DNA of 64,000 nucleotides from Candidatus Tectimicrobiota bacterium (GTDB taxonomy: Bacteria > JACPUC01), in NCBI GenBank assembly GCA_016192455.1, contig JACPUC010000014.1, positions 56,845-120,844 of the forward strand, read 5' to 3'. The notes under the pieces were generated by a model. The model saw nothing but the letters and a program-made list of their open reading frames with translations, was not told the origin of the DNA and searched no databases. Made by a program: the position numbers and the translations under genes. Position 1 is the stretch's first letter. Each line of letters starts with the position of its first letter. This document shows, piece by piece, positions 1-64,000 of the stretch.

Positions 1-488
1 TTGTCGGTCCGTCGGCGCGCTGCCCCGCCGGCTCGCCACGCGGCTTCAACGGCCAGGCAATCTGCAAGGGGCCAAAGTTCGGAGCGGTCTTCAACCAGCC
101 CGGGGGCGCCGTCAACCGCGACGGTCTTGGGTTGCAGAATCCGGGTCTCTGGGGAATCAACCTGGGGTTGGACTACCAGGCTACCAAGCGTCTCTTCCTC
201 AATACGAACCTCACCTACTTCTCCTTCGCGGAGGCGGAGGATCACTTTTCCAAGTCGTTGGGAATCCGGGCTAATCGGTTGACCGCGGCGCCTTCGCGGT
301 CCACCAACTTCGATGACGAGATCGGCTTTGAGTGGAACATTGGCGGAACCTTCCGCCAGAGCCGCAACTTCTTCATCGATGGCAGCTTCGCTACCCTCAT
401 CCCGACGAGCAGCGGTGTCGTCAAGCAGCTCTACGGCGAAGATGACCTTGCCTGGTCGGTGTTCCTCGAAACCCACTGGCGCTTTTAA
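1..488 (+). CDS. outer-membrane beta-barrel protein, C-terminal part (5' end outside window)
   Basis: The frame is open from base 3 to a TAA at 486-488, so this is the last ~160 residues of a longer protein. It shows alternating hydrophobic/polar stretches (for example GINLGLDYQATKRLFLNTNL and the final segment) typical of amphipathic beta strands, and it ends in HWRF. A terminal Phe in the last strand is the usual signal for BAM-dependent outer-membrane insertion. The family is not recognised; an alginate-export or porin-like barrel is possible. It is followed at once by a strong hairpin terminator. Outer-membrane location is inferred from the strand pattern and terminal Phe only. Confidence 0.6.
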   Translation, partial: VGPSARCPAGSPRGFNGQAICKGPKFGAVFNQPGGAVNRDGLGLQNPGLWGINLGLDYQATKRLFLNTNLTYFSFAEAEDHFSKSLGIRANRLTAAPSRSTNFDDEIGFEWNIGGTFRQSRNFFIDGSFATLIPTSSGVVKQLYGEDDLAWSVFLETHWRF

Positions 489-520
489 ACCAAGCACCCA
501 CCCGACACCGTTCACACCCT

Positions 521-556
521 CAACAACCCCCGGGCAGAGAAGCCCGGGGGTTGTTG
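521..556 (+). terminator. hairpin terminator after the beta-barrel gene
   Basis: A perfect 15-bp inverted repeat (CAACAACCCCCGGGC and its complement) with a 6-nt loop AGAGAA lies 33 nt after the stop codon. The 3' side is followed by TCGTGT rather than a T-run, so it is a strong hairpin with a poor U-tract. Confidence 0.7.
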
Positions 557-738
557 TCGTGTCATGATCCAGCGAAGCTCCAGGAGAGCAGCCCCAGATT
601 GGCCCCAGCGCCGCTCGCGACATCAGCAGCTCAGCTTCCGACCGACCTGCGCGTCCGGCCTCATCCTTCGATTCCCTGGCAGGCACCGCGCGAGCAGCGG
701 CAAGCTCATGCGGATGCAGACGAAATGAGTTCTGGGGA

Positions 739-767
739 TTGCGGAGGACCAGCGGGCGGGCTATGAT
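739..767 (+). promoter_or_regulatory. possible sigma70 promoter for the lipoprotein gene
   Basis: TTGCGG (739-744), 17-bp spacer, TATGAT (762-767, 5/6 match). It would give a leader of about 115 nt before the ATG at 888. It sits in the otherwise unassigned stretch 557-887, where I see no gene. Confidence 0.45.
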
Positions 768-887
768 CCTCTCTAGTTGAGTAGTGCCGCCCCGCACGGC
801 GGATCCTCCCCTGTCTTGGGAAGCGCCGGCGCGCGCGGCCGCCGTTGCGGCGGCAACGCCCCCAGTCTCCGCGAAAGGTCTCACCAG

Positions 888-1865
888 ATGAGATGGCGCC
901 ACGCGCGGATGCTCCTGCTGCTCGGCAGTCTCCTCACCGGGCTGCTCGGTTGCTCGCAGGTGAAATCCACCCTCGCTCCCGTGGGATCAGCGATCAGCAA
1001 GGCAGCCAGCCCATTGCGTTCGCTTGGGCATAGGGTCACCGGCAGAGACCCCAATGTCCCCTCCACCGAGGTGAGCGCCACGGCGGCCATCTCTGCCGAA
1101 GAGGCTTTTCAAACGGACGTCGAGGCAGCAATCCGACAGCGGTTCGAGCCGGTGGCGACAGACCTCTGCCGGCAGCTTTTGGCGCTGTTCACACCGATGG
1201 AAGGGTACGTCGTCTCGGTGGAGGGCGAGCGCGTCCTCCTCGACCTCGGGAAAGGGGAGTCCCTGCAGGTAGGCCAGGTCCTCGAAGTGGTGCGCAAGGG
1301 CGCGGTGTACCGCCACCCTCTGAATTACACGGTGCTGGGTGAATCCGAGGAGATGGTGGGGAAAGTGGAGGTGCGCGAGGTGGCGGAGAAGCTCTCCATT
1401 GCGCGCCTCCTGGAGGCGGCGAACGGGACGACGGTGCGCCCCGGGGACCGGGTGCGCGTGAGTGCGCGGAAGATCACTCTAGCGCTGCCGCCGCTGCGCA
1501 ACGCCACGAGCAGCCAGGTCAGCCTCGCAGGGCTCGCCCACTCCCTGCAGACGGCTCTCGATCAAAGCGGTCGCTTCGAGGTCGTGCCGGCGGAGCAGCT
1601 CCGTTCGACCTTGAAGCTGCCAACCATGACGGCGGAACTCCTCAGCCTTCCCGCCAACCTTGCCCACCTGCAGGAGCGCTGGCCCGGCAGTTATCTCCTC
1701 ACCGGCGTGATCACCCCCAGCGAGGAGGGCCTTAGCCTCGCCGTCTCGGTCATCGCGCCGCGAACGCAGCATACCTGGAGGCTGGTCAGCAAATCCTTCC
1801 CCGCCGAGCAGCCGAAAGCAGCCCCCAGCGCGGAAATCCCGCCCGCCTCCCGCGCCGGCAAGTAA
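888..1865 (+). CDS. lipoprotein with FlgT/CsgG-like organisation
   Basis: 325 residues from ATG 888. The reading frame is open further upstream, but this ATG begins a clear lipoprotein signal: Arg-rich start, hydrophobic core, lipobox LLGC, mature Cys at about residue 23. AAAGG about 10 nt upstream supports this start. The central part (about 110-190) has a beta-rich 'LGKGESLQVGQVLEV ... GDRVRVS' pattern like the C-terminal domain of flagellar assembly protein FlgT. The last third (about 200-300) has an 'SGRFEVVPAEQL' segment and a 'YLLTGVI' strand, like CsgG/TolB-type lipoproteins. It is convergent with the next gene. No flagellar genes are nearby, so a general envelope role is more likely than a flagellar one. 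The family match is by eye. Confidence 0.6.
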   Translation: MRWRHARMLLLLGSLLTGLLGCSQVKSTLAPVGSAISKAASPLRSLGHRVTGRDPNVPSTEVSATAAISAEEAFQTDVEAAIRQRFEPVATDLCRQLLALFTPMEGYVVSVEGERVLLDLGKGESLQVGQVLEVVRKGAVYRHPLNYTVLGESEEMVGKVEVREVAEKLSIARLLEAANGTTVRPGDRVRVSARKITLALPPLRNATSSQVSLAGLAHSLQTALDQSGRFEVVPAEQLRSTLKLPTMTAELLSLPANLAHLQERWPGSYLLTGVITPSEEGLSLAVSVIAPRTQHTWRLVSKSFPAEQPKAAPSAEIPPASRAGK

Positions 1866-1920
1866 CCAACCTCCACGTCCCGCGCCACCGCTGCCGGCGC
1901 GGTTCCTGGCTCCGCTCCTC

Positions 1921-2949
1921 TTACTCCCGCACGCCATCTATCACGACGGAAAAGGTGCGCCGCGTCGCGCTGAAGGACCATTGACCGCGCAGGCGGAGTG
2001 TGCCATCGAGGAAGGTGCCGCTCAGGGTGCCGGAGAAGTTCGACGCGTTCGCCGGATTCCCTTGCACTGAGAAGGCTCCATTGAAGGTCAGCGTCACCCC
2101 GCCCGATTCCGCAAGCGTGCCGACAATCGAGAGCGCCACCACCTCGACGAGGAACTCCGGCTCCTCCTCCAGCAGGAACATGCGGCCGGAGAGCTGGGTG
2201 CCGGTCTGCGCAAGGACCAGCCGGCTTATCGAGGGATCAAAGAAGGATTGGACTGTGAGGTCGACGTCGGGGCGGACGCCCCCGGTCAAGAAGCTGCCAC
2301 CGCCAGAAACCGTGGTCTCGCCGCTGACTCCCCCTGTGATGACGTAGGAACCTGAGGCGTCAAGGCCGCCGGGAAGCGGCGGAAGCGGCGGCGCCACGGG
2401 CTCAGGCCGCCTCTTCGTGAAGGTGATGGTCGTGAAGCTGCTGGAGACGACCTCGATGTCCTGCGCTCGTCGCGACGGCCCCTCCAGCGCGCCGGCGGGC
2501 GTCAAGACCACCCCCCAGGTGTAGACGCCGCCGTCGAGGCCGTCGGCATCCGGCAGGGGCGCTTCCAGGACAATGCTGTTGAGCGTGGTGCGGGGCGGAA
2601 TCACCAGCCCTCGCACCGCCGGCAGGAAGGTGGAGGAGTCATCCCCCCTCGCTGGGTGAAAGGAAGCAAGATCGAAGAAGAAGAGCTGCTCGTTCGGGAA
2701 GCGCACGAAGAGGTACTCATCCACGGCCCGGCTGGCGGCGCTGCCGGTGATGCTCAGGCTGAGCCGCAACACGTCGCCGATATTGAAGCTGCCCTGGTTT
2801 GCGGTGATCGAAACGGTGGGCACATCCCCCCCCTGCGCACGCGCCATCCCGCTGGGGAGGAGGAGCGCCAGGAGGCCCCCCACGACGCAAGTTCCACGCG
2901 CCGCGAGGTGCCAGAAACGCCGAGGGAGTGGTCGCGCGCAGAACTTCAT
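1921..2949 (-). CDS. exported protein of unknown function, shared-domain family member 1
   Basis: 342 residues from the ATG at 2949; in-frame codons further upstream give only an unlikely Arg/Pro-rich extension. The N-terminus PRRFWHLA... followed by a hydrophobic stretch and ARAQ is a signal peptide with a pair of arginines. Residues about 40-175 contain a 'FNIGDVLRLSLSITG ... VDEYLFVRFPN ... GVYTWGVVLTPAG' pattern that recurs in the proteins at 11257 and 12812. A Pro-rich linker (VAPPLPPLPGG) and a Gly/Ser/Thr-rich beta segment follow (about 225-340). Secreted or periplasmic location is inferred. I recognise no enzymatic motif. Confidence 0.6.
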   Translation of the reverse strand: MKFCARPLPRRFWHLAARGTCVVGGLLALLLPSGMARAQGGDVPTVSITANQGSFNIGDVLRLSLSITGSAASRAVDEYLFVRFPNEQLFFFDLASFHPARGDDSSTFLPAVRGLVIPPRTTLNSIVLEAPLPDADGLDGGVYTWGVVLTPAGALEGPSRRAQDIEVVSSSFTTITFTKRRPEPVAPPLPPLPGGLDASGSYVITGGVSGETTVSGGGSFLTGGVRPDVDLTVQSFFDPSISRLVLAQTGTQLSGRMFLLEEEPEFLVEVVALSIVGTLAESGGVTLTFNGAFSVQGNPANASNFSGTLSGTFLDGTLRLRGQWSFSATRRTFSVVIDGVRE

Positions 2950-3327
2950 GTCCAGTCTCCAGGGTGCAAGGAGGATGGCGCCATGGGCGCATGGCGCGCC
3001 TTGAGCCGGATGGGCGCCTGCCCCCAGGACCCGGCGCCGCTTCCGGGTAGCGAAGCTCGGAAAGCAGCACGCCGCACCGCCTCCCGGCGCGGCAGCGTAA
3101 GCCGGCGGCATTCCCTCTGGGCGGCCTCATTCGGGAACCCAGCGCCGCTCTTCGCGGCTCTCTGATCTGTCGTCACCGAGTACTGAAAATACCTTAGAAA
3201 AGCAAGCGTCTTCCCATTAGACTCCTGAATCCGGAAGAGAGTTCACTCCACCTTGAAAGGCCGAGGCGCAGCGCAGCAGGGTCCGCCTCCCGCCGCCACC
3301 GGGCGACCCTGCGCGGCAGGCCGGAAA

Positions 3328-3356
3328 TTGACAGCCTGGCATCGGGGCAGTATCAT
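3328..3356 (+). promoter_or_regulatory. near-consensus sigma70 promoter for the aminotransferase-serA block
   Basis: TTGACA (3328-3333), exact 17-bp spacer, TATCAT (3351-3356, 5/6). It is the best promoter match in the 756-bp gap 2950-3705 and points toward the serine genes. Confidence 0.65.
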
Positions 3357-3362
3357 AGATAG

Positions 3363-3705
3363 CGTTGCGAGGTTCGCCTCAAGCCTGCGAAGCACTCCCG
3401 AGGGAGTCGGGCGCGCAGCGCTCCTGCGGCGGGGGTGCCGTTGGAAGGGCCAGGACGCAGCGCTCCAGAGACCCCGCGCCACCGGAAGCATGCAGCGACG
3501 AGGCTTCACCCTCAGGCATGAACCCCTGCGACACGACTTTCACCCCCGAGCCCCGTACTCGCCAGGCAGCCAGCCTCTCTCGCCGCGCATGGTGCGCGCG
3601 CCTTCCGTGAGAACGCCGGAAGGGGCGTCAGGTGCAGGCTCCGGGGGCGGCGCGGGGCGGCTTTCCTCATGACTGCGCATCCCGCAAGGTGGCAGAGGAA
3701 CGATC
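3363..3705 (+). promoter_or_regulatory. long 5' leader of the aminotransferase-serA block
   Basis: If transcription starts about 7 nt after TATCAT, the message has about 340 nt before the GTG at 3706. The leader holds a short hairpin (ACTCCC-GA-GGGAGT, 3394-3407) and an 11-bp direct repeat CGCAGCGCTCC (3414-3424 and 3456-3466). I do not recognise a known riboswitch or T-box in it. The leader is inferred from the promoter position. Confidence 0.3.
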
Positions 3706-4843
3706 GTGAAGAACTACCTTCTGACCCCCGGCCCAACGCCGCTTGCCCCGGAAGTGGTTGCCGCCATGGCGCAACCCATCCTCTATCACCGCGCCAAGGA
3801 GTTCGAGCACCTCTTCGAGCAAATCCGGATTGACCTCCGCTACCTCTACGAGACCGCCGGCGACGTGCTCCTCTTCACCTCCTCCGGAACCGGCGCCATG
3901 GAGGCCGCGGTCTGCAACGTCCTGTCGCCCGACCAGAAGGCCCTCGTGGTGCGGGGCGGCAAGTTCGGCGAGCGCTGGGCGGAGCTCTGCCAGGCGTATC
4001 ACGTGAAGCTCGAGTGCATCGACGTGGAGTGGGGCGAAAGCGTCGAGCCGGCGCAGGTCCAGCGCCACCTCGAGCAGGACACAGAGATTCGCGCCGTCTT
4101 CGTGCAGGCGAGCGAAACCTCCACCGGCGTCGCCCATGACGTGCAGGCAATCGGGGAGATCGTGCGCAAGTTTCCCCAGACGCTCCTCGTCGTCGACGCC
4201 ATTACGGCGATGGGCGTCAGTGAGTTGCGGACCGACGCCTGGGGGTTGGACATCGTGGTTTCCGGCTCGCAGAAGGGGCTCATGCTGCCGCCGGGACTGG
4301 CGTTCGCAAGCGTCAGCGAGAAAGCCTGGAGCTTCGTCGAGCGCGCCCAACTGCCGCGCTACTACTTCGACTTTCGCGCCGAACAGGCCGCGCAGCGCAA
4401 GCTGCAGAACGCCTTCACCCCGGCCATCAGCCTGATCATGGGATTGGCCGTGGCGCTCCAGCTCATCCGCCGGGAGGGCCTGGAGCACGTCATCGCCCGG
4501 CACGCGCGGCTGGCGCGGATGACGCGCGCCGCCGTCCGGGCGCTGGGACTGGAGCTGCTGGCGAAGCGGGCGCCGAGCGCCGCCGTCACCGCGGTGTGGA
4601 ACCCGCCGGGCGTGGAGGGGAAAGCCATCGTCCGGGGGTTGCACGATCGCTTCGGCATTACCATTGCTGGAGGCCAAGGCAAGCTTTCCGGGAAGATCTT
4701 CCGGCTCGCCCACCTCGGCTACGTCGAGGCCGGCGACATCCTGATGGGGATCGCGGCGCTCGAGACGGTGCTCGCGCAGCTCGGGGTCGCGGTGACGCCT
4801 GGCAGCGGCGTGGCCGCGGCAGAGGCTGAATTCACCCGCAACG

Positions 4844-4851
<8 letters not shown>
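3706..4851 (+). CDS. class V aminotransferase, serine-pyruvate/alanine-glyoxylate type
   Basis: 381 residues from GTG 3706, with GCAGAGGAA just upstream as ribosome binding site. It is a PLP fold-type I enzyme: N-terminal NYLLTPGPTPL, FTSSGTGAMEAAV (about 57-69), the PLP-contacting Asp in VVDAITAMG (about 162-170) and the PLP Lys190 in SGSQKGLMLPPG. The family transfers the amino group between serine, alanine or phosphoserine-like donors and glyoxylate, pyruvate or hydroxypyruvate. It overlaps serA by 8 bp, so the pair is translationally coupled. That context favours a role in the serine pathway (phosphoserine or serine transamination) over photorespiration-like glyoxylate disposal. Confidence 0.88.
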
Positions 4852-8040
<3,189 letters not shown>

Positions 8041-8160
8041 GCACGAGCCGGGCTGCCGGGCGCGTTCGCTCGCTGCGCCGGCCCGCCACGGCCCGGCATC
8101 TTCAAGCCGAAGCCATCCCTCGCGGCCGCAGGGGAGCGGCACCTGCCGGCGTCAGGCGGC

Positions 8161-8709
8161 TCACGGGCGAGGGGCGTGGCCGGTGCGAAGCTGCGTCAGG
8201 TAGCCACGACGAACCGCCGCGAAGAACTCGCGCACGTGGGGCTGGCGGTAGTCAGGGTAGGTCCAGCTCAGGGGATCGAAGGCTCCGGAGCGGTAGACGT
8301 AGGTGAGCTCGGCATAGATGCCCAGGCCGAGGTAAGGCCGGTGCGCGGCCCCCTTCGTGGTGGCCAGGACCACCTTGTCGACGGCGAGGTAGCCGGGATC
8401 GAGGTTGATCCGGCGCCCGCCGCTGGCGGCGAGGAGGCGCAGCGCCTCGAGGTCATTCGTGGTTCGCTTGATGCGCGGCAGCTCCGCCGCATCGATGAGG
8501 CAGGCGAAACTGCAGAAGAGGCGGACCAGCGGCCCCCCCATCTCAGCCTCATAGTAGCGGCTGTGACTGAACGGTTCGGGCGCGCTGCAGCGTTCGAGCG
8601 CCCCGAAACGCTCCGCCAGAAGACGGCAGCCCGCCTCGAGGGCCGGCACTTCGCGAGCCAGCAGCCCCGCGATGAGCTTCACCGGCGCCGGGCAGCGAGC
8701 ACGCCCCAC
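8161..8709 (-). CDS. DUF4416 family protein
   Basis: 182 residues from GTG 8709, a start chosen because DUF4416 proteins begin shortly before the 'PVKLIAGLL' strand. Recognisable family segments: the C-terminal half 'INLDPGYLAVDKVVLATTKG' and 'YAELTYVYRSGAFDPLSWTY PDYRQP' in sequence with 'FFAAVRRGYLTQLR'. The function of this family is unknown; conserved Asp, His and Tyr residues suggest an enzyme, but nothing is established. It is convergent with purA. A longer upstream frame exists but is Arg/Gly-rich and looks non-coding. Confidence 0.8.
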   Translation of the reverse strand: MGRARCPAPVKLIAGLLAREVPALEAGCRLLAERFGALERCSAPEPFSHSRYYEAEMGGPLVRLFCSFACLIDAAELPRIKRTTNDLEALRLLAASGGRRINLDPGYLAVDKVVLATTKGAAHRPYLGLGIYAELTYVYRSGAFDPLSWTYPDYRQPHVREFFAAVRRGYLTQLRTGHAPRP

Positions 8710-8975
8710 ACCTTGCGCCCCCTCTTCCCCGTGCCGCGGCGCCGGCGCCGCAACCCTGCGGCTTGAGCCACCCCGGCTGATCCCCAATGTCTCGGTTGGC
8801 GCACGACAGCCGCGCTCCCCGGCCGGAGCCTGCCGCATCCCCCCTTGGCGGTCGCGTCTCCGTGGAACCGCCGGCTGGCCCAGGAAGCTCCCCTGCCCGC
8901 CACCCCGGGCGGCGCAGGCAGGTCGGCACCCACTCCGTCCCGAGGCTGCCGCTCGCCCTTCGGGCCAGCGGCGTG

Positions 8976-9254
8976 CTAGCGCGCGATGCGGAACTCCTCG
9001 AAGGTCCCGGTGAAGCTCTCCTCGCGTTGGTCCACATGGCTCACCTGGGCGGACGGCGGCCCAACGCGGCACCAGCGAATGAGCTCCTCCACTTGCTCCG
9101 CAAGCCCTTCCACACAGAGTTCCACCGTGCCGCTGGGTGTGTTCCGCACCCAACCCTTCACGCCGAGCTTGCGCGCCTCCGCGAGGGCGGACTGGCGGAA
9201 AAACACCCCCTGCACTCTGCCATAAACCTCGAGCTTGACGTGACGGCCAGCCAT
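8976..9254 (-). CDS. acyP: acylphosphatase
   Basis: 92 residues, full length for the family. It hydrolyses the carboxyl-phosphate bond of acyl phosphates such as acetyl phosphate and 1,3-bisphosphoglycerate. The signature GRVQGVFFRQ (12-21) holds the phosphate-binding loop and catalytic Arg20; WVRNTPSG (35-42) holds catalytic Asn38. It stands alone between DUF4416 and tatC on the same strand. Confidence 0.93.
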   Translation of the reverse strand: MAGRHVKLEVYGRVQGVFFRQSALAEARKLGVKGWVRNTPSGTVELCVEGLAEQVEELIRWCRVGPPSAQVSHVDQREESFTGTFEEFRIAR

Positions 9255-9621
9255 CGCGTCTCCCTCTTCCTGCGTCGATCGTTCTCCGCCTTTGCGCCGC
9301 GAGACGCGCCAGGCAAGGAGCATGATCTCATGACGGCCTCGCCCTCCGCCAGGAAGTCGGCGGAGCAACGTCACACCTTCCTTCGGTTGCGGGGGTCACG
9401 CCATGGCAGAGACGCGGCCGGTGCCCATCCCGAGGCAGCGCGCGCCCTCGCGGGGCCAACCGCGTTTTGGGACTCCTTGCGACCCCGGGGCGCGCCCCGA
9501 TCCGGCAGCGCGGAGAAGTGCTTGGTGTGCTGGACGGACATGGCGGGAGCTCGGCACGGGCCAGCCGCCCTCCCCGGCCGCGGCCCACGCCTCACGCCGC
9601 AGGCGGCCTCCGCGCCGGGGG
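9255..9621. other. intergenic, nothing recognised
   Basis: 367 bp between acyP and tatC. Open frames here are Arg/Pro-rich on both strands and look like high-GC shadows. No hairpin with a T-run, tRNA or repeat was seen. Confidence 0.5.
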
Positions 9622-10383
9622 CTAAGCTTTCCCCGACGCCTCCTCCTGCTCATCCGCAGAGGCAGCCTCTTCGCTTGCCTTCTTGCGCCGTTCGACGAAG
9701 CGGGAGGCGAAGATGCTCAGTTCGTAGAGTCCCAGCATGGGAACGCCGAGCAGAATCTGCGAGGCGACGTCCGGTCCTGGCGTCGCGATTGCCGCAACGA
9801 TAAAGGTCATGAGAATAGCGTACTTGCGGTTGCGGGCCAGGAAGGCCGGGGTCACCACACCCAGCAGCGTCAGGAAGACCATCACGAGGGGCACTTCAAA
9901 GACGGCCCCAAAGGCGAGCATGAAGCGGGTGGCGAAGCTGACGTAGTTGCCCACCGAGATCATCGGGCGCAGGTCCGGGGTGGCGTAGCTCAGCAGGTAC
10001 TGAATGCCGAAGGGGAGGACGATGACGTAGCAGAAGGCGGCGCCCAAGAGAAAGAGAAAGGTGGCGGAGACCACGAACGGCAGGGTGAGCTGCTTCTCTC
10101 GTTCCAGGAGCCCCGGGGCAACAAACCGCCAGCACTCCAGGAGGATGACGGGGATGGCGAGGATGATGCCGGCGAAGAAACCCAACTTCACATTGACAAA
10201 GAAAGCCTCCGCCGGCGCCAGGAAGACGAGCTCGGTGGCCAGGGGCCGCTTGATGAAGCGCAGCAGGTACTCGGAGAACCAGAAGGAGATGAGAAAGCCG
10301 ATCACCACCGCCACGACCATGCGCATGAGGCGTGTGCGCAGCTCGACAAGATGCTCCATGAAGGGCATCTTCAAGTCAGCCAT
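9622..10383 (-). CDS. tatC: Sec-independent protein translocase TatC
   Basis: 253 residues with six hydrophobic segments. TatC is the multispanning receptor that binds twin-arginine signal peptides. The N-terminus FMEHLVELRTRL matches the family hallmark, and the first-loop Glu-containing region and the internal 'GLLEREKQLTLPF' loop are present. The charged Ala/Glu-rich tail (ERRKKASEEAASADEQEE) extends past the last helix into the cytoplasm. The start overlaps the tatB stop by one base (TAATG), so the pair is coupled. Confidence 0.95.
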   Translation of the reverse strand: MADLKMPFMEHLVELRTRLMRMVVAVVIGFLISFWFSEYLLRFIKRPLATELVFLAPAEAFFVNVKLGFFAGIILAIPVILLECWRFVAPGLLEREKQLTLPFVVSATFLFLLGAAFCYVIVLPFGIQYLLSYATPDLRPMISVGNYVSFATRFMLAFGAVFEVPLVMVFLTLLGVVTPAFLARNRKYAILMTFIVAAIATPGPDVASQILLGVPMLGLYELSIFASRFVERRKKASEEAASADEQEEASGKA

Positions 10384-10838
10384 TAGTGGGACCTCGGCGC
10401 GGCATCATCCTTGCTCGGGGAGGAGGAAGCGGAGGGTTGCTCAGGGGCACTGCCTGATTGCGGCGCCGGCGCGACGTGGCCCCCGGTCGCCTCCTTGGCT
10501 GCCGCGGTCGCCGCTGCCTCGGCGGCGAGGGTTACGTCCGGCCGCGGCGCGGGCGACGCCTCGGGTGCTGGTTCGCTGGCAGCCTGGCTCGCAGCACCAG
10601 ATTCCGACTCGGCCGTCTCGTCCTTCTTCGTCTCCTCTTGCTGCGTCTCCTCTGTAAGAGCCTGCTCTGTGGAGTTGATCTCGCCGCGGATGCTCTGCTG
10701 GAAATCATCGGTAGCGCGGCGAAACTCCGCCAAGCCGCGACCCAGGTGGCGCGCCAGCTCCGGCAGCTTCTTCGGGCCCACCACAAGGAGGGCAATGATG
10801 AAGATGACGATCATCTCCGGCAAGCCGATGCCAAACAT
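10383..10838 (-). CDS. tatB: Tat translocase subunit, TatB/TatA type
   Basis: 151 residues: one N-terminal membrane helix (about 3-20), a Gly-Pro hinge ([10 protein letters not shown]), an amphipathic helix (about 24-50), then a long Ala/Glu/Pro-rich low-complexity tail. Glu8 in the helix (GLPEM) is the residue typical of TatB. The length and position directly before tatC also favour TatB. No separate tatA is next to it; it may be elsewhere, or this protein may serve both roles. Confidence 0.85.
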
Positions 10839-10955
10839 GCTGCGCCTCGATCAAAACAGAGAGGACCGGCGGCGGAACGGGCGGCTACCTTGCGACCGCG
10901 GGTTTGCCGCCAGCCCGGCGTGCAACACCTGTTCCGAACCGTGATGTAAGCTGCC

Positions 10956-10985
10956 ATTATAGGCATGCGCTCTTGTCGCTCGCAA
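10956..10985 (-). promoter_or_regulatory. sigma70-like promoter for tatBC
   Basis: On the minus strand: TTGCGA (10985-10980), 18-bp spacer, perfect TATAAT (10961-10956). The predicted leader is about 110 nt. It is divergent from the promoter at 11104. Confidence 0.6.
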
Positions 10986-11103
10986 TAATATTCTCCCTGC
11001 GCCTGGCGCGCGCCACTCGTGATGAGGCGGAAGGGTGCCGATGAGAGGACTGAGCAGCGACGCCCGGGGGCAGGGCAAGGAGGATGCTGCCCCAAGAATC
11101 CGC

Positions 11104-11133
11104 TTGACACACGGCCAAATCATTGCAAATAAT
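11104..11133 (+). promoter_or_regulatory. sigma70-like promoter for the exported-protein gene at 11257
   Basis: Perfect TTGACA (11104-11109), 18-bp spacer, AATAAT (11128-11133, 5/6). The tatB-to-11257 gap (10839-11256) therefore holds two divergent promoters and, as far as I can see, no gene. Confidence 0.6.
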
Positions 11134-11256
11134 TACCCATAAGGCAGGGAGCGAACGCCCCCAGTCCCCTTCCGGGGACAGGGATGCAAGAGGCTGATTT
11201 GCAAGGCCGCAGTGAAGAGCGGTCACCTCCTCCTTGCTTGAGAAAGGGGATGTCCT

Positions 11257-12516
11257 GTGATAGCCGCAGCCGCTCGGAGACGCCTGCTGCGTGCCCACCG
11301 TGCGCTGGTGGGAGCCGCCTGGGTCGGGCTCCTCTTGGGCTGGGCGCAGCTCGCACCGGCTCAGATCATCACGACCGTCTTCCCGGCCTCGGCCGAAGTG
11401 GGGACGGCGATCACGCTCTTCATCGCCGGCGGTCAGACCTCCTGGGAGGACCCCGGTGGTGCGTTCGTCATCTTCAGTGGTGACGGCATCACCGTGCGGG
11501 AGACGGTGCCCTTGAGCGACAACAGCCTGCAGACCTCGATCGTCATCGCCGGCACGGCCACTCCGGGCGAGCGCTCGGTGTCAGTCGCCGCCTCCGGGCT
11601 GCGCACCGACCCGCGCCAAGATTTCCCCCTGGAGATCGCCACCGGCGGCGCCTTTACCGTGGTGGCGGCGCCGGCGCCGAGCGAGCGGCGGGCCACGGGG
11701 GCGCGCTTGCTGGCGGTCTTGCCGGCGCGGATCGAGCGCGGCACGACCTTCATCACCGAGAGCCGGGATAACGTCACCCTGTCGAGCGAGTTCCAGCAGA
11801 TGGTGATCACCGGCGCCAATACAAACTTCGAGCTGACCAACTCGATCGTCACCTTCAGCGGCACGGGAATCTCCTATGATTTCCGCACCGACACCTTGGC
11901 GGTCACGCCCACCTCGATCATCATCCGCTACGCCATCGAAGCCGGCGCTCCCCTGGGCAACCGCGACGTGACCGTGGTGACGGGACGCGCCGATGCCGCG
12001 GAAACGCTCACCCTGCAAAATGCCTTCACCGTCGTCGAAAACGACAACTTTGATCTGAGCCGTTTGGGGCCCCTCGGGTTCCCGCTGCAGAACTTCGCCA
12101 TCACGGAGTCCTTACGGGCCGTGGGGCTGAAGTCGGAGCCCCTCACCAATCGCCAGAGCGTCCGAACGGGGGAGGAGATCACGCTCTCGACGCGCGTCTT
12201 CAACACCGGTCCGGCGACCACGGTTGATTTCTACGTCGCCGTGGAGCTGCCGGACGGACGCGTGATGTTCCTGGCGCCGGACGGGCAGGCTTTCGTGCCG
12301 CGGCTCTCCCCGATGGCCCAGGGGATCAACCTGCCTGGGAGCTTCCCTCCCACAACCCTGGCGTTGTTCTCCACCGTCGTTGACCACCTCGATCCGGGAG
12401 TCTTTACCATCTATACCGCCTTCACGCAGCCGGGCACCCTCGAACCGCTTGGCGAGATCGGCATGAAGCGTTTCCTCGTTCTGGGCGATCTCGATCTCTC
12501 CGGCGATGCCGGATAG
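11257..12516 (+). CDS. exported protein with IPT/TIG-like repeats, shared-domain family member 2
   Basis: 419 residues from GTG 11257 (AGAAAGGGGA upstream). The signal peptide starts ARRRLLR, close to the twin-arginine pattern RRxLLR, then a hydrophobic core ending LAPAQ. Two beta-sandwich-like repeats follow (about 37-140 and about 150-255), each with 'FPASAEVGT..' or 'LPARIERGT..' openings and ending 'GAFTVV' or 'NAFTVV', like IPT/TIG surface domains. The C-terminal part (about 300-415) is the domain shared with 1921 and 12812: 'GEEITLSTRVFNTGPATTVD', 'VELPDGRVMFLAPDG', 'GVFTIYTAFTQPGTLEPLGE'. It is divergent from tatBC, so Tat export is plausible but unproven. Function unknown; probably cell surface or periplasmic. 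Confidence 0.6.
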   Translation: MIAAAARRRLLRAHRALVGAAWVGLLLGWAQLAPAQIITTVFPASAEVGTAITLFIAGGQTSWEDPGGAFVIFSGDGITVRETVPLSDNSLQTSIVIAGTATPGERSVSVAASGLRTDPRQDFPLEIATGGAFTVVAAPAPSERRATGARLLAVLPARIERGTTFITESRDNVTLSSEFQQMVITGANTNFELTNSIVTFSGTGISYDFRTDTLAVTPTSIIIRYAIEAGAPLGNRDVTVVTGRADAAETLTLQNAFTVVENDNFDLSRLGPLGFPLQNFAITESLRAVGLKSEPLTNRQSVRTGEEITLSTRVFNTGPATTVDFYVAVELPDGRVMFLAPDGQAFVPRLSPMAQGINLPGSFPPTTLALFSTVVDHLDPGVFTIYTAFTQPGTLEPLGEIGMKRFLVLGDLDLSGDAG

Positions 12517-12811
12517 CGGCGAGGCAAGGAGAGTCCGCCTCTGCTGCCAGCCTGTGGGGAGGAGCCTGGCGTCCTACGTGGCGGCACGCGGGGCGCCGAG
12601 GGCGACGGCGTCACCAAGGTACGGGCCTCGACCCTAAGAACGAGGCGAGTGCTCCGCTCCTGGGGCTGACGGGACAGCGGCGAGGGGACGGCTCCAACGG
12701 TGGCGGGCGGCACGGGGCCCCCAGGACGCCGCTTCTCAGTGGCGCCCTCCGCTGGCTTCGGGATAGGCTGCCGCCGTTCCGGCGAGACCGGGGCGGGATG
12801 GCGGCTGGGGC

Positions 12812-14848
12812 ATGCGTCGTACCCCAGTTCCGAAACGGTGGGACAGGTTCAGCATGGTTATCTGGCAGACGTCGAGCTCGCAGCGTTTACGACAGACCTG
12901 GAGACGGGCGTGGTTCGCAACGCTTCCCACGCTCGCGGCACTCCTGGTTGGCGTTGGTCTCCTCGTGGCCACGGCGCCATGGCAGCCCGCCGCCGCCCAG
13001 GGGAGCACGAATCAGCCCGCCCTCACACGCGTCGTCACGAGTGGCCCGCCCGTCCAGGGAAGCCAGGGTCTCACCCTCGTCGTCATTGGCTCATTCACGA
13101 ACTTTGACACGGAGGCGCCCTCGGGCACCATCCCGTTCTTTGGCTGCGAAGGTGTCTTCCCTGCCATCGATGACACGCTCCAGATTCTTGGCCGCTCAAG
13201 TCTCCGCGTGGAGATCAACATCGCCGCCAATGCCGAAGTTGGTCCGTGCGATGTCTTCGTCTTCACCGGCACCTCCGAAGGGACGGAGATCGCCGTCGGG
13301 CGCGGCTTGTTCAACATCCTGCCGCTCACCCCTGTCGGCGGCTCGACGCTGCCGCTGGCCAACATCGTCTCCGTGACGCCCTCCCGCATCACGCAGGGGA
13401 AGAGCGACATTCTCGTCACCATCGAGTTGACGAACATCCCTGGCCTGGAGCGGTTTGCCATCACCGATCTCTCCTTGGGGCAGGGGGTCAGCGTGGAGGG
13501 GATCGATACCCCCGTGGCGCCGGACAACCCCGAAAGCTTTGCGCCGACGGCGACAAGCTCGAACAGCGTCACGGCCCGCATCGACGTTAGCGCCACCGCC
13601 GTGGCCGGCCCGCGTGACGTGAGTGTCACCCTCGACCCCGACCCAAGCCTCGACAACGACGAAATTCAGGTACGCGGCTCGAACCTCTTCCTCGTCAGCA
13701 CGCCGTCCCCGCCATCGAACAAGGACATCAACGAGATCGCTCCGAACCGAGCCTTCCCCGGCAACACCCTGAACGTGAATATCCTTGGGGTTGCAACACA
13801 GTTCGTGGAAGGGTTGACGGCGGTAATCTTCCAGGGCGGCGGCATTACGGTGAACAGCTTCCAGGTGGTCAACCGTAGCGTGGTGGGCGCGAATATCACC
13901 GTTGACATAAACGCCGAGGCTGGTGCCCGCACCGTCCTCGTGGTGACGAACGGCAACGAGATCATCCCCCTCGGCGGCGGCCAAAACCGGGTCAATGAGA
14001 TCAACGAGACCGCCTCGCTCACCAACGGCTTCACGGTGCTGAGTCTCACCCCGCCGGCACCTGCCGCGCCCGGCGAAGAGCCGACTGTCCCCCTGCCCGA
14101 GCCTGAGCCGCCCTCCATCACGATCAAAGCGGCGCGAGGGCCTGCCTTCAACCCCACCGACACCATGGAGGTGCAGATCAGCATTCGCAACGCCGGCCCG
14201 CGCACCAGCGTTGATGCCTTCTTGGCGCTGCGCACGCCGGCGGGCCGCGTCTACCTGTTGAACTCGGATCTCCGCTCCTTCTCGCTGCTGGACGTCGCCA
14301 ACTCGGCCTCGTTCATTCCGGTTGCGTCCGGGTTGGATCTCACCCCCGGCTTCGAGATCAGCCAAGCCCCACTGGTGACGAATCGTATTTCCGATCTCCT
14401 GGGCGATATCGTCTCCTCCGCGCAGGAGATCTTCGGCGTCTACACCTTGGTCGCCGCACTCGCGCGCCCGAACAGCAACCCTATCCAGTTCCTCGGCAAC
14501 CCCTCAACCGACTCGTTCATCGTCCTCCGTCCGGCTGATGTACCCAGGGTGAATGTCTTTGTCGACATCACGCCGAAAGAGATTCCCGCCGGCGGCACCG
14601 CCACCATCACCGTCCTCGTCACCGATCAACTGACGGGCCAGCCGGTTGCGGGGGAGACGGTGGAGTTCTTCGCGGAAGGCACCGAACCACTCGACGAGTT
14701 CCCCGTGACAGCGCGGGATGGCTTGGCGCGGTTCTCCTTCACCGATCGCAGCTCCGGAGCAGACCCCGGGTTGCGGCAGATCACGGTGCGCGTGCGCGAC
14801 GTGGTGGTGCGCGATCGTCTCACCGTCGGCTTCCTCACGCTTCCCTGA
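12812..14848 (+). CDS. large exported protein with IPT/TIG-like repeats and a C-terminal Big-type domain, family member 3
   Basis: 678 residues from ATG 12812; ATG 12854 (MVIWQ) is an alternative that still keeps the signal peptide. That peptide has TWRRAWFATL before a long hydrophobic core and ends PAAAQG. Three beta-rich repeats (about 70-180, 185-300, 310-415) each end in a '..LFNILPL', '..NLFLVST' or '..GFTVLSL' strand. A Pro/Glu-rich linker (about 420-440) leads to the shared domain (about 445-575; 'ISIRNAGPRTSVDAFLAL', 'AGRVYLLNSD', 'GVYTLVAALARPNSNPIQFLG'). The last ~95 residues ('PAGGTATITVLVTDQLTGQP') look like a bacterial Ig-like Big-1 domain. It probably follows the 11257 gene in one transcript, after a 295-bp gap. 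An adhesin-like or surface-layer role is inferred. Confidence 0.6.
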   Translation: MRRTPVPKRWDRFSMVIWQTSSSQRLRQTWRRAWFATLPTLAALLVGVGLLVATAPWQPAAAQGSTNQPALTRVVTSGPPVQGSQGLTLVVIGSFTNFDTEAPSGTIPFFGCEGVFPAIDDTLQILGRSSLRVEINIAANAEVGPCDVFVFTGTSEGTEIAVGRGLFNILPLTPVGGSTLPLANIVSVTPSRITQGKSDILVTIELTNIPGLERFAITDLSLGQGVSVEGIDTPVAPDNPESFAPTATSSNSVTARIDVSATAVAGPRDVSVTLDPDPSLDNDEIQVRGSNLFLVSTPSPPSNKDINEIAPNRAFPGNTLNVNILGVATQFVEGLTAVIFQGGGITVNSFQVVNRSVVGANITVDINAEAGARTVLVVTNGNEIIPLGGGQNRVNEINETASLTNGFTVLSLTPPAPAAPGEEPTVPLPEPEPPSITIKAARGPAFNPTDTMEVQISIRNAGPRTSVDAFLALRTPAGRVYLLNSDLRSFSLLDVANSASFIPVASGLDLTPGFEISQAPLVTNRISDLLGDIVSSAQEIFGVYTLVAALARPNSNPIQFLGNPSTDSFIVLRPADVPRVNVFVDITPKEIPAGGTATITVLVTDQLTGQPVAGETVEFFAEGTEPLDEFPVTARDGLARFSFTDRSSGADPGLRQITVRVRDVVVRDRLTVGFLTLP

Positions 14849-15115
14849 CCCCGGCTCGACAGCAGACAGGCGGGGACGCCTTCCTTCCCCCTCTTTCCGC
14901 CGCGCCGCCCCCAGCGGCGGGAGCCCCCCCGCGCCGCTCTCCGGCACGCTGAGGACCGGCGTTGCGGCTGGCTGGCGCCGCGTTGCCGCAACCCGAATTG
15001 CCATCGTGAGTGATTGAATCGGCAGGGTTCTTGCTCGGCACGGCAGGGCGTGCTCGCCTGAGTCGACGAGAAGAAACTCAGAGAGACGATGGGGAGCGCA
15101 GAACTCCACCCAGGC

Positions 15116-17401
15116 TCAGTGCAGCCATTCCAAGGCAGGAGGACGCTCGACGATCTTCCCTTTGCGGACGTGCAGCAGGGTCGGACTCTTGTGGAAGACG
15201 CCATCGGAACCGATGCTGAAGCGTCCGGTAACCCCCTGGTGCTCCACAACCGTGGCCAGTGCCTTGTGCAAGGCGGCGCGATCATCGATGCCTTTCACAA
15301 GGAGGTCCAACAGCACGCGGGCGATGTCATAGGTTCGCGCCGCCAGCAACGTCGGTTCACTGCGGAACATGGAGCGATATTCGCGCACGAACTGCTGCAC
15401 TTCGGGCCGCTCGGAGCCGGGGAAGAACTCAGAGCTGAAGATGCTCCCTTCGAGGTACTCCTTGCCGCCGCGCAGGAGGCCCGGCTCATTCCATCCCTGC
15501 GTTCCCAGGAGCTGCACGCGGCGGATGTTGAAAAAGGCGAGCTGGGGGGCGATGAGGCTCACTTGGGGCGCCCGACCGGCAATGAAGAGAAGCTGGTAGG
15601 GGAGCCGGAACTGCTCCTCGCGCTCGCTGGGCGAGCCGCCGAGGGCCTGCAGCTCGTCATCCTCTCGACCACCCAGGTTGCGGATGGCGCGCGAGAAGTC
15701 GTTCGCCTGCGGATCGTAGGGCTCCGTGTCGATGACCACCCCGCCATAGGAATTGAAGGCCGTGGCGAAGAGGTCGCGCAGGCGCCGCCCTTCCTGCGTG
15801 GCGGGGTGGAGCACGGCTGCCGTTTTGGCGAAATTCTGAACGGCGAGGCGGGCGAGGGCGTTAACCTCATCTTCGACCGTCAGCACAGCGCGGTAGAAAA
15901 CCGGCGTGGCGAGCGGCAGTTCCGCGGCGCTCGACCCTGGAGTGATCAGGGGCAGCCCGGCGCGCTCGGCCACGGGGACCGCCGCGGCCGCCGTTTGCGG
16001 CAGCAACGGCCCGATGCCGGCGAGGACCCGCGCATTGCTTGCGAGCTCGCCGACGAGCACGGCGGTGCGCTGCGCGTCCCCCTCGCTATCTTGCACCACC
16101 AGCAGCACGCGATCGGCCCCCGGGGTTAAGGCGAAGGCGAGCTGCACGCCTCGCAGCCCGCTCGCTCCTACCTCGGCGAGGGCGCCGCTGAGGGGAAGGA
16201 GCACCGCCAGCCGCGCCAACTGCTGGGCCCTCCACTCCTGCAGCCTGTGCCGCAAGGCGCGAGCCCGCTCAGCTTCGGGGGACTCCGGAAAGCGCGCCTG
16301 CCATTCCGCCAGGGTGACTTCCGCGTCGCCGCCCTTCCCTCCGGCGAAGAGGAGCTCGGCCGCCCGCAGCAGCGCCAGGGAAGCTGGGAAGGGTGGTGCG
16401 CCGCCGGCTTCTGGGGGCGTGGCCTGTCGTGCCAGCGCGCGCAGGGTTGAGACGCTCAGGCGCTCTTCAATGAGACGTTGCAGGGCGGCGCGCGCCGCCT
16501 CCCGCCCTGGATGCGCCGCGGCGGCGAGGAGAAACTCGTGGTAGGCAAGGGCAGCGTCGTCGAGGCGTTGCAAGCGCTCCAGCACCTCGGCCCGCAGCAG
16601 CGCGGCGTCGCCGTACTCGGGAGCCTGGGGCGACGCGGCGGCGAGAGAGGCGGCAAGCGCCTGGAGGGCGTTCTCGCCCTGGCCGAGGCGGAGGTACGCC
16701 TGGGCCTCCTTGAAGTGGGAGAGCGTCACAAGTCGTTGCAACGCCACCGCCTGCCCAGCGCCCTGCGCCACCTGTCCCGGCGGGGCCGCGGCGACGCCGC
16801 GCGCCAGCTCCCGGACCAGGCGCAGGTGCCCGAGGCTGCGCTGCGCGCGCCCGGCGGCAAGCAGGCTCTCGGCGATGTCCATCAGTGCGCTTACGGCGCG
16901 CGGATCATTCGGGGCGCTGGCGATGAATTCCAGGCGGGAGGCTGCGCCGCGGTCGCCGGCCAGGCTGGAGGCCAGCCGCCAGAGGTCGTCCGGCCTTGGC
17001 ATCGGGCGGGATTCCGCCCCAGCGGCGCCAGCGGGCGCTGGGGAAGCTGCGGCGGCTTGACCGGCGGCTGCCTGGGTCGGAGCCGAGCTCGGCGCTGGCC
17101 GCGGCGTCTCACGGGGTTCGCCGCGCCCGGCTGGAGCTCGAGAACCAAAGATTGAGATCGCGGCTCGGGGTGAGCAGCCGATCGCCACCAGCACCACGAG
17201 GCTCAGGGCAAACCCGATGACGAACGGGCGCCAGTGGGGCCAAGCTCGCTCGGCTCCGCGCCGGCTCGCAGACCTCCGGCACCGCCATGGCGTCCACGCA
17301 CCCGAGGCGCCGCCGAATCGCAGGCGCCCCTCCTCCGGGGGGGTGGTGTCACGGTCTTCGCAAGCTGCCCGAAGGGTGTAGTGAAAAGAACCACCAATCA
17401 T
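15116..17401 (-). CDS. LpoA-like penicillin-binding protein activator / periplasmic-binding-type lipoprotein
   Basis: About 761 residues from the ATG at 17401; the true start is unclear because the lipobox VAIGC lies about 75 residues in, and an ATG at 17482 is also open. After the lipid Cys there is a Pro/Ala-rich linker, an Ala/Leu-rich helical (TPR-like) region (about 130-400), then a type I periplasmic-binding fold (about 405-760) starting 'LARLAVLLPLSGALAEVGAS' and containing 'VLAGIGPLLPQTAAAAVPVA' and 'AGLPLITPGSSAAELP'. This helical plus Peripla_BP_6 order is that of LpoA, the outer-membrane activator of penicillin-binding protein 1A. It overlaps yidD by 53 bp at this start. A role in cell-wall synthesis is inferred from architecture. 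Confidence 0.72.
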   Translation of the reverse strand: MIGGSFHYTLRAACEDRDTTPPEEGRLRFGGASGAWTPWRCRRSASRRGAERAWPHWRPFVIGFALSLVVLVAIGCSPRAAISIFGSRAPAGRGEPRETPRPAPSSAPTQAAAGQAAAASPAPAGAAGAESRPMPRPDDLWRLASSLAGDRGAASRLEFIASAPNDPRAVSALMDIAESLLAAGRAQRSLGHLRLVRELARGVAAAPPGQVAQGAGQAVALQRLVTLSHFKEAQAYLRLGQGENALQALAASLAAASPQAPEYGDAALLRAEVLERLQRLDDAALAYHEFLLAAAAHPGREAARAALQRLIEERLSVSTLRALARQATPPEAGGAPPFPASLALLRAAELLFAGGKGGDAEVTLAEWQARFPESPEAERARALRHRLQEWRAQQLARLAVLLPLSGALAEVGASGLRGVQLAFALTPGADRVLLVVQDSEGDAQRTAVLVGELASNARVLAGIGPLLPQTAAAAVPVAERAGLPLITPGSSAAELPLATPVFYRAVLTVEDEVNALARLAVQNFAKTAAVLHPATQEGRRLRDLFATAFNSYGGVVIDTEPYDPQANDFSRAIRNLGGREDDELQALGGSPSEREEQFRLPYQLLFIAGRAPQVSLIAPQLAFFNIRRVQLLGTQGWNEPGLLRGGKEYLEGSIFSSEFFPGSERPEVQQFVREYRSMFRSEPTLLAARTYDIARVLLDLLVKGIDDRAALHKALATVVEHQGVTGRFSIGSDGVFHKSPTLLHVRKGKIVERPPALEWLH

Positions 17402-17816
17402 TTGCAGCCAGGGGATCCTGCCCCACCCAGGTGCCATCACGGTAGGTGACCCTCGATCTGGCTTGCAGAAGAGGAAACTCATCGAACTCGTGGAGTAGGC
17501 GGTCGAAGGTGAGGAGAAGCCCCACTATCGTACCATGTTCGGCAATGGCCTGCAAACTGTAGGTGGAGCAGGTGGGGGTAAGGGTGCAGCGCGGTCCGTC
17601 AAGCGGCGACAGATAGCGCTGAAAGGCTCCCAGCGACCAGGTGAGGAGCTCGCCGGGCCAGGAGAGCGGCGAGCGAGGCGGGCGCCGCGGCGCGACGGCG
17701 CTGGGAACCGCAAAACCGTCCCACGGAGCCGCGAACAACTCCGCCCCCGCCGCCGACACCATCAGAGTGACCAGCATCACAACCATCAACAGCTCGAGGA
17801 GGAGTCGTCGGGGCAT
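17349..17816 (-). CDS. yidD: YidD-family protein with a signal peptide
   Basis: 155 residues, about twice the usual YidD length (70-90). The family core is clear at about 60-110: 'FQRYLSPLDGPRCTLTPTCS' followed by 'TYSLQAIAEHGTIVG'. The extra part is an N-terminal hydrophobic segment (about 4-25) ending SAAGA, which looks like a signal peptide, and a C-terminal 'GQDPLAANDWWF' segment that I associate with exported YidD variants. Classical YidD is a cytoplasmic, membrane-bound helper of YidC; export of this one would mean a different role. It lies between khpA and the LpoA-like gene, all on the minus strand. Confidence 0.85.
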   Translation of the reverse strand: MPRRLLLELLMVVMLVTLMVSAAGAELFAAPWDGFAVPSAVAPRRPPRSPLSWPGELLTWSLGAFQRYLSPLDGPRCTLTPTCSTYSLQAIAEHGTIVGLLLTFDRLLHEFDEFPLLQARSRVTYRDGTWVGQDPLAANDWWFFSLHPSGSLRRP

Positions 17817-17955
17817 TGCTCTCCTGATCCGAGGCGGGACGATTGTTGCCAGGCAGCCTGCCTCGGAAGAATCAGCTCACGGGAGAGAGAGGCAGTCCTT
17901 GGTTTCGGCGCAGGGAGACCATCGAGGGGCGATGCTCACTCAACGCCGGCGGACA

Positions 17956-18186
17956 TCACTCGAGAATTTCCAGCACGTGGCGCTTATCCTTCTGCACCCG
18001 GCTGGCATTGAGGATGGTGCGGATGGCAGCGATGGTGCGGCCCTTCTTGCCGATGACCTTACCAATATCGTTCTTCGCCACACGCAGCTCGATAACTGTG
18101 GAGCTTTCACCCTCAACGCTCTTTACTTCTACGGCTTCGGGATCATCGACAATCGACTTGGCGATGTAACTGATCAAATTGATCAT
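17956..18186 (-). CDS. khpA: KH-domain RNA-binding protein KhpA
   Basis: 76 residues, a single KH domain. The nucleic-acid-gripping GxxG loop is GKKG in 'KNDIGKVIGKKGRTIAAIRT' (about 39-58). In other bacteria KhpA pairs with KhpB (Jag) and binds many RNAs to control cell division and envelope growth. TAGGAGAGG about 5 nt before the ATG supports the start. KhpA genes usually sit beside rpsP; here the partner genes are yidD and an LpoA-like gene, an envelope context. Confidence 0.92.
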   Translation of the reverse strand: MINLISYIAKSIVDDPEAVEVKSVEGESSTVIELRVAKNDIGKVIGKKGRTIAAIRTILNASRVQKDKRHVLEILE

Positions 18187-18459
18187 GAGCCTCTCCTAAG
18201 CTGCCGCACTCTCGGCATCGTCTCTGGCTCAGCGTAAGCTGCCTGAAGCGCACCCTACACCCGCAGCCCGCCCCCACAGGAAGCCTCGCAACCACGGCTG
18301 CGCACCTCCACTGTCACGCCATCATCGTCGCTACGGTACTCCTGGCGCGATGAGGATGTGGATCACCCACCAGTCATGCATCCACGGACCTCAGCGGGTC
18401 GGCAGGTTGCGGCTCACCCCCCCATCCGTGCGCGTGATTCTGGCAAGGGATAAAAGGGT

Positions 18460-18488
18460 ATGCTAGGAAGCTCCCCTTTTTTTGTCAA
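18460..18488 (-). promoter_or_regulatory. sigma70-like promoter for the khpA-yidD-LpoA-like block
   Basis: Minus strand: perfect TTGACA (18488-18483), 17-bp spacer, TAGCAT (18465-18460, 4/6). It leaves a 265-nt leader before khpA (18187-18453), in which I recognise no RNA family. Confidence 0.55.
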
Positions 18489-18996
18489 TAAGCATTTTTC
18501 TTCTCGCTGTTCCCGCGGGGTCGAGGAAAGCTCTGCATTTGTTCGCGCCCCCGCCGCCGGGCTGTAACGCCCTGCCGAGGCCAGCCCTTCAAGCGCGGTG
18601 CTGACCCTAAGATGGCGAAAGCGGCCGGAGCGGCGCCGAAAAAGAGGTTTCGCTTGACTTTTTCTCCGCAAGTACTAAAGCTACAGGAGACGAGCATTGA
18701 GGCGGGGAGAGTAGGCCAGCAGAGCTGCGCCTGCGGCGTTGCTACGCCGGGTCGGGCGAGAAGCGGTAGTGATCGACCTGCACATCTCGCGGATGTCGTG
18801 CCGCGGGTGAACAGGCGAGGCAGGCCCGCTGCCTTTCTGAGCGAGTGTCGCGCAGAACGAACCGGCCAATGTGTCGCCGCCTGGTGGGGCTGCAGCCTGC
18901 GCAGGGATGGCTTTCGTTCGCCGTTCCTCGGGAGAGGGATTTCGCTGCAGTGGAGCTGGCGCCGCAGCGCCGCGGCACTGCGTGTCAGGAGGGGGT
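18489..18996. other. intergenic before the PuuD-type gene, nothing firm
   Basis: 508 bp. TTGACT occurs near 18654 on the plus strand, but the sequence 17 bp later (AAAGCT) is a poor -10 box. No gene, tRNA or repeat recognised. Confidence 0.4.
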
Positions 18997-19626
18997 ATGG
19001 ACGCTCACACGCATATCTTGCAGTACCTACGCTGGATCCACTTCATGGCCGGCATCACGTGGATCGGCCTTCTCTATTTCTTTAACGTCGTGAACGGGCA
19101 TTTCCAGGCCGCTCTTGACGCGGATACGCGCACGAAGGTGGTGCCCGAACTGATGCCGAGGGCTCTCTGGTGGTTTCGCTGGGGGGCGATGGTGACATTG
19201 ATTTCGGGCCTGCTGTACATCTTCTGGTCCAAGTGGATCACCACCTGGGGGCAGCCGGGAATGGGTGGATTCTTCGGCTCCCAGGGACTCTGGAGCTCAT
19301 CCTGGGGGGGCTGGATCACCCTGGGCAGCTCGTTTGGCATCATCATGTGGTTCAATGTCTGGTTCATCATCTGGCCGGCGCAAAAGAAGATCATCACCTG
19401 GACGAAGGCTGGCCAATCGCCACCGGAGCGGGCCAAGCTGGCGTCGCGCGCCACGAAGACGTCTCGGGTCAATACCTATCTCTCGGTTCCCCTCCTCTTC
19501 GCCATGGGGGGGGCGAGTCACTTCGCCACGTTCGGCTGGCTGAGCGCGATTCTGGTCGTGCTGGTGGGATTCATTATCGTCTGGGTCTTCGTTTCGGTGG
19601 CGAAGAACGTGGGCACCAAGGTGTAA
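18997..19626 (+). CDS. PuuD-type membrane protein (urate oxidase N-terminal domain), no cytochrome domain
   Basis: 209 residues from ATG 18997, with AGGAGGGGG directly upstream; longer in-frame starts are less likely. Five hydrophobic segments lie at about 8-30, 60-85, 105-130, 170-190 and 190-205. The first carries His15 in 'LRWIHFMAGITWIGLLYFF', the family hallmark. PuuD proteins are membrane urate hydroxylases, with this domain followed by a cytochrome c domain of about 100 residues. That heme domain (CxxCH) is absent here, and no purine-degradation genes are nearby. A membrane redox or electron-transfer role is possible; urate as substrate is not supported by context. Confidence 0.75.
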   Translation: MDAHTHILQYLRWIHFMAGITWIGLLYFFNVVNGHFQAALDADTRTKVVPELMPRALWWFRWGAMVTLISGLLYIFWSKWITTWGQPGMGGFFGSQGLWSSSWGGWITLGSSFGIIMWFNVWFIIWPAQKKIITWTKAGQSPPERAKLASRATKTSRVNTYLSVPLLFAMGGASHFATFGWLSAILVVLVGFIIVWVFVSVAKNVGTKV

Positions 19627-19921
19627 CGCCTGTGCCTCCGCGTCTCTCCCGCGCCGTTTCCTGCGCGGCAGCATGACGTGCTTGCGCCTGGTTGCCACGG
19701 GCCGCGTGGCGGCCAGGCACAACGCTTCACGAACTCCTCCTCCACCTCCTGAAGCTCGGCCTTCCCTAATTTCCGCCACCAGCTCGGCAGACCCACGGCG
19801 GCTGATCTCGCCGCCTTCACCGCCGCGCCGGCACACGGCTCGCGGCAGCCGCAAGGATTTCCGCCCCTCCCCTGCGCGGCGGGACAGGTCTTGCGGACGC
19901 GGCAACGCCGTACACAGGAGG

Positions 19922-20059
19922 ATGGCTTCTCTTTCCTTCATCATGGAGAGGTGGAAGCACACCTACACGGTTGCTTGCAAACCGACGGAACGCAAGAGCT
20001 ACCTCGAGGCGTTTCTTGCCAACATCAATTGGGAGGTCGTCGCAGAGCGCCTAAGATAA
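19922..20059 (+). CDS. possible small ORF or gene remnant (45 codons)
   Basis: An open frame in the 616-bp gap 19627-20242. The peptide 'MERWKHTYTVACKPTERK' with 'AFLANINWEVVAERLR' has a more protein-like composition than the surrounding Arg/Pro-rich shadows. AGGAGG directly abuts the ATG at 19922, which is too close to serve as a normal ribosome binding site. No homology is recognised. It could be an eroded gene. The rest of the gap holds nothing I can name. Confidence 0.2.
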   Translation: MASLSFIMERWKHTYTVACKPTERKSYLEAFLANINWEVVAERLR

Positions 20060-20242
20060 ACGGACGGCCGACGGCGCTGGAACACCGTCTGGGGATTGGC
20101 TCGCCGCCAGAGGAGGAGGGTACGCGTCCTTTGGCGGCGAGTCATTTGGGCGGGTTGGCAGCAGGCATGCGCAACGGCGTAAGTCGGAACGAACTGCACT
20201 GGCAGCGTACCGCGAGCGTTGGCGACCCCCCAGCCATGAACC

Positions 20243-20521
20243 TTAGAGGGACTTCTTGAAACCCGGAGCTGGCTTGAAGCCGACCGTCTTCGAGGCCCTG
20301 ATCTTGATCTCGGCCCCGGTCTGGGGGTTGCGGCCCTTGCGTGCGGCGCGTTTCCGCACGTTCCAGGTGCCAAAGTTGGGGAAGGAGAAGCGACCGTCCT
20401 TCTTGATCGACTTCGCAATCACCAAGAAGGAGCTGTCAACAATCTCTTCAACTGTCTTCTTGCTGAGATTCAGCCCCTTCTTCTCCTTCGTGATGGCCTC
20501 CACCAATTCTGCCTTAGTCAT
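20243..20521 (-). CDS. HU/IHF-family DNA-bending protein
   Basis: 92 residues from the ATG at 20521; GGGAGGTGA about 7 nt upstream fixes this start over the GTG at 20530, which is part of the Shine-Dalgarno itself. Motifs: MTKAELVEAI (dimer helix), FSFPNFGTWNVRKRAARKGRNP (beta arm; the 'GRNPQTG' turn with the intercalating Pro) and 'FKPAPGFKKSL' at the end. It is a histone-like nucleoid protein that bends DNA. It stands alone behind its own promoter. Confidence 0.95.
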   Translation of the reverse strand: MTKAELVEAITKEKKGLNLSKKTVEEIVDSSFLVIAKSIKKDGRFSFPNFGTWNVRKRAARKGRNPQTGAEIKIRASKTVGFKPAPGFKKSL

Positions 20522-20686
20522 CTGCGTCACCTCCCTTCACCTACTGTAAACTCGTGGCGGCTGACCCACCACAACCTTCCGCGACCCCTCCCGTGGCTCC
20601 AACTGGGGAAACCAACCACTTCCGCAGGCGACTGACCCCAGTGCTAGACAGGACGCCACTCCGCTCGCGCTCCCACTCCGGAATAC

Positions 20687-20715
20687 GCTCTACTACAGGG
20701 CTTGCGGTATGTCAA
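20687..20715 (-). promoter_or_regulatory. possible promoter for the HU gene
   Basis: Minus strand: perfect TTGACA (20715-20710), 17-bp spacer, weak TAGAGC (20692-20687, 3/6). Leader about 160 nt. Confidence 0.4.
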
Positions 20716-20718
20716 TAG

Positions 20719-21258
20719 CTAATTTGCGTTGTCCTGACGCTTCGTTCCGGGGACTTGTCCACCCGCGCCATTCAGCCGCAGCTCGGAGTGCACCGCTTTC
20801 ACTTCCGCCATCGCCTGCACGGCGCTGAGAAGCTGCCGCAAAACTCGGCGGTTCGGCACCTTTCCCGTAAACGTCACCACACCGCGGTTGACCGTGAAAT
20901 CCAGCTCCTCGAAGGAAAGCTCGCGCGTCTCGTTGATCACGGTGTTAATCTTCGCCGTCAATATTGTATCGTCGATAAATTCGCCAAACGTCTTGTTTTT
21001 GACTTGGGAATCCTTCGCCACCGCGACTTCCCCGGCGCCACCGGCAGCCACCAGCGGTGCACAGCCCCACAACAAGCCGAGGCAGAGAAGCCCGCCCAAC
21101 TGCAGGAAGCGAGCCGCCCCACGAGCTCGCCTGCCTTGCCAACAGCGCGACCCCCCGAAATGACGCCGCCAAGTTCTCACGCAGTGCCGTGCAGCCAACC
21201 CCTTCCAAGCCCCCGGAAAAATGCTTGCGCTACGGCAAAAAGGCTCCTTCGACACCAT
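20719..21258 (-). CDS. BON-domain lipoprotein
   Basis: 179 residues from ATG 21258; a GTG at 21180 gives 153 residues and also keeps the signal. The lipobox is in LLWGCAPL. The BON domain (about 90-165) shows 'FIDDTILTAKINTVI', 'LDFTVNRGVVTFTGKV' and 'VKAVHSELRL', the alpha-beta-beta pattern of OsmY/DolP-type proteins that bind membranes and maintain the envelope. An outer-membrane or periplasmic location is inferred. Neither start has a good Shine-Dalgarno. It lies upstream of the HU gene on the same strand but that gene appears to have its own promoter. Confidence 0.82.
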   Translation of the reverse strand: MVSKEPFCRSASIFPGAWKGLAARHCVRTWRRHFGGSRCWQGRRARGAARFLQLGGLLCLGLLWGCAPLVAAGGAGEVAVAKDSQVKNKTFGEFIDDTILTAKINTVINETRELSFEELDFTVNRGVVTFTGKVPNRRVLRQLLSAVQAMAEVKAVHSELRLNGAGGQVPGTKRQDNAN

Positions 21259-21277
21259 ATGTCGTGTCCGATTTTGA

Positions 21278-21306
21278 AAATTACCCCATCATATGGTAGT
21301 AGTCAA
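21278..21306 (-). promoter_or_regulatory. possible promoter for the BON lipoprotein gene
   Basis: Minus strand: TTGACT (21306-21301), 17-bp spacer, TAATTT (21283-21278, 3/6). It sits in the 301-bp divergent gap before the MFS gene. Confidence 0.35.
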
Positions 21307-21559
21307 GCGGAATCTTACATCAAGGTTTCAGTCTGAATTGTCTCTTCCCAGCTCCGCTGCCTCTGCAGCCGTGCAGACGAGCCGGCGTGATCCACTCTTT
21401 GCCGACGGCGGCAGATTGCGTTCACCCCTGGTTGTGGCTACGCCGCGTCCCATGGCAGGCCGCTCGGGTGCAGGCCGCCTTTTCGCTTGCGCGTCAGGGA
21501 CCGCCACACTAGTATGAGGGACGCGCGCCGCCAGAGCTTCGGCACTCAGCCCAGCATGG

Positions 21560-22759
21560 GTGGTACGCGGTCAGTACAAGGAGCTGCCGTTGAACTGGGT
21601 CGCCGTGATGGGCATCTTGCTCGGTCATATGTTCGTCGATATGTCGCAGAATATCCTGCCGATCGTCCTGCCGCGCCTGCGCGAGCTTTTCAGCCTCAGC
21701 TACACGCAAATCGCCTTGGTGGTGACGGTGATGAATGTCACCTCCTCGATCATTCAACCGATCTTCGGGTTTCTCTATGATCGCTGGCAGAGCACCTGGT
21801 TGATTGCGGTTGGGATTATCTGGACGGGTCTCTTCCTTGGCCTGGTGGGGTTGGCCCCGAACTATGGTTGGTTGCTTGCCTGCACGGCGGCCGCGGGAAT
21901 CGGCACGGCGGCGTTTCATCCCGCCGCCACCATGGCCACCAGCGCGGCCAGCGGCAGCCGCAAAGCCTTCGGCATGTCCTTCTTCGGCATCGGCGGCAAC
22001 CTCGGTTTCGCCATTGGTCCCATGGTTGGGGCGCTGCTCGTCTTCCTGCTGGGGATGCCCGGCCTCCTCTTCCTCTTGCTGCCCGGAATTGCCGCTGCTC
22101 TCTTCGTCTATCGGCACCGCGCCATGTACACCGTCCCCACCTTGCGGCCCGTCGCGCGGCGGCAACTCCAGGGACCGACCCCGGCGCAGCTCTTCAGCCT
22201 GGGGGCGCTCTGCGTCGTCATTATCGTGCGCTCCTGGGCCTACATGAGCTTCATCGTCTTCCTGCCGCACTACTTCACCAACCAGGGCATCTCCACCGGC
22301 GCCACCAGCGTGCTGGTCTTTGTTTTCCTGGCGGCGGGCGCCGTGGGCGGCTTCTTCGGCGGCCACTACTCGGATCGCTTCGGACGGCGCAAGTTCATCA
22401 TCTTCCCCATGATGAGCTACACGCCGATGATGCTCCTCTACCTGTCGAGCGCGGGCGGCTGGAACATCGTCCTCCTGGCGCTCGCCGGCGCATTTCTCCT
22501 CTCCTCCTTCTCTGTCACCGTGGTCCTGGCGCAGGAGATTCTGCCTCAAAGTCCCGGCTTGGCCTCTGGGCTTTCCCTTGGTCTCTCCTTTGGGATCGGC
22601 GGCCTGGGCGTGAGTCTCACCGGGGTGATCGCCGATGCCTTCAGCATCCAGGCAGCGCTCTGGCTGCTGGCCGTGGTCCCCTTCTTCGCGGCCCTGCTTA
22701 CCCTGCTCATCCGCACGGGGGAGCGGCAGGTGCTGGTGCCGCGCGAGGCGGGCGCGTAG
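21560..22759 (+). CDS. MFS transporter, fosmidomycin-resistance-like
   Basis: 399 residues with about 12 hydrophobic segments. 'LGHMFVDMSQNILPIVLPRL' and 'IIQPIFGFLYDRW' in the first helices, and 'FGGHYSDRFGRRK' in the middle loop (the MFS D-R-x-G-R-R signature), mark it as a major facilitator. The N-terminal pattern resembles the Fsr group of drug exporters. AAGGAG at 21578-21583 lies 6 nt before an in-frame TTG at 21590, so the real start may be that TTG, ten codons after GTG 21560. Substrate unknown. Followed by hscB after 112 bp. Confidence 0.88.
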   Translation: MVRGQYKELPLNWVAVMGILLGHMFVDMSQNILPIVLPRLRELFSLSYTQIALVVTVMNVTSSIIQPIFGFLYDRWQSTWLIAVGIIWTGLFLGLVGLAPNYGWLLACTAAAGIGTAAFHPAATMATSAASGSRKAFGMSFFGIGGNLGFAIGPMVGALLVFLLGMPGLLFLLLPGIAAALFVYRHRAMYTVPTLRPVARRQLQGPTPAQLFSLGALCVVIIVRSWAYMSFIVFLPHYFTNQGISTGATSVLVFVFLAAGAVGGFFGGHYSDRFGRRKFIIFPMMSYTPMMLLYLSSAGGWNIVLLALAGAFLLSSFSVTVVLAQEILPQSPGLASGLSLGLSFGIGGLGVSLTGVIADAFSIQAALWLLAVVPFFAALLTLLIRTGERQVLVPREAGA

Positions 22760-22871
22760 GTCAGGCAGGCGCGGGGGATTGGTCCTACGCTCGCCATGGA
22801 GGAGACGGAGGAGAAGGAGGTTCGGCGCAGCGGCGGGGATGAGACCGTGCAGCGGGGCAAGGAGCTGAGAA

Positions 22872-23588
22872 ATGTCGGCGGAGCGGCTTGATGTGCAGCA
22901 TCTACGCTTGGCGGGGGAGGACGCGGGCGAGCACCTCTGCTGGTCCTGCCAGCGCCAAACGCCCCCCCAGCCGTTCTGCGTGAACTGCTCGAAGCTCCAA
23001 CCCTTCCCTGCCGAGACTGATTACTTCAGCCTCTTCGGGCTGGAGCGCAAGCTGTCCTTGGACCAAAGCGAACTTGAGGCGCGGTTCTACGAGCTGAGCC
23101 GCGCCTTCCATCCCGATTTCTTTCAGCAGCGCAGCCGGAACGAGCAGCGCCTGAGCCTGGAATACGCCGCCATGGTCAATCGCGCCTACCGCACCCTGCG
23201 CGACCCCTGGGCCAGGGCGGAGTATCTCATCCACCTCGAGCAAGGGGTCGCCGCGGACATCCGCGCCGAAGCCCCCGGCGCCCTCCTCGAAGAGGTGCTC
23301 GAAGCCCAGGATCTCATCGAGAGCGCCCGGCGGGGGAGCGCGGACGCGGGCCGGCGCGACGAGCTGCGGGCGGTGCGGGAGCGCTTTGCCGCAGCTCAGG
23401 AGGAGCTGGTCAGGCAGCTCGAGGCGCTCTTCCAGCACTGGGATGAAACCCTGGGCGCCGCGGCGCTGAGCGATCAGGAGCGCCGGCAGAAGCGGCAGGC
23501 AGTCATCCAGGGGTTGCACCACGGGCTGTCGCAGCGCAAGTACCTCGCCAATGTCGTGCGCGACATCGACGCCGTCCTGGAGGCGTGA
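22872..23588 (+). CDS. hscB: Fe-S assembly co-chaperone HscB with N-terminal zinc ribbon
   Basis: 238 residues. A four-Cys ribbon (C23, C26, C36, C39: CWSC ... CVNC) precedes the J-domain (about 50-115), whose HPD at 80-82 stimulates HscA ATPase. The C-terminal three-helix part (about 125-235) binds the IscU scaffold. The zinc ribbon is the form seen in eukaryotic HSC20 and some bacteria and is absent in E. coli HscB. GGAG about 8 nt before the ATG supports the start. No iscU, hscA or fdx is in this window. The 3' end is convergent with the thioesterase gene, with only 12 bp between stops. Confidence 0.9.
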   Translation: MSAERLDVQHLRLAGEDAGEHLCWSCQRQTPPQPFCVNCSKLQPFPAETDYFSLFGLERKLSLDQSELEARFYELSRAFHPDFFQQRSRNEQRLSLEYAAMVNRAYRTLRDPWARAEYLIHLEQGVAADIRAEAPGALLEEVLEAQDLIESARRGSADAGRRDELRAVRERFAAAQEELVRQLEALFQHWDETLGAAALSDQERRQKRQAVIQGLHHGLSQRKYLANVVRDIDAVLEA

Positions 23589-23600
23589 GGTCGCTCGACG

Positions 23601-24065
23601 CTAAGCCCTCTTCTTGGCGACGCGCTTCCCAGCAGGCGGTTTCTCCGCGGGCTGGTAGTACGATTCGAGCAAGGCCCGCAGGCGATCGGGAATCGGCACG
23701 GTCTGCTGCGTCTCGAGCGACAGGACGCAGATCGACACCGAGCCTTCGGCGATGGCCGCATTGCCGGCCTTCTGCGCCACGCGAAAGCCGAAGGTGAAGC
23801 TGCGCACGTTGAGCTCGCGCACCCACAGGTCGATGCGCAGCTCGTCATCAAGCCGCGCCGGCCCGCGGTACTCGCAGGAGACGGAGACGCGCGGGATGCG
23901 CACCTTCAACTCCCGGTACATCTGAGATTGCGGCAACCCCTTCTGGCGGTAGAACTCGTTCTCGGCGATCTCAAAGAAGTCGAAGTAGCGCGCGAAGTAC
24001 GCCACTCCTGCCATATCGGTGTCCGGCCAACGCACGATGTAATCCAGGGAGAACGTCTTCCCCAT
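23601..24065 (-). CDS. YbgC-type acyl-CoA thioesterase (hot-dog fold)
   Basis: 154 residues. 'YIVRWPDTDMAGVAYFARYF' (about 9-28) is the 4-hydroxybenzoyl-CoA thioesterase/YbgC signature; Asp17 is the probable catalytic acid. The hot-dog helix follows ('FFEIAENEFYRQKGL'). It hydrolyses short acyl- or aroyl-CoA thioesters; the exact substrate is not deducible. A Lys/Arg-rich tail (KRVAKKRA) ends the protein. GGAGAGGGG about 6 nt upstream supports ATG 24065. In E. coli ybgC is with tol-pal genes; here it is solitary, with a strong promoter about 280 nt upstream. Confidence 0.9.
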   Translation of the reverse strand: MGKTFSLDYIVRWPDTDMAGVAYFARYFDFFEIAENEFYRQKGLPQSQMYRELKVRIPRVSVSCEYRGPARLDDELRIDLWVRELNVRSFTFGFRVAQKAGNAAIAEGSVSICVLSLETQQTVPIPDRLRALLESYYQPAEKPPAGKRVAKKRA

Positions 24066-24342
24066 GTCCGCCCCTCTCCGTCATGAGCAGCTCTGCCTCT
24101 CCTCACCTGCCCAGCAGAGCCATCTTCCGCCTCTCCCCCGCCGCTGCCGGCACGTGTCGAGGTGTCTCGCCTCGGCCCGGCGGCAGCCTGTCGGGATTCC
24201 CTCGGTTGGGCGCTGGAGCTGATTCGCGGGGCCGTCCAGGTGGCTAGCGCACCCGCCGCTGCGCCTCGCGCCAGCCGGGCGTTCAGCTCCGCAGCAGGCC
24301 CGCCATGGCCGGTCCGCGCAACCGCCGCATTCCAAACGCGGC

Positions 24343-24371
24343 ATTCTAACAACCGACTCGGCGGCGGTCAA
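24343..24371 (-). promoter_or_regulatory. strong sigma70 promoter upstream of the thioesterase gene
   Basis: Minus strand: TTGACC (24371-24366, 5/6), 17-bp spacer, TAGAAT (24348-24343, 5/6). The message would have a 270-nt leader (24066-24336). I recognise no RNA family in that leader, but a small RNA cannot be excluded. Confidence 0.6.
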
Positions 24372-24458
24372 ACGCTCCGCGCCCTGATGGAGTGCGCCCA
24401 GCTCCTGAGCGGCGGGCGCACCGCTCCCCCGCAGCAGACCTCTCCACTGATCCGGTGC

Positions 24459-24476
24459 TTGTGTGCTGTTTCACAA
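24459..24476. promoter_or_regulatory. Rex-like imperfect palindrome
   Basis: TTGTGTGCTGTTTCACAA resembles the NADH-sensing repressor Rex operator TTGTGAA-N4-TTCACAA, with two mismatches in one half-site. It lies 88 bp upstream of the TTGACC box at 24371. No rex gene is in the window, so function is inferred only. Confidence 0.3.
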
Positions 24477-24552
24477 ATTCTATCGCCAGAATTTGCGAGG
24501 GAGCCTCGCCCCCTCGCGCACCCCGACTACGCGAGCTGCTGCGCAGCTCGCG
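24474..24552. repeat. cluster of hairpins at the ftsK 3' end
   Basis: Three inverted repeats lie in 80 bp: an 8-bp stem CAAATTCT/AGAATTTG with a 6-nt loop (24474-24495, spanning the ftsK stop), GCGAGG-GAG-CCTCGC (24495-24509), and a perfect 10-bp stem CGCGAGCTGC with a 3-nt loop (24530-24552). They lie in the abnormal tail of ftsK and may terminate it. Confidence 0.55.
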
Positions 24553-27143
24553 GGGATTGGGGATGTGGGGAAGCAAAGGTCTTGCGCAAAAACTCCCCCA
24601 CCACATGGCCCGCAGAACATCTCGATCATGCGGGCGGCGCGGTTGTAACCGACGCGCAAGCGGCGCTGCAGCATGGAGATCGAGGCCTGCCCGGTGCGCG
24701 CGACGAGGGCCACTGCTTCGTCGTACTTCTCGTCGTAGCCCTCCTCATCGGTGGCATCCCCTTCCTGCGCCGCGCTCACCACGAGGTCGCGGTACTCCGG
24801 CTGTTGCTGCTCCCGCCAGAAGCTGACGAGGCGTTTGATCTCCTCCTCGGAGACATAGGCCCCGTGGATGCGCTTCAGCGAGGAGGTGCCGGGGGGGAGG
24901 AAGAGCATATCACCCTGGCCCAATAGGCGTTCGGCCCCGTTGCCGTCCAGGATGGTGCGCGAGTCGGTGCGCGACGACACCTGGAAGGAGATGCGGGCGG
25001 GGAAATTGGCCTTGATGAGGCCGGTGAGCACATCGACCGACGGGCGCTGCGTGGCGACCAGGAGGTGCACCCCCGAGGCCCGCGCCATCTGGGCCAGCCG
25101 CGCCAGCGACTCCTCGACCTCGCGGGAAGAGACGATCATCAGGTCCGCCAGCTCGTCGATGAGCACGACAATGTACGGCAGCTTGCCGGCCGGCGTGGTC
25201 GTTACCAGTTCCTCGGCGTCGGCGGCAAGGAGGTTCGGCGCGTCGGCCGCCGCGGCCTCGCGCTCGCCGGCGGGCGCCCGCGGATCATGGTGCTCACGCT
25301 CCACCAGGAGGTTGTACCGGGCGATGTTGCGCACCCCCCGCTCGGAGAGGAGCCGGTAGCGGCGCTCCATCTCCTCCACCACCCACTTCAACGCCACCGC
25401 CGCCTTCTTGGGATGCGTGACGACCGGCGCCAGGAGGTGGGGCAGGCCATCGTAGAGCGTGAACTCGAGCATCTTCGGATCGATGAGAAGGAGTTTCACG
25501 TCCTGCGGCGTAGCCCGGAACAAGATGCTGCAGATGATGCTGTTCATGGCTACGCTCTTGCCCGAGCCCGTGGCCCCCGCGATGAGGAGGTGCGGGATGC
25601 GCGCCAGATCGGTCCACGCCGGATGACCAAGCATGTCCTTGCCAAGGGCGATGTTCAAGAGCCCCTCGGCGTCGCGGTACTGACGGTCGGCGATGATGTC
25701 CTTCAGCACCACCGCCTCGCGCCGGCGATTAGGAATCTCGATGCCGACGACGGCCTTGCCCGGCACCGGCGCCACAATGCGCACGCTGTAGGCCTTCATG
25801 GCCAGGGCCAGGTCGTCGCTGAGGCTGGCGATGCGGTTCACCTTGACGCCGGAGGCCGGCTCGTACTCGTACATTGTCACCACGGGACCCGGCAGCACCT
25901 GCACCACCCTCCCCTCGATGCCGTAATCGCGCAGCTTCTCTTCCAGGCGTTGCGAGTTGGCGATCAGCTCCTCGCGCTTCGCGGCACTCTCCGGGGGAGG
26001 AGGATCATCCAGGAGGCTCAGCGGCGGGAGCTGGTACCCCTGCAGGTGGTGGGGAGGGGTCGGTTGCACCTCAAAGACCTCGCCAGGCGCCGGCCGCCTC
26101 TCCGCCACAATGCGCGGCGGCGCGGCCGCCTGCCCGCCCTGGAGCGCTGGATATGCGGGCGTGGGCGCGGCATCTTCGCGCGGCTCTTGCTCTTCTGGAA
26201 GCAGCAACGCGGTATCGTCCGGCCGCGGCAGGAGAGCGGCGGGCGATCGTGGGGGATCACGGACCGCAAGCTCGTCCACCTCGTCCCACGGCTCGCAGGC
26301 GGGGCGAGGAGCATCGAGCGTCGCGGCAAGCGGTTCCGGACGGAGGAGCGGCTGGTACTCGAAGAAGTGGTCGACCTTCGGCAGGCGCAAACCGCGCAGC
26401 CCCCGCGCCATCTCCAGGCCCAGGAGTTTCAGCCCCTTGCCAATTCCCCAGGCTGCCCACAGCAGCAGTCGCGCGGCGGCCGCAACGAGCCGCAGCGCGC
26501 CCAGGCCGCCGCAGCGCGCCGCGCTGACCAACAGCCGGGCAACCTTCGGGATGAGGAGGGTGAGTGACAGGCCCGTCCCTCTCACGCCCGAGGCGGTGAG
26601 CAGGAAGCCGAGCACCACCGCGCTGCCGAGCTCGCCAAAGTACCGCCCTACCAGGTGCTTGATGAGGTGGCCGAGCTGGCCGCCGGCGTGCACCTCCGCC
26701 GGTCTGGCGAGGGCCAGAGCAGCCGCCGCGCCGAGCAGGAAGACGACCTGGGCCGCCAGCACTCCCCAGCCCAGGCCACGCGGCGGCGGGCGCAGCATCC
26801 AGGCGAGGTTGTACAGGAGGAAGCAGGGCAGGAGGAAGGCGGCCCTTCCCAGGACCATGACGAGCCAGCGCGCCGTTGCCGCTCCGGCGATGCCGGCGGC
26901 GTTGCCCGAGGTCGAAACCTCGAGGCTGACCAGGCTCACCCCCAGGAAGCCGACGAGGCCAAGCCCGGCGATGAACAGGAGCTCCTTGCCGAATCTTGAG
27001 CCGCGGCCCGGGTCCGCAGCAAGACGCGCGCCTTCGGTCGTCCGCCAGTCGGTCCGCTGGAGGACGTTCGGAGAGATTCGTGGGCGGGGAGAGTGTCTCG
27101 ATCTCACGCCGTTCGCATGGCCTCCCTCAGTAACTTCGAGCAC
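24480..27143 (-). CDS. ftsK: DNA translocase FtsK, abnormal C-terminal end
   Basis: 887 residues from GTG 27143. FtsK pumps DNA at the septum and activates dif recombination. About four membrane helices lie at 53-75, 90-115, 125-147 and 170-190; a Pro-rich linker (about 260-395) follows. The motor has Walker A GATGSGKS (523-530), Walker B VVLIDELADLM (about 659-669) and ATQRPSVDV. The gamma winged-helix (about 805-842) reads normally through 'RLRVGYNRAARMIEM', then changes to a Cys/Gly/Pro-rich tail (843-887; bases 24480-24617) unlike the usual acidic-Gly-Pro 'wing' ending. An insert of about 40 residues (about 612-652) precedes Walker B. The tail could be a frameshift, a replaced end or an assembly junction. 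Confidence 0.93.
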   Translation of the reverse strand: MLEVTEGGHANGVRSRHSPRPRISPNVLQRTDWRTTEGARLAADPGRGSRFGKELLFIAGLGLVGFLGVSLVSLEVSTSGNAAGIAGAATARWLVMVLGRAAFLLPCFLLYNLAWMLRPPPRGLGWGVLAAQVVFLLGAAAALALARPAEVHAGGQLGHLIKHLVGRYFGELGSAVVLGFLLTASGVRGTGLSLTLLIPKVARLLVSAARCGGLGALRLVAAAARLLLWAAWGIGKGLKLLGLEMARGLRGLRLPKVDHFFEYQPLLRPEPLAATLDAPRPACEPWDEVDELAVRDPPRSPAALLPRPDDTALLLPEEQEPREDAAPTPAYPALQGGQAAAPPRIVAERRPAPGEVFEVQPTPPHHLQGYQLPPLSLLDDPPPPESAAKREELIANSQRLEEKLRDYGIEGRVVQVLPGPVVTMYEYEPASGVKVNRIASLSDDLALAMKAYSVRIVAPVPGKAVVGIEIPNRRREAVVLKDIIADRQYRDAEGLLNIALGKDMLGHPAWTDLARIPHLLIAGATGSGKSVAMNSIICSILFRATPQDVKLLLIDPKMLEFTLYDGLPHLLAPVVTHPKKAAVALKWVVEEMERRYRLLSERGVRNIARYNLLVEREHHDPRAPAGEREAAAADAPNLLAADAEELVTTTPAGKLPYIVVLIDELADLMIVSSREVEESLARLAQMARASGVHLLVATQRPSVDVLTGLIKANFPARISFQVSSRTDSRTILDGNGAERLLGQGDMLFLPPGTSSLKRIHGAYVSEEEIKRLVSFWREQQQPEYRDLVVSAAQEGDATDEEGYDEKYDEAVALVARTGQASISMLQRRLRVGYNRAARMIEMFCGPCGGGVFAQDLCFPTSPIPASCAAARVVGVREGARLPRKFWR

Positions 27144-27181
27144 TTTATAGAAAATTGCATCTAAGTTATCGGATCAAAAAG

Positions 27182-27210
27182 AATTTACTACAACTTGGGC
27201 GAGTTGACAA
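27182..27210 (-). promoter_or_regulatory. sigma70-like promoter for ftsK
   Basis: Minus strand: TTGTCA (27210-27205, 5/6), 17-bp spacer, TAAATT (27187-27182, 4/6). Leader about 30 nt to GTG 27143. Confidence 0.5.
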
Positions 27211-27322
27211 GGGGAAGCTGCGGAGAATGTGGCGCGAAGCTTAGGAGACGCACCTGGACTGGCGGGTGGGGGCGCTATGCTGAGCGGCCCGCGCGAAGCC
27301 ACGCCGCGGCAGGAAGCCCGCC

Positions 27323-28594
27323 TCAGCCAGGCGCGTCGTCGCGTTCCGGCACGCCCTGGACCAGGATCAGGCCGGCGACAAAGAAGGCCAGGACGCTGAG
27401 GATCGCCAGGCGCTGGCTCCCTGTCCAGGAGGAGACGAGACCGAAGACGAGCGGTCCGACAGCCGCCGAGAGTCTCCCGCTCACCCCATAGAAGCCGAAG
27501 AATTCCGCGCCTTGCGGTGCGGGAAGAAGGGAGGCCATCATGGCGCGGCTGGTCGACTGGCTTGAACCTATGGCCAGACCGGCCAGGAGGCCCACCACCG
27601 AGAAGAGGGCGCGCGAACGCGCCGCAAACGCTCCCAGAATCACCACCACCCAGAGCACGAGGGTGAGCGTGAGGGTGCGCTTGCTGCCCAGCCAATCACC
27701 CACCCAGCCGAAGAGGATAGCGCCAACGATGCCGCTCGTCTGCACGGAGAGATAGAAGAGGATAAGCTGGTCCATGCTCATGCCCAGGGTGTGGCTGGCG
27801 TAGATGCTGCTGAAGTAAATGACCGTGGTGATCCCCTCGTTGTAGCAGCAGTAGGCAACGAGGAAGCGGGCGGCGCGGCGGTGGCGGCGCACCTCGCGCA
27901 GGGTCTGGCGCCAACGGCGGTAGCCGACCTTGAAGGCGCGAAACAGCGGCAGGGGGTTCGCATCGACGCGCTCGCGACGCTCCCGTAGCCAGAGCGCCGC
28001 TGGCAAGGTGAAGAGGGCGAAGAAGAGGGCGGTCAGGAAGAAGCTCAGGCGCACATTGGCCAGGTTTTCAGGGGCAAGGCCGCCGGCCAGGAGGGGCCGA
28101 GCGAGAAGGATCACACCCACCGCGCCGGCATATCCGAGGGCCCATCCATAGCCGGAAAGCGTATGCAGGAGGTGCGGCGGAGCGATCTGCGGCAGGAACG
28201 CATTGTAGAAGACGCTGCCCATCTCGAAGGCGATATTCGCGCTGATAAAGAGGACCATGCCCGCAAACACCATGCCCGGACCGATGCGGGCGAGCAAGGC
28301 CGTGCCGGCGATGCAGAGCGCCGAGAACGCCAGGAGGCCCCGCTTGCGCGCCGCGGCGGCGTCGCTCCAGGCTCCCAGGAGCGGCGCCAGGCAGGCCACC
28401 AGCAGCATGGAGATGGCGCCGTTCACCCCCCAGAGGAGATCGCCGAAGTTCGTCGCTCCCCCCACCACGATCTGGCGGAAGTAGACGGCGTAGACGAAGG
28501 TGACGATGATGACGGAGAAGGAGGTGTTAGCGAAGTCGTAGAGCATCCAGGCCCACTGCTCAGCACTCAGGCGGAAGATCAGCCAGCGGCGCAT
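27323..28594 (-). CDS. UMF1 (Atg22-like) MFS transporter
   Basis: 423 residues with about 12 hydrophobic segments. The opening 'WAWMLYDFANTSFSVIIVTF' is the hallmark of the UMF1 family, related to the yeast vacuolar amino-acid effluxer Atg22. The middle cytoplasmic loop is basic (RERRERVD ... RRWRQTLREVRRHRR). The second half contains 'LFGWVGDWLGSKRTL', the MFS loop motif. Substrate unknown; efflux of amino acids or similar is a family-based guess. It is the gene between ftsK and the liv genes, on the same strand as both. Confidence 0.9.
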   Translation of the reverse strand: MRRWLIFRLSAEQWAWMLYDFANTSFSVIIVTFVYAVYFRQIVVGGATNFGDLLWGVNGAISMLLVACLAPLLGAWSDAAAARKRGLLAFSALCIAGTALLARIGPGMVFAGMVLFISANIAFEMGSVFYNAFLPQIAPPHLLHTLSGYGWALGYAGAVGVILLARPLLAGGLAPENLANVRLSFFLTALFFALFTLPAALWLRERRERVDANPLPLFRAFKVGYRRWRQTLREVRRHRRAARFLVAYCCYNEGITTVIYFSSIYASHTLGMSMDQLILFYLSVQTSGIVGAILFGWVGDWLGSKRTLTLTLVLWVVVILGAFAARSRALFSVVGLLAGLAIGSSQSTSRAMMASLLPAPQGAEFFGFYGVSGRLSAAVGPLVFGLVSSWTGSQRLAILSVLAFFVAGLILVQGVPERDDAPG

Positions 28595-28824
28595 GGACCA
28601 GCCCCCGGACGATCACCCGCTCTGCCAGCCGGGGTTGCCGAGGCGGGCAGCGGCGTTGGCAAGGAGGCGCACGACACGGCAGGGTACGAAGCTGGAGGGA
28701 CGAGTACTGGGGAGCCTGCGGCGTTGCGGCGAGGGCGGCTCCACCCCGCCATGAGGAACTCCGCCGGCGAATCGATCGGGGGGAGAGGCTCGAGCCTTAC
28801 TGGGAACGCAAGGATCGCTCCCGG

Positions 28825-29589
28825 CTACTCCTCCTCGCCGAGGTAGGCTTCGATGACCTGGCGATTCTCGCGAATCTCGCTCGGCTTCCCCTCGGCGATC
28901 TTCTCGCCGAAGTTCAGCACGGTGACGATATCGGAGATTTCCATCACCAGGCTCATGTGGTGCTCAATGAGGACGACGGTGATGCCGCGGTCGCAGACCT
29001 CTTTGATGTGGCGGTCGAGGTCGATGATCTCGTTCTGGTTCATGCCGGCGGCGGGCTCATCCAGGAGGAGGAGCTTCGGCTTCGTCGCCAGGGCCCGCGC
29101 GATCTCAAGCCGCCGCTGCTGCCCGTAGGGCAAGGCGGAGGCTCGCAGGTGCAGTTTTTCCGCCAGCTCCATGAACTCGAGGAGCTCGAGGGCCGCCTCG
29201 CGGGTAGCGCGCTCCTCGGCGAGCTCGCAGAAGGGGGGCCGCAAGAAGCTCTTCAGGATGCCGGCATTGGTGCGGCAATGGCGCCCCAGCATGACGTTCT
29301 CCAGAACCGTCATCGAGCCGAAGAGGCGGATATTCTGGAACGTCCGCCCAATGCCGAGCTCCGTGCGCTTGTGCGGTTTCATGCCGTTGAGCACATGGCC
29401 TTCAAACTTGATCGTGCCGCCTTCGTTGTCCAGCATGCCGGTGACGCAGTTGAAGAGGGTGGTCTTGCCGGCGCCGTTCGGCCCAATCACGGCATGGATT
29501 CTCCTCTCCTCGACCGCGAAGGAAACCCGGTAGAGCGCATTGAATCCACCGAAGGATTTGGTAACCTCGTTGATCTCCAACAGGGCCAT
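28825..29589 (-). CDS. livG: branched-chain amino acid-type ABC transporter, ATPase LivG
   Basis: 254 residues. Walker A GPNGAGKTT (about 36-44), signature-like 'ALPYGQQRRLEIARALATKP' (about 152-171), Walker B LLLLDEPAAGM. The Q-R-R form of the signature and the C-terminal 'EAYLGEEE' end are typical of LivG. With LivF it powers the LivH-LivM channel in the inner membrane. Last gene of the liv cluster; livF ends 32 bp upstream. Confidence 0.95.
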   Translation of the reverse strand: MALLEINEVTKSFGGFNALYRVSFAVEERRIHAVIGPNGAGKTTLFNCVTGMLDNEGGTIKFEGHVLNGMKPHKRTELGIGRTFQNIRLFGSMTVLENVMLGRHCRTNAGILKSFLRPPFCELAEERATREAALELLEFMELAEKLHLRASALPYGQQRRLEIARALATKPKLLLLDEPAAGMNQNEIIDLDRHIKEVCDRGITVVLIEHHMSLVMEISDIVTVLNFGEKIAEGKPSEIRENRQVIEAYLGEEE

Positions 29590-29621
29590 ACTCGCCTTTC
29601 ACTCCCCACAGGCTGGGGCAC

Positions 29622-30335
29622 CTAAGCCTTCCGGCCCCCCAGGTATGCCTCTTGCACTTCCGAGTTTCCCAGTAGGGCCTCGCAACTATCTTCCAGGATG
29701 ATGTTCCCGGTGACGATGACGTACCCGCGGTCCGAGACCTGCAGGGCCTTGCGGGCGTTCTGCTCGACGAGCAGGATCGTCCTCCCCTCCTTCTTCATCT
29801 CCGCGATGATGCGGAAGATCTCGCTGACGATGAGGGGGGCCAGTCCCAGGGAGGGCTCATCCATCATGATGAGGCGGGGCTTCGCCATGAGGCCGCGCGC
29901 AATGGCGAGCATCTGCTGCTCGCCGCCGCTGAGGCTCCCCGCCAGTTGTTGCTTGCGCTGGTCAAGAATGGGGAAGCGCTCGAAGATGCGCTGCAGGTCC
30001 TCACGGTACTCCGTATCGCGCGGTCGCAGGTAGCCCCCCATCTCGAGGTTCTCGAGCACGGTGAGCCGTTTCAGGATCGCACGCCCTTCCTGAACCTGGA
30101 CGATCCCCTGGCGCACGATCTCGTGCGGCTTCATGCGATTGAGGTGATGACCATCGAAGACAATGTCTCCCCCCCTGGGACGCATCACCCCCGAGATCGT
30201 CTTTAGCAACGTCGATTTTCCGGCTCCGTTGGAGCCAATCAGGGTGACGGTCTCACCCTCTCGCACCTCAAGCGAGACGCCTTTGAGGGCCAGGATTTCA
30301 CCGTAGGCTGCGTAGAGGTTGGATACCTTCAGCAT
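29622..30335 (-). CDS. livF: branched-chain amino acid-type ABC transporter, ATPase LivF
   Basis: 237 residues. Walker A GSNGAGKST (about 34-42), signature LSGGEQQMLAIARGLM (about 134-149), Walker B LIMMDEPSLGLAP. The 'EQQMLAIARGLM' and final 'EVQEAYLGG' are typical LivF. AGGA lies about 10 nt before the ATG. A 237-bp gap, with nothing recognised in it, separates it from livM. Confidence 0.95.
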   Translation of the reverse strand: MLKVSNLYAAYGEILALKGVSLEVREGETVTLIGSNGAGKSTLLKTISGVMRPRGGDIVFDGHHLNRMKPHEIVRQGIVQVQEGRAILKRLTVLENLEMGGYLRPRDTEYREDLQRIFERFPILDQRKQQLAGSLSGGEQQMLAIARGLMAKPRLIMMDEPSLGLAPLIVSEIFRIIAEMKKEGRTILLVEQNARKALQVSDRGYVIVTGNIILEDSCEALLGNSEVQEAYLGGRKA

Positions 30336-30572
30336 ACGTTCACTTTCCTAAAACGAGAGGAGCGCCAACGAGCCGCCGCCCCATCGCGGGGAGATCCTTC
30401 CTGCAGAGGTGGCCGCTGCAACGCTGGCCTGAACGTGCGGCGGGGCTTCGTCCGTTCCCGCGTCTCTCTACCACACCCTGATGCCCATGCAGAGCGCAGG
30501 GTCCTGCCGCCAGCCCCCAGCGCCAGCCTCCACATCCGGCATCCGCCTGCGGCGCCCCCGCGCCGCCTCTCC

Positions 30573-31556
30573 CTAGGCTTCCACCCTTGGTTTCCAGAGG
30601 TTCGCCAAGGTGCTCCGCCAGTAGCGCAGGCTCATCATCTCCTTGCTGATCAAGCCGGCAGGCCGCAGAATCATCATGACGATGAGAAGCCCGCCGAAGA
30701 TGATGATGCGCCAATCCTGAATAATCCGCAGCCACTCCGGCAGAAATGTCAGGTAGAAACCTCCATAGATCGGTCCCGCATAGATTTCATAGCCGCCGAG
30801 CAGCGTGAAGATGAGGATCTCGATGGATCGGAAGACGCCGAAGTTTGTCGAGTCGATGTAGAGCGCATAGTGCGCGTAAAGCCCGCCGCTGATGCCGGCG
30901 AGGAAAGCGCCAATGGCGAAGGCGACCACCTTGTGGCGGGTGAGGTCCACCCCCATCACCTCCGCGGCGTCCTGGTCCTCTTTCATGGACTCAAACGCCC
31001 GCCCCATGCGTGATTTCGTCACGCGCACGAAAAAAAGCACCACGAGGACCAGGGCGACGTAGACGTTCCAAATGGTGGTGAGAGGTGGAATGCCGCCGAG
31101 TCCGCTCGCCCCCCCGGTATACTCGAAGTTGAGGAAGAAAACACGGATAATCTCACTGATCGCCAGCGTCATGAGGAGGAGGTAGACACCCCGAATCCGC
31201 AGCGCCGGAAAGGCGGTCAACACGCCGACGATGGCGGCGAGGATACCCCCCGCCAGCAGGGCGATGAAAAAGGTGAGGTCGAGGGGGCCGACGGTGAAGT
31301 GAAATTTCCACAGCGTCGTGATGCTTGCCGACATGTAGGCGCCCACACCCATGAAGCCTGCCTGCGCCAGGGAGAGCAGCCCCGCCGAGAATGGCAAGTA
31401 GAAGCTCAGCGAGACGATGATATTGATGGCGGCGAAGATGAGAATCGACTCGATGTAGGCATCCGTCCGAAAGAACAAGTTGGCGATCAGGTAGTAGGCG
31501 CCGAAGACCACGGTCACGGCGATGAACAGCGACAGCATTCGCATTGACGTACTCAT
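30573..31556 (-). CDS. livM: branched-chain amino acid-type ABC permease LivM
   Basis: 327 residues with about 8-9 hydrophobic segments. 'SLSFYLPFSAGLLSLAQAGF' with MGVGAYMSA (about 50-80) is the LivM pore motif, and 'YTGGASGLGGIPPL' (about 150) the conserved glycine loop; 'ESMKEDQDAAEVMGVDLTRH' is the cytoplasmic coupling helix that contacts the ATPase. It forms the channel with LivH. AGAGGT lies 5 nt from the ATG. Confidence 0.95.
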   Translation of the reverse strand: MSTSMRMLSLFIAVTVVFGAYYLIANLFFRTDAYIESILIFAAINIIVSLSFYLPFSAGLLSLAQAGFMGVGAYMSASITTLWKFHFTVGPLDLTFFIALLAGGILAAIVGVLTAFPALRIRGVYLLLMTLAISEIIRVFFLNFEYTGGASGLGGIPPLTTIWNVYVALVLVVLFFVRVTKSRMGRAFESMKEDQDAAEVMGVDLTRHKVVAFAIGAFLAGISGGLYAHYALYIDSTNFGVFRSIEILIFTLLGGYEIYAGPIYGGFYLTFLPEWLRIIQDWRIIIFGGLLIVMMILRPAGLISKEMMSLRYWRSTLANLWKPRVEA

Positions 31557-31720
31557 CCCTTACCTCTTCCACAGCGCCGGCCTGCTGCCGCGCGGTCAAC
31601 CCTCCTGATCTGCTCCACCCACGCTCCGCTCTACCTGCGCCGGCGGGGGAAAACCGGCCCTGCCCTCGCCCCAACCCCTCCCACGGCCCTCGTCCACAGA
31701 GCAGGCGGCGCCTTAGCGCC

Positions 31721-32590
31721 TTAGTCGCCGTGGAGCTTGGCGCCGAACAAGCCACTTGGACGAAAGATCAGGATCATCACCATAACGCCGAAGGCGAAGG
31801 CATCGCGGTACGAAGAGGCGAGGTAGGCGACGCTGAGCACCTCCACGATGCCGAGGATCAACCCGCCTACCATGGCGCCGGTGATATTGCCCAAGCCGCC
31901 GAGGAGCATGATGGCGAAGCTCTTCAGGGCCATCTCCACGCCCATGAAGGGGGAGATAGCATTGAACGCCAGCCCCACGAGCACGCCCGCGGCTCCCGCC
32001 AATGCGGACGCCACGCCGAAGGTCAGGATGACCACGCCATTGATGTTCACCCCCAGCAGGCTGGCCGTCCGCCCGCTCTCGGCGGCGGCGCGCATGGCCG
32101 TGCCGAGGCGGGTGCGGTTGACGAAGAGGTGCAGCACCAACATCAGGAAGAGCGAGGTCGCGAGGATGAGCATCTGCACCGAGGTGACCGTGACGTTCCC
32201 AATGGGGTAGTTGACGATCTTGATGGTCTCGGGGAAGCCGACCTGCTCGCCCCCGAAGATCTTCGTGGCCGCGTCCTGCAGGATGATGGTGACGCCGACG
32301 GTGCTGAGGAGGGGGGCGAGGTGGAACTCTTTGCTGATGGGCCGCACCGCCACGCGCTCGACCAGGATGCCGAGGATAGCGGTGATCACCATGCTGCCGA
32401 ACAGCGCCACGTAAACGTTCACCTTGAAGAGGAGCACAAGGTAGAGCCCGAAGAACGCTCCCATCATGAAGACTTCGCCGTGCGCGAAGTGCAGCAGGCT
32501 AAGGACGCCGAAGATCAGGGTGTAGCCGATGGCGATGAGGGAGTACGCGCTCCCCAGCATCAGGCCGTTAATCATCTGTTGCAGGAACAT
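31721..32590 (-). CDS. livH: branched-chain amino acid-type ABC permease LivH
   Basis: 289 residues, about 8 hydrophobic segments. 'QQMINGLMLGSAYSLIAIGY' with TLIFGVLSLLHFAHGE (about 4-40) is the LivH signature, and 'RTRLGTAMRAAAESGRTASL' with LGVN is the EAA-like coupling loop. GGAGG is 10 nt before the ATG. It directly follows the CoA ligase gene, suggesting that the transported compound is the ligase substrate. No periplasmic binding protein gene is in the cluster. Confidence 0.95.
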   Translation of the reverse strand: MFLQQMINGLMLGSAYSLIAIGYTLIFGVLSLLHFAHGEVFMMGAFFGLYLVLLFKVNVYVALFGSMVITAILGILVERVAVRPISKEFHLAPLLSTVGVTIILQDAATKIFGGEQVGFPETIKIVNYPIGNVTVTSVQMLILATSLFLMLVLHLFVNRTRLGTAMRAAAESGRTASLLGVNINGVVILTFGVASALAGAAGVLVGLAFNAISPFMGVEMALKSFAIMLLGGLGNITGAMVGGLILGIVEVLSVAYLASSYRDAFAFGVMVMILIFRPSGLFGAKLHGD

Positions 32591-32674
32591 ACGTGGTGGT
32601 CCTCCGCCCGCCTCTCTGCTACCCCTGCAGCCCGGGACGCCCTCCGGCCAGGCGCGCCGGGCCGTCCCGGCTTG

Positions 32675-34240
32675 TTATGCGGAACTGAGCTGACGCAGCT
32701 TGTAGCGTTGGATCTTCCCCGTCGCCGTCTTCGGCAGCTCCGGCACAAACTCGTACCAGCGCGGATACTTGTAGTGCGCCAGACGGGCGCGGATGTGCTC
32801 GGTGTACGCCTGCTCCAGCGTCGGGCCGGGCTGCACGCCCTCTTTCAGAACAATGAAGGCCTTCGGCTTGATGAGGTTCGCATCATCCTCCTCCCCGATG
32901 ACCGCGCACTCCAACACGGAGGGATGCTCCATGAGGCAGTTCTCGATCTCAATCGGTGAGACCCAGATGCCTCCCACCTTCAGCATGTCATCGGAACGCC
33001 CACAGTAAACGTAGTAGTCCTCCTCGTCGATGTAGTACTTGTCGCCGGTGATCACCCACTCGCCGATCATGGTGGTCTTCGTCTTCTGGTGCTTGTTCCA
33101 GTAGTACGGCGCCGTGCTGTCGCCACTGACCCAGAGGTTGCCGACCTCTCCCTTGGGCACGTCGTTGCCTTGGTCATCCGCCACCCGCGCCTCATAGCCG
33201 GGGATGATCTTGCCGCTCGTGCCGGCCTTGGCGCTCCCTAGCTTGTTGGAGATGAAGAGGTGGATGACCTCGGTGGAGCCGATGCCATCGATGAGCTCGT
33301 GGCCGAAGCGCTCCTTCCACTGCCGGAACAGCTCCGGCGGCAAGGATTCCCCCGCCGAGAAGAGGATGCGCAGCGAGCTCAGGTCGTACTTCTCGGCACC
33401 CTTCACCTGCAACATCTGCCCGTACATCGTCGGCACGTTGAAGAGGACGGTGGGCTTGAATTTGTCGATGATTTTGAACATATCTTCAGGAAGCGGGCGA
33501 GCCGGCCAGAGGATCGACGACGCCCCGACGCTGAAGGGGAAGTAGAGCGAGTTGCCCAGTCCGTAGGCGAAGAAGAGCTTGGCAACCGAGAAGACGAGAT
33601 CGCTCTCCTTCGTCTCCACGATGTACTTCCCGAAGGTGTTGTAAGAGTGGTACATGTCGTGCTGCAGGTGGACGACGCCCTTGGGGAAGCCGGTGCTCCC
33701 CGAGCTGTACTGCCAGAGGGCCATGTCGTCACGGTGCGTCGGGGCCGCCTCGAGCGACTCCGACTCCGGCTCGACGAGCTTCTCGTAGGAATGATACTTG
33801 CCCGTTGTGTCGCCGATGACGATGACGTGCTTCAGGAAGGGGCAGTTGGCGAGGACCGGCTCCACTTCCGGCAGGAGCTGCTGGTCGATGATGAGGGCCA
33901 TGGCGCGGCTGTCGTTGAGAAAGTACTGGTAATCCCGCGAGCGCATGATGGTGTTCGTCGGGATCGGCACGGCGCCGATCTTGATCGCCCCCAGAAAGCT
34001 GGCGATGAACTCGGGGCAATCGAGGACGATCATGAGGACGCGGTTCTCCATCTCGATACCAAGATGGCGCAGCGCGTTCCCCGTCTTGTTGATCATCACC
34101 TGGAGCTGGCGATAGGTGAAGGTCCCGCCCTGATAGTGGATGGCGACCTTCTCGCCCCGCCCTTGCGCGACGTTGCCATCAACCAAGGGGACGGCGGCGT
34201 TGAACTGTTCCGGGAGTTCCAAGGACGAATGGGTATCCAT
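32675..34240 (-). CDS. benzoate-CoA ligase family acyl-CoA synthetase
   Basis: 521 residues, full length. It adenylates a carboxylic acid with ATP and transfers it to CoA. ANL-family motifs: P-loop 'YSSGSTGFPKGVVH' (about 172-185), 'GIGSTEVIHLF' (about 316-326), 'WVITGDKYY' (about 399-407) and the C-terminal catalytic Lys in 'LPKTATGKIQRYKLR'. The overall sequence matches the benzoate / 4-hydroxybenzoate CoA-ligase group, though the acid may be another aromatic or a short branched acid. First gene of the ligase-livHMFG block. GAGGT lies 5-6 nt before ATG 34240. Confidence 0.87.
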   Translation of the reverse strand: MDTHSSLELPEQFNAAVPLVDGNVAQGRGEKVAIHYQGGTFTYRQLQVMINKTGNALRHLGIEMENRVLMIVLDCPEFIASFLGAIKIGAVPIPTNTIMRSRDYQYFLNDSRAMALIIDQQLLPEVEPVLANCPFLKHVIVIGDTTGKYHSYEKLVEPESESLEAAPTHRDDMALWQYSSGSTGFPKGVVHLQHDMYHSYNTFGKYIVETKESDLVFSVAKLFFAYGLGNSLYFPFSVGASSILWPARPLPEDMFKIIDKFKPTVLFNVPTMYGQMLQVKGAEKYDLSSLRILFSAGESLPPELFRQWKERFGHELIDGIGSTEVIHLFISNKLGSAKAGTSGKIIPGYEARVADDQGNDVPKGEVGNLWVSGDSTAPYYWNKHQKTKTTMIGEWVITGDKYYIDEEDYYVYCGRSDDMLKVGGIWVSPIEIENCLMEHPSVLECAVIGEEDDANLIKPKAFIVLKEGVQPGPTLEQAYTEHIRARLAHYKYPRWYEFVPELPKTATGKIQRYKLRQLSSA

Positions 34241-34858
34241 GCTGAACCTCGTCCACGTCCACCAACCGCTTCCGGGCGCGCCACAGGCTCCCGGCCCCCG
34301 TGCACCGGCTGGATTGTTGTTTCAGAGGGGCTGGACGGCATGCATCCGGGCACGGGTCTCCCGCTCGGCTCCCAGCCCATGACGGAACTTGGCACGCGGA
34401 TTCAATGCTGCGCTCGGCGCCTTCCCCGCACTACGAAGGGAGAGAGCGACCTCGTGGTTAAACATCTTCACCTGGCCTAGGCAGCGCTTGGACAACCAAC
34501 CTCGCCTAGCGTTGCGTGCAACTGGTACCACATCCCCCTGCTTTCGTCAAGGACCGCCGCGAGCTCGCCTCCTTCCGAGGCCGCGCACGCCACACTTTGC
34601 AAGACGTCCCCTCTTGACGGAGCAGAGATTCCCCCGCCTCCGTGACTTCGCTGGACGCCGAGGTGAGGGAACGCCGGCGGCTTCTCAGCCTCGGCTTCGG
34701 CGCGCGGAACCCAGCGCCGCGTTGGGACCCCATGCCCGGGGGACGCGCAGCACGCACCCCGACGCCCCTGCGCACCTGGCACGCGGGGCACTCTCCTCCC
34801 GCCGATGTCCAGTACAGGGCAAGGCAGGCGACGCAAAGGCCGGCAGCGCAGCGCGCAC
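34241..34858. other. intergenic, nothing recognised
   Basis: 618 bp between the CoA ligase start and the acyl-CoA mutase stop. No promoter with both good boxes, no repeat, and no open frame with protein-like composition on either strand. It separates two minus-strand units. Confidence 0.45.
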
Positions 34859-36535
34859 CTAGAACCCCTGCGGCGGCTGGTAGGCGCCGAAGACGTCGCG
34901 CAGCACGGCGCAGATTTCGCCGAGCGTGGCGTACGCCTTGACGGCATCGATGAGCGGCGGCAGCAGGTTGGCGTCGCCCTGCGCGGCCGTCCGCAGCTCG
35001 GCAAGGATCCGCTCCACTTTGGCGGCGTCGCGCCGGGACTTCACCGCCTTCAGACGCTGCACCTGCTCCAGCTCGATGGCCGGATCGGTCTGGTGCAGCA
35101 CGATCTCCGGCTCGTCGTCGATCTTGAACTGGTTGACGCCGACAATGACGCGCTCGCCCGTCTCCACCTCGCGCTGGTAGCGATAGGCGCTCTCGATGAT
35201 CTCACTCTGGTAGTAGCCCTTCTCGATCGCCGCCACGGCGCCGCCCAGTTTGTCGATCTTGGCGATGAGATCCCAGGCCCGTTCCTCGAGCTCGTTCGTG
35301 AGGGTCTCGACGTAGAAGGACCCCGCCAGCGGATCAATCGTATCGGCGATCCCCGATTCATAGGCGACAATCTGCTGCGTGCGCATGGCGACGCGCACCG
35401 CCTCTTCCGTGGGCAGGGCCAGGGCCTCGTCGAACGAGCAGACGTGCAGCGCCTGGCAGCCGCCGAGCACCGCCGCCATGGTCTCGATGGTGCCGCGGAT
35501 GACGTTGTTGAAGGGCTGGTGCGCGGTGAACGACGAGCCCGCCGTGCCGGTGAAAACGCGGAAGGTGCAGGAGCGCGGGTCCTTGGCCCCGAAGCGCTCC
35601 TTCATGATCTTCGCCCACATGCGCCGCGCCGCCCGGAACTTGGCGATCTCCTCGAAGAAGTCGATCATCGTGTTGGGAAGCCAGGAGAGCCGCGGCCCGA
35701 AGCGGTCCACCTCGAGCCCCGCCTTGATCGCCGCCTCCACGTAAGCGATGCCGTCCGCCAGCATGAAGGCCAGCTCCTGCATGGCATTGCACCCCGCCTC
35801 GCGCAGGTGGTAGCCGCAGATGCTGATGGTGTTCCAGCGGGGCACCTGCTTGGAGCAGTACGCGAAGATGTCGGTGATGATGCGCATGCTCGGCTTCGGC
35901 GGGAAGATGTAGGTGCCGCGAGCCACGTACTCCTTCAGGATGTCGTTCTGGATCGTGCCCGTCAGCTTGGTGGGCGGAATGCCCTGCTGCTCGGCCACGG
36001 TCACGTACATGGCCAGCATCATCGCGGCGTGCGCGTTGCACGTCATGGAGGTGCTGATCTTGTCGAGCGGGATGCCGTCGAAGAGCCGCTCCATGTCCTC
36101 CAGCGTGTCGATCGCCACGCCGACCTTGCCCACCTCCCCGCGGGCGATGGGGTGGTCGCTGTCGTAGCCAAGCTGCGTGGGCAGGTCGAAGGCCACGCTC
36201 AAGCCGGTGTTGCCGGTCTCCAGGAGGTACTTGTAGCGCTGGTTCGACTCATCCGCCGTACCGTAGCCGGCATATTGCCGGAAGGTCCAGAACTTGCCGC
36301 GGTAGGCGGTATGCTGCACGGCGCGCGTGAAGGGATACTGACCGGGCCAACCGATATCCTGGCTATAGTCTCTCCCCGCCAGATCGAGCGGCGAGTAGGC
36401 GCGTTTGATCGGGATGCCCGAGGCCGTCTCGAAGCGCTTCTTGCGATCGGGGAAGCTGAGGGCTTGCTCCTCGGCTTCCTTCTCGTAGCGTTCCGCTTCC
36501 TGACGCAAGCCGGCAAGAAATCGCTCGTCAAACAT
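34859..36535 (-). CDS. acyl-CoA mutase, large (substrate-binding) subunit, methylmalonyl-CoA mutase family
   Basis: 558 residues: the TIM-barrel catalytic part only; the cobalamin-binding domain is absent. The family moves a carbon group on acyl-CoA by a radical route. Conserved: TFRQYAGYGTADESN (Arg87 and Tyr89 equivalents), GTIQNDILKE, PSMRIITDIFAY (Arg207 equivalent), 'WNTISICGYHLREAG' (His244 equivalent) and GPRLS. The usual Arg-Pro-Trp-Thr before the RQYAG motif is Lys-Phe-Trp-Thr, and the preceding Tyr and Met positions differ, so the substrate may not be methylmalonyl-CoA. GAGAGGGTGA precedes ATG 36535. A small B12 subunit and MeaB chaperone must be encoded elsewhere. Confidence 0.88.
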   Translation of the reverse strand: MFDERFLAGLRQEAERYEKEAEEQALSFPDRKKRFETASGIPIKRAYSPLDLAGRDYSQDIGWPGQYPFTRAVQHTAYRGKFWTFRQYAGYGTADESNQRYKYLLETGNTGLSVAFDLPTQLGYDSDHPIARGEVGKVGVAIDTLEDMERLFDGIPLDKISTSMTCNAHAAMMLAMYVTVAEQQGIPPTKLTGTIQNDILKEYVARGTYIFPPKPSMRIITDIFAYCSKQVPRWNTISICGYHLREAGCNAMQELAFMLADGIAYVEAAIKAGLEVDRFGPRLSWLPNTMIDFFEEIAKFRAARRMWAKIMKERFGAKDPRSCTFRVFTGTAGSSFTAHQPFNNVIRGTIETMAAVLGGCQALHVCSFDEALALPTEEAVRVAMRTQQIVAYESGIADTIDPLAGSFYVETLTNELEERAWDLIAKIDKLGGAVAAIEKGYYQSEIIESAYRYQREVETGERVIVGVNQFKIDDEPEIVLHQTDPAIELEQVQRLKAVKSRRDAAKVERILAELRTAAQGDANLLPPLIDAVKAYATLGEICAVLRDVFGAYQPPQGF

Positions 36536-36621
36536 TCTGGATCACCCTCTCGTTGACCCTCGAAGCTGGGGAGCCTGTTCCGGCGTAACCCCCAGCGACA
36601 CCCCAGTATCAACGGCAACCC

Positions 36622-36650
36622 ATTATAAACCCTTAAGTTATTTTTTTCCA
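36622..36650 (-). promoter_or_regulatory. sigma70-like promoter for the acyl-CoA mutase gene
   Basis: Minus strand: TGGAAA (36650-36645, 4/6), 17-bp spacer, perfect TATAAT (36627-36622), in an AT-rich patch that contrasts with its surroundings. Leader about 80 nt. Confidence 0.55.
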
Positions 36651-36761
36651 GACTACGCCGCCTGGGGACTCGAAGTCAAGGAGGAATGAACACCACCGCA
36701 AGGCCACGCGGTCACCAGCGGCCCTTCCCCCCGGGGCAGCCGGCGCGGGGCTGCCTGGGCG

Positions 36762-37460
36762 TTACCCCAAGATGATGCGGCCATCCGCCACCTTCACGCC
36801 GCGCTCGCTGACGAAGACGGGATTGAGGTCCATCTCCTTGATGTCAGGGAAGTCGTTGAGGAAGCGGGAGATATTCAGCAGCGTCTGCTGCAGGCTGGGG
36901 AGGTCGACCGGCGCCCGGCCGCGCGCTCCCGTGAGCAGTGGATAGCCCTTGATCTCCTCGATCATCTCGCGAGCATCTATGGGCTCGAGGGGGACCAGGC
37001 GGTAGGCCACATCTTTATAAATTTCCACAAAGATGCCGCCGATGCCGAACATCATCACCTGGCCGAACTGCTCGTCGTTGATCGAGCCGACGATGATCTC
37101 TTCGCCCTTGCTCATCTCACCGACGAGGACGCCGCGCACCTCCGCCTTGGGATCGGCGGCGCGAACGTTCTTCAGGATGGCGTGGTACGCAGCCTCCATT
37201 TCCGCCGCGGAGGAGATGCCGATCACCACGCCGCCCGCGTCCGACTTGTGCACCACCTGCGGCGAGACGATCTTCGCCACCACCGGGTAGCCGATCTCCG
37301 CCGCGGCCTGCTTCGCCTCCTCAACGCTTGTGCAGACGCGCTCCTTCGTCACCGGCACGCCGTACGAGGCCATGATCTCCTTCACCTCAGGCTCCAGAAC
37401 GTAGGAGCGTCCCTCCTTCTGCGCCCGCTTCAGGATGGCAGTGGTTGCCTCTTTGCTCAT
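36762..37460 (-). CDS. acyl-CoA synthetase (ADP-forming) beta subunit, ATP-grasp
   Basis: 232 residues from ATG 37460; an ATG at 37469 adds three residues, but its ribosome site would be too close. ATP-grasp fold: N-terminal 'EIMASYGVPVTKERV', 'GYPVVAKIVSPQVVHKSDAG' (about 57-76, ATP lysines), 'VGSINDEQFGQVMMFGIGG' and the metal/ATP end 'IKEMDLNPVFV'. In two-subunit enzymes this beta part works with an alpha (CoA-binding and ligase) subunit to make ATP from an acyl-CoA, or the reverse. The alpha subunit is not adjacent. Next to an acyl-CoA mutase and an SDR, it fits an organic-acid pathway. Confidence 0.88.
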   Translation of the reverse strand: MSKEATTAILKRAQKEGRSYVLEPEVKEIMASYGVPVTKERVCTSVEEAKQAAAEIGYPVVAKIVSPQVVHKSDAGGVVIGISSAAEMEAAYHAILKNVRAADPKAEVRGVLVGEMSKGEEIIVGSINDEQFGQVMMFGIGGIFVEIYKDVAYRLVPLEPIDAREMIEEIKGYPLLTGARGRAPVDLPSLQQTLLNISRFLNDFPDIKEMDLNPVFVSERGVKVADGRIILG

Positions 37461-37590
37461 GCGTCCCATACTCCCGTTCCAGATGCAGGGAGAGGATCCC
37501 TGCCCGCTCGTTGAGCTCCGCGCTCGACCACGCCGGGAGGAGCTGCCGGCGGCCGCGCCCTGTCCCCTCCGCCAACCACCGCCAGCAGCC

Positions 37591-38352
37591 TCAGACCAGC
37601 GTCAGCAGCCCGCCATCGACGAAGAGGGTCTCGCCCGTGACGTAGGAGGCGTCGTCGGAGGCCAGGAAGAGAGCCACCCGCGCAATCTCCTCTGGCTTGC
37701 CCCAACGCTTCATCGGCACGCGCGCGCGCAAGGGGGTCATGACCGCCTCGTTGCGGCGCGTCTCCTCGGTCATGGGCGTCTCGATCAGGCCCGGGCCGAT
37801 GGCATTGACGCGGATGCCATGGGGAGCCAGCTCCTGGGCCATGTAGCGCGTGAGCTGGATGACGCCGGCCTTCGAGGTGTGGTAGTACGGCCCCAGGTTC
37901 GGGTACACCACCTCGCCGGCCGACGAGGCAATGCTCACGATCCGCCCGTCCTTCTGCTTGATCATGTGCGGCGCCACCGCCTGGGAGAGGAACATGTAGC
38001 TCTTCAGGTTGATATCGTGGGTACGGTCCCAGAGGGCCTCCGTGCAGGTCAGGAACGTCTCCTTGGGCGAGATGCCGGCGACGTTCATGAGGACGTGGAT
38101 CTTCCCGAACCTGTCGATGGCCGCCTGCACCAGTTTGCCAAGCTGCGCAAACTGGGCCACATCCACCTCGTAGGGCAACGCCTTGCGGCCCATCTTCTCG
38201 ATGTCGCGGCAGGTTGCCTGCACGCCGGCGGCGTTCTTGTCCGCGGCCACCACATCCGCGCCTTCCTGGGCCAGGTTCAGGGCGATCGCTTTCCCAATCC
38301 CCGAGGCGGCTCCCGTCACCAGCGCCACTCGATCGACAAACCGTTGCACCAT
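37591..38352 (-). CDS. short-chain dehydrogenase/reductase
   Basis: 253 residues. Classical SDR: cofactor motif TGAASGIG (13-20), Asp38 at the end of the second strand (favouring NAD over NADP), catalytic Ser143/144, Tyr157 and Lys161 in YYHTSKAG. It is similar to FabG-type 3-oxoacyl reductases and to many 3-hydroxyacyl-CoA or alcohol dehydrogenases. It lies 121 bp upstream of the acyl-CoA synthetase beta gene on the same strand. GGAGG lies 5 nt before ATG 38352. Substrate unknown. Confidence 0.9.
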   Translation of the reverse strand: MVQRFVDRVALVTGAASGIGKAIALNLAQEGADVVAADKNAAGVQATCRDIEKMGRKALPYEVDVAQFAQLGKLVQAAIDRFGKIHVLMNVAGISPKETFLTCTEALWDRTHDINLKSYMFLSQAVAPHMIKQKDGRIVSIASSAGEVVYPNLGPYYHTSKAGVIQLTRYMAQELAPHGIRVNAIGPGLIETPMTEETRRNEAVMTPLRARVPMKRWGKPEEIARVALFLASDDASYVTGETLFVDGGLLTLV

Positions 38353-38914
38353 TCGCCCTCCTCATCACGCGCAACCGCCGGAAGACCGCATCCTGCGCGG
38401 CCTCGGAACCCGCGCACCTGCCGTTGCACCGCAGCCGAGGCCGCGGCGGAACTGGAGCGCCCCTCGGACGACTCCTCGCCTCCGCCCCGGCCCGCCGCAC
38501 GCCAAGACCCGTGCCGCAGACCTTGCCCACCACCTCTCGTGGAGTGGGCGACGCGGGCGCTCCGCCGCTGGGCTTGCCCGCGCAGCTCCGCCCCGCCGCA
38601 AGACGCCATGGTGGCACTCTAGGGCACGGCCGACGTACTGTCAAGCGACCGCCCGCGCTCCCTCGGTTCGGCGGGGACCTGCCGGCACGCCGCCGCTCCG
38701 GCGCCCGCGAGAGCCGGCGCAAGCTCGCCCCCGCGTCTCGGCCTGGCGCGGCTCTCACTCAGGCCGCGCGGAGCTCACCTCCCAGCGCCTCACAATCGTT
38801 GCATTTCCATCCGGCGCCGCCTACAATGTGATGGTGGCAGAGCGACGAGGTCGTCTCCTCCTCCTAACCTTGCAGAATTGACCGGGAACCACGAGTCAGA
38901 CGAGAAAGAATGCC
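38353..38914. other. divergent intergenic region with a plus-strand promoter
   Basis: 562 bp between the SDR start and the small basic protein. A plus-strand promoter is visible at 38799-38827; the rest is high-GC without recognised genes. Confidence 0.45.
38799..38827 (+). promoter_or_regulatory. possible promoter for the plus-strand block at 38.9-42.4 kb
   Basis: TTGCAT (38799-38804, 3/6), 17-bp spacer, TACAAT (38822-38827, 5/6). Leader about 80 nt to the ATG at 38915. Confidence 0.45.
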
Positions 38915-39046
38915 ATGGCCTCCAATTCGAAACGGACCGTACGACGCCGGCGAAACAAGCTGAAGAAGCAAGGCAAAGCGCGCCTGCGCGAGCTTCGCAA
39001 ACGTCCCCCACGCACGCTCCCCCTCGACGAAGCGGAGAAGCAGTAG
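38915..39046 (+). CDS. small basic conserved protein (43 residues)
   Basis: ATG 38915 to TAG 39044-39046. The peptide begins MASNSKRTVRRRRNKLKKQG and continues KARLRELRKRPPRTLPL, ending in a short acidic tail (DEAEKQ). It resembles small, very basic proteins of deltaproteobacteria that start MASNxKRTxK and contain RKNKLKKxGRxRK, which I recall but cannot verify here. The charge suggests RNA or ribosome binding; no function is known to me. It is the first gene after the promoter, 48 bp before the LptC-like gene. The upstream GAGAAAGAA is a weak ribosome site. Confidence 0.65.
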   Translation: MASNSKRTVRRRRNKLKKQGKARLRELRKRPPRTLPLDEAEKQ

Positions 39047-39094
39047 CCCCTTCCCACCCGTTGCTCCGCTGGCAGACGGCTCGGCGACTGCGCC

Positions 39095-39853
39095 ATGAAG
39101 GTAGTGCGCCTCCTCCTCTTCATCACCATGGGGCTGCTGCTCGTGATGGTGAGCTACCTCCTCCAGCGCGGCCTGGGGCCGACCTTCGACATCCTGCGCA
39201 CGAGCCGTCAGCGCACTTTCCAGGCAACCCGGCTGAGCACGCTCGTGGCTCGTCACTACGCTGGGAAGCGACTCCTCTCCGTCCTCCGCGCCGAGCACGC
39301 GCAGCTTGCGTCGAGCCCGGGATCGGCATTGCCCGACGCCCCGGAACGCGGCGACGAGGCCCCGCCGCGGCGGGGCCTCCTGCGGGGCGTGAGCATTGAG
39401 CTGCAGGCGACGCCACGGGCGCCCCACAACTCGGCGCAGGGTGAGGCGGTCGCAGGTTCGCCCGCCGCCCTCCAACTCTGGGATGTGCGCGACGCGAGCA
39501 TGGGGCGCTGGAGCGCGCTGGACTTCCTGGACCTCCTTGAGGTGGAGGTGCGCGTGCTCGACGGCAAGGAGGAGCGCGCCCACCTCACGAGCTCGCAAGG
39601 CATCCTCGCCGTCGGCGCTTCCCGCCTCACCTTGCGCAGCAACGTCGAGCTGCGCTCCGGCGCCAGGGTGCTGCGCGCCGCGGAAGCCGTGTGGGACGGC
39701 TTGACCGGCAGCCTGCACATTCCCGGAGCCTTTACCTTGGAAGGCGCCCATGGCATGATTCGCGGTCGCAACTTGAAGTCCGATCTCACCCTCTCACGCC
39801 TGCAGTTCCTGCCTGCCGCGGCGGCGCCCGACGCCGCGCCGGCGCCACAGTGA
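39095..39853 (+). CDS. LptC-like LPS-transport protein
   Basis: 252 residues. One N-terminal membrane helix (about 3-23), then a periplasmic beta-jellyroll-like part. Strands at about 150-240 ('LEVEVRVLDGKEERAHLTSS', 'LTLRSNVELRSGARVLRA', 'LKSDLTLSRLQFL') match the LptC/LptA/OstA style, in which 'G....L.....V.l....G..l.....' repeats. LptC links the inner-membrane LptBFG extractor to the LptA bridge. No lptA, lptB or kdsC is next to it, so the assignment rests on topology and strand pattern. A variable Ala/Pro-rich stretch lies at about 70-130. Confidence 0.6.
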   Translation: MKVVRLLLFITMGLLLVMVSYLLQRGLGPTFDILRTSRQRTFQATRLSTLVARHYAGKRLLSVLRAEHAQLASSPGSALPDAPERGDEAPPRRGLLRGVSIELQATPRAPHNSAQGEAVAGSPAALQLWDVRDASMGRWSALDFLDLLEVEVRVLDGKEERAHLTSSQGILAVGASRLTLRSNVELRSGARVLRAAEAVWDGLTGSLHIPGAFTLEGAHGMIRGRNLKSDLTLSRLQFLPAAAAPDAAPAPQ

Positions 39854-40094
39854 GCGCGCCACCCACGAGGTGAGGCGCCGCTCGCGCGCGAACCGCGGCG
39901 CGCCATGCCTGAGCGCCATCCGAGTACGCGCCGCGCCGGGCACGTCCGCGGGCGAGGGGGAGGCGCCGGCAGAGGGTGGGGGCGGGCCAGGCGGCGGCTC
40001 GCCGCCCGCCTCGCTCATCCTGGCGCCGCGCTCCGCCCCCGTGGCAAGGCCTCGAACCAGCCGCTCATCGACCGGCAACCTGGGAGCCTCTCGG

Positions 40095-40595
40095 ATGTGG
40101 ACCTCAACGCTCATCATCAGCGCGCTTGCCGCCATTGCCGCCGCCCTGGCCTACCTGCGGAACCCCCAGCTCTGCGCCGAGGGGCTGCGCAACGGCGGGA
40201 CGGTTCTGGCCCAGGCGGCGCCCCGCATGGTGCCGGCATTCATCCTGGCGGGGATGATCCAGGTGCTCCTGCCGCGGGACTTCATCTCCAAGTGGGTGGG
40301 GAGTGAATCGGGCTTCATGGGTATCCTGATCGGCACCGCCGCGGGGGCCATGACGCCAGGCGGACCATACACGCACTTCCCGATCGTGGCCTCGCTCTAT
40401 GGAGCCGGCGCGGATGTCGCCCCCCTCGTCGCCTATCTCACCTCCTGGTCCGTCCTCGGCATCAATCGGATCATCACCTGGGAGGTGCCGATCCTGGGGC
40501 CGCGGATTGCCCTCATCCGCATTGTCGCCAGCGTGCTGCTGCCTTTCATTGCGGGCGGTCTGGCGAAGCTCCTCATGCGGCTTCCCAGCCTCTAG
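40095..40595 (+). CDS. half-size permease, YraQ/DUF318-like
   Basis: 166 residues from ATG 40095; the frame stays open upstream, but the extension is Arg/Gly/Pro-rich. Four to five hydrophobic segments. The motif 'GAMTPGGPYTHFPIVASLYG' (about 76-95) resembles the conserved Gly/Pro loop of the DUF318 permease family, which includes arsenite/organoarsenical and other exporters of 300-350 residues. At half that length it probably dimerises. No metalloid-resistance genes are nearby. It ends 38 bp before sppA. Confidence 0.65.
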   Translation: MWTSTLIISALAAIAAALAYLRNPQLCAEGLRNGGTVLAQAAPRMVPAFILAGMIQVLLPRDFISKWVGSESGFMGILIGTAAGAMTPGGPYTHFPIVASLYGAGADVAPLVAYLTSWSVLGINRIITWEVPILGPRIALIRIVASVLLPFIAGGLAKLLMRLPSL

Positions 40596-40633
40596 GTCGT
40601 AGCTGGCCCTTCCTCCGCCGCGGAGGCTTTCGT

Positions 40634-42391
40634 ATGAAGCGGTTCCTTCGGCGCCTCGCCATCGCTGCTGTTTCCTGGCTGGTGGTGCTGGCCATCGGCT
40701 ACCTCGTTCTCTACGTTCTCTTCCTCGCGCCACCGCGCATTGCTGATCACTCCATCCTGCACGTCGCGCTGGCGGGCGACTTGCCCGAGGAGCCGACCTC
40801 CAGCATGGTCGCGCGCCTGCTGCGGCCGGAGGAGCTGAGCCTGGCGGACGTGCTCGACAGCCTGCGCCTGGCGCAGCGCGACCCGCGCATCGAGGCGGTT
40901 TTCCTGGAGATCGGCGACCTGCAAACGGGATGGGCCAAGGTGGAAGAGGTCTCTGAGGCCCTCGACTCCCTGCGCCGGGCAGGGAAGTTCATCGCCGCGT
41001 TCCTGCCAACCGCCGAGGAGAAGGAGTATCTCCTCGCCAGCGCCGCCGACCACGTCTCCCTGGCTCCCGCGGGGCACCTCCTGCTGAACGGACTCACCGC
41101 CTCGGTGACCTTCCTGCGCGACCTGCTGGCCAAGGTGGGGATTCAACCGACCATTGTCAGGATCGGGCAGTACAAGACCGCGGCAGACCCCCTCGTGCGC
41201 AGCAGCATGTCGCCGGCGGAGCGTGAGCAGCTCGGGGCGAACCTCGATGATGTCTTCGAGCGCTTCCTCGAGCGCGTTGCCGAGCGTCGCGGCCTCAGCT
41301 CGCGGGATGTCCTGCAATTCGTGAACGCCGGCAGCTACCGCCCCGAGCCGGCTCTCGGGGCGCGCCTCATCGATGCCGTGGAGTACCACGACCAGGTGCT
41401 GGCACGCCTCGGACAGCGTCTGGGACGCGCCGATCCGCGCGCCGCGCTGGTGCCGCTCGCCGTCTACCGGCGCGCCCCCCCCGCTGTTCCCGGCCCTGCG
41501 CCCCGCCGCACCGTGGCGATCGTCTACGGCTCCGGCATCATCGTCAGCGGCAAGCGATCGTTCGCCCCGGGTGTGGGTAAGCTGCTGGGAGCCGACAGCT
41601 TTGCGGAGACGCTCCAGCGGGCGGCGAGGGATGAGACGGTGGCGGCGATCATCGTTCGGCTTGACAGCCCCGGCGGCTCGGCTCTGGCCTCCGATCTCCT
41701 CTGGCGGGACATCCACCGGGCGCGGCAGCGCAAACCGGTCGTCGCCTCGATGTCCGACGTGGCGGCGTCGGGTGGCTACTACCTGGCCATGGCAGCGGAG
41801 CGGATCGTCGCCCAGCCGTCAACCCTGACCGGCTCCATCGGCATCCTGGCGGCGAAGCTGAACAACCAGGATCTCTACCAACGCCTGGGCATCTCTCGAG
41901 AGGTCCTGGCGCGCGGCACGTACGCCGCCGCGGAGGATGAGAGCCGCCCGTTCACCAAGGAGGAGCTGGAGCAGTTCCGCCGCGATATCGAACGCGGCTA
42001 CGCGATCTTCGCCCAGAAAGCGGCGCAGGACCGCGGCATGAGCCTCGAAGCGCTCGATGCCGTGGCGCAGGGGCGCGTTTGGACCGGGAAGCTTGCCTAC
42101 GCGGTGGGGCTGGTGGACGTGCTCGGGGGGCTGCAGGAGGCCGTGGCGGAAGCCAAGCGGCTGGCGAAAATCCCGCCGGACGAGACGGTTCGGCTGGTGA
42201 CGTTCGCCCCGCCCGAACCGCTCCTCCAGTCGCTTCTGCTGGAGAACCTGACAGTGAGCCGCCTTGCTGGGGCGCTGCTGCCCATTGTGTCAGAGGGCGC
42301 GTGGCGGGCGCTTGGAAGCGTGCCGCGCCTGCTGGCAAACCTGCTCCGGGAGCCGCTGGCGCTCATGCCGGTGTGGGTGGAGATTGACTGA
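40634..42391 (+). CDS. sppA: signal peptide peptidase SppA, 67-kDa type
   Basis: 585 residues: one N-terminal membrane anchor (about 8-32) and two tandem S49 domains. The Ser-Lys dyad is split as in E. coli SppA: Lys181 (IGQYKTAADPL) in the N-terminal repeat and Ser379 (SMSDVAASGGYYLAM) in the C-terminal one. 'VRLDSPGGSALASDLLWRDI' (about 341-360) is the substrate-groove strand. It degrades leftover signal peptides in the membrane. Last gene of the plus-strand block; the repeat island follows. Confidence 0.95.
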   Translation: MKRFLRRLAIAAVSWLVVLAIGYLVLYVLFLAPPRIADHSILHVALAGDLPEEPTSSMVARLLRPEELSLADVLDSLRLAQRDPRIEAVFLEIGDLQTGWAKVEEVSEALDSLRRAGKFIAAFLPTAEEKEYLLASAADHVSLAPAGHLLLNGLTASVTFLRDLLAKVGIQPTIVRIGQYKTAADPLVRSSMSPAEREQLGANLDDVFERFLERVAERRGLSSRDVLQFVNAGSYRPEPALGARLIDAVEYHDQVLARLGQRLGRADPRAALVPLAVYRRAPPAVPGPAPRRTVAIVYGSGIIVSGKRSFAPGVGKLLGADSFAETLQRAARDETVAAIIVRLDSPGGSALASDLLWRDIHRARQRKPVVASMSDVAASGGYYLAMAAERIVAQPSTLTGSIGILAAKLNNQDLYQRLGISREVLARGTYAAAEDESRPFTKEELEQFRRDIERGYAIFAQKAAQDRGMSLEALDAVAQGRVWTGKLAYAVGLVDVLGGLQEAVAEAKRLAKIPPDETVRLVTFAPPEPLLQSLLLENLTVSRLAGALLPIVSEGAWRALGSVPRLLANLLREPLALMPVWVEID

Positions 42392-42541
42392 GGCGGCAAG
42401 GGGGTGGTTTGCGGGTCTTCCTTGAATGGAGATGAATGTGCGCCCCTATCACTGGCTCGAAAAAAGGCGCTTACGTGGTTGATTGCACTACATTGCAGGT
42501 TTGGCAGTGTGCGTGTCACAACGGACGGGATGTGCAGAGCC

Positions 42542-42606
42542 GTAGGGGCGGGGCTTGCCCCGCCCGCTGAGCCGCCACGCTGGGGCGCGGCAAGCGGCGC
42601 CCCTAC
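42542..42606. repeat. compound palindrome A of the repeat island
   Basis: Outer arms GTAGGGGCG (42542-42550) and CGCCCCTAC (42598-42606) enclose an inner 8-bp stem GGCGGGGC-TT-GCCCCGCC (42547-42564). The outer arms are the same as the ends of palindrome B at 42933-42960, so these are copies of one family. They lie between the convergent genes sppA and the SDR at 43078. Confidence 0.7.
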
Positions 42607-42660
42607 ACCCAGGATGCCGGATGCTCGACATGTAAAGATGGTCGCTCCCTGTACCCCGCA

Positions 42661-42704
42661 TTTTCATCTCTTCGCGGGTGGGCCGAAGGCCCATGGGGAA
42701 CTGC
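42661..42704. repeat. 44-bp direct repeat, copy 1
   Basis: Matches 43004-43047 at 38 of 44 positions, with a shared core GGGCCGAAGGCCCATG. The core itself is a GGGCC-GAA-GGCCC hairpin. The two copies bracket about 300 bp of the repeat island. Confidence 0.75.
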
Positions 42705-42779
42705 ATAGAAAAAAGAACCCCCAAGTGATTGATTTCACGCGATGGTGAGGCTGACGGTCGCGCGGCCGGTGTTCTTCAC

Positions 42780-42843
42780 CTCCGCGCCCTCTGCACCTCT
42801 GCGGTTCAATGGAGTGCACCGCAGAGGCGCAGAGAACGCGGAG
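42780..42843. repeat. inverted repeat with CCTCTGCGG/CCGCAGAGG arms
   Basis: Left arm 42780-42805 (CTCCGCG ... CCTCTGCGGT) and right arm 42818-42843 (ACCGCAGAGG ... ACGCGGAG) are imperfect complements around a 12-nt loop. I recall similar 'CCGCAGAGGCGCAGAG' elements between genes of unrelated bacteria; this cannot be checked here. Confidence 0.65.
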
Positions 42844-42856
42844 AAGGAAGGAGAAG

Positions 42857-42918
42857 GAACCACAGATGGACGCGGGTTCACAAAGATATCAGTGTCCATC
42901 CGTCTTCATCAGTGGTTC
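42857..42918. repeat. inverted repeat with ACCACAGATG / CATCAGTGGT arms
   Basis: Left arm 42857-42872 (GAACCACAGATGGACG) and right arm 42901-42918 (CGTCTTCATCAGTGGTTC) form a long imperfect stem around 'TTCACAAAGATATCAGTG'. I recall this type of intergenic element from many phyla; its role is not known to me. Confidence 0.65.
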
Positions 42919-42932
42919 TTTGCATCCCGCTG

Positions 42933-42960
42933 GTAGGGGCGGTTCGCGAACCGCCCCTAC
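42933..42960. repeat. perfect 28-bp palindrome B
   Basis: GTAGGGGCGGTTCG followed directly by its reverse complement, with no spacer. It shares its ends with the compound palindrome at 42542-42606. Confidence 0.8.
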
Positions 42961-43003
42961 GGTCGAGAGCATGGATGCCTGCCGAGAAAGAAGTGTCCTC
43001 TTA

Positions 43004-43047
43004 TTTTCATGACCTTGCGGGCGGGCCGAAGGCCCATGTGGAACTGC
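43004..43047. repeat. 44-bp direct repeat, copy 2
   Basis: Second copy of the element at 42661-42704 (38/44 identity). It ends 31 bp before the stop codon of the SDR gene. Confidence 0.75.
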
Positions 43048-43077
43048 CGCAGAATTTTCCGCAACGCTCCCGTAGAA

Positions 43078-43836
43078 TCAGAAGACGAAGAGGTCCATCC
43101 CCCCCATGAGTGGGATGCAGGCGCCGGTGATGTAGCGGGCCTTCTCCGAGCAGAGGAAGGCCGTCAGGTGCGCCACGTCGATCGGCTCGCCGGGCTTCTG
43201 CATGGCGATGCGCCGGGTGATGCGCTCGCGCATCTTGTCGGGAATCTTGAAGAACGGCGGGGTGGTGACGACGCCGATGGCGATGCAGTTGCAGGTCACC
43301 CCGGCGCGCGCCCCTTCCAGGGCGGTGGTCTTCGTCAGCCCGATGACGCCGGCCTTGGTGGCGGAGTAGCTCACCTGCCCGAAGCCGCCCAGCGTTCCCG
43401 CCACGGAGGAGATGTTGATGATGCGGCCCCACTGGTTCCTCACCATCTCGGGCAGGACGGCGCGGGTGGTGTAGAAGCTGCCCCAGAGGTTGATCTTCTG
43501 GTCGATCTCCCACATCTCGTCACTAAAACCTGCGAGCTGCCCCATGGTGTCGAGCTTTGCCGCGTTGTTGACGAGGATATCGGCGCAGCGGCCCCAGTCT
43601 TTCTTCACCTTCTCGAAGCAGGCGTTCACCTCCGCCGAGTTGCTGACGTCGAGCTTCACGACCTGCACCTTGCGGCCCGCGCCCTTCACCTTGTCGGCCA
43701 CCTCCTGAGCCTTGTCGAGCCGGACATCGGCCAGGATGAGATCGGCCCCTTCCGCCGTGAAGACCATGGCATCGGCCTCGCTGATGCCGCCCCCGCCCCC
43801 GGTGATGAATGCCAGCTTCCCGTCGAGTAGTCCCAT
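43078..43836 (-). CDS. short-chain dehydrogenase/reductase with atypical cofactor loop
   Basis: 252 residues. The nucleotide loop is TGGGGGIS (12-19): the usual third Gly of TGxxxGIG is Ser. Asp37 suggests NAD preference. The catalytic set is intact: Ser143/144, Tyr157 and Lys161 (YSATKAG). NNAA (about 90-93) is the conserved strand-4 motif. FabG-like, substrate unknown. GGAGG lies 7 nt from ATG 43836. It begins 15 bp after cinA ends, so the two genes are probably co-transcribed. Confidence 0.88.
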   Translation of the reverse strand: MGLLDGKLAFITGGGGGISEADAMVFTAEGADLILADVRLDKAQEVADKVKGAGRKVQVVKLDVSNSAEVNACFEKVKKDWGRCADILVNNAAKLDTMGQLAGFSDEMWEIDQKINLWGSFYTTRAVLPEMVRNQWGRIINISSVAGTLGGFGQVSYSATKAGVIGLTKTTALEGARAGVTCNCIAIGVVTTPPFFKIPDKMRERITRRIAMQKPGEPIDVAHLTAFLCSEKARYITGACIPLMGGMDLFVF

Positions 43837-43851
43837 GGTGGTTCCTCCGCT

Positions 43852-45099
43852 TCAGTCGGTGTAATCGAGCAGGAAACGTCGCAGGCGTTCCAACGCCTGG
43901 AGGGCAACGCGGTGCTTGATGAAGGGGATCGGCCCCCCATAAGTGTCGTCACGGCAGGAGGCGCCGTGGGCCGCGGCGATGGCGGTGTAGGTGCGGGCCA
44001 GGTAGCGGTCGCGCGGCGAGCCGTCATCCTCGAGGCTGCCGAGCACGCAGAGGGCGAGGTCCGCGCCGCTGCGCCGGCGCAGGGCCGCGGCGAGGGCTTC
44101 GGCAACCTCGCGGCTAGAGTCGCCGAACTCGGCGTAAAGCTGCTCCGGCACCTCGAGGGCGCGCCGTTGCGCGGCGGGTCGCGCCGCGATGATCGTCTCA
44201 TGGAGGAACGGTTCGGCCTGCCGGGCGCTGTGCAGGCGCTGACTGAGGCCGCCGGCGCTGAGCGTCTCGAGGAGCGCCAGGCTCAGCTTGCGCTCCGCCA
44301 AGAGCCCCGCCACGACCTCCTCGATGGTTTCCGCATCGGCGCCGTAGACCTTCTCCCCCAGGCGCCGGCGCACCTCCCCCTCGACCGGGGCGATGAGCTG
44401 CCGGGCCTCGAGCTCATCCTCGCCGCGGGCGGTGATGCGCACTTCAATGCCGTCCTGCTTGGCCAGGATGCCGACCGTCGGGTTCGGCCCCATGCTGAGG
44501 AGGTCGTGAATCTGCGCGTCGACGTGGCTCTCGCCGATGCCGACGAGCTTGAGGGTGCGCGTCACCAAGGTGGCCCGGATGCCGCAGTGCTCCTGCAGGA
44601 AGGGCAGCACGACGTGGTGCATGAGGTGCTTCATCTCGTGCGGCACGCCGGGCAGGGCCACGACGTAGGCGTCGCCAACCTTCACGATGAAGCCCGGCGC
44701 CGTGCCGACGGGGTTGTGGATGGCCTCGCTGCCGCGTGGGATGAAGGCCTGCTTGCGGTTGTTCGGCGTGAGCTTGAAGTTGCGCTTGCGGAACATCGCC
44801 TCGATCTCGTCGAGGAGGTCCTGACGGAACTCCAGCTTCACGCCCGCGGCCTCGGCCGCGGCGGCGCGGGTGACGTCGTCCACCGTCGGCCCGATGCCGC
44901 CCGTGGTGATGACGAGGTCGGAGCGTGACGCCGCCGCCCGCAGGACGTCACGCAGACGGACCTGGTTGTCCCCCACCGAGGTCTTCTGGTAGACGTTGAT
45001 GCCGAGCTGCTTGAGCTGCTGCGCCAGGTAGGCGGAATTCGTATCGACGAGGTCGCCGAGCAAAATTTCCGAGCCGACCGAGACGATTTCAGCGCGCAT
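43852..45099 (-). CDS. cinA: CinA-family protein with degenerate deamidase domain
   Basis: 415 residues from ATG 45099 (MRAEIVSVGSE is the usual CinA beginning; a GTG at 45108 adds three residues). The N-terminal molybdopterin-binding-like domain (about 1-165) keeps the family motifs GSEILLGDLVDTNS, TTGGIGPTVDDVTR and ALPGVPHEM. The C-terminal domain should be a PncC-type NMN deamidase, but the ESCTGG active-site loop is ETLSAGG and the following Tyr and Lys positions appear to be Ala and Gln (HETIIAARPAAQRRALEV). So the ADP-ribose/CoA-pyrophosphatase-like N-domain may be active while deamidation is doubtful. Confidence 0.87.
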   Translation of the reverse strand: MRAEIVSVGSEILLGDLVDTNSAYLAQQLKQLGINVYQKTSVGDNQVRLRDVLRAAASRSDLVITTGGIGPTVDDVTRAAAAEAAGVKLEFRQDLLDEIEAMFRKRNFKLTPNNRKQAFIPRGSEAIHNPVGTAPGFIVKVGDAYVVALPGVPHEMKHLMHHVVLPFLQEHCGIRATLVTRTLKLVGIGESHVDAQIHDLLSMGPNPTVGILAKQDGIEVRITARGEDELEARQLIAPVEGEVRRRLGEKVYGADAETIEEVVAGLLAERKLSLALLETLSAGGLSQRLHSARQAEPFLHETIIAARPAAQRRALEVPEQLYAEFGDSSREVAEALAAALRRRSGADLALCVLGSLEDDGSPRDRYLARTYTAIAAAHGASCRDDTYGGPIPFIKHRVALQALERLRRFLLDYTD

Positions 45100-45182
45100 C
45101 GTTCTCACATACTCGAGGGGCGCGGCATCGCCGCCCCTTCACAGGTCTCGCGGCCGCACCCACTGCCGCCGCGGGCACAGGG

Positions 45183-45950
45183 TTAGGGGCCGAGGCGCAG
45201 GCGCAGACCGTCGTATGCCGCCAGCACCTCCGCATCGCAGAGCTTGCGGCATTGCTCGACACATGCCTGCCCATCGGTCCCAGGGTAGAAGTGCGTGAGG
45301 AGGAGTGTACGACATTCGGCCCGATTTGCAATGGCGCCGGCTTCGGCGGGGGTGAGGTGCCCCTCCACCTTCTCGTCATCGTGGAAGGAGCACTCGAGGA
45401 TCAGCACGTCGGCGCGCCGCGCCAGCTTGACGATGTTCTCGCACACGTCGGTATCGCCGGAGTAAACGAGGGAGGCGCCCTCCGCTTCGATGCGATAGCC
45501 GATGCAGGTGGGATGGTTCATCGGCAGGCAACGCAGGCTCCACGGTGTGTCGCCAGCGGTGATGGCGAGACGATCCTCCCAGAGCTCCTGGATGGTGAGC
45601 TCGTACTCCGGGGTCTCCACCCACGGGCCGTAGGCCTGCGCCAGGGTGGCCAGGAAGCGGCGGAAGCCGCGCGGCGCGTAGATGCGCAGCGGCTGCCGGC
45701 GGCTGAAGCCGGGGGTGATGCGCTGCGCCATGAGCAGGGGGACAAGATCGCCCACATGATCGGCATGGAGATGGGTGTAGAGGAGGCTGGCCAGGAGGCG
45801 GTAGTCGAAGCCGAGGCGGACGAGGGCGCGGCTGGCGCCTGCGCCGCTGTCAAGCTGCACGAGGCTGCCGCCGATCTGCAGGAGATAGCCGGCCGGGCCG
45901 CGCTCAGCCGTGGGAACCCCGGTGCCCGAGCCGAGGACAGTGAGATCCAT
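45183..45950 (-). CDS. MBL-fold metallo-hydrolase, RNase Z-like
   Basis: 255 residues. The metal-binding THLHADH motif gives His60, His62, Asp64 and His65; a later His (PMNHPT), Asp in YSGDTD and His in LLTHFYPG complete a two-zinc site. The order and the 'LGSGTGVPTAERGPAGYLL' start match RNase Z/ElaC-type beta-lactamase-fold proteins, but the flexible exosite arm of true RNase Z is not evident. It may cleave tRNA 3' trailers or another phosphodiester or ester. 14 bp separate it from the alanine dehydrogenase stop. Confidence 0.87.
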   Translation of the reverse strand: MDLTVLGSGTGVPTAERGPAGYLLQIGGSLVQLDSGAGASRALVRLGFDYRLLASLLYTHLHADHVGDLVPLLMAQRITPGFSRRQPLRIYAPRGFRRFLATLAQAYGPWVETPEYELTIQELWEDRLAITAGDTPWSLRCLPMNHPTCIGYRIEAEGASLVYSGDTDVCENIVKLARRADVLILECSFHDDEKVEGHLTPAEAGAIANRAECRTLLLTHFYPGTDGQACVEQCRKLCDAEVLAAYDGLRLRLGP

Positions 45951-45964
45951 ATCGCACCCAGCTT

Positions 45965-47080
45965 CTAGGCGCCGGCGGCCAGGGTCTTGCCGGCAGGCAG
46001 GCCGAGCGCTTCGGCCACCGCCGGATGGGCGACCTCGCCATGGAAGATGTTGAGGCCGGCGCGCAAGGCGGCATCCCGCCGCACCGCCTCCTCAACGCCG
46101 TAGTTCGCCAGGGCCAGGAGGTAGGGGGTGGTGACGTTGGCGAGGGCGAACGTCGAGGTGCGCGCCACGGCGCCGGGGATATTCGCCACGCAGTAGTGCA
46201 GGATACCGTCTTCCTCGTAGACGGGATCCTGGTGCGAGGTGGGGCGGGAAGTCTCGAAGCAGCCGCCCTGGTCGATGGCGACGTCCACCACCACCGCATG
46301 GGGCCGCATCAGGCGCAGCATGCCGCGGCTGACAAGCCGGGGCGCCCGGGCGCCGGGGATGAGCACCGCGCCAACCACCAAGTCCGCCTGGGCGATCGCC
46401 TCCTCGATCACGTCCGGGTTGGAGGCGAGGGTTTGCACCCTGCCGGCGAAGAGGTTGTCGAGCCAGCGCAGGCGCTCGATGTTGATATCGAGGATGGTGA
46501 CATCGGCGCCGAGGCCGAGGGCGACGCGCGAGGCGTTCATGCCGACGATGCCGGCTCCCAACACGACAACTCGTCCGGGCGCCACGCCGGGCACGCCGCC
46601 CAGGAGGACGCCGGGCCCCCCGGCGCTGTTCATGAGGAAGGTGCCGCCCGCCTGCACGCAAAGCCGCCCGGCAATCTCGCTCATCGGGGTAAGCAGGGGC
46701 AGCCGGCCATCCGCAAGCTGCACCGTCTCATAGGCGATGCCGGTGACGCCAGCCTTCAGCAACCCCCTCGCCACCTCGAGGTAGCCCGCCAGGTGCAGGA
46801 ACGCGAAGAGGGTCTGGCCCGCCCGCATGTGGGCCAGTTCAACGACCTGGGGCTCCTTCACCTTGACGATCAGATCGCTCTCGGCATAGACCGCGGCGGC
46901 TGCCGGGACGATCACCGCCCCGGCGGCGCGGTAGGCCTCATCGCTCAAGCCGCAGCCGTGCCCGGCGCTCTGCTCGACCAGAACGCTGTGGCCGGACCGA
47001 ACCAGTTCCCGCACCCCCGCCGGGACGAGGCCGACGCGGTACTCCTGCTCCTTGATTTCCTTTGGAACCCCGATGCGCAT
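45965..47080 (-). CDS. ald: alanine dehydrogenase
   Basis: 371 residues, full length. It interconverts L-alanine and pyruvate plus ammonia with NAD. Residues: Arg15 and Lys75 (VKVKEPQ) for pyruvate, catalytic His96 (FLHLAGY), NAD loop VLGAGIVGMNA (about 172-182) and Asp198 at the end of the second strand (TILDIN), and 'MRPHAVVVDVAIDQGGCFET' (about 257-276) with catalytic Asp. GAGGTCGCC precedes ATG 47080. The thioesterase gene ends 7 bp upstream, so they are probably one unit. Confidence 0.96.
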   Translation of the reverse strand: MRIGVPKEIKEQEYRVGLVPAGVRELVRSGHSVLVEQSAGHGCGLSDEAYRAAGAVIVPAAAAVYAESDLIVKVKEPQVVELAHMRAGQTLFAFLHLAGYLEVARGLLKAGVTGIAYETVQLADGRLPLLTPMSEIAGRLCVQAGGTFLMNSAGGPGVLLGGVPGVAPGRVVVLGAGIVGMNASRVALGLGADVTILDINIERLRWLDNLFAGRVQTLASNPDVIEEAIAQADLVVGAVLIPGARAPRLVSRGMLRLMRPHAVVVDVAIDQGGCFETSRPTSHQDPVYEEDGILHYCVANIPGAVARTSTFALANVTTPYLLALANYGVEEAVRRDAALRAGLNIFHGEVAHPAVAEALGLPAGKTLAAGA

Positions 47081-47087
47081 GGCGACC

Positions 47088-47507
47088 TCACCTTACTCTC
47101 GGCGCATCGGCTGTCGAGGCCGCCGGCGCGCGGATGAGGGTTGATTCCGCTTCCACCACCAGGGCGCCGTCAGACGTCGTCGCCCAGGCGCGGGCCGTGG
47201 CGAACGCGGCGCGCTCCTCCACGAGCTCGCCGTAGACCTCCAGCCGCGCGCCAATGACGACGGGGCGGCGGAAACGAACCGCAATGCGTCCGGTGTAGGC
47301 GTTGATGCCGCGCTGATAGAGACACTGGACCATGGCATCGTCGAGCACCGCCGTCAGCACCCCCCCATGTGCGAGGCCGTCGTACCCCTGCACGCCCGGC
47401 CCAGGAACGAAGGTGGCCCGCACCTGTGACCCCTCGAGGCGAAACGCCACCCGCAGGCCGTGCTCGTTCTCTCGGCCGCAGACGAAGCAGTGCCGGTCTG
47501 GCTGCAT
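47088..47507 (-). CDS. PaaI-like hot-dog thioesterase
   Basis: 139 residues from ATG 47507. 'DRHCFVCGRENEHGLRV' is the usual start of this thioesterase group. 'GYDGLAHGGVLTAVLDDAM' (about 54-72) is the PaaI-type active-site helix with the catalytic Asp and His-Gly-Gly. The Shine-Dalgarno (GAGGAG) directly abuts this ATG; a GTG at 47615 would add a Pro-rich 36-residue extension and has GGAGGG 4 nt ahead. The start is therefore uncertain. Substrate unknown. Confidence 0.82.
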   Translation of the reverse strand: MQPDRHCFVCGRENEHGLRVAFRLEGSQVRATFVPGPGVQGYDGLAHGGVLTAVLDDAMVQCLYQRGINAYTGRIAVRFRRPVVIGARLEVYGELVEERAAFATARAWATTSDGALVVEAESTLIRAPAASTADAPRVR

Positions 47508-47967
47508 CTCCTCGCTTGACGGCGGTTGGTGAGGCGGCGGTGGTGGGGCTTGATGGGGGGATGGAACTGAGGGTTCGTTTGGAGGTTGACCAGGAGGCTG
47601 GGTTTGGGAAACCACAACGCCCTCCACGGAGGAGAGTGGCAGCGCCACGAGCCGCGGGCATCGGCGCGACGATGAGGCGCCGGCTGCGGGAGGTCTGCAA
47701 GGAGGTGCCCCGCGACGCGGTCGGCGCTTCCAGGAGCCTAGCGACGCGATGCGCCCTGCGCTGCGGGGTGGAAGGTTCCTCCGCGAGGCGTGGCCGCAAA
47801 CGTGAAAGGAGCGGACCACCCGCTCCCCGCCTTGGCACTCGGCTCTTTGAGACTCGCCGCGCCTGGCGAGCAGCAAGCCCACCGCGGAGGACCAGCCGCC
47901 GGGCCGGCGAGCCCCGCGCAGCCGCATCCCGCGACGAGCTTCCCGGCACCGCGCGGCGTCTGCGGTG
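47508..47967. other. intergenic before rplQ, G-rich tract only
   Basis: 460 bp. A purine-rich plus-strand tract with repeated GG and GGGG runs spans about 47521-47610, where the minus strand reads as a Pro-rich frame. No gene, terminator or tRNA recognised apart from the possible thioesterase extension. Confidence 0.4.
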
Positions 47968-48363
47968 CTAGCTCTTGGCCTCCTTCACCTTACGACCGGC
48001 CGTGTAGTCGCCATCAACCAGCTCGATGATCGCCTGCGGCGCGTTGTCCCCCGGCCTGGATTCCAGCTTGTAGATGCGGGTGTACCCCCCCGGTCGCTGG
48101 GCGTAGCGCGGCCCCACCACGTCGAAGAGTTTCTTCAGGCACGCCTTGTCGCGCACCACGCAGAGGGCGCGGCGGCGGTCGTGGAGGGTGCCGCGCTTGG
48201 CGAGGGTGATGGTGCGCTCCGCGATGGAGCGCATCTCCTTGGCCTTCGCCTCCGTTGTGGTGATGCGCTCATACCGGATGAGGCTGGTGACGAGGTTGCG
48301 CATGAGCGCTTTGCGGTGCGCCGCGTTGCGGCTGAGTTTTCGCCCTGCTTTCAAATGGCGCAT
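47968..48363 (-). CDS. rplQ: 50S ribosomal protein L17
   Basis: 131 residues from ATG 48363 (AGAGGCGAA upstream), normal length. MRHLKAGRKLSRNAAHRKAL and the 'NLVTSLIRYERITTTEAKAK' helix are family hallmarks. It is the last gene of the alpha operon. The frame is open above the ATG, but those codons are not part of L17. Confidence 0.97.
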   Translation of the reverse strand: MRHLKAGRKLSRNAAHRKALMRNLVTSLIRYERITTTEAKAKEMRSIAERTITLAKRGTLHDRRRALCVVRDKACLKKLFDVVGPRYAQRPGGYTRIYKLESRPGDNAPQAIIELVDGDYTAGRKVKEAKS

Positions 48364-48647
48364 GATTCGCCTCTTTGCCGGGAACCCCAAGTTGGTGGGG
48401 CGCTGTCAAGGTACCGACCAATGAATCCCGCACGGAGGTGGCGGCGGCCCCGATCATCGCGCACGCTTAGCGCCGGGGTGCCTCGCTCCCACTTTTGCCG
48501 GCGCTGGGCGCACCCTCCTGCGCGTGGCGCCGCGCTGCCCGGAGGGAATGAGGAAGTAGGGATCGCGCCCCCCCCTCAACGAACCCCTCCGCGCCAGATT
48601 CGGCTTCCAGGGCGGCGAATTCTTCCGCCTGATTCCTGGGCGGAGCC

Positions 48648-49643
48648 CTACGACGCGGACTTCGCCCCGCGGCTCACCTGCGCCTCGGCCTCCACCAGGT
48701 TCATGCCGAGGTGAAGGTTCATCTCCGTCAGGATGTCCTTGATCTCATTCAGCGACTTGCGCCCGAAGTTGCGCGTCTTCAGCATCTCGGCTTCGCTCTT
48801 CTGCACGAGGTCGCGGATGGTCCTGAGGTTCGCGTTCTTCAAGCAGTTGTAAGAGCGCACGGAGAGCTCCAGCTCCTCGACGCTGCGGTCGAGGTTGGCC
48901 ATCAGCTCCTGCTTGGCCCGATCGAGGACGGGAGCTTCCAGCTCGGGCTCTTCCTCGAAGTTGATGAAGATCTGCAGGTGGTCCTTCACCAGCTTGGCGG
49001 CCCTGGCCACCGCATCCTCGGGACTGATGCTGCCGTTTGTCCAGACCTGCAGGATGAGCTTGTCGTAGTCTGTCTCCTGGCCGACACGGGTGTTCTCCAC
49101 CTTGAAGTTCACCCGCCGCACCGGCGAGAAGACGGAATCGATCGGGATAAGCTGCGCCGGCTGGCCGTCTTCGCGGTTCCGCTCCGCCGGCACGTAGCCG
49201 CGGCCGACCTTCGCCACGAGCTGGGCATGGAGCTTCCCCTCCTTGCTGAGCGTGGCGATATGTTGCTCGGGATTGAGGATCTCCACATCCGCGTCGTGCT
49301 CGATGGTGGCGCCGGTGATCACCTGCTCCCCTTCGCCATGAATCTCCAGGGTCTTCGGGTGATCAACATGCATCTTGAGGTTCAGCTCCTTGAGGTTCAA
49401 GAGGATATCGACAACATCCTCGGCCACGCCCGGGAGCGTGGAGAACTCATGGTAGACCCCCTCAATCTGCACGTTGGCGATCGCCGCCCCGGGCAGGGAG
49501 GAGAGGAGGGCGCGGCGCAAGGCCGTCCCCAGCGTGGTGCCCCAGCCCCGCTCAAAGGGCTCGGCGACGAACATGCCATAGGTCTTCGTGAGGGTTGAGC
49601 GATCACACTCTAAGCGTTTCGGCCGTTGAAAGGGTCTACTCAT
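48648..49643 (-). CDS. rpoA: RNA polymerase alpha subunit
   Basis: 331 residues. The N-terminal dimerisation domain (about 1-235) has the '[20 protein letters not shown]' start with the assembly helix '[14 protein letters not shown]'. The C-terminal domain (about 255-315) binds UP elements and activators; '[20 protein letters not shown]' and '[14 protein letters not shown]' are its DNA-contact helices. A 284-bp gap to rplQ is longer than usual; I see no gene in it. Confidence 0.98.
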
Positions 49644-49740
49644 GCTGACCTGTGCCCTGCACGGCGGGGGGTTCGCTCCTGCCGCCTGCTGACGTTATGA
49701 TTCGGCAACTCGCGCGCTCCAGCGCCGTTGCGAGCAGCGC

Positions 49741-50370
49741 CTACTTCGAGTACAGCTCGACGATGAGTTGCTCGTCGATGAGATCGCTGCACTCCTGACG
49801 CGTCGGAAGCTGCACGATCCGACTTTGCACCGCCCCACGATCGAGCTCCAGCCACTGCGGCACGCCGCGCCGCTCGGCTCGTTCCAGGGCCAGCCGGATG
49901 ATGTCGAGGCCGCGGCTCTGCTGCCGCACGGCTACCACCTCCCCCTGTTTCACCTGGTAAGAGGGGATATCGACGGCTTTGCCGCCGACCTGAATATGCC
50001 GGTGGCGCACGAGCTGCCGCGCCTGCTGGAGGGAAGTGGCAAACCCCGAGCGGTGGACGACGCTATCGAGGCGCCGCTCCAGCATGGTGAGGAAGACCTC
50101 ACCCGTCACCCCGCGCTTGCGCTCGGCGCGCTGGAACGTCAGGCGGAACTGCTTCTCCAGCAACCCATACATGCGCTTCGCCTTCTGCTTGGCGCGCAGT
50201 TGGATGCCGTACGGGGTGATCTTCTGACGCCGCCGTTGACCATGCTGCCCTGGGACGTAGTTGCGGCGCTCGATGGCACACTTGTCCGAGAAGCAGCGCT
50301 CTCCCTTCAGGAAGAGCTTCTCGCCTTCGCGCCGACACAACCGGCAAACTGGACCGATGTACCTAGCCAC
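49741..50370 (-). CDS. rpsD: 30S ribosomal protein S4, zinc form
   Basis: 209 residues from GTG 50370. An intact Cys4 site (C9, C12, C26, C31) marks the zinc-binding form. The S4 RNA-binding domain (about 95-155) has 'RLDSVVHRSGFATSLQQARQ' and 'LVRHRHIQVGGK'. S4 nucleates 30S assembly and represses this operon in E. coli. Confidence 0.98.
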   Translation of the reverse strand: MARYIGPVCRLCRREGEKLFLKGERCFSDKCAIERRNYVPGQHGQRRRQKITPYGIQLRAKQKAKRMYGLLEKQFRLTFQRAERKRGVTGEVFLTMLERRLDSVVHRSGFATSLQQARQLVRHRHIQVGGKAVDIPSYQVKQGEVVAVRQQSRGLDIIRLALERAERRGVPQWLELDRGAVQSRIVQLPTRQECSDLIDEQLIVELYSK

Positions 50371-50469
50371 GCTTCTTTGCTCTCCTCAACCGCTCTGCTG
50401 TTCGAATCAGGGCCTCCTCAGGACGCCCACGAACGGAACCAGGCGCGCCTGACGGGCGGGACGCCGGGC

Positions 50470-50862
50470 TTAAACGCGGCGCCGTTTCGGCGGCCGACAG
50501 CCATTGTGCGGGATGGGCGTGACGTCGCGGATCATCTCGATTTCGAGTCCCGCCGCCTGCATGGCGCGAATGGCCGCCTCACGGCCGGAACCCGGCCCCT
50601 TCACCAACACCTGCACCTTCCGCACCCCGAGCTCCATCGCCTTGCGGGCCGCCGCCTCACCGGCGATCTGGGCGGCGAAGGGGGTGCTTTTGCGGGAGCC
50701 CTTGAACCCTTGCGCGCCGGCCGAGGACCAGGCGACGACGTTGCCGGCCGCATCGGTGATGGTGACGATGGTGTTGTTGAAGGTGGAGAGCACATGCGTG
50801 ATCCCCTCGCCGATCACCCTGCGCTCCTTGCGCCTGCCGCCCCGTTTCTTTCCGTCGGACAT
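50470..50862 (-). CDS. rpsK: 30S ribosomal protein S11
   Basis: 130 residues. '[20 protein letters not shown]' (about 24-43) and the ending '[18 protein letters not shown]' are exact family features. S11 sits on the platform near the mRNA exit. AAGGAG is about 11 nt before ATG 50862; rpsM is upstream by 25 bp. Confidence 0.98.
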
Positions 50863-50887
50863 GGGTCGTTCTGCTCCTTACCTGACA

Positions 50888-51262
50888 CTATTTCTTCTTG
50901 CCGCGGGCGCCGACCGTCCGCCGCGGGCCTTTGCGCGTGCGCGAGTTGGTCCGCGTGCGCTGGCCGTGCACGGGGAGACCACGCCGGTGCCGCAGCCCGC
51001 AGTAGGTGCCGATGTCCATCAAGCGCTTGATGTTCATCGTCACTTCGCGCCGCAGGTCGCCCTCGACCGTGTAGCGCTGCTCGATGATCGTCCGGACCTT
51101 GGCGATCTCCTGGTCGGTGAAGTCCTTGATGCGCTTCTGTGGGTTAATGTCGGCTTCGGCAAGAATGCGCTTCGCGATCGAGCGGCCGACGCCGAAAATG
51201 TAGGTGAGCGCCGTTTCCGCCTGCTTGTCGTTGGGAACATCGACGCCAGCAATACGTGCCAC
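50888..51262 (-). CDS. rpsM: 30S ribosomal protein S13
   Basis: 124 residues. The start is GTG 51262 ([14 protein letters not shown]), fixed by GGAGGTGCGAGG just upstream; the longer frame is not used. '[17 protein letters not shown]' and the basic end '[20 protein letters not shown]' contact 16S rRNA and P-site tRNA. Confidence 0.97.
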
Positions 51263-51395
51263 CCTCGCACCTCCTCTTACGGCTGCGGCCCCGCGCCGCG
51301 CTGTCGGCGGGCCGACGCAGAGTGGCCTCACCGCCCCCTCGCATCGGCCCCACCACGCACGGCGCCGGCCGCGCGCCCGAGCGCTCGCCGCGTCA

Positions 51396-51509
51396 CTACC
51401 CTTGCCGCTGCTTGTGGCGGGGATTCTCGCAGATCACCCGCACCACGCCCTTGCGGCGAATGACTTTACACTTGGCGCAGATCGGCTTCACCGAGGCTTG
51501 CACTTTCAT
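51396..51509 (-). CDS. rpmJ: 50S ribosomal protein L36, zinc form
   Basis: 37 residues from ATG 51509, with GGAGGATGGG upstream. The C-x2-C-x12-C-x4-H zinc site (C11, C14, C27, H32) is intact. It lies between infA and rpsM, as in the standard operon order. Confidence 0.95.
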
Positions 51510-51655
51510 GGTTCCCATCCTCCGCGGCGACGCGCCGGGACCTGTCGCCGCTGGGGGCATCCTCTGAAATCCCCGCTCTGGGGAACTCCCAGCAAGAGTC
51601 TTCCGGGAAGAGCCTCCCCCCAACAGCGTCCGGAGGAGGAAGCATCCCGGCCCCG

Positions 51656-51874
51656 CTACTTGTACCGGAACGTGATGCGTCCGCGGCTCAGATCATAGGG
51701 CGAGAGCTCGAGGCGCACCCTGTCCCCCGGCAGAATTCTGATGAAGTGCATGCGCATCTTGCCGGAGATGTGCGCCAGAACCTTGTGACCATTATCGAGC
51801 CGGACACGGAACATCGCATTCGGCAACGGCTCCTCAATGGTCCCCTCGACTTCGATGGCATCCTCTTTAGCCAT
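51656..51874 (-). CDS. infA: translation initiation factor IF-1
   Basis: 72 residues, exact family length; an OB fold. '[19 protein letters not shown]' and '[16 protein letters not shown]' are hallmarks. IF-1 binds the A site of the 30S subunit during initiation. It lies between map and rpmJ. Confidence 0.98.
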
Positions 51875-51914
51875 GGAGCCCCGTCCTCAGGCCGCTCTTC
51901 CTGCGCTCCGGTGC

Positions 51915-52682
51915 TTACGCTGATGCCGAGAACCCGTCGCGCAAGGTGAGGATCTCGGTCCCCTGATCGGTAATCGCCACGGTATGCTCAAAATGGGCCG
52001 AGCGCTTGCCATCGGCGGTCACGACCGTCCACTGATCGCTGAGGATGCGCACGTCGTGGGTGCCGGCGTTCACCATCGGCTCGAGGGCCAACACGAAACC
52101 CCGGCGCAGCCTGGGGCCGCTCCCCGCCGTACCGAAGTTCGGCACTTGCGGGTCCTCATGCAGCGCCTGCCCGATGCCGTGCCCCACGAAGACGCGCACC
52201 ACGCCGTAGCCATGCCCCTCGGCATAGCTCTGGATCGCATGCGACACATCCCCCAGGTGGTTCCCCTCCTTCATCTGGGCGATGCCCATGAAAAGCGCTT
52301 TCTCGGTCACGTCCAGGAGGCGCCACGATTCCTGGGAGACCTCGCCCACCGGCACGGTGACGGCGGAGTCGCCGTAGTACCCGTCCACGCGGGCGCCCAG
52401 GTCAAGCCCAACAATGTCACCACTGCGCAGCTTGCGCTTCGACGGGATGCCGTGCACCACCTCTTCGTTGATTGAGGTGCAGAGTGTGCAGGGGAAGCCG
52501 CGGTAGCCTTTGAAGGCGGGGATGCCGCCGCGCTCGCGGATGCAGGCTTCCGCCATGGCGTCGAGCTCGCGGGTGGTGATGCCCTCCTCTACGTGGGCGA
52601 TGAGGCAGTGCAAGGTTTCGGCAACGATGCGGTTCGGTCGCCGCATCTTCTCTATCTCTTCCGGCGTCTTGATGTGGATCAT
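51915..52682 (-). CDS. map: methionine aminopeptidase, type I
   Basis: 255 residues from ATG 52682; this start overlaps the adk stop by one base (TGATG) and so is coupled. Metal ligands: D94 (GLDLG), D105 (GDSA), H168 (VGHGIG), E201 (LEPMV) and E232 (HFEHT). It removes the N-terminal Met of new proteins. The longer upstream frame runs into adk and is not used. Confidence 0.97.
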   Translation of the reverse strand: MIHIKTPEEIEKMRRPNRIVAETLHCLIAHVEEGITTRELDAMAEACIRERGGIPAFKGYRGFPCTLCTSINEEVVHGIPSKRKLRSGDIVGLDLGARVDGYYGDSAVTVPVGEVSQESWRLLDVTEKALFMGIAQMKEGNHLGDVSHAIQSYAEGHGYGVVRVFVGHGIGQALHEDPQVPNFGTAGSGPRLRRGFVLALEPMVNAGTHDVRILSDQWTVVTADGKRSAHFEHTVAITDQGTEILTLRDGFSASA

Positions 52683-53332
52683 CACGCACGCCTTTCCAGC
52701 ACGCGACAAATCTCCTCAAAAATAGTGTCAATCTTGCCCATGCCGTGGATGGTGAGCAGGAGCCCCCCATGGTTGTAAAAAGCCGCCAGCGGGGCGGTCT
52801 GCTCCGTGTAGACCTTCAAGCGCTCCCTGATCGTGGCTTCCTGATCATCGGAGCGCTGGTAGAGTTCACCGCCACAGGCGTCGCACTTCCCCGCCACCTT
52901 GGAGGGGTTGAACACCGTGTGGAACATGGCGCCGCAAGCGCGGCAGGTGCGCCGACCCGTGAGCCGGCGCAGCAGTTCCCCCTGCTCGACCTCGACGTTG
53001 ATCACGGCGTCGAGCCGGCTGTTGAGCGCCTCCAGGGCGTCCCGCAACGCTTCGGCCTGGGCAAGCGTGCGCGGGAACCCATCGAGGATGTAGCCCTCTC
53101 GGCAATCGGCAACCCGCAGCCGTTCCTCGATGAGGGCGATGACCAGCGGATCGGGAACGAGCTCGCCCTGATCCATGTATCCCTTGGCGCGCTTTCCCAG
53201 GCTGGTCCTCTCTCGCACCGCGGCGCGCAGGATGTCGCCGGTGGAGACCTGGGGAATGCCGTACTTCTCCGCCAGAAGCTTCGCTTGGGTCCCCTTGCCG
53301 GAGCCTGGAGGGCCAAGAAAGATCAGCCGCAC
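52682..53332 (-). CDS. adk: adenylate kinase, zinc-lid form
   Basis: 216 residues from GTG 53332 (GGAGGACGTT upstream). P-loop GPPGSGKGTQ (7-16), and 'DGFPRTLAQAEAL' (84-96). The lid carries a Cys4 zinc site (C130, C133, C150, C153), as in Gram-positive enzymes and many other lineages. It converts ATP and AMP to two ADP. Its position between secY and map is standard. Confidence 0.97.
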   Translation of the reverse strand: MRLIFLGPPGSGKGTQAKLLAEKYGIPQVSTGDILRAAVRERTSLGKRAKGYMDQGELVPDPLVIALIEERLRVADCREGYILDGFPRTLAQAEALRDALEALNSRLDAVINVEVEQGELLRRLTGRRTCRACGAMFHTVFNPSKVAGKCDACGGELYQRSDDQEATIRERLKVYTEQTAPLAAFYNHGGLLLTIHGMGKIDTIFEEICRVLERRA

Positions 53333-53403
53333 AACGTCCTCCCGAACGTCACGGGTTGCTCGAGGGCGAACGCCGCCGGCGCGGCGCCGTCCGCCGCCCC
53401 GCC

Positions 53404-54714
53404 TCAGCGACGGCTGCGCACCCGTCCCTTCTTCATGAATCCTTCGTAGTGGCGCATGACGAGGTGCGACTCCACCTGCGCCATCGTATCCATGGCCACG
53501 CCGACGACGATGAGCAGCGCCGTGCCGCCGAAGAAGAAGGGCGTATTGAAGTAACTGATCAGGTAGGTCGGCAAGACGACGATCACCGACAGGTAGATGG
53601 CTCCCGCGAAGGTGAGGCGGGTAAGCGCCCGGTCAATGAACTCCGCCGTGGGACGCCCGGCGCGGATGCCGGGGATAAACCCGCCATAGTTCTTCACGTT
53701 GTCGGCCACATCCACGGGGTTGAAGATGATCGCCGTGTAGAAGTAGCAGAAGAAGAAGATGAGGATGACGGTCGACAAGGTGTAGAGCCAGCGGCCCGGC
53801 GAGATGAGGCCGGCGATATCCTGCACCCACGGCACCGCCATGAAGCTGGCGATCGTGGCGGGGAACATGATGAGCGACGAGGCGAAGATGGGCGGGATGA
53901 CGCCGGAGGTGTTGACCTTCAGCGGCAAGTGGGTGCTCTGCCCGCCGTACATGCGCCGCCCCACCACGCGCTTGGCGTACTGGATGGGGATGCGGCGCTG
54001 GCCGCTCTCGACGAAGACAATCACGGCCACCACGAAGAGCATGAAGACGATGAGGGCGAGCACGAAGAAGATGGAGAACTCACCGGTGCGCAGGAGCTCA
54101 AAGGTGCCGCCCACGGCCGACGGCATGCCGGCAACGATGCCGGCGTAGATGATGAGCGAGATGCCATTGCCGATGCCGCGCTCGGTAATTTGCTCTCCCA
54201 CCCACATGATGAAGGCGGTACCGGCGGTAAAGCTCATGATGGCGATGAAACGGAAAGGCCATCCCGGGAACGGCACGACCGCGGCTCCCCCGGGGCTCTG
54301 CATCTGTTCCAGCCCCAGGGCGATACCGAACCCCTGGATGGCGCTGAGTACCACCGTGCCGTAACGGGCGTACTGGTTGATCTTCTTGCGCCCCTGCTCC
54401 CCTTCCTTCTTCAGCTTATCGAGGGAGGGCACGACGACGGTGAGGAGCTCCAGGATGATCGTGGCGCTGATGTAAGGCATGATGCCGAGGGCGAAGATCG
54501 TCATGCGCTCGAGGGCGCCGCCGGCGAAGAGATCGAAGAACCCCAGGAGTGTCCCCTGCTGGCGGGCGAAGAACTGGGCAAGGGCCTGACTGTCGATGCC
54601 GGGCGTGGGGATGTGCGCCCCGATGCGATAGACCGCCAGCATGAGCAGCGTAAAGAGGATGCGCTTGCGCAGCTCGGGAATCTTAAAGACGTTCTGGAAA
54701 CTGTCGACTGCCAC
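53404..54714 (-). CDS. secY: preprotein translocase subunit SecY
   Basis: 436 residues from GTG 54714, with ten hydrophobic segments. SecY forms the protein-conducting channel. 'LFTLLMLAVYRIGAHIPTPG' (helix 1 and periplasmic plug region) and 'YAKRVVGRRMYGGQSTHLPL' (ribosome/SecA-contact loop) are typical. It starts 2 nt before the rplO stop, so translation is probably coupled. Confidence 0.98.
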   Translation of the reverse strand: MAVDSFQNVFKIPELRKRILFTLLMLAVYRIGAHIPTPGIDSQALAQFFARQQGTLLGFFDLFAGGALERMTIFALGIMPYISATIILELLTVVVPSLDKLKKEGEQGRKKINQYARYGTVVLSAIQGFGIALGLEQMQSPGGAAVVPFPGWPFRFIAIMSFTAGTAFIMWVGEQITERGIGNGISLIIYAGIVAGMPSAVGGTFELLRTGEFSIFFVLALIVFMLFVVAVIVFVESGQRRIPIQYAKRVVGRRMYGGQSTHLPLKVNTSGVIPPIFASSLIMFPATIASFMAVPWVQDIAGLISPGRWLYTLSTVILIFFFCYFYTAIIFNPVDVADNVKNYGGFIPGIRAGRPTAEFIDRALTRLTFAGAIYLSVIVVLPTYLISYFNTPFFFGGTALLIVVGVAMDTMAQVESHLVMRHYEGFMKKGRVRSRR

Positions 54715-54716
54715 GC

Positions 54717-55157
54717 CTACGCTTCCTGAACTTGGCCGCCAGCGGCGCGAATCTTTTCCACCGCGGTCTTGCTGAAACGGTGGGCCTGCACGATGAGGGC
54801 CTTGCTGAGCTCTCCGTCACCGAGGATCTTGACCGCCAGACCTCTGCCGCGGATGAGCCGGCGTTCGCCGAGGAGCTCCGGGGTCACCGCGGTGTTCGCC
54901 GCAAAGACGTCGAGGTCGCCGACGTTCACGATCTCGTAGCGTTTCGTAAAGATGTTCGTAAACCCCCGCTTTGGCAAGCGCCGTTGCAGGGGCATCTGCC
55001 CACCCTCGAACCAGGGCGGCAGGGAGCCTCCCGAACGTGCTTTCTGCCCCTTGTGACCGCGACCTGAGGTTTTGCCCAGGCCACTCCCCGGTCCGCGTCC
55101 GACCCGCTTGATGCTCTGCCGGGACCCCGGGGCGGGGCGCAGTTCATGCAGCTTCAT
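54717..55157 (-). CDS. rplO: 50S ribosomal protein L15
   Basis: 146 residues. '[20 protein letters not shown]' and the Gly/Arg-rich '[20 protein letters not shown]' (about 24-43) are family features. ATG 55157 overlaps the rpmD stop by four bases (ATGA). Confidence 0.98.
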
Positions 55158-55372
55158 GGATGCCGCTCTCCTTGCTCAGCCGCGTTCTCGGTCACCAGGG
55201 TGCAGCGCACCAGGTGGGGGACCTTGTTGATCATGCCACGCACCGCCCGGCTGTCTTCCCGACGCACGGTGTGGTGCAGCCGGCGCAGCCCCAAGCCCCG
55301 CAGCACGAGCTTCAGCTTCGTTGGCGAGCCGATGCCGCTCTTCACGAGGGTGATGTCGATGTAGCGCGCCAT
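55154..55372 (-). CDS. rpmD: 50S ribosomal protein L30
   Basis: 72 residues, slightly longer than E. coli (59). '[20 protein letters not shown]' with '[10 protein letters not shown]' is the L30 core; the extra residues form a Glu-rich C-terminal tail. It overlaps rplO by four bases. Confidence 0.96.
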
Positions 55373-55405
55373 GCTCCTCTCCCGTCCCGCCCAGGCGCTG
55401 CTGGG

Positions 55406-55951
55406 CTACGCGAACAGCTCCTCCACCCGCTTGCCGCGCAGGGAGGCTACGTCGGCGGCATCGCGGAGCTGCTCAAGCCCGTTCATGGTGGCCCGCACCA
55501 CGTTGTGGGGGTTCTTCGAGCCGAGCGACTTGGTGAGGATATCGCGCACCCCCACGGCCTCCAGCACCGCCCGCACGGCGCTGCCGGCGATCACCCCGGT
55601 GCCTTCCGAGGCCGGACGCAAGAACACCCGGCCGGCTCCATAGACGCCGACCACCTGGTGGGTGATGGTGCTTCCCTTCAGGGTGATGTGGCGGAGATCT
55701 TTCTTGGCTTTCTCGATAGCCTTGCGGATCGCCTCGGGCACCTCGTTGGCCTTCCCCTTGCCGATGCCGACGGTGCCGTTGCGGTTGCCCACCACCACGA
55801 GGGCGCTGAAGCTGAAACGCCGCCCACCTTTGACCACTTTCGCCACGCGGTTGACGTTGATGATCTTGTCAACGAACTCGGCTGGCTGTCCCCGCTCTTC
55901 CACACTCTGCTCCTCTGCCCGTCTCGTCTCGTGCGGGCGACCTCCTGCCAC
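55406..55951 (-). CDS. rpsE: 30S ribosomal protein S5
   Basis: 181 residues. N-terminal double-stranded RNA-binding domain with '[20 protein letters not shown]' (about 33-52) and the fidelity-linked '[20 protein letters not shown]'; C-terminal domain with '[16 protein letters not shown]'. It helps decoding accuracy at the mRNA entrance. Confidence 0.98.
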
Positions 55952-55963
55952 GGGGCGCCGCGG

Positions 55964-56326
55964 TTAGAACCGCAGCCCCTTCTCGCGTGCGGCATCAGCC
56001 AGCGCCGCGATCTTGCCGTGATACCGGTAGCCGTTGCGATCGAAGACCACGCTGGTGATACCCTGCGCCAGCGCCGCCTCGGCGATCTTCTCCCCGATCA
56101 CCTTCGCCATGGCCACAGTGGCCGTCTTGCCGTCGGTCGGCTTGAGGGCCTTCGCCGTGCTGGTGCACGCCGCCAGGGTCACGCCGCGGTGATCATCGAT
56201 GAGCTGCGCATAGATGTGCTTGTTGCTCTTGAAGACGCTGAGGCGCGGCCGTGCAGGCGTGCCGGAAACCTTCCGACGCACGCGCTGCTTCCGAAACTGG
56301 CGTCCTCGTGCTCGCAGCGACAGCAT
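55964..56326 (-). CDS. rplR: 50S ribosomal protein L18
   Basis: 120 residues. '[20 protein letters not shown]', '[20 protein letters not shown]' and '[20 protein letters not shown]' with REKGLRF at the end are family hallmarks. It binds 5S rRNA with L5. Confidence 0.98.
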
Positions 56327-56412
56327 CGCCTCACCTCACTCCCGCTCCGCGCCCCGCGCGGCGCTGCCGTGGGCCGCCGGCGGCCTCTCCGGCATCGCCG
56401 GGGCGGTGCCTG

Positions 56413-56946
56413 TTACTTGCCGGCCTTGCCCGCCTTGCGGCGCACAACCTCATCGCTGTAGCGGATGCCTTTTCCCTTGTAAGGCTCGGGGGGCCGCTTG
56501 GCCCGGATATCGGCCGCCACCTGGCCCACGCGCTGCTTGTCGATGCCGCGCACGACGATGGTGGTGCGCTCGACCGCCAGCTCGATCCCTTGCGGGGGGA
56601 GGTAGGCGACCGGGTGCGAGAATCCCAAGCTGAGGTTGAGGGTGGCGCCGCTGAGGGAGACGCGGTAGCCCAACCCCTGCACCTCGAGCCGTTTCTCGAA
56701 CCCTTGCGTGACGCCCCGCACCATGTTCGCCAGGAGCGCCCGCATCAGACCATGGCGCGCCCGCAGGCGGCTGCCGTCGCCGCTGCGCTCGCAGTGGATG
56801 TGGTCGCCGTCCCGCCGCAGAGTCACCCCCTCAACGACGGGCTGCGTCAGCATTCCTTTCGGCCCGCTGACCGTGATCACGCCGTCGCTGATGTCGCAGC
56901 GGACCTCTTTCGGCAGGAGGATCGGCAGCCTGCCAATGCGGGACAT
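56413..56946 (-). CDS. rplF: 50S ribosomal protein L6
   Basis: 177 residues, two tandem domains. 'MSRIGRLPILLPKEVRCDIS' opens, and the C-terminal 'IRAKRPPEPYKGKGIRY' is the rRNA-binding signature. GGAGG lies 7 nt before the ATG. Confidence 0.98.
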   Translation of the reverse strand: MSRIGRLPILLPKEVRCDISDGVITVSGPKGMLTQPVVEGVTLRRDGDHIHCERSGDGSRLRARHGLMRALLANMVRGVTQGFEKRLEVQGLGYRVSLSGATLNLSLGFSHPVAYLPPQGIELAVERTTIVVRGIDKQRVGQVAADIRAKRPPEPYKGKGIRYSDEVVRRKAGKAGK

Positions 56947-56971
56947 GATGGTTCCTCCTTACCGCCGACGG

Positions 56972-57367
56972 CTACCAGATGCCGCAGAGCACTTCACCGC
57001 CAAGGTGCAACCGGCGGCAGGCGCGATCGACCAGGAGACCGCGCGAGGTGGAGACGATGGTGATGCCCATGCCGCCAAGCACTTCGGGCACCTCATCGTA
57101 GCCAGCGTAGATGCGGCAGCCCGGCTTGCTGATGCGTCGCAACCCCTGGATGGCGTTGCGCTCGCCGAGGTACTTCAGCGTGATCCGCAGCATCCCCTGC
57201 TTGGTGTCCTCGGTGAGCGTGAAGTTCGTGATGTACCCCTCCTCCCGCAGCAGCTCGGCGATGCGCACCTTCAGGCGCGAGGCCGGCAGCTCGACGGCGG
57301 CGTGCTTGGCCTGAATGGCGTTGCGGATGCGGGTCAGCATGTCGGCGATGGGGTCCGTCATACTCAT
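56972..57367 (-). CDS. rpsH: 30S ribosomal protein S8
   Basis: 131 residues from ATG 57367, chosen because AGGAG lies 8 nt upstream; an ATG six bases later is also in frame. '[20 protein letters not shown]' and the C-terminal '[20 protein letters not shown]' with VLCGIW are hallmarks. S8 represses spc-operon translation in E. coli. Confidence 0.98.
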
Positions 57368-57433
57368 TCCGTGGGCTCCTGTTGCAGCGCGCACGCGGCG
57401 GCGACACCCCTCCCGCCCGTACGCCCGGCTTGC

Positions 57434-57619
57434 TTACCAACTCGCCTTGATGACCCCTTGGATCTCGCCGTTGAGGGCAAGGTTCCGAAAGCAGATGCGG
57501 CACATCTCGAAGCGCCGCAAAAAGCCGCGCGGCCGGCCGCAGAGGCGGCAGCGGTGGTAGGCCCGCACGGCGAACTTTGGGGTGCGCTGCTGCTTGGCGA
57601 TGAGTGATTTCTTAGCCAT
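57434..57619 (-). CDS. rpsN: 30S ribosomal protein S14, type Z
   Basis: 61 residues, the short zinc form. The Cys4 site is C24-x2-C27 and C40-x2-C43 (CRLC ... CRIC). '[19 protein letters not shown]' is the family core. The long zinc-free form found in E. coli is not present here. Confidence 0.98.
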
Positions 57620-57670
57620 CCAATCGGTCCTCGAGGAAATGCGCCAGCGAACCGGCCGGGGTTTCCCCGC

Positions 57671-58213
57671 CTACTTGCGGAAGGGGACCCCCATGAGCGC
57701 CAGGAGGGCGCGGGCCTCTTCATCAGTCGCCGCGGTCGTCGCGATGACGATGCCGAGCCCCTTGATCTTCTCGATACGGTCGAAGTCGACCTCGGGGAAG
57801 ATGAGCTGCTCGCGGATGCCGAGGGCGTAGTTGCCGCGTCCGTCAAACGCCTTCGGGGAGACGCCCTTGAAGTCGCGCACGCGCGGCAGCGCAACGTTGA
57901 CGAGGCGGTCAAAGAACTCGTACATGCGCTGGCCGCGCAGGGTCACCATGCAGCCGATGGCCATGCCCGTGCGCAGCTTGAAGTTGGCGATGGACTTGCG
58001 GGCGCGGGTGACGACCGGGCGCTGCCCGGTGATCGACGCCACTTGTTCCACCGCCGAGTCGAGCAGCTTCGAGTTCTGGATCGCCTCCCCCAGGCCGACG
58101 TTGACGACGATCTTCTCGAGCCGCGGCACCTCCATGAGGTTGGCGTAGCCGAACTGCCGCCGCAGAGCCGGCATCACTTCAGCCTCGTACTTCTGGCGCA
58201 GCCGAGGTTTCAT
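57671..58213 (-). CDS. rplE: 50S ribosomal protein L5
   Basis: 180 residues from ATG 58213 ([13 protein letters not shown]); the open frame above it is Ala/Arg-rich and not part of L5. '[20 protein letters not shown]' and '[20 protein letters not shown]' with DFKGV are hallmarks. It binds 5S rRNA and contacts P-site tRNA. Confidence 0.98.
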
Positions 58214-58352
58214 GCGTGCACCTGTGCGGCCGCCGTGTGCTGCACGCGCGGCCACCCTAGAGATTGTCGGGGGAGCCGTCAGCGCCACCCGCCACGCCGC
58301 GGGGACCCCCGCGGCCGCCGCCATCGCGGCCGGCGGCGCGCCGACGCCACCC

Positions 58353-58613
58353 TTAACCGCTCTTGCGAACGTTGGAGATGTGGATCTTCCCTTCGCGCTC
58401 GACGATGCCGCCCTGCCGGCTCAAGCGACCGGGTCGCGTATGCCGCTTGATGAAGTTGACCTTCTCCACCAGCACGCGCTGCTCATCGGGGAAGACCCGC
58501 AGGACCTTGCCGCTCTTCCCCTTCTCCTTGCCGGCAATGATGGTGACGAAATCATCCCGCCGCACGTGGAGCTTCGGCCGCTTCCCCGCCGTCTGCTTCT
58601 GCCGCCTGCTCAT
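58353..58613 (-). CDS. rplX: 50S ribosomal protein L24, short
   Basis: 86 residues, shorter than the common 100-105. The KOW motif is intact: '[20 protein letters not shown]' (about 18-37), then '[16 protein letters not shown]' and '[15 protein letters not shown]'. The protein ends at VRKSG, losing the usual C-terminal extension ('...TGKATRVGF...'). Confidence 0.96.
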
Positions 58614-58663
58614 GGCCGTTCTCCTCTCGCCGCGCCGGGCCCGTGACCGCCGCCGCGGCGACC

Positions 58664-59032
58664 CTACAGCACCTCGGGCGCCAGGGAGATGATCTTCATG
58701 AAGTTCTTGCGTCGCAGCTCGCGCGCCACCGGGCCGAAGATGCGCGTGCCGATCGGCTCGCGCGCCTCGTTGATGAGGACGGCGGCGTTGTCATCGAAGC
58801 GGATGTACGAGCCGTCGGGCCGGTTCATCTCCTTGCGCGTCCGCACGACGACGGCCTTCTGCACGGTCCCCTTGCCGATATTGCTGTTCGGCGCCGCTTC
58901 CTTCACTGCCACGACGATGATGTCACCGAGGCGCGCGTAGCGCCGGCGGGTGCCGCCGAGGACCTTGATGCACTGCACCCGGCGCGCTCCGGTGTTGTCC
59001 GCCACCTGCAGCATGGTCTTGACCTGGATCAT
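58664..59032 (-). CDS. rplN: 50S ribosomal protein L14
   Basis: 122 residues from ATG 59032 ([20 protein letters not shown]); a GTG at 59041 would add three residues. '[20 protein letters not shown]' and '[20 protein letters not shown]' with FGPVAREL are hallmarks. It contacts 16S rRNA at an intersubunit bridge. Confidence 0.98.
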
Positions 59033-59077
59033 CGTTCCCACTCTCTGGCTGGGTCGATCTCGTGCGCGCCGGCGGGC

Positions 59078-59335
59078 TTACTGAGCCTTGGCGACGATCG
59101 CGAGGAGGCGCCAGCGCTTGCGGCGGCTGAGGGGGCGGCTCTCGATGATGCGCACGGTATCCCCCACGGCACAGCGATTGTGCTCGTCGTGCGCCATGAA
59201 CTTCTTGGAGGAGCGGATCGTCCGACGATACATCGGATGCTGGACGAGCCGCGATACTTCCACGGTGATAGACTTGTCGGCCTTCGTGCTCACCACGCGA
59301 CCGAGTTGAACCCGTCGACGCCGTTCTTCACTCAT
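59078..59335 (-). CDS. rpsQ: 30S ribosomal protein S17
   Basis: 85 residues, OB fold. 'GRVVSTKADKSITVEVSRLV' and 'FMAHDEHNRCAVGDTVRIIE' with SRPLSRRKRW are hallmarks. AAGAGGCGACG precedes the ATG. Confidence 0.98.
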   Translation of the reverse strand: MSEERRRRVQLGRVVSTKADKSITVEVSRLVQHPMYRRTIRSSKKFMAHDEHNRCAVGDTVRIIESRPLSRRKRWRLLAIVAKAQ

Positions 59336-59391
59336 CGTCGCCTCTTCTCAGGGTGCGCCGCGTCACCCCTGCCACCGCTGGTTGCGCCGCC

Positions 59392-59619
59392 TCACGCGCC
59401 TGAGGCGGCCGACGCCTCCCCCGCCGCGGGGGAGCGCCGGCGTTCGTGCCGGACCGTCTTCAGGCGCGCCAGGTCGCGCCGCACGGCGGGCAGGCGCATG
59501 GGGTTATCGAGCTGGCTCGTGGCATGCTGGAAGCGCAGGTTGAAGAGCTCCGTCTGCAGCTCTCGCTCCTTCTCCTCCAGCTCGCGCTCGCTGAGGTCGC
59601 GGAGTTCACGCGCGCGCAT
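59392..59619 (-). CDS. rpmC: 50S ribosomal protein L29
   Basis: 75 residues. Two antiparallel helices: 'RARELRDLSERELEEKEREL' and 'FNLRFQHATSQLDNPMRLPA', the family signature. A short Ala/Ser/Gly tail follows. L29 lies at the peptide exit, next to where trigger factor and SRP bind. Confidence 0.96.
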   Translation of the reverse strand: MRARELRDLSERELEEKERELQTELFNLRFQHATSQLDNPMRLPAVRRDLARLKTVRHERRRSPAAGEASAASGA

Positions 59620-59639
59620 GGCAGCGGCCTCCCTCCTGG

Positions 59640-60053
59640 TTAGAGCTCCTCGCTGTCAACAAAGACGGTGGCCAGACTGAGCTTGCGCCCGGCGAGGCGC
59701 ATGGCCTCACGCGCGACGGGCGCCGGCACGCCATCCATTTCGTAGAGGATGCGTCCGGGCTTCACCACCGCCACCCAGAACTCGGGCGCGCCTTTCCCCT
59801 TCCCCATGCGCGTCTCGTTCGGTTTCCGCGTCACCGGCTTGTCGGGGAAGATGCGAATCCAGATCTTGCCGCCGCGCTTGACGTGGCGCGTCATCGCAAT
59901 ACGCGCCGCCTCGATCTGCCGGTTCGTGAGGCGCCCCGGCTCGAGCACCCGCAGGCCGAAGCGCCCGAAGGCCACGCTGCCGCCGCGGTCCGCCGTGCCC
60001 CTGGTGCGTCCCTTCTGCTGTTTCCGGTACTTCACTTTCCGCGGCATCAACAT
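59640..60053 (-). CDS. rplP: 50S ribosomal protein L16
   Basis: 137 residues from ATG 60053 ([13 protein letters not shown]); GAGGTAGCC 8 nt upstream, inside the end of rpsC, selects this ATG over the one two codons on. '[20 protein letters not shown]' and '[20 protein letters not shown]' with GRILYEM are hallmarks. It helps shape the A site and peptidyl-transferase region. Confidence 0.98.
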
Positions 60054-60059
60054 GGCCGG

Positions 60060-60728
60060 CTACCTCGAAGCTCGCGGCTCGGCGCTCTCTTCCGCCTGCT
60101 GCCCGGGCAGCACCTCGCCGTTGAAAATCCACACCTTGACGCCGATGACGCCGTACGTCGTCTTGGCCTCCGCGAAGCCATAGTCGATGTCGGCCCGCAG
60201 CGTGTGGAGGGGGACCCGCCCCTCGCGGTACCACTCGCGCCGGGCGATCTCGGCGCCGCCGAGGCGGCCGGCGACCATGATCTTCACCCCCTCGGCCCCG
60301 AAGCGCATGGCCGAGCCCACGGCTTTCTTCAGGGCGGTGCGGAAGTTGACCCGCCGCTCAAGCTGCAAGGCGACGTTCTCGGCCACGAGCTGGGAGTTCG
60401 TTTCGGCCCGCCGGATTTCGCGGATGTTGATCGCCACCGGGTTGCCGATGGCGGTCTGGATGTCGGCTTTCAGGCGGTCGACATCTTGACCGCGCTTGCC
60501 GATGACGAGGCCGGGCCGCGAGGTCCAGATGTTGATCCGGGCGCGGTTCGCCGCCCGCTCGATGCCGATGCGCGCCACGCCGTGGTGCTTCAGCCGCTGC
60601 TTCAGGAAGCGGCGGATGAAGAGGTCCTGGTGGAGAACGTCGGCGTAGTCCTTGCCGGCAAACCAGCTCGACTGCCAGGTCTTGATGTAGCCAAGGCGAA
60701 ACCCGGTTGGGTGCACCTTCTGTCCCAC
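60060..60728 (-). CDS. rpsC: 30S ribosomal protein S3
   Basis: 222 residues from GTG 60728 ([14 protein letters not shown]); AAGGAGACGATT upstream. The KH domain (about 45-115) has '[20 protein letters not shown]'; the C-terminal part has '[20 protein letters not shown]'. It lines the mRNA entry tunnel. Confidence 0.98.
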
Positions 60729-60755
60729 AATCGTCTCCTTGCCGGCCCCGGGGGC

Positions 60756-61103
60756 CTAGGCGGACGCCTCGTCGTCGCTCAGCAGCACGCGGAGGTGGCT
60801 GGTGCGCTTGCGGATCATGGTGGCCCGCCCGCGCGCCCGCGGCCGCCAGCGCTTCGCCATCGGGCCGCCATCGACGCAGACCTCGGCCACCAGCAGCGCG
60901 TCGACGTCTTCCACCGCATGGTTGGCGCCGGCGTTGGCCACCGCCGAGCGCATGAGCTTCTCGAGCACGCGCGCCGCCTCGCGCTCCGTTGCCGCCAGGA
61001 TGCTGAGCGCCTGCGGCACCTTCTTGCCGCGGATGAGGTCGGCGACCTGGCGTGCCTTGCGCGGCGACAGATGGCGATAGCGCAGCCTTGCTGACACTTT
61101 CAT
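60756..61103 (-). CDS. rplV: 50S ribosomal protein L22
   Basis: 115 residues. 'RYRHLSPRKARQVADLIRGK' at the start and 'WRPRARGRATMIRKRTSHLR' in the beta hairpin that lines the peptide exit tunnel, where macrolide-resistance changes occur. Confidence 0.98.
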   Translation of the reverse strand: MKVSARLRYRHLSPRKARQVADLIRGKKVPQALSILAATEREAARVLEKLMRSAVANAGANHAVEDVDALLVAEVCVDGGPMAKRWRPRARGRATMIRKRTSHLRVLLSDDEASA

Positions 61104-61121
61104 GGCGCGTCCCTCTCCGCC

Positions 61122-61406
61122 TTACGTCTTCGTGATCATGCGCCTCGTCATGCCGCTGTGGCCGCGGAAGGTGCGCGTGGGGGCGAACTCGCCGAGCTTG
61201 TGCCCCACCATGTTCTCGGTGATGAAGACGGGCACGAACTTGCGGCCGTTGTGCACCGCGACGGTGTGGCTGATGAACTCCGGGGTGATCGTCGAACGCC
61301 GCGACCAGGTGCGCACGACGCTCTTCTCGCCGCCGCGGTTCATCACCTCGATCTTCTTCAGGAGGTGATCATCGATGAAGGGTCCCTTCTTGATGGACCG
61401 TGACAT
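61122..61406 (-). CDS. rpsS: 30S ribosomal protein S19
   Basis: 94 residues. '[20 protein letters not shown]' and '[20 protein letters not shown]' are hallmarks. It sits on the 30S head beside S13. CGGGAGAAGCGC precedes ATG 61406. Confidence 0.98.
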
Positions 61407-61457
61407 GCGCTTCTCCCGCCCGCCGCCAGGGACCGCCGCCCTGCGCGGCTGCCTCGC

Positions 61458-62282
61458 CTAGACCTTGCGGCGCCGAATGATAAGCCGATCCGAGAGCTTG
61501 GCGCGGCGCGTCTTGTACCCCTTCGTCGGCACGCCCCACGGGGTCACCGGGTGGCGCCCGCCGGAGGTCTTCCCCTCGCCGCCGCCGTGCGGATGATCGA
61601 CGGGATTCATGGCCACCCCGCGCACCCGCGGCATGCGGCCCATCCAGCGGCTGCGTCCCGCCTTGCCGATGGTGATGTTCTCGTGGTCGGCGTTCCCCAC
61701 CTTGCCGATGGTGGCCCGACAGCTCACCGGCACCTGCCGCACTTCGCCCGACTGCAGTTTCAGCACGGCGTACTTGCCCTCTTTCGCCATGAGCTGGGCG
61801 CTCGTGCCGGCGCTGCGCATCAACTGGCCGCCGCGCCCCTTGGAGAGTTCGATGTTGTGGACGAGCTCGCCGAGAGGAATCTCCGCCAGGTCAAGGGCAT
61901 TGCCGCTGCGAATCTCCGACCCCGTGCCGGAGGTGAGGATGGTCCCCACCGCCAGGCCCTCCGGCCAGAGGATGTAGCGCTTCTCTCCATCCGCGTAGTG
62001 GAGGAGCGCCAAGTAGGCGGAGCGGTTCGGGTCGTACTCGATGGCCGCCACCTTGGCCGGCACGCCGTCCTTGTTGCGCTTGAAATCCACCACGCGGTAG
62101 CGCCGCTTGTGCCCGCCGCCGCGCCAACGGCTGGTGATGCGGCCAGCGTTGTTGCGCCCCCCGGTCTTATGGTACGGACGCAGGAGGGATTTCTCCGGGG
62201 TGCGTTTCGTCAGCTCCTCGAAGGTCGCCGCCGTCTGGAAGCGGCGCCCTGGCGAGGTTGGACGGTAGTGCTTGAGTGCCAT
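61458..62282 (-). CDS. rplB: 50S ribosomal protein L2
   Basis: 274 residues. '[20 protein letters not shown]' opens, '[20 protein letters not shown]' lies mid-protein, and '[20 protein letters not shown]' holds the conserved His linked to peptidyl-transferase function. CAGGATGCACC precedes the ATG. Confidence 0.98.
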
Positions 62283-62345
62283 GGTGCATCCTGTCCCGTC
62301 AAAACCTGCAGGGTGGACGCCCGGCGCGGGCCGCGCGGCGTTACG

Positions 62346-62636
62346 CTACACCCCTTGGAAGAACTCGATGCGGTCGCCCGGCTTCAGTTTCACGATGGCT
62401 TTCTTCCAATCCGGCCGGCGCCCCTGCCGCCGCCCCTGCCGCTTCATCTTGCCGCGCAGGTTCATGGTGGCCACCTCGAGCACCGACACCTTGAAGAGTG
62501 TCTGCACGGCCTGGCGGATTTCCGGCTTGGTGGCGCGGCGATCGACGACGAAGGCCACGGTGTTGCTCGCCTCCGTGCCGGCGGAGGTCTTCTCGGTCAC
62601 CACGGGGCGCTTCAACACGTCGTAGAGACTGATCAT
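62346..62636 (-). CDS. rplW: 50S ribosomal protein L23
   Basis: 96 residues. '[20 protein letters not shown]' and '[20 protein letters not shown]' with KMKRQGRR are hallmarks. It docks trigger factor and SRP at the tunnel exit. ATG 62636 overlaps the rplD stop by four bases. Confidence 0.98.
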
Positions 62637-63256
62637 GGCTTCAGCACCTCGTGGACGCGCGCCAGGGCCGCGCGGCTGCAGATCACGGTCTCGTAATCCA
62701 TCAGGTCGTAGGCGTTCAAGCCTTGCACCGGCAGCGTCTTGACGTGCTGGAGGTTGCGCACTCCGAGGCGCAGGTTCGGTTGCTCCTCGGCAACGAGGAA
62801 GAGGGCCTTGGCGGCGGCGCCGAGCCGCTGCAGCAGTTCCACCGCCAAGCGTGTCTTCGGCGCGCTGATCTCCACCTCATCGAGAACGACGAGGTTGCCG
62901 CTCCGGGCCTTCAGCGTCAGGGCCTGCCGCAGGGCGGCGCGGCGCACCTTGCGCGGCACGCGGTAGGCGTAGCTGCGGGGCTTCGGCCCGAAGACGATGC
63001 CGCCGCCGCGCCAGAGCGGCGAGCTGCGTCGGCCGGCGCGGGCGCGGCCGGTGCCTTTCTGGCGCCACGGCTTGCGCCGGCTGGCCCGCACCTCGGAACG
63101 CCCCAGGGTGCTGGAGGTGCCGCGCCGGCGGTTCGCAAGCTGCATGACGACCACGTCGTGGAGGACGTGCGGCCGCACCTCCACGTTGAAGATCTCGTCA
63201 TGAAGCTCGGCGCTCCCGACCTCTTCGTTCTGTTGATTCCGGACGCTGAGCTGCAT
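62633..63256 (-). CDS. rplD: 50S ribosomal protein L4
   Basis: 207 residues, normal length. '[20 protein letters not shown]' with '[20 protein letters not shown]' is the extended loop that reaches the exit tunnel. In E. coli L4 represses its own S10 operon. GAGAGTCGACG precedes ATG 63256. It should be preceded by rplC, but only 175 bp separate it from rpsJ. Confidence 0.98.
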
Positions 63257-63431
63257 CGTCGACTCTCGCCACTTCGGGCGGCGCCGAGGAACTCCCTCTC
63301 GGCCCCCGCGCTCCTACGTTCCGCTTCGTCCCAGAGCCTCCGGCGCGCGGGGGACTCCGCCTGCCCGCCTCCCGGGCGGAACCCTCGGCCATCCCCAACG
63401 CCGCCATCTCCCGGCGCGGCTCTTCCCAGCG
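63257..63431. other. expected site of rplC (L3), gene absent
   Basis: In nearly all bacteria rplC lies between rpsJ and rplD and is about 620 bp. Here the interval is 175 bp. The minus-strand reading in three frames shows no L3 motif (for example the start MxGxIGxKxGMT or the C-terminal VPGxxGG). No terminator or repeat is obvious. Confidence 0.7.
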
Positions 63432-63743
<312 letters not shown>

Positions 63744-63840
63744 GGTCTGGCGCGTCCCCACCTGGCTGCAAACTACTTGGGAGAGCTGGATGCGATGCGG
63801 CGCGGCGCGGTCCTGGGCGGCGGCAGCGGCCCTGCCTCGC

Positions 63841-64000
63841 CTAGGCGAGGATGTCACTTATCACCCCGGCCCCCACCGTCCGCCCCCCCTCGCGGATCGC
63901 AAACCGCAGCTCCTTCTCCATGGCGATCGGCATGATCAGCTCCACCTCCACCCGCACGTTGTCCCCCGGCATCACCATCTCCGTCCCCTCCGGCAGCTTC
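63841..64000 (-). CDS. tuf: elongation factor Tu, C-terminal end (5' part outside window)
   Basis: The last 52 residues of EF-Tu, ending GVISDILA. '[20 protein letters not shown]' and '[15 protein letters not shown]' are the domain 3 hallmarks. EF-Tu carries aminoacyl-tRNA to the ribosome. It lies 97 bp before rpsJ, the usual order. The rest is outside the window. Confidence 0.97.

Follow-up and report, generated by a model that had tools for sequence, protein, structure and literature searches.

The gene order of the S10-spc-alpha ribosomal protein cluster is regarded as almost invariant and can be used for checking assemblies and annotation. One of the genes with a place in this order is rplC, and its product, ribosomal protein L3, is an early-binding protein of 50S assembly. 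Departures from the cluster have been described for another of its members. The gene rpsD (S4) stands as an orphan outside the alpha operon in, for example, the Alphaproteobacteria, and its position there has been tied to the horizontal replacement of a zinc form of the protein by a zinc-free form (PMC3087516). For displaced rplC we found no description in the open-access papers searched, the older papers on S10 gene order lying outside that search. The case reported below belongs to this known kind, that of ribosomal protein genes which have departed from the S10-spc-alpha cluster.

The DNA under study is a stretch of 64,000 nucleotides (the window) on contig C10 of genome G000, a draft assembly in 31 contigs (4.46 Mb, 88% complete, 2.3% contamination). 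The sole 16S rRNA match of this genome is partial and lies on a small contig (C31:57-715). The part of the window that concerns us holds these features:

63841-64000, minus strand: 3' end of tuf, an open ORF and the upstream neighbour of rpsJ, cut by the contig end
63432-63743, minus strand: rpsJ (ribosomal protein S10), matched to Ribosomal_S10 (PF00338, 1.2e-37), the upstream border of the empty site
63257-63431, minus strand: the rpsJ-rplD spacer of 175 bp, the usual slot of rplC, without L3 remnant
62633-63256, minus strand: rplD (ribosomal protein L4), matched to Ribosomal_L4 (PF00573, 1.4e-71), the downstream border of the empty site
62346-62636, minus strand: rplW (L23) from the ORF list, followed by rplB and the remaining S10-spc-alpha cluster in standard order

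An earlier note, made from the letters of the window, had claimed that only 175 bp lie between rpsJ and rplD, that the other genes of the cluster keep their standard order, and that no L3 reading is visible in the window; all three observations hold. Both genes that border the canonical slot match their families and are complete, no S10 gene besides rpsJ was found in the genome, and L4 has one match. The standard order of the rest can be read from the ORF list, L30 included (55154-55372), and the canonical relatives keep the rplW-rplB cluster order as well, as seen by tblastn. When the genome's own L3 was used as a tblastn query, no significant match was obtained in the 64 kb of the window and none in the gap. 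The best match is a stretch of 29 amino acids inside rplB (61830-61916, minus strand), which weakly resembles residues 92-120 of L3 with 45% identity and an E value of 0.019; this resemblance possibly reflects chance or a likeness at the level of the fold. The RNA of the 175-bp spacer folds no better than its shuffles (z 0.29), no promoter- or terminator-like sites were found in 62400-64000, and there were no Rfam matches in 40000-64000. The end of the window is also the end of contig C10 (120,844 bp) and falls inside tuf, which many bacteria carry in more than one copy; the contig probably stops here at an assembly break at a repeat.

The same note had reasoned that L3 must sit elsewhere unless the assembly had lost it, and it proposed a search of the rest of the genome with the Ribosomal_L3 profile and a comparison of the rpsJ-rplD gap in relatives. 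The profile search settled the first point in favor of relocation: it returned exactly one match in the whole genome (C3:128184-128435), which is enclosed by an intact ORF of 221 amino acids at C3:127884-128546. Against TIGR03625, the NCBIfam model L3_bact, the protein scores 250.5 bits, with an equivalog cut-off of 142.9, and aligns over its full length (residues 4-207 against positions 1-202 of the 202 in the profile). We expect a normal L3 as the product; its family match suggests nothing else. The gene stands outside the ribosomal protein clusters. On its two sides are genes for a DsrE-family protein and a GHL10 protein, both non-ribosomal and both on the minus strand, opposite to L3, and the wider surroundings are metabolic (gamma-glutamyltranspeptidase, aminotransferase, glutamine synthetase and CN hydrolase, together with hydrolases). 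No transposase or integrase was found among the proteins checked. It is very likely that contig C3 belongs to this genome, because the tetranucleotide profile of the 20 kb around L3 correlates with those of pieces of the window at 0.980-0.984, close to the 0.983-0.987 among the window pieces themselves. We consider it highly probable that rplC has left the S10 operon and now stands by itself, intact and in one copy, at another site of the genome.

Since there is no co-directional gene directly upstream of the L3 gene on C3, it should need a promoter of its own. The ORF begins with ATG and has a GGAG 7 bases upstream of it. A candidate -35/-10 pair picked by eye, TTGCTT-17-TATATT, lies 91 bp upstream of the ATG; 61 of 500 shuffles do no worse, so the promoter is inferred only from the orientation of the genes. 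A standard promoter scan found none at this gene, and its leader folds no better than shuffles.

The arrangement is not confined to this genome. We located S10, L3 and L4 together in about 140 lineages, represented by one genome each and scored by reading tables; none of the comparison genomes is nearer to G000 than the same domain. In 12 of these lineages (G000, G028, G031, G033, G040, G081, G116, G123, G126, G133, G134 and G142), rpsJ lies next to rplD and L3 is at another site. The description of the slot as the near-universal place of rplC in the earlier note therefore needs to be softened, as about 1 in 12 of the sampled lineages has L3 elsewhere. The lineage with the L3 and S10 most similar to those of G000 is G031 (S10 91%, L3 58% identical), and it too is without rplC in this place: rpsJ and rplD abut with almost no spacer, which means that the spacer is not conserved, and L3 is found on another contig. 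In the surroundings of this second orphan L3 (L003:2-802, contig C288) there are an AAA ATPase that carries a CDC48 N-terminal domain, uncommon in bacteria, and a glutaredoxin-pyridine nucleotide reductase fusion.

In some phyla the displacement extends through all scorable genomes. We searched 38 genomes of the phylum of G028, and L3 is displaced in every one that allowed S10, L3 and L4 all to be located, including the single-contig genome G073; judged by 9-Mb genomes and an OMP_myx_plus gene that adjoins L3, the phylum is probably Myxococcota. The phyla of G033 and G040 likewise have L3 displaced in every scorable genome. In the phylum of G130, both scorable members, G130 included, are canonical. 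A search for L3 in named genomes yielded only distant CPR matches. Shared neighboring genes were looked for among the displaced L3 loci of different lineages and none were found, so the gene either moved to different places or had its surroundings reshuffled later.

The history of the displacement was followed on two trees, one built from 19 operon-encoded ribosomal proteins in 60 genomes (2477 columns) and one of L3 itself, which has 211 usable columns and leaves most deep branches unsupported. On the operon-protein tree, the canonical or displaced state changes 11 times, at least six of these changes being forced by well-supported branches. On the L3 tree, with its different set of rows, there are six changes. 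G000 and G031 are sisters on the L3 tree (support 98/97), and on the 19 operon proteins a search constrained to keep them together ended in a better tree than the unconstrained one (p-AU 0.904). As the two group on both the operon proteins and L3, their common ancestor probably already had a displaced rplC, the displacement then predating their split.

Where the displaced gene came from is a separate question from whether it moved. The stand-alone rplC could have been acquired by horizontal transfer, with the native copy in the operon lost afterwards, a reading which concerns the origin of the relocation and not its reality. It has the precedent of S4 outside the alpha operon (PMC3087516), and many displaced L3 proteins do gather on the L3 trees, as shared donors would have them do, which shows in the lower number of changes there than on the operon-protein tree, given that the row sets differ. 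We nevertheless judge it rather unlikely. The L3 of G000 pairs with that of G031 just as their operon proteins do, and with the 211 columns and poor resolution of the L3 tree, neither placing the L3 of G000 and G031 with the canonical relatives G122 and G130 (p-AU 0.246) nor placing that of G134 with G168, as expected from ordinary descent (p-AU 0.316), is rejected.

One may also turn the direction around and take the displaced state as ancestral for a large group, in which G122, G130 and other canonical members would have regained rplC in place. There is some clustering of displaced lineages on the L3 tree and on the operon-protein tree, where 34 of 500 shuffles are as low. This idea, however, requires rplC to have returned several times to exactly the slot between rpsJ and rplD, which is less likely than repeated exit; pairs well supported on the operon-protein tree differ in state (G134/G168 with support 100, G142/G127 and G123/G026 with 99 each), and no common destination of the loci was found. 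We regard it as distinctly improbable. As for an artefact, be it a loss of some 600 bp at 63257-63431 or a contaminant origin of the L3 contig, the draft is 88% complete and a contig end is close by, but we give this next to no credence: rpsJ and rplD are intact with an L3-free spacer between them, the composition of C3 matches, a contaminant L3 would also need to have been displaced from its own operon, and the deletion put forward in the earlier note is very unlikely because the same adjacency recurs in independently assembled genomes, namely in G031, across 12 of the roughly 140 lineages and in all scorable genomes of the G028 phylum, the single-contig one among them.

What is seen, then, is an empty site, a single intact copy of L3 with non-ribosomal neighbors of opposite orientation, and the same arrangement in G031. 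The most likely course is that a copy of rplC was placed outside the operon by translocation or duplication and that the operon copy was lost, L3 now forming a transcription unit by itself. In the ancestor shared by G000 and G031, the outside copy would have gained a promoter and a ribosome-binding site; the copy in the operon would then have been deleted, rejoining rpsJ to rplD and leaving the remaining copy to be transcribed independently. No relative was seen in the intermediate state with both copies. Judged from its sequence, the protein would still be ordinary ribosomal protein L3, and the change would concern only its location and the coupling of its transcription to that of the S10 operon.

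The relocation of L3 is real and recurrent, and its novelty is modest. The breadth of the exit should be visible in the annotated genomes of the lineages concerned. It is worth pointing out that an absent rplC need not mean an assembly error, as is shown by this genome and by the finding of the same state in about 12 of the 140 lineages. With at least six changes in the sample, one could go further and propose, quite tentatively and with the odds against it, that the exit of rplC is a recurrent evolutionary route in Bacteria, taken perhaps since L3, as a protein that binds early in 50S assembly, gains from transcriptional control separate from that of L4 and the S10 operon; the recurrence makes it testable whether L3 repeatedly escapes operon control for a functional reason.

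Like the orphan rpsD, the rplC of G000 encodes a universal and essential ribosomal protein, has vacated its slot in the S10-spc-alpha cluster and is present once, at another site of the genome. Unlike orphan rpsD, with its swap of a zinc form for a zinc-free form by horizontal transfer, vertical descent of the L3 of G000 is not rejected. With the phylum of G028 and the other displaced lineages it has in common the adjacent rpsJ and rplD and the one rplC elsewhere; it differs from them in that their destinations have no neighboring genes common to G000, and the L3 of G028 is 45% identical. In five other lineages (G004, G085, G098, G151 and G160), the S10 operon is interrupted at this end too, in another way: there it is rpsJ that is detached and found elsewhere, while rplC stays together with rplD.
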